Shown here in pieces: positions 1 to 5,760 of a stretch of DNA of 5,760 nucleotides. The position numbers were made by a program, and so were the translations under genes. The stretch covers positions 1 through 5,760 of the forward strand of contig MVRP01000233.1 of NCBI GenBank assembly GCA_002067405.1, in the 5' to 3' direction. The notes under the pieces were generated by a model. That model saw only the letters and a program-made list of their open reading frames with translations. It did not search any database and was not told where the DNA came from. Numbering within the stretch: position 1 is the first letter of the stretch; each line of letters starts with the position of its first letter. The stretch comes from Syntrophorhabdaceae bacterium PtaU1.Bin034. GTDB taxonomy: Bacteria; Desulfobacterota_G; Syntrophorhabdia; Syntrophorhabdales; WCHB1-27.

Positions 1-306
1 GCTCGGCAGATCCTGCACCAAGCAGGCTATGACCAGGGAACGACGACGGAGATCGCAACGATAATAAGCGGGCACGACACTCGAACGTCGTCCCTTTCCC
101 TCAATGACGAGATAGTGAAAGACGCGGATAAGCTCACGCGGTACAGCCACAGTTTCTGGTTTATGGTGCGTCAACTGTCCCTCTCACGGGATAAGCTTAT
201 CGACCGGCTTGAGCCGCTTATAGACGAATGGTTTTTTCTTGATCTTTCCAGAAATCTGGCCAGGGCCGAGCTCGCGCTCAGGCGCGTTGAGCGGGATCAG
301 CGTTAA
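1..306 (+). CDS. HD-domain phosphohydrolase, C-terminal part (5' end outside window)
   Basis: The frame is open from the first base to the TAA at 304-306 and gives 101 residues, so the gene starts upstream of the window. The visible part looks like the C-terminal half of a small HD-superfamily metal-dependent phosphohydrolase. A helix ending in IISGHDTR (about residues 22-29) is followed by EIVKDADKL (about residues 37-45). In this family the Asp of the DADKL-type motif closes the metal site and the preceding His-containing helix contributes to it. The rest is helical and charged (DKLIDRLEPLIDEWFF, then a Leu/Ala/Arg-rich tail), as expected for the family's C-terminal helices. The first HD ligand pair is not in the window, so activity cannot be judged. 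The substrate is unknown. A GTG at 115 also opens this frame, but it would begin inside the conserved motif and is not a credible start. The next gene follows after 60 bp, so read-through is possible. Confidence 0.72.
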   Translation, partial: ARQILHQAGYDQGTTTEIATIISGHDTRTSSLSLNDEIVKDADKLTRYSHSFWFMVRQLSLSRDKLIDRLEPLIDEWFFLDLSRNLARAELALRRVERDQR

Positions 307-323
307 GGACACCACTTGCCCGG

Positions 324-337
324 CCCGGTATACCGGG
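324..337. repeat. 14-bp perfect palindrome upstream of methyltransferase gene
   Basis: CCCGGTATACCGGG reads identically on both strands. It overlaps a second 8-bp palindrome, GGGTACCC (335-342). It lies between the HD gene stop and the methyltransferase ribosome binding site. As RNA it could form only a 5-bp stem with a TATA loop and has no following T-tract, so it is not a convincing terminator. A dimeric-regulator operator is possible. Chance in GC-rich DNA is also possible. Confidence 0.35.
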
Positions 338-366
338 TACCCCTTAAGAAGAGAGGAGAATAATAA

Positions 367-1242
367 ATGAAGAAAAGTCTTGCTGCAATTTTCCTGGTCC
401 TGGTAATGACCATCTTAACGGTATACCCGGTTCACGGGGAAGGTGATAAGGATTCCACTCAGAAGAAGCCTGACCTCGATGTCCCTTATGAGCCGACAAG
501 TTACGGAATTGCCGAAGCCATGCTTTCAATGGCAGAGGTAAACTCCAAAGATCTTGTCTACGATCTGGGATGCGGTGACGGACGGATACTGGTCATGGCG
601 GCAAAAGAGCGTGGAGCGCGAGGCGTGGGGGTAGATCTGGACCCGGAGCGTGTCGCCGAAGCCAAAAAGAACGCCAAGGCTGCAGGGGTAAGCCGTTTGG
701 TCCGGTTCTACGAACAAAATCTCTTCGATACCGATATCTCGCAGGCGACTGCGGTAATGCTCTATCTTTGGCCGGAGGTAAACCTGAGGCTCAGGCCAAA
801 GCTCCTGAGCGACCTCAGGCCCGGGACCCGGGTCGTATCTCACAGCCACACCATGAAGGACTGGGAGCCCAATGCGAAAAGGAGGGTGGAATCTCATAAC
901 CTGTACCTGTTCATCATTCCGGCAAATGTGACAGGCGTGTGGGAGTGGGCCGACCAAGACGGAAGCAGGACATCCCTTGAGGTGAAACAGCGATTCCAGA
1001 AGATCGAAGGTTCAATAGCAGCCGGAGGCCTGAAGGTTCGCATTACCAAACCGAACCTTCAGGGAGATGCATTGAGCTTTTCGGCAAAAGGAGTCGGCCC
1101 CCAAAAGGATAGGGTCATCCTTTTCAGCGGGCGCGTGAAAGGCAACGTGATCGAGGGTAAAATGACGGACCCGTCCGGCAGCACAATCGGTCCATGGAAG
1201 GCTACACGGGATAGCGCCACCATCAGATCGATTGCCGAATAG
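367..1242 (+). CDS. Exported class I SAM-dependent methyltransferase with C-terminal beta-rich module
   Basis: A 291-residue protein. Residues 1-24 form a signal peptide: MKKS, a hydrophobic core AAIFLVLVMTILTVY, and a likely signal peptidase I site after VHG. There is no lipobox Cys. Residues about 45-185 are a Rossmann-type methyltransferase. Motif I is VYDLGCGDGR (64-73), the acidic SAM-ribose residue is Asp90 in VGVDLDP, and a LYLWPEVN segment (132-139) precedes PGTRVVSHSHTMKDW (152-166). This arrangement resembles the FAM173/ATPSCKMT-like lysine methyltransferase group more than small-molecule methyltransferases. Residues about 188-282 (from VTGVWEW to GPWKATR) are short Gly-rich beta strands, probably a small beta-barrel or sandwich. 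The ATG start is supported by GGAG inside GAGAGGAG (351-358), 8 bp upstream. The stop overlaps the esterase's Shine-Dalgarno sequence, so the two are probably one transcript. The oddity is an enzyme that needs cytosolic SAM carrying an export signal. The substrate is not predictable from the sequence. Confidence 0.85.
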   Translation: MKKSLAAIFLVLVMTILTVYPVHGEGDKDSTQKKPDLDVPYEPTSYGIAEAMLSMAEVNSKDLVYDLGCGDGRILVMAAKERGARGVGVDLDPERVAEAKKNAKAAGVSRLVRFYEQNLFDTDISQATAVMLYLWPEVNLRLRPKLLSDLRPGTRVVSHSHTMKDWEPNAKRRVESHNLYLFIIPANVTGVWEWADQDGSRTSLEVKQRFQKIEGSIAAGGLKVRITKPNLQGDALSFSAKGVGPQKDRVILFSGRVKGNVIEGKMTDPSGSTIGPWKATRDSATIRSIAE

Positions 1243-1254
1243 GGGGAGGCAGTT

Positions 1255-2223
1255 ATGACAGCTTATGACAGGGATGAATGCTACAACCGGCTCGCGCCGG
1301 AGGTAAAACGCTTTCTCAACCAATTGAACAAAGCCGCCACTCCGCCGATGTCGATGCAGACATACAAAGCCAGGAGGCGATTCATCATTTCCATGGTGAG
1401 AAAAGAAGAGGCGGCGCGATTTGCGGGTACCATCGAGGACAGGGTCATACCGGGACCGAGGGGGGAAATACCTGTCCGCCTCTACATGCCCGAAGGCGGA
1501 CGGCCGCTTCCTGTTCTTCTCTATTTTCACGGCGGCGCCTGGGTCGTGGGGAATCTCGACACCGAAGAAGATACATGTATCCCCCTTGCCCGGCAAACGC
1601 CCTGTATTGTGCTGTCGGTTGACTACCGGCTCGCCCCTGAGCATCCTTATCCTGCGGGTCTCGAAGACTGTTACGCCGCTCTCGAATGGGTCGCTCAAAA
1701 TGCCGCAGCCGTCGGAGGCGATCCGGGGCGGATCGGCGTCAGCGGAGAAAGCGCGGGCGGGAACCTCGCGATCGCAGTTGCGCTGATGACGAAAGAGAGA
1801 GGAGGCCCCGCGATCTCTTTCCAGGCGCTTTTCTATCCTGCGACCGATCTGAGCAGCTACCGAAGGCAATCCGAGCAGGTCTTCGGTGAGGGGTTCTTTA
1901 TCAGCAGGGCTGACATGGAAGGCTCACGCACGCTTTATGTACCCAACGAACAGGACTGGACAAGCCCCTACGTATCCCCGCTGCTCGCACCGGACCTGTC
2001 CGGCCTTCCCCCTGCGATCATCATCACCTCCGGATGCGACCCCTTGAGGGATGGGGGTGAAGCATATGCGAAACGGTTGCAGGACGCAGGAGTGCCGGCC
2101 AAATACCTGTGTTTTGAGGACATGATCCACGCTTTCCTCATACTGTTCAAATCGTCGGATAGCAGAAAGAAAGCGCTTGAAGCCGCTTCAACCGCACTCC
2201 GGGAGGCATTTGAGCGTTCTTAG
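1255..2223 (+). CDS. Alpha/beta hydrolase, hormone-sensitive-lipase (family IV) esterase
   Basis: A 322-residue protein with no signal peptide, so probably a cytoplasmic carboxylesterase acting on short acyl or related esters. Residues 1-60 are a helical cap-like region. The core begins with beta strands at RVIPGPRGEIPVRLY. The oxyanion motif is HGGAW (92-96) in a YFHGGAWVVG context. DYRLAPEHPYPA (123-134) is a hallmark of the HSL family. The nucleophile elbow is GESAGG (164-169) with Ser166. The acid is Asp262 in CDPLRD and the base is His292 in MIHAF. All three triad residues are present and the length is typical, so the enzyme should be active. The GGGGGAGG ribosome site (1242-1249) overlaps the preceding stop codon and lies 5 bp before the ATG. 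This indicates translational coupling with the methyltransferase gene. A lipase, amidase-like or deacetylase substrate cannot be distinguished. The gene converges on the DUF885 gene with 42 bp between the stops. Confidence 0.93.
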   Translation: MTAYDRDECYNRLAPEVKRFLNQLNKAATPPMSMQTYKARRRFIISMVRKEEAARFAGTIEDRVIPGPRGEIPVRLYMPEGGRPLPVLLYFHGGAWVVGNLDTEEDTCIPLARQTPCIVLSVDYRLAPEHPYPAGLEDCYAALEWVAQNAAAVGGDPGRIGVSGESAGGNLAIAVALMTKERGGPAISFQALFYPATDLSSYRRQSEQVFGEGFFISRADMEGSRTLYVPNEQDWTSPYVSPLLAPDLSGLPPAIIITSGCDPLRDGGEAYAKRLQDAGVPAKYLCFEDMIHAFLILFKSSDSRKKALEAASTALREAFERS

Positions 2224-2230
2224 AAGCCGG

Positions 2231-2265
2231 TCCGGAAGAGCCTGTTTCGAGAAGCTATCCGGAAG
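2231..2265. repeat. 8-bp repeat in the convergent intergenic gap
   Basis: TCCGGAAG occurs at 2231-2238 and 2258-2265. Because TCCGGA is self-complementary, the two copies could pair as a 6-bp stem around a 21-nt loop between the convergent esterase and DUF885 stop codons. The stem is short and the loop large. A T-rich run (2273-2277) follows only on the plus strand, 9 bp beyond the stem and inside the DUF885 gene. It could be a weak terminator for the esterase transcript, but I would not rely on it. Confidence 0.2.
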
Positions 2266-3984
2266 TTAATCCTTTTTCTGATTCCTGATCCATCCCGTGA
2301 TCTGCTCACTGAGCACCGGCAGCGGAAGCGGGCCGTTGTCGAGAACGGCGTTGTGGAACTTTCGCAGATCGAACTTCGCGCCCAGCTCTTTCTCTGCTTC
2401 TCTCCTCAGTCTCCGGATCTCAAGCTCTCCGATCTTATAGGCTAGGGCCTGACCCGGCCACACGATGTAGCGGTCTACCTCCACCGCAATATCCTGCTCG
2501 GTCTTCGCCGTATTCTCCCGGATGTAGTTTATGGCCTGCTGACGGCTCCAACCGAACCGGTGCATGCCCGTATCTACCACGAGCCTGCATGCCCGCCACA
2601 TCTCGTACGTCAGTTGACCGAATATTGAGTACGGATCGGTATAAAAGCCCACGCTCGAACCAAGGCTCTCCGCATAGAGCGCCCACCCCTCGATATAAGC
2701 CGTATAGGAGGCATTGCGCCGGAAATCGGGCAGGTGGCTCAGTTCCTGAGCCCTCGCGATCTGGAGGTGGTGTCCGGGTACTGCTTCGTGGAGGGTGAGT
2801 GCCTCTATTTCGTATTTCGGCCTCATGTCGAGACAATAGGTGTTCACCAGGAAATATCCCGCCCGCGAGCCGTCCGATGCGCCGGGGTAGTACATGGCGG
2901 TTGTCTGGCTCGGCGCCTCATGGTCAGGGAAAGGGCGGACACCGTAAGGTGTTCGGGGCAGTTCGGCAAAGAGCATGGGCAATTCGGCATCTGCCCGCTT
3001 CGCCACATCACGGTAGGCCGTCACCAGGTCCTCGGCCTTCGTGAAGTAGAAGCGCGGGTCAGTACGGAGGAAAGAGGCAAACTCCTGCAAGGAACCCTTA
3101 AATCCTGCCTGTTCTATAACGCGGCCCATTTCTGCACGGATGCGCGCCACCTCCTCGAGCCCGATCCGGTTGATGTCCTTGGGGTCAAGGTCGGTCGTAG
3201 TGAACTCCCGGATGCAATGCGCGTAGTACGCCTCTCCGTCGGGCAGCGTGACAGCTGCGATCGGTCTGTCACCGGCAAGCAGGTACGTCTCCCTGACAAA
3301 GTCGCGAAATCTCGCCAGGGCCGGGAATACGGAATCTGCAATCAAAGACCTGCCCTTCGACCGCAACTGCGCTGCCTCCGTCTCGCCGATGTTCTGCGGG
3401 ATCCGATCAAAGGGTGCATAGAAAACACTTTTCGTCACGTCCGTGGCGAGCTGACCTTCGATCTGGTCCGGTACGGCGCCAAGCGGTCCGGCGGGCTGCA
3501 CCCAGCCAAGCTCCATTCCTCTGCTGAGCAGGCGGGTCACCTGTTCGAGATACCGGGGAAATGCCGAGAGCCGGTCCAGAAAGCAGTAGTAGTCGGACTG
3601 GGTGAGAAACGGCGTCACGGATATCAATTGAGGGAGGATCAACTGCGGTCCGGCTATCTGCGTAAGCACCATGACCGGCGGGAACCTCTGTGCGCGAACA
3701 GCGAGATCAAGCTCCCAGAGAAGGAGCGCGTGGGACAGGACGTCCTGTCCCGAGAGCCGGGAGGGATCGATCCTGCGCACTCGTTCCAGCATGCGCCGCT
3801 CATCGGCATTGCGCCTGTCGATCGCCTCAAGGGAAAGATCCGTGAACCGGTCATTGTATCGGTTGTCTCCCGTCCAGGTAGAAAGCTCGGGAAATTCGCG
3901 CAACTGCCACTCCCAGTATTCCCTGAGCAACGCATCAAAATCGGCCTTTATTCCGGTATCCTTATTCTCATGTCCTGCAGTCAT
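2266..3984 (-). CDS. DUF885 family protein, putative zinc metallopeptidase
   Basis: A 572-residue protein, a normal length for DUF885 (Pfam PF05960), with no signal peptide or membrane segment, so probably cytoplasmic. The N-terminal two-thirds is mainly helical (FDALLREYWEW near the start). A conserved QTTAMYYPGASDGSRAGYF-type segment covers about residues 360-378. The presumed metal site is LHEAVPGHHLQ (398-408), giving His399, Glu400, His405 and His406, followed by YIEGWALYAESLG (430-442) with Glu432 and Glu439. The HE-x4-HH spacing differs from classic HExxH but is, from memory, how this family usually looks. RYIVWPGQALAYKIG (505-519) near the C-terminus is also typical. Zinc binding and peptidase activity are inferred from the family and are poorly characterised. 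The frame also opens at a TTG at 4041 (591 residues). That start has no ribosome site and would lie upstream of the likely transcription start, so I prefer the ATG at 3984, preceded by GGAGG (3997-4001, 12-nt spacer). The gene is convergent with the esterase and divergent from the PurF homologue. Confidence 0.88.
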   Translation of the reverse strand: MTAGHENKDTGIKADFDALLREYWEWQLREFPELSTWTGDNRYNDRFTDLSLEAIDRRNADERRMLERVRRIDPSRLSGQDVLSHALLLWELDLAVRAQRFPPVMVLTQIAGPQLILPQLISVTPFLTQSDYYCFLDRLSAFPRYLEQVTRLLSRGMELGWVQPAGPLGAVPDQIEGQLATDVTKSVFYAPFDRIPQNIGETEAAQLRSKGRSLIADSVFPALARFRDFVRETYLLAGDRPIAAVTLPDGEAYYAHCIREFTTTDLDPKDINRIGLEEVARIRAEMGRVIEQAGFKGSLQEFASFLRTDPRFYFTKAEDLVTAYRDVAKRADAELPMLFAELPRTPYGVRPFPDHEAPSQTTAMYYPGASDGSRAGYFLVNTYCLDMRPKYEIEALTLHEAVPGHHLQIARAQELSHLPDFRRNASYTAYIEGWALYAESLGSSVGFYTDPYSIFGQLTYEMWRACRLVVDTGMHRFGWSRQQAINYIRENTAKTEQDIAVEVDRYIVWPGQALAYKIGELEIRRLRREAEKELGAKFDLRKFHNAVLDNGPLPLPVLSEQITGWIRNQKKD

Positions 3985-4023
3985 TTTCGCCGTCGCCCTC
4001 CATTGTTCACGCTTCTGTCCCTC

Positions 4024-4052
4024 AATGTAATTTGCCGGCAACCGTTCGTCAA
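4024..4052 (-). promoter_or_regulatory. Candidate sigma70-type promoter of the DUF885 gene
   Basis: On the minus strand TTGACG (4052-4047) is separated by exactly 17 bp from TACATT (4029-4024), matching the -35 and -10 consensus at 9 of 12 positions. Transcription would start near 4017. That leaves a leader of about 33 nt containing GGAGG before the ATG at 3984. The position excludes the upstream TTG as the start for this transcript. Confidence 0.5.
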
Positions 4053-4149
4053 GCAGAAGAAGTGCCGGGCCGTACGGTGGAAAGTATCTTTACTCTCTGT
4101 TAATATTATTGTTGACATCGAAAAGAAACGATGGTCAGGTCCCAAAATA

Positions 4150-4201
4150 GGCCGGGCCGAACGAAGCAGACTGATTTCAGATCTTTACTTGGGTCCCGGC
4201 C
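4150..4201 (+). promoter_or_regulatory. Inverted repeat in the leader region of the PurF-like gene
   Basis: GGCCGGG (4150-4156) and CCCGGCC (4195-4201) are perfect 7-bp GC-only complements. The 38-nt loop contains a second imperfect stem, AGACTGA (4168-4174) against TCAG-A-TCT (4177-4184, one bulged A). CCCAA (4141-4145) could alternatively pair with TTGGG (4189-4193). No T-tract follows, so it is not an intrinsic terminator as written. The structure ends 27 bp before the start codon and leaves the ribosome site free. It could be an mRNA leader structure or a protein-binding site. The function is unknown. Confidence 0.35.
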
Positions 4202-4216
4202 GGCTTGCAAGGCAAG

Positions 4217-4223
4217 AAAGGAG
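4217..4223 (+). promoter_or_regulatory. Ribosome binding site fixing the GTG start of the PurF-like gene
   Basis: AAAGGAG lies 5 bp before GTG 4229-4231. The frame is open further upstream to a TTG at 4205, but that codon has no ribosome site and would add a non-homologous tail before the conserved SGIFGF start. The choice matters because the first residues decide whether a nucleophile Cys is present. Confidence 0.8.
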
Positions 4224-4228
4224 ATACG

Positions 4229-5557
4229 GTGAGCGGAATCTTTGGGTTCAGCGGCAAAGGCAACGCGTTCGTCGAGGTAAAGAACGGTCTGGAGAATCTC
4301 TCCCACCGGGGACAGGAAAGCTGGGGCATTGTTTCAGGGCTGAAAGATGGCTCCCTTTCGGAAGTGAGGCGGGTCGGCTCAATCTTTCAGTCTTCCCCGC
4401 TCAATCGAATGCATTACGGTTCGGTCGCTATCGGGCAGGTCCGTTATCCCACGGCAGGAGAAGCGACCGAGCGTAATTCCCAGCCGATTGTCGGAAGCTT
4501 CAAAAAAGAGAGGATTGCCCTGGTCCACAACGGCCATATTCCGAAGTACAAGCAATTGATGGAAGAAATAGGCGGGCTCTTTCAAACGGAGACCGATACG
4601 GAAGTTATCCTGCAGATGATTGCCCGCGCAGAAGGCTCCAATCCTGTGGAAAAGGCAAGAAAGACTTTGGCGTTACTGAGCAGGCACTCCGCTTTCAGCC
4701 TGATAATTCTCAATAAAGGGAAACTTATTGCAGCACGGGACCCCTTCGGCTTTCGGCCCCTTTCCGTGGCAAGAAGGGGCGAGGAGGGAGACTACGAATG
4801 GGCAATAGCCTCCGAGACTTGTGCTTTTCACGATCATTTTGAAATGATGGGGGATGTCGAGCCCGGCGAAATGGTGGTAATTGACGGAGAGGAGGCAAGG
4901 ACATTCTCTTTCGCCTCTCCCGATCCCCGTCCCTGTATCCTGGAATGCCTTGACTACGCCTCACCCGCAAGCCGCGTTTTTTCAAGGAACATCTACGAAT
5001 TCCGGGAGACGGTAGGGGCACTGCTCGGACAGAACGAACACCAGAAGGCAGACATGATTATTCCCGTTCCTCGCGCAGCCGTCCCTGCAGCACTCGGTTT
5101 TCATGCTGTTACCAATATCCCCTACAGGGAAGTGATCAGCACGATCAGCGAAATAGGCAGGATCTTCATAATTTCCAAAGAGAAAGAAAGGCTGGAAAAG
5201 GCCGAAAAGAAGTTCCAGATCAACCGGGAGCTGATAAGTGGGAAGGAGGTTTTGCTGGTCGATACGCTCCTCGTGAGAGGATCTACCGCGACAATCCTGA
5301 TTCCCAAATTACGCGAGGCAGGAGCAACCAAAATTCATTTGCGTCTCACGGCGCCGCCGCCCCGTTTTCCGTGCTACATGGGAATGGCAATGGCGAAACC
5401 CGGAGAGCTGCTGGGGACAAACAGGACCGATGAGCAACTGAGGATATTGCTCGGTGTTGAAACGTTCCAATACTTGAGGAGCGAAGACCTGCGACAATTG
5501 ACCCGGACGCATTTCTGCGATGCGTGCCTGACGGGACAGTACCCATTTCCGGTTTAG
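4229..5557 (+). CDS. PurF-like protein (amidophosphoribosyltransferase homologue) lacking catalytic residues
   Basis: A 442-residue homologue of PurF, which uses glutamine and PRPP in the first committed step of purine synthesis. Numbering takes GTG as residue 1. The N-terminal class II glutaminase domain (about 1-230) has LSHRGQESWGI (24-34), Arg72 in QVRYPTAG, HNG (100-102), Asp123 in TETDTEV and RDPFGFRPL (171-179). The expected nucleophile Cys after the start Met is Ser2 (MSGIFGF). The phosphoribosyltransferase domain (about 235-442) has VLLVDTLLVRGST (341-353), where PurF has Asp-Asp-Ser. The flexible loop KNRYVGR is replaced by TISEIGR (305-311), and the PDSG-type motif is PRAA (280-283). 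Cys236, Cys382, Cys430 and Cys433 match the [4Fe-4S] ligands of Bacillus-type PurF. The glutamine pocket and cluster therefore look retained while both catalytic sites are altered. The frame is intact and slightly shorter than B. subtilis PurF (476). It is unlikely to be the functional purF. A pseudoenzyme, a regulator or a Ser-nucleophile hydrolase are all possible. No pur genes adjoin it. Confidence 0.88.
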   Translation: MSGIFGFSGKGNAFVEVKNGLENLSHRGQESWGIVSGLKDGSLSEVRRVGSIFQSSPLNRMHYGSVAIGQVRYPTAGEATERNSQPIVGSFKKERIALVHNGHIPKYKQLMEEIGGLFQTETDTEVILQMIARAEGSNPVEKARKTLALLSRHSAFSLIILNKGKLIAARDPFGFRPLSVARRGEEGDYEWAIASETCAFHDHFEMMGDVEPGEMVVIDGEEARTFSFASPDPRPCILECLDYASPASRVFSRNIYEFRETVGALLGQNEHQKADMIIPVPRAAVPAALGFHAVTNIPYREVISTISEIGRIFIISKEKERLEKAEKKFQINRELISGKEVLLVDTLLVRGSTATILIPKLREAGATKIHLRLTAPPPRFPCYMGMAMAKPGELLGTNRTDEQLRILLGVETFQYLRSEDLRQLTRTHFCDACLTGQYPFPV

Positions 5558-5622
5558 AGCACCCGACCGGACGGGAGAGGAGCTTTTGCCGGGCTCGATC
5601 GGTAGAACGTTGACAGGTTTTT

Positions 5623-5664
5623 GTTGAGGCGCCCCGCAAAAAGGGAGCGATTTTCGCCTCCAAC
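5623..5664 (+). repeat. Inverted repeat upstream of the tRNA promoter
   Basis: GTTGAGGCG (5623-5631) pairs with CGCCTC-c-AAC (5655-5664), nine pairs with one bulged C. A small internal hairpin, GCGA-TTT-TCGC (5647-5657), overlaps the 3' arm. The element sits between the PurF-like stop and the tRNA -10 box. No T-tract follows, so it is not an ordinary terminator. It may be incidental or an upstream regulatory site. Confidence 0.25.
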
Positions 5665-5666
5665 TA

Positions 5667-5675
5667 TGCTATAAT
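5667..5675 (+). promoter_or_regulatory. Extended -10 promoter of tRNA-Arg
   Basis: TGCTATAAT combines a perfect TATAAT (5670-5675) with the TGn extension. At 17 bp upstream there is no good -35 box (GCGATT), which fits the known tolerance of extended -10 promoters. Transcription would begin near 5682, leaving only about 3 nt of 5' leader before the mature tRNA. Confidence 0.7.
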
Positions 5676-5684
5676 CAACCTTTC

Positions 5685-5758
5685 GCCCCCGTAGCTCAGG
5701 TGGATAGAGCACAGGATTCCTAATCCTGGTGCCGCATGTTCGAGTCATGCCGGGGGCA
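5685..5758 (+). tRNA. tRNA-Arg (anticodon CCT)
   Basis: A 74-nt cloverleaf with every stem perfectly paired: acceptor GCCCCCG/CGGGGGC, D-stem GCTC/GAGC, anticodon stem CAGGA/TCCTG, and T-stem GCATG/CATGC with loop TTCGAGT. The anticodon loop TTCCTAA places CCT at 5719-5721, so it reads AGG (Arg). The variable loop is GTGCC and the discriminator base is A5758. The next bases are TT, so CCA is not encoded and must be added by nucleotidyltransferase. It ends 2 bp before the window edge, so its terminator and any downstream tRNA genes are not seen. Confidence 0.97.
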
Positions 5759-5760
5759 TT

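Follow-up and report, generated by a model that had tools for sequence, protein, structure and literature searches.

The locus and its PurF-like gene

The window analysed here, a stretch of 5,760 nucleotides from Syntrophorhabdaceae bacterium PtaU1.Bin034, carries a PurF-like gene (4229..5557, + strand, GTG start, stop included) that encodes a paralogue of 442 amino acids, as judged from its translation, family score and alignment. A Shine-Dalgarno sequence, AAAGGAG (4217..4223, +), ends 5 bases before the GTG, and a similar one is present in most of the 19 upstream regions of variant genes. The translation of 4229-5557 begins VSGIFGF, with Ser at position 2; a possible N-terminal extension of the frame from the TTG at 4205 adds no Cys, so that no Cys start has been overlooked and a hidden Cys from an earlier start is ruled out. 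The neighbouring genes of the window encode a DUF885 protein, a lipase-like hydrolase and a methyltransferase (367-1242, +; with an N-terminal signal sequence by eye, and perhaps exported), and they suggest no role. Just downstream of the PurF-like gene lies a tRNA-Arg (CCT; 5685-5758, +), the only RNA element found in the 12 sources scanned; no tRNA-Arg stands beside the variant in the 18 other loci.

The window protein scores 293.9 bits with TIGR01134, the PurF equivalog model, and does not reach its curated cut-off of 350; it passes PF13522, the class-II glutamine amidotransferase domain (57.6 bits, gathering cut-off 27), and gives no Pfam match to PF00156, the type I phosphoribosyltransferase domain, at E up to 0.001. 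Its residues 3-440 align with the PurF proteins of Arabidopsis (250.9 bits) and Bacillus subtilis (238.6 bits), and the translation together with the alignment to 1ao0 and 6lbp puts all of the residues named in the earlier note for 4229..5557 where that note had placed them.

Altered and retained residues

The window protein was compared with two sets, and the counts in this section are all among the matches listed: 127 clusters of a clade of similar variants, and 99 non-clade proteins of about 446 amino acids or more, from a joined query, whose scores start at 300 bits. The clade as a whole has at least 127 clusters, at least 120 from the search with the window protein (itself among them, at 69-100% identity) and at least seven more from a search with a basal member.

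In the window protein Ser2 (4232..4234, +) takes the place of the N-terminal nucleophile Cys. The clade matches have Ser at this position in 120 of 127 cases, Gly in five and a gap in two, with Cys in none of the 125 that can be scored, and the non-clade matches have Cys in 98 of 99 and a gap in one. On the phosphoribosyltransferase side, PRAA (residues 281-284; 5069..5080, +) replaces PDSG, the changed flexible loop reads TISE (305-308; 5141..5152, +; clade consensus TVGE) with no change in length relative to PurF of B. subtilis (1ao0) or Arabidopsis (6lbp), and the PRPP loop, DTLLVRGST (345-353; 5261..5287, +), lacks the second Asp (D345-T346) and retains the first Asp and Arg350-Gly-Ser-Thr. 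Position 346 is Thr in 91, Ser in 34 and Asn in two of the 127 clade matches; Asp346 and Asp282 (of PDSG) are both absent from every one of these, while Asp346, Asp282 and Tyr308 are each present in 99/99 non-clade matches. The replacement residues are conserved in turn (R282 and E308 in 122/127 each, T305 in 120/127). These clade and non-clade counts show that the four changes pointed out earlier, Ser for Cys, PRAA, TISE and Asp-Thr, are not due to chance. In the case of the flexible loop, the earlier reading of TISE holds but its reference motif, KNRY, does not: the canonical motif in the host phylum is RNHY-like, with R305, H307 and Y308 each present in 63/63 canonical PurF proteins. Annotation with PF00156 follows the same division, being found on none of the 127 clade matches listed and on 98 of the 99 non-clade ones. 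Glutamine-side variation is also seen, with Pro for Ser74, His for Asn103 and, in 7/127 clade clusters, Ala or Ser for Tyr73.

Arg72 (4442..4444, +) and Asp123 (4595..4597, +), which on the basis of PurF and GlmS structures we take to belong to the glutamine pocket, are retained in 127/127 clade matches listed, as are D345 and R350, and Asn101-Gly102 (4529..4534, +), presumably the oxyanion hole as in PurF, in 126 with one gap. In the five Gly2 members R72, N101, G102 and D123 are all intact. Four cysteines align with those that hold the [4Fe-4S] cluster in B. subtilis PurF, the first and second being Cys236 (4934..4936, +) and Cys382 (5372..5374, +), each present in 127/127 clade matches listed, and the third and fourth Cys430 and Cys433 (5516..5527, +), in 126/127 each. 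The retention of pocket residues and Bacillus-type cluster cysteines that the earlier note saw in the window protein is thus found in the clade as well. To judge by the residues, an intact pocket without its nucleophile is what one expects of a protein that would bind its ligand without hydrolysing it.

A clade of variants

The 127 clade clusters among the matches listed are 66-100% identical to the window protein, and the organisms named for them are Syntrophorhabdus, Syntrophorhabdales, Syntrophorhabdaceae and metagenome-assembled genomes called Syntrophus or Syntrophobacterales; we take the class of the carrier genomes to be Syntrophorhabdia. There is a clear gap in identity among the matches listed for the joined query (BLAST; non-clade proteins of about 446 amino acids or more), with clade proteins at 70% or more, ordinary PurF at 41% or less, and nothing between. 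In a sample of the phylum the variant occurs in 4/297 genomes, scoring at least 428 bits (the 428 belonging to a copy cut by a contig end), and the next score is 291.

A quick tree was made from 37 variants and 63 canonical proteins, leaving out two contig-cut variants and five in six of the P clusters; in it the variants all fall on one side of a branch with SH-aLRT 100. With midpoint rooting the stem of the clade is 1.83 changes per column long, and with such a root, so long a stem and a program warning that long branches meet, the tree says nothing on where within PurF the clade is rooted. Two members, L082 (from genome G001) and P0120, stand out by the length of their end branches (0.47 and 0.42). 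In a site-by-site comparison of 138 variant rows (from two sources, some of them identical) with 63 canonical rows, 59 sites are near-fixed only among the variants, a number inflated by the shallower depth of the clade; 78 sites are near-fixed in both, and at 51 sites near-fixed in canonical PurF a different residue prevails in the variant. The expectation that Ser2/Thr346-type proteins would form a conserved clade is borne out by the quick tree and by the at least 127 clusters, and clade members with Cys2 or Asp346, to which the earlier note looked as a sign of a copy merely decaying, were sought and none was found among the matches listed.

Coexistence with canonical purF and selection

Within a sample of the class, the variant is present in 18 of 46 genomes, cut by a contig end in two of them. 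A separate canonical purF was found in 17 of these 18 carriers, G305 being the exception, and in 17/17 carriers with both genes the two lie on different contigs. Of the 28 genomes without a variant, eight gave no PurF-type match whatever at 1e-60, and some of these assemblies must therefore be incomplete. All 63 canonical proteins compared, 17 of them from carriers, have both Cys2 and Asp346, and those 17 share 34-38% identity with the window protein. In three relatives, one copy each exceeds the TIGR01134 cut-off (532-546 bits) and the variant, contig-cut in one of them, falls below it. The earlier proposal to look for a second, canonical purF was carried out on these relatives, from which a canonical purF would be expected in the window's own genome too.

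The median dN/dS is 0.047 for the variant (16 of 153 pairs, pS < 0.65) and 0.069 for canonical purF from carriers (17 of 136 pairs), the remaining pairs being saturated at silent sites; the variant is therefore held as tightly as canonical PurF. No stop occurs inside the match in 17/18 genomes, and in the remaining one a TAG ends the frame two codons early. Together, the clade, the low dN/dS and the canonical purF in nearly all carriers uphold the view that selection has kept the variant for something else than the reaction of PurF. They also dispose of a decaying, misread or chimeric purF: the window protein does fall below the PurF cut-off, but a pattern common to at least 127 clusters, dN/dS near 0.05 and reading frames almost without internal stops refute that explanation.

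Gene neighbourhood, P-II and GlnD

None of the neighbouring genes is shared by all 19 loci, which rules out a conserved operon around the variant, and no purine gene is named among those neighbours that were scanned against families. Three genomes (G100, G203 and G319) have a P-II gene 0.2-1.0 kb upstream of the variant. The run there also holds a NifA-like activator (533.7 bits in G100, where the cut-off is 528.85) and a presumed membrane protein, F1, whose outer-membrane likeness comes from a weak match (17.9 bits, cut-off 135). The run in G100 has an ammonium transporter as well, and that in G319 (and, by similarity, in G203) an amino-acid permease with a P-II domain at its end. In G311 and G312, F1 follows the variant at a distance of 0.25 kb and in the same orientation. 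F1 itself occurs at 17 places in 14/18 genomes, ten of these within 3 kb of P-II.

The variant is thus within 1.2 kb of P-II or of F1, itself often near P-II, in 5/18 genomes against 0.063 expected, on the assumption of even placement over rounded genome sizes with contig breaks ignored, and with the 1.2 kb limit and the inclusion of F1 chosen after the distances had been seen. The five genomes represent three lineages in the quick tree (G203 being placed by its canonical copy only); counted by lineage, the probability of three or more is 3.9e-5, and for P-II alone, with two lineages, the probability of two or more is 0.0011. Neither P-II nor F1 stands beside the variant in the other 13 of the 18 carrier genomes or in the window.

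At 1e-15, P-II was found in 40/46 class genomes (16/18 carriers and 24/28 others); the carriers G305 and G320 have weak matches at 1e-6. In P-II systems glutamine is usually sensed by GlnD. At E up to 1e-20 this protein was found in none of the 46 class genomes, carriers or not, by a model that found it in just 3 of 14 control genomes and that gave a match in 46 of 79 genomes from the phylum, 40 of them over the cut-off. The presence of P-II in 40/46 class genomes, yet GlnD in 0/46, bears on P-II glutamine signalling in this class. Non-carriers lack GlnD as well, so that its absence is nothing particular to the variant gene.

Several further observations concern the same gene families. The only canonical-type purF found in G312 (L106:2463-7089) and in G311 (L107:3205-6399) is immediately followed by genes for an ammonium transporter and P-II, and in the quick tree these two genes group away from the other purF genes of the class; it is possible that PurF is there linked to nitrogen control in its own right. 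At L072:6735-8976 an amino-acid permease that carries a P-II domain at its C-terminus is followed by a separate P-II gene, with a similar arrangement at L085. No prominent sigma-54 promoter was found in the 19 upstream regions, the best candidate (L083) being equalled by 3/200 shuffles. Nitrogen fixation was rejected as a correlate, since nifH occurs in just 2/46 class genomes (one over the cut-off), both of them carriers, and is too rare.

Predicted fold and known relatives

A model built from clade sequences alone was rather poor (pLDDT 72.8, pTM 0.62), and its domains were packed unlike those of PurF (TM 0.48 and rmsd 9.2 against 1ao0); a second model was therefore built with canonical rows in the alignment. 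This predicts the two-domain PurF fold over residues 2-442, the whole chain, with the canonical rows themselves favouring that fold. Fold matches of the predicted structure include 1mbz, 1jgt and 1q15. Beta-lactam and carbapenam synthetases have a class-II amidotransferase fold without glutaminase activity and have kept synthetase activity. The variant shares with them, by these fold matches, the class-II amidotransferase-like domain, but their C-terminal domain is a different one.

In comparison with PurF itself (TIGR01134; 1ao0/1gph, 6lbp), the variant has the same predicted fold, pocket residues, four Cys, first Asp and phosphate-loop Arg. It differs in having Ser or Gly for Cys, in lacking Asp-Asp, PDSG and the R/K-N-H/R-Y loop, in falling below the family cut-off, and in being an extra copy beside canonical PurF. 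The closest precedent is PurF' of the Crenarchaeota, described in PMC3261824 (section 6) as a second PurF-like protein beside the canonical one, without the nucleophile Cys and of unknown function. The likeness lies in the second PurF-like gene without Cys beside a canonical purF, here in 17/18 carriers; according to the same paper, many PurF' proteins have Ala or Val and their genes lie near purine genes, whereas the bacterial clade has Ser (Gly in five) and in some genomes P-II genes nearby. Set beside PurF' by this description, the bacterial clade is a parallel example, with a PRPP site that has changed as well. Mlab_0150 of Methanocorpusculum labreanum, from the same source (PMC3261824), is likewise a PurF paralogue with Ser for Cys; as described there it is apparently a recent duplication, most similar to its own organism's PurF, whereas the present clade is far diverged from the PurF of its carriers. 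No published report of the variant clade was found in the literature searched, which leaves most subscription journals outside.

Possible functions of the variant

Comparison across the family shows both active sites replaced by other conserved residues, with the pocket, Asp345, Arg350 and the four Cys under strong purifying selection. The variant is a neofunctionalised PurF paralogue of Syntrophorhabdia that most likely no longer makes phosphoribosylamine, and we are highly confident that it is a real, diverged and selected paralogue unable to run the PurF reaction in the known way.

As to what it does instead, we tentatively favour a regulator that binds glutamine without catalysis and that may be concerned with nitrogen status. 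Such a protein would fold like PurF, with an Fe-S cluster, and would bind glutamine without hydrolysis, or in the Ser members with at most slow hydrolysis; the old PRPP pocket may take a changed ligand, perhaps a nucleotide monophosphate, and the occupied state would be relayed to a partner, plausibly P-II/ammonium transport or the true PurF, as a report on nitrogen status. A glutamine-related sensor was among the roles suggested earlier, and it gains from the retained pocket, including that of the Gly2 members, and from the P-II neighbourhood; it loses from the 13 carriers and the window in which that neighbourhood is lacking. The canonical-type purF near the amt-P-II genes of G311 and G312 also counts against it, in that PurF-like genes may come to lie near such clusters for other reasons. 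So do the lack of a neighbour shared by every locus, the two carriers (G305 and G320) with no P-II at 1e-15, and the want of a prominent sigma-54 promoter.

A new enzyme is in our view somewhat unlikely; it would be either a Ser-type Ntn hydrolase or else a transferase whose remodelled phosphoribosyltransferase pocket takes a different phosphosugar or nucleotide. The Met before Ser would be removed, exposing the Ser, and Ser nucleophiles occur in other Ntn hydrolases. Both points speak for catalysis, as do the conserved replacement residues R282, E308 and T305 and the 59 sites near-fixed in the clade alone. The hydrolase suggested in the earlier note is consistent with Ser2 in most members, but it is weakened by the five Gly2 members with their pocket intact, and the loss of Asp346 and Asp282 from all 127 clade matches listed tells against a new enzyme. 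Moreover, E. coli PurF with Ser or Ala for Cys is reported to have no detectable glutamine-dependent activity (PMC3261824, section 6), which also argues against a new enzyme.

Also unlikely is a partner or decoy subunit, in which the variant would form mixed dimers or tetramers with the true PurF and tune its activity or feedback without catalysis of its own. The pseudo-subunits of PRPP synthetase offer an analogy, and the predicted PurF fold and length over the whole chain, together with the coexistence with canonical purF in 17 of 18 carriers, would suit such a role. Against it stand the low identity to the carriers' own PurF (34-38%) and the long stem, the location of the two genes on different contigs in every carrier with both, the 28 class genomes without a variant (eight of them without any PurF match at 1e-60), and the P-II neighbourhood, which a PurF partner does not predict. 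An ammonia-dependent phosphoribosylamine synthase, named by the authors as one possibility for PurF' as a second PurF without Cys (PMC3261824), appears highly improbable here, with Asp346, PDSG and the flexible loop all changed in the clade and PF00156 absent from it among the matches listed.

Returning to the glutamine-binding regulator, we regard as doubtful the fuller proposal that in some members of the class, which gave no GlnD, a PurF copy has become an alternative glutamine sensor. It would read glutamine in the dead amidotransferase pocket jointly with a nucleotide in the remodelled PRPP pocket, take redox input through an Fe-S cluster, and pass the result to P-II/ammonium transport or to the true PurF. 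Many clade proteins are labelled amidophosphoribosyltransferase in the database sources, and pathway reconstructions may therefore credit the variants with purine synthesis. As a pseudoenzyme altered at both sites of a textbook allosteric enzyme, and conserved beside the true PurF in part of one bacterial class, the variant offers a testable system for the change from enzyme to sensor. If glutamine is what it senses, it could stand in for the GlnD that was not found in these P-II-bearing bacteria.
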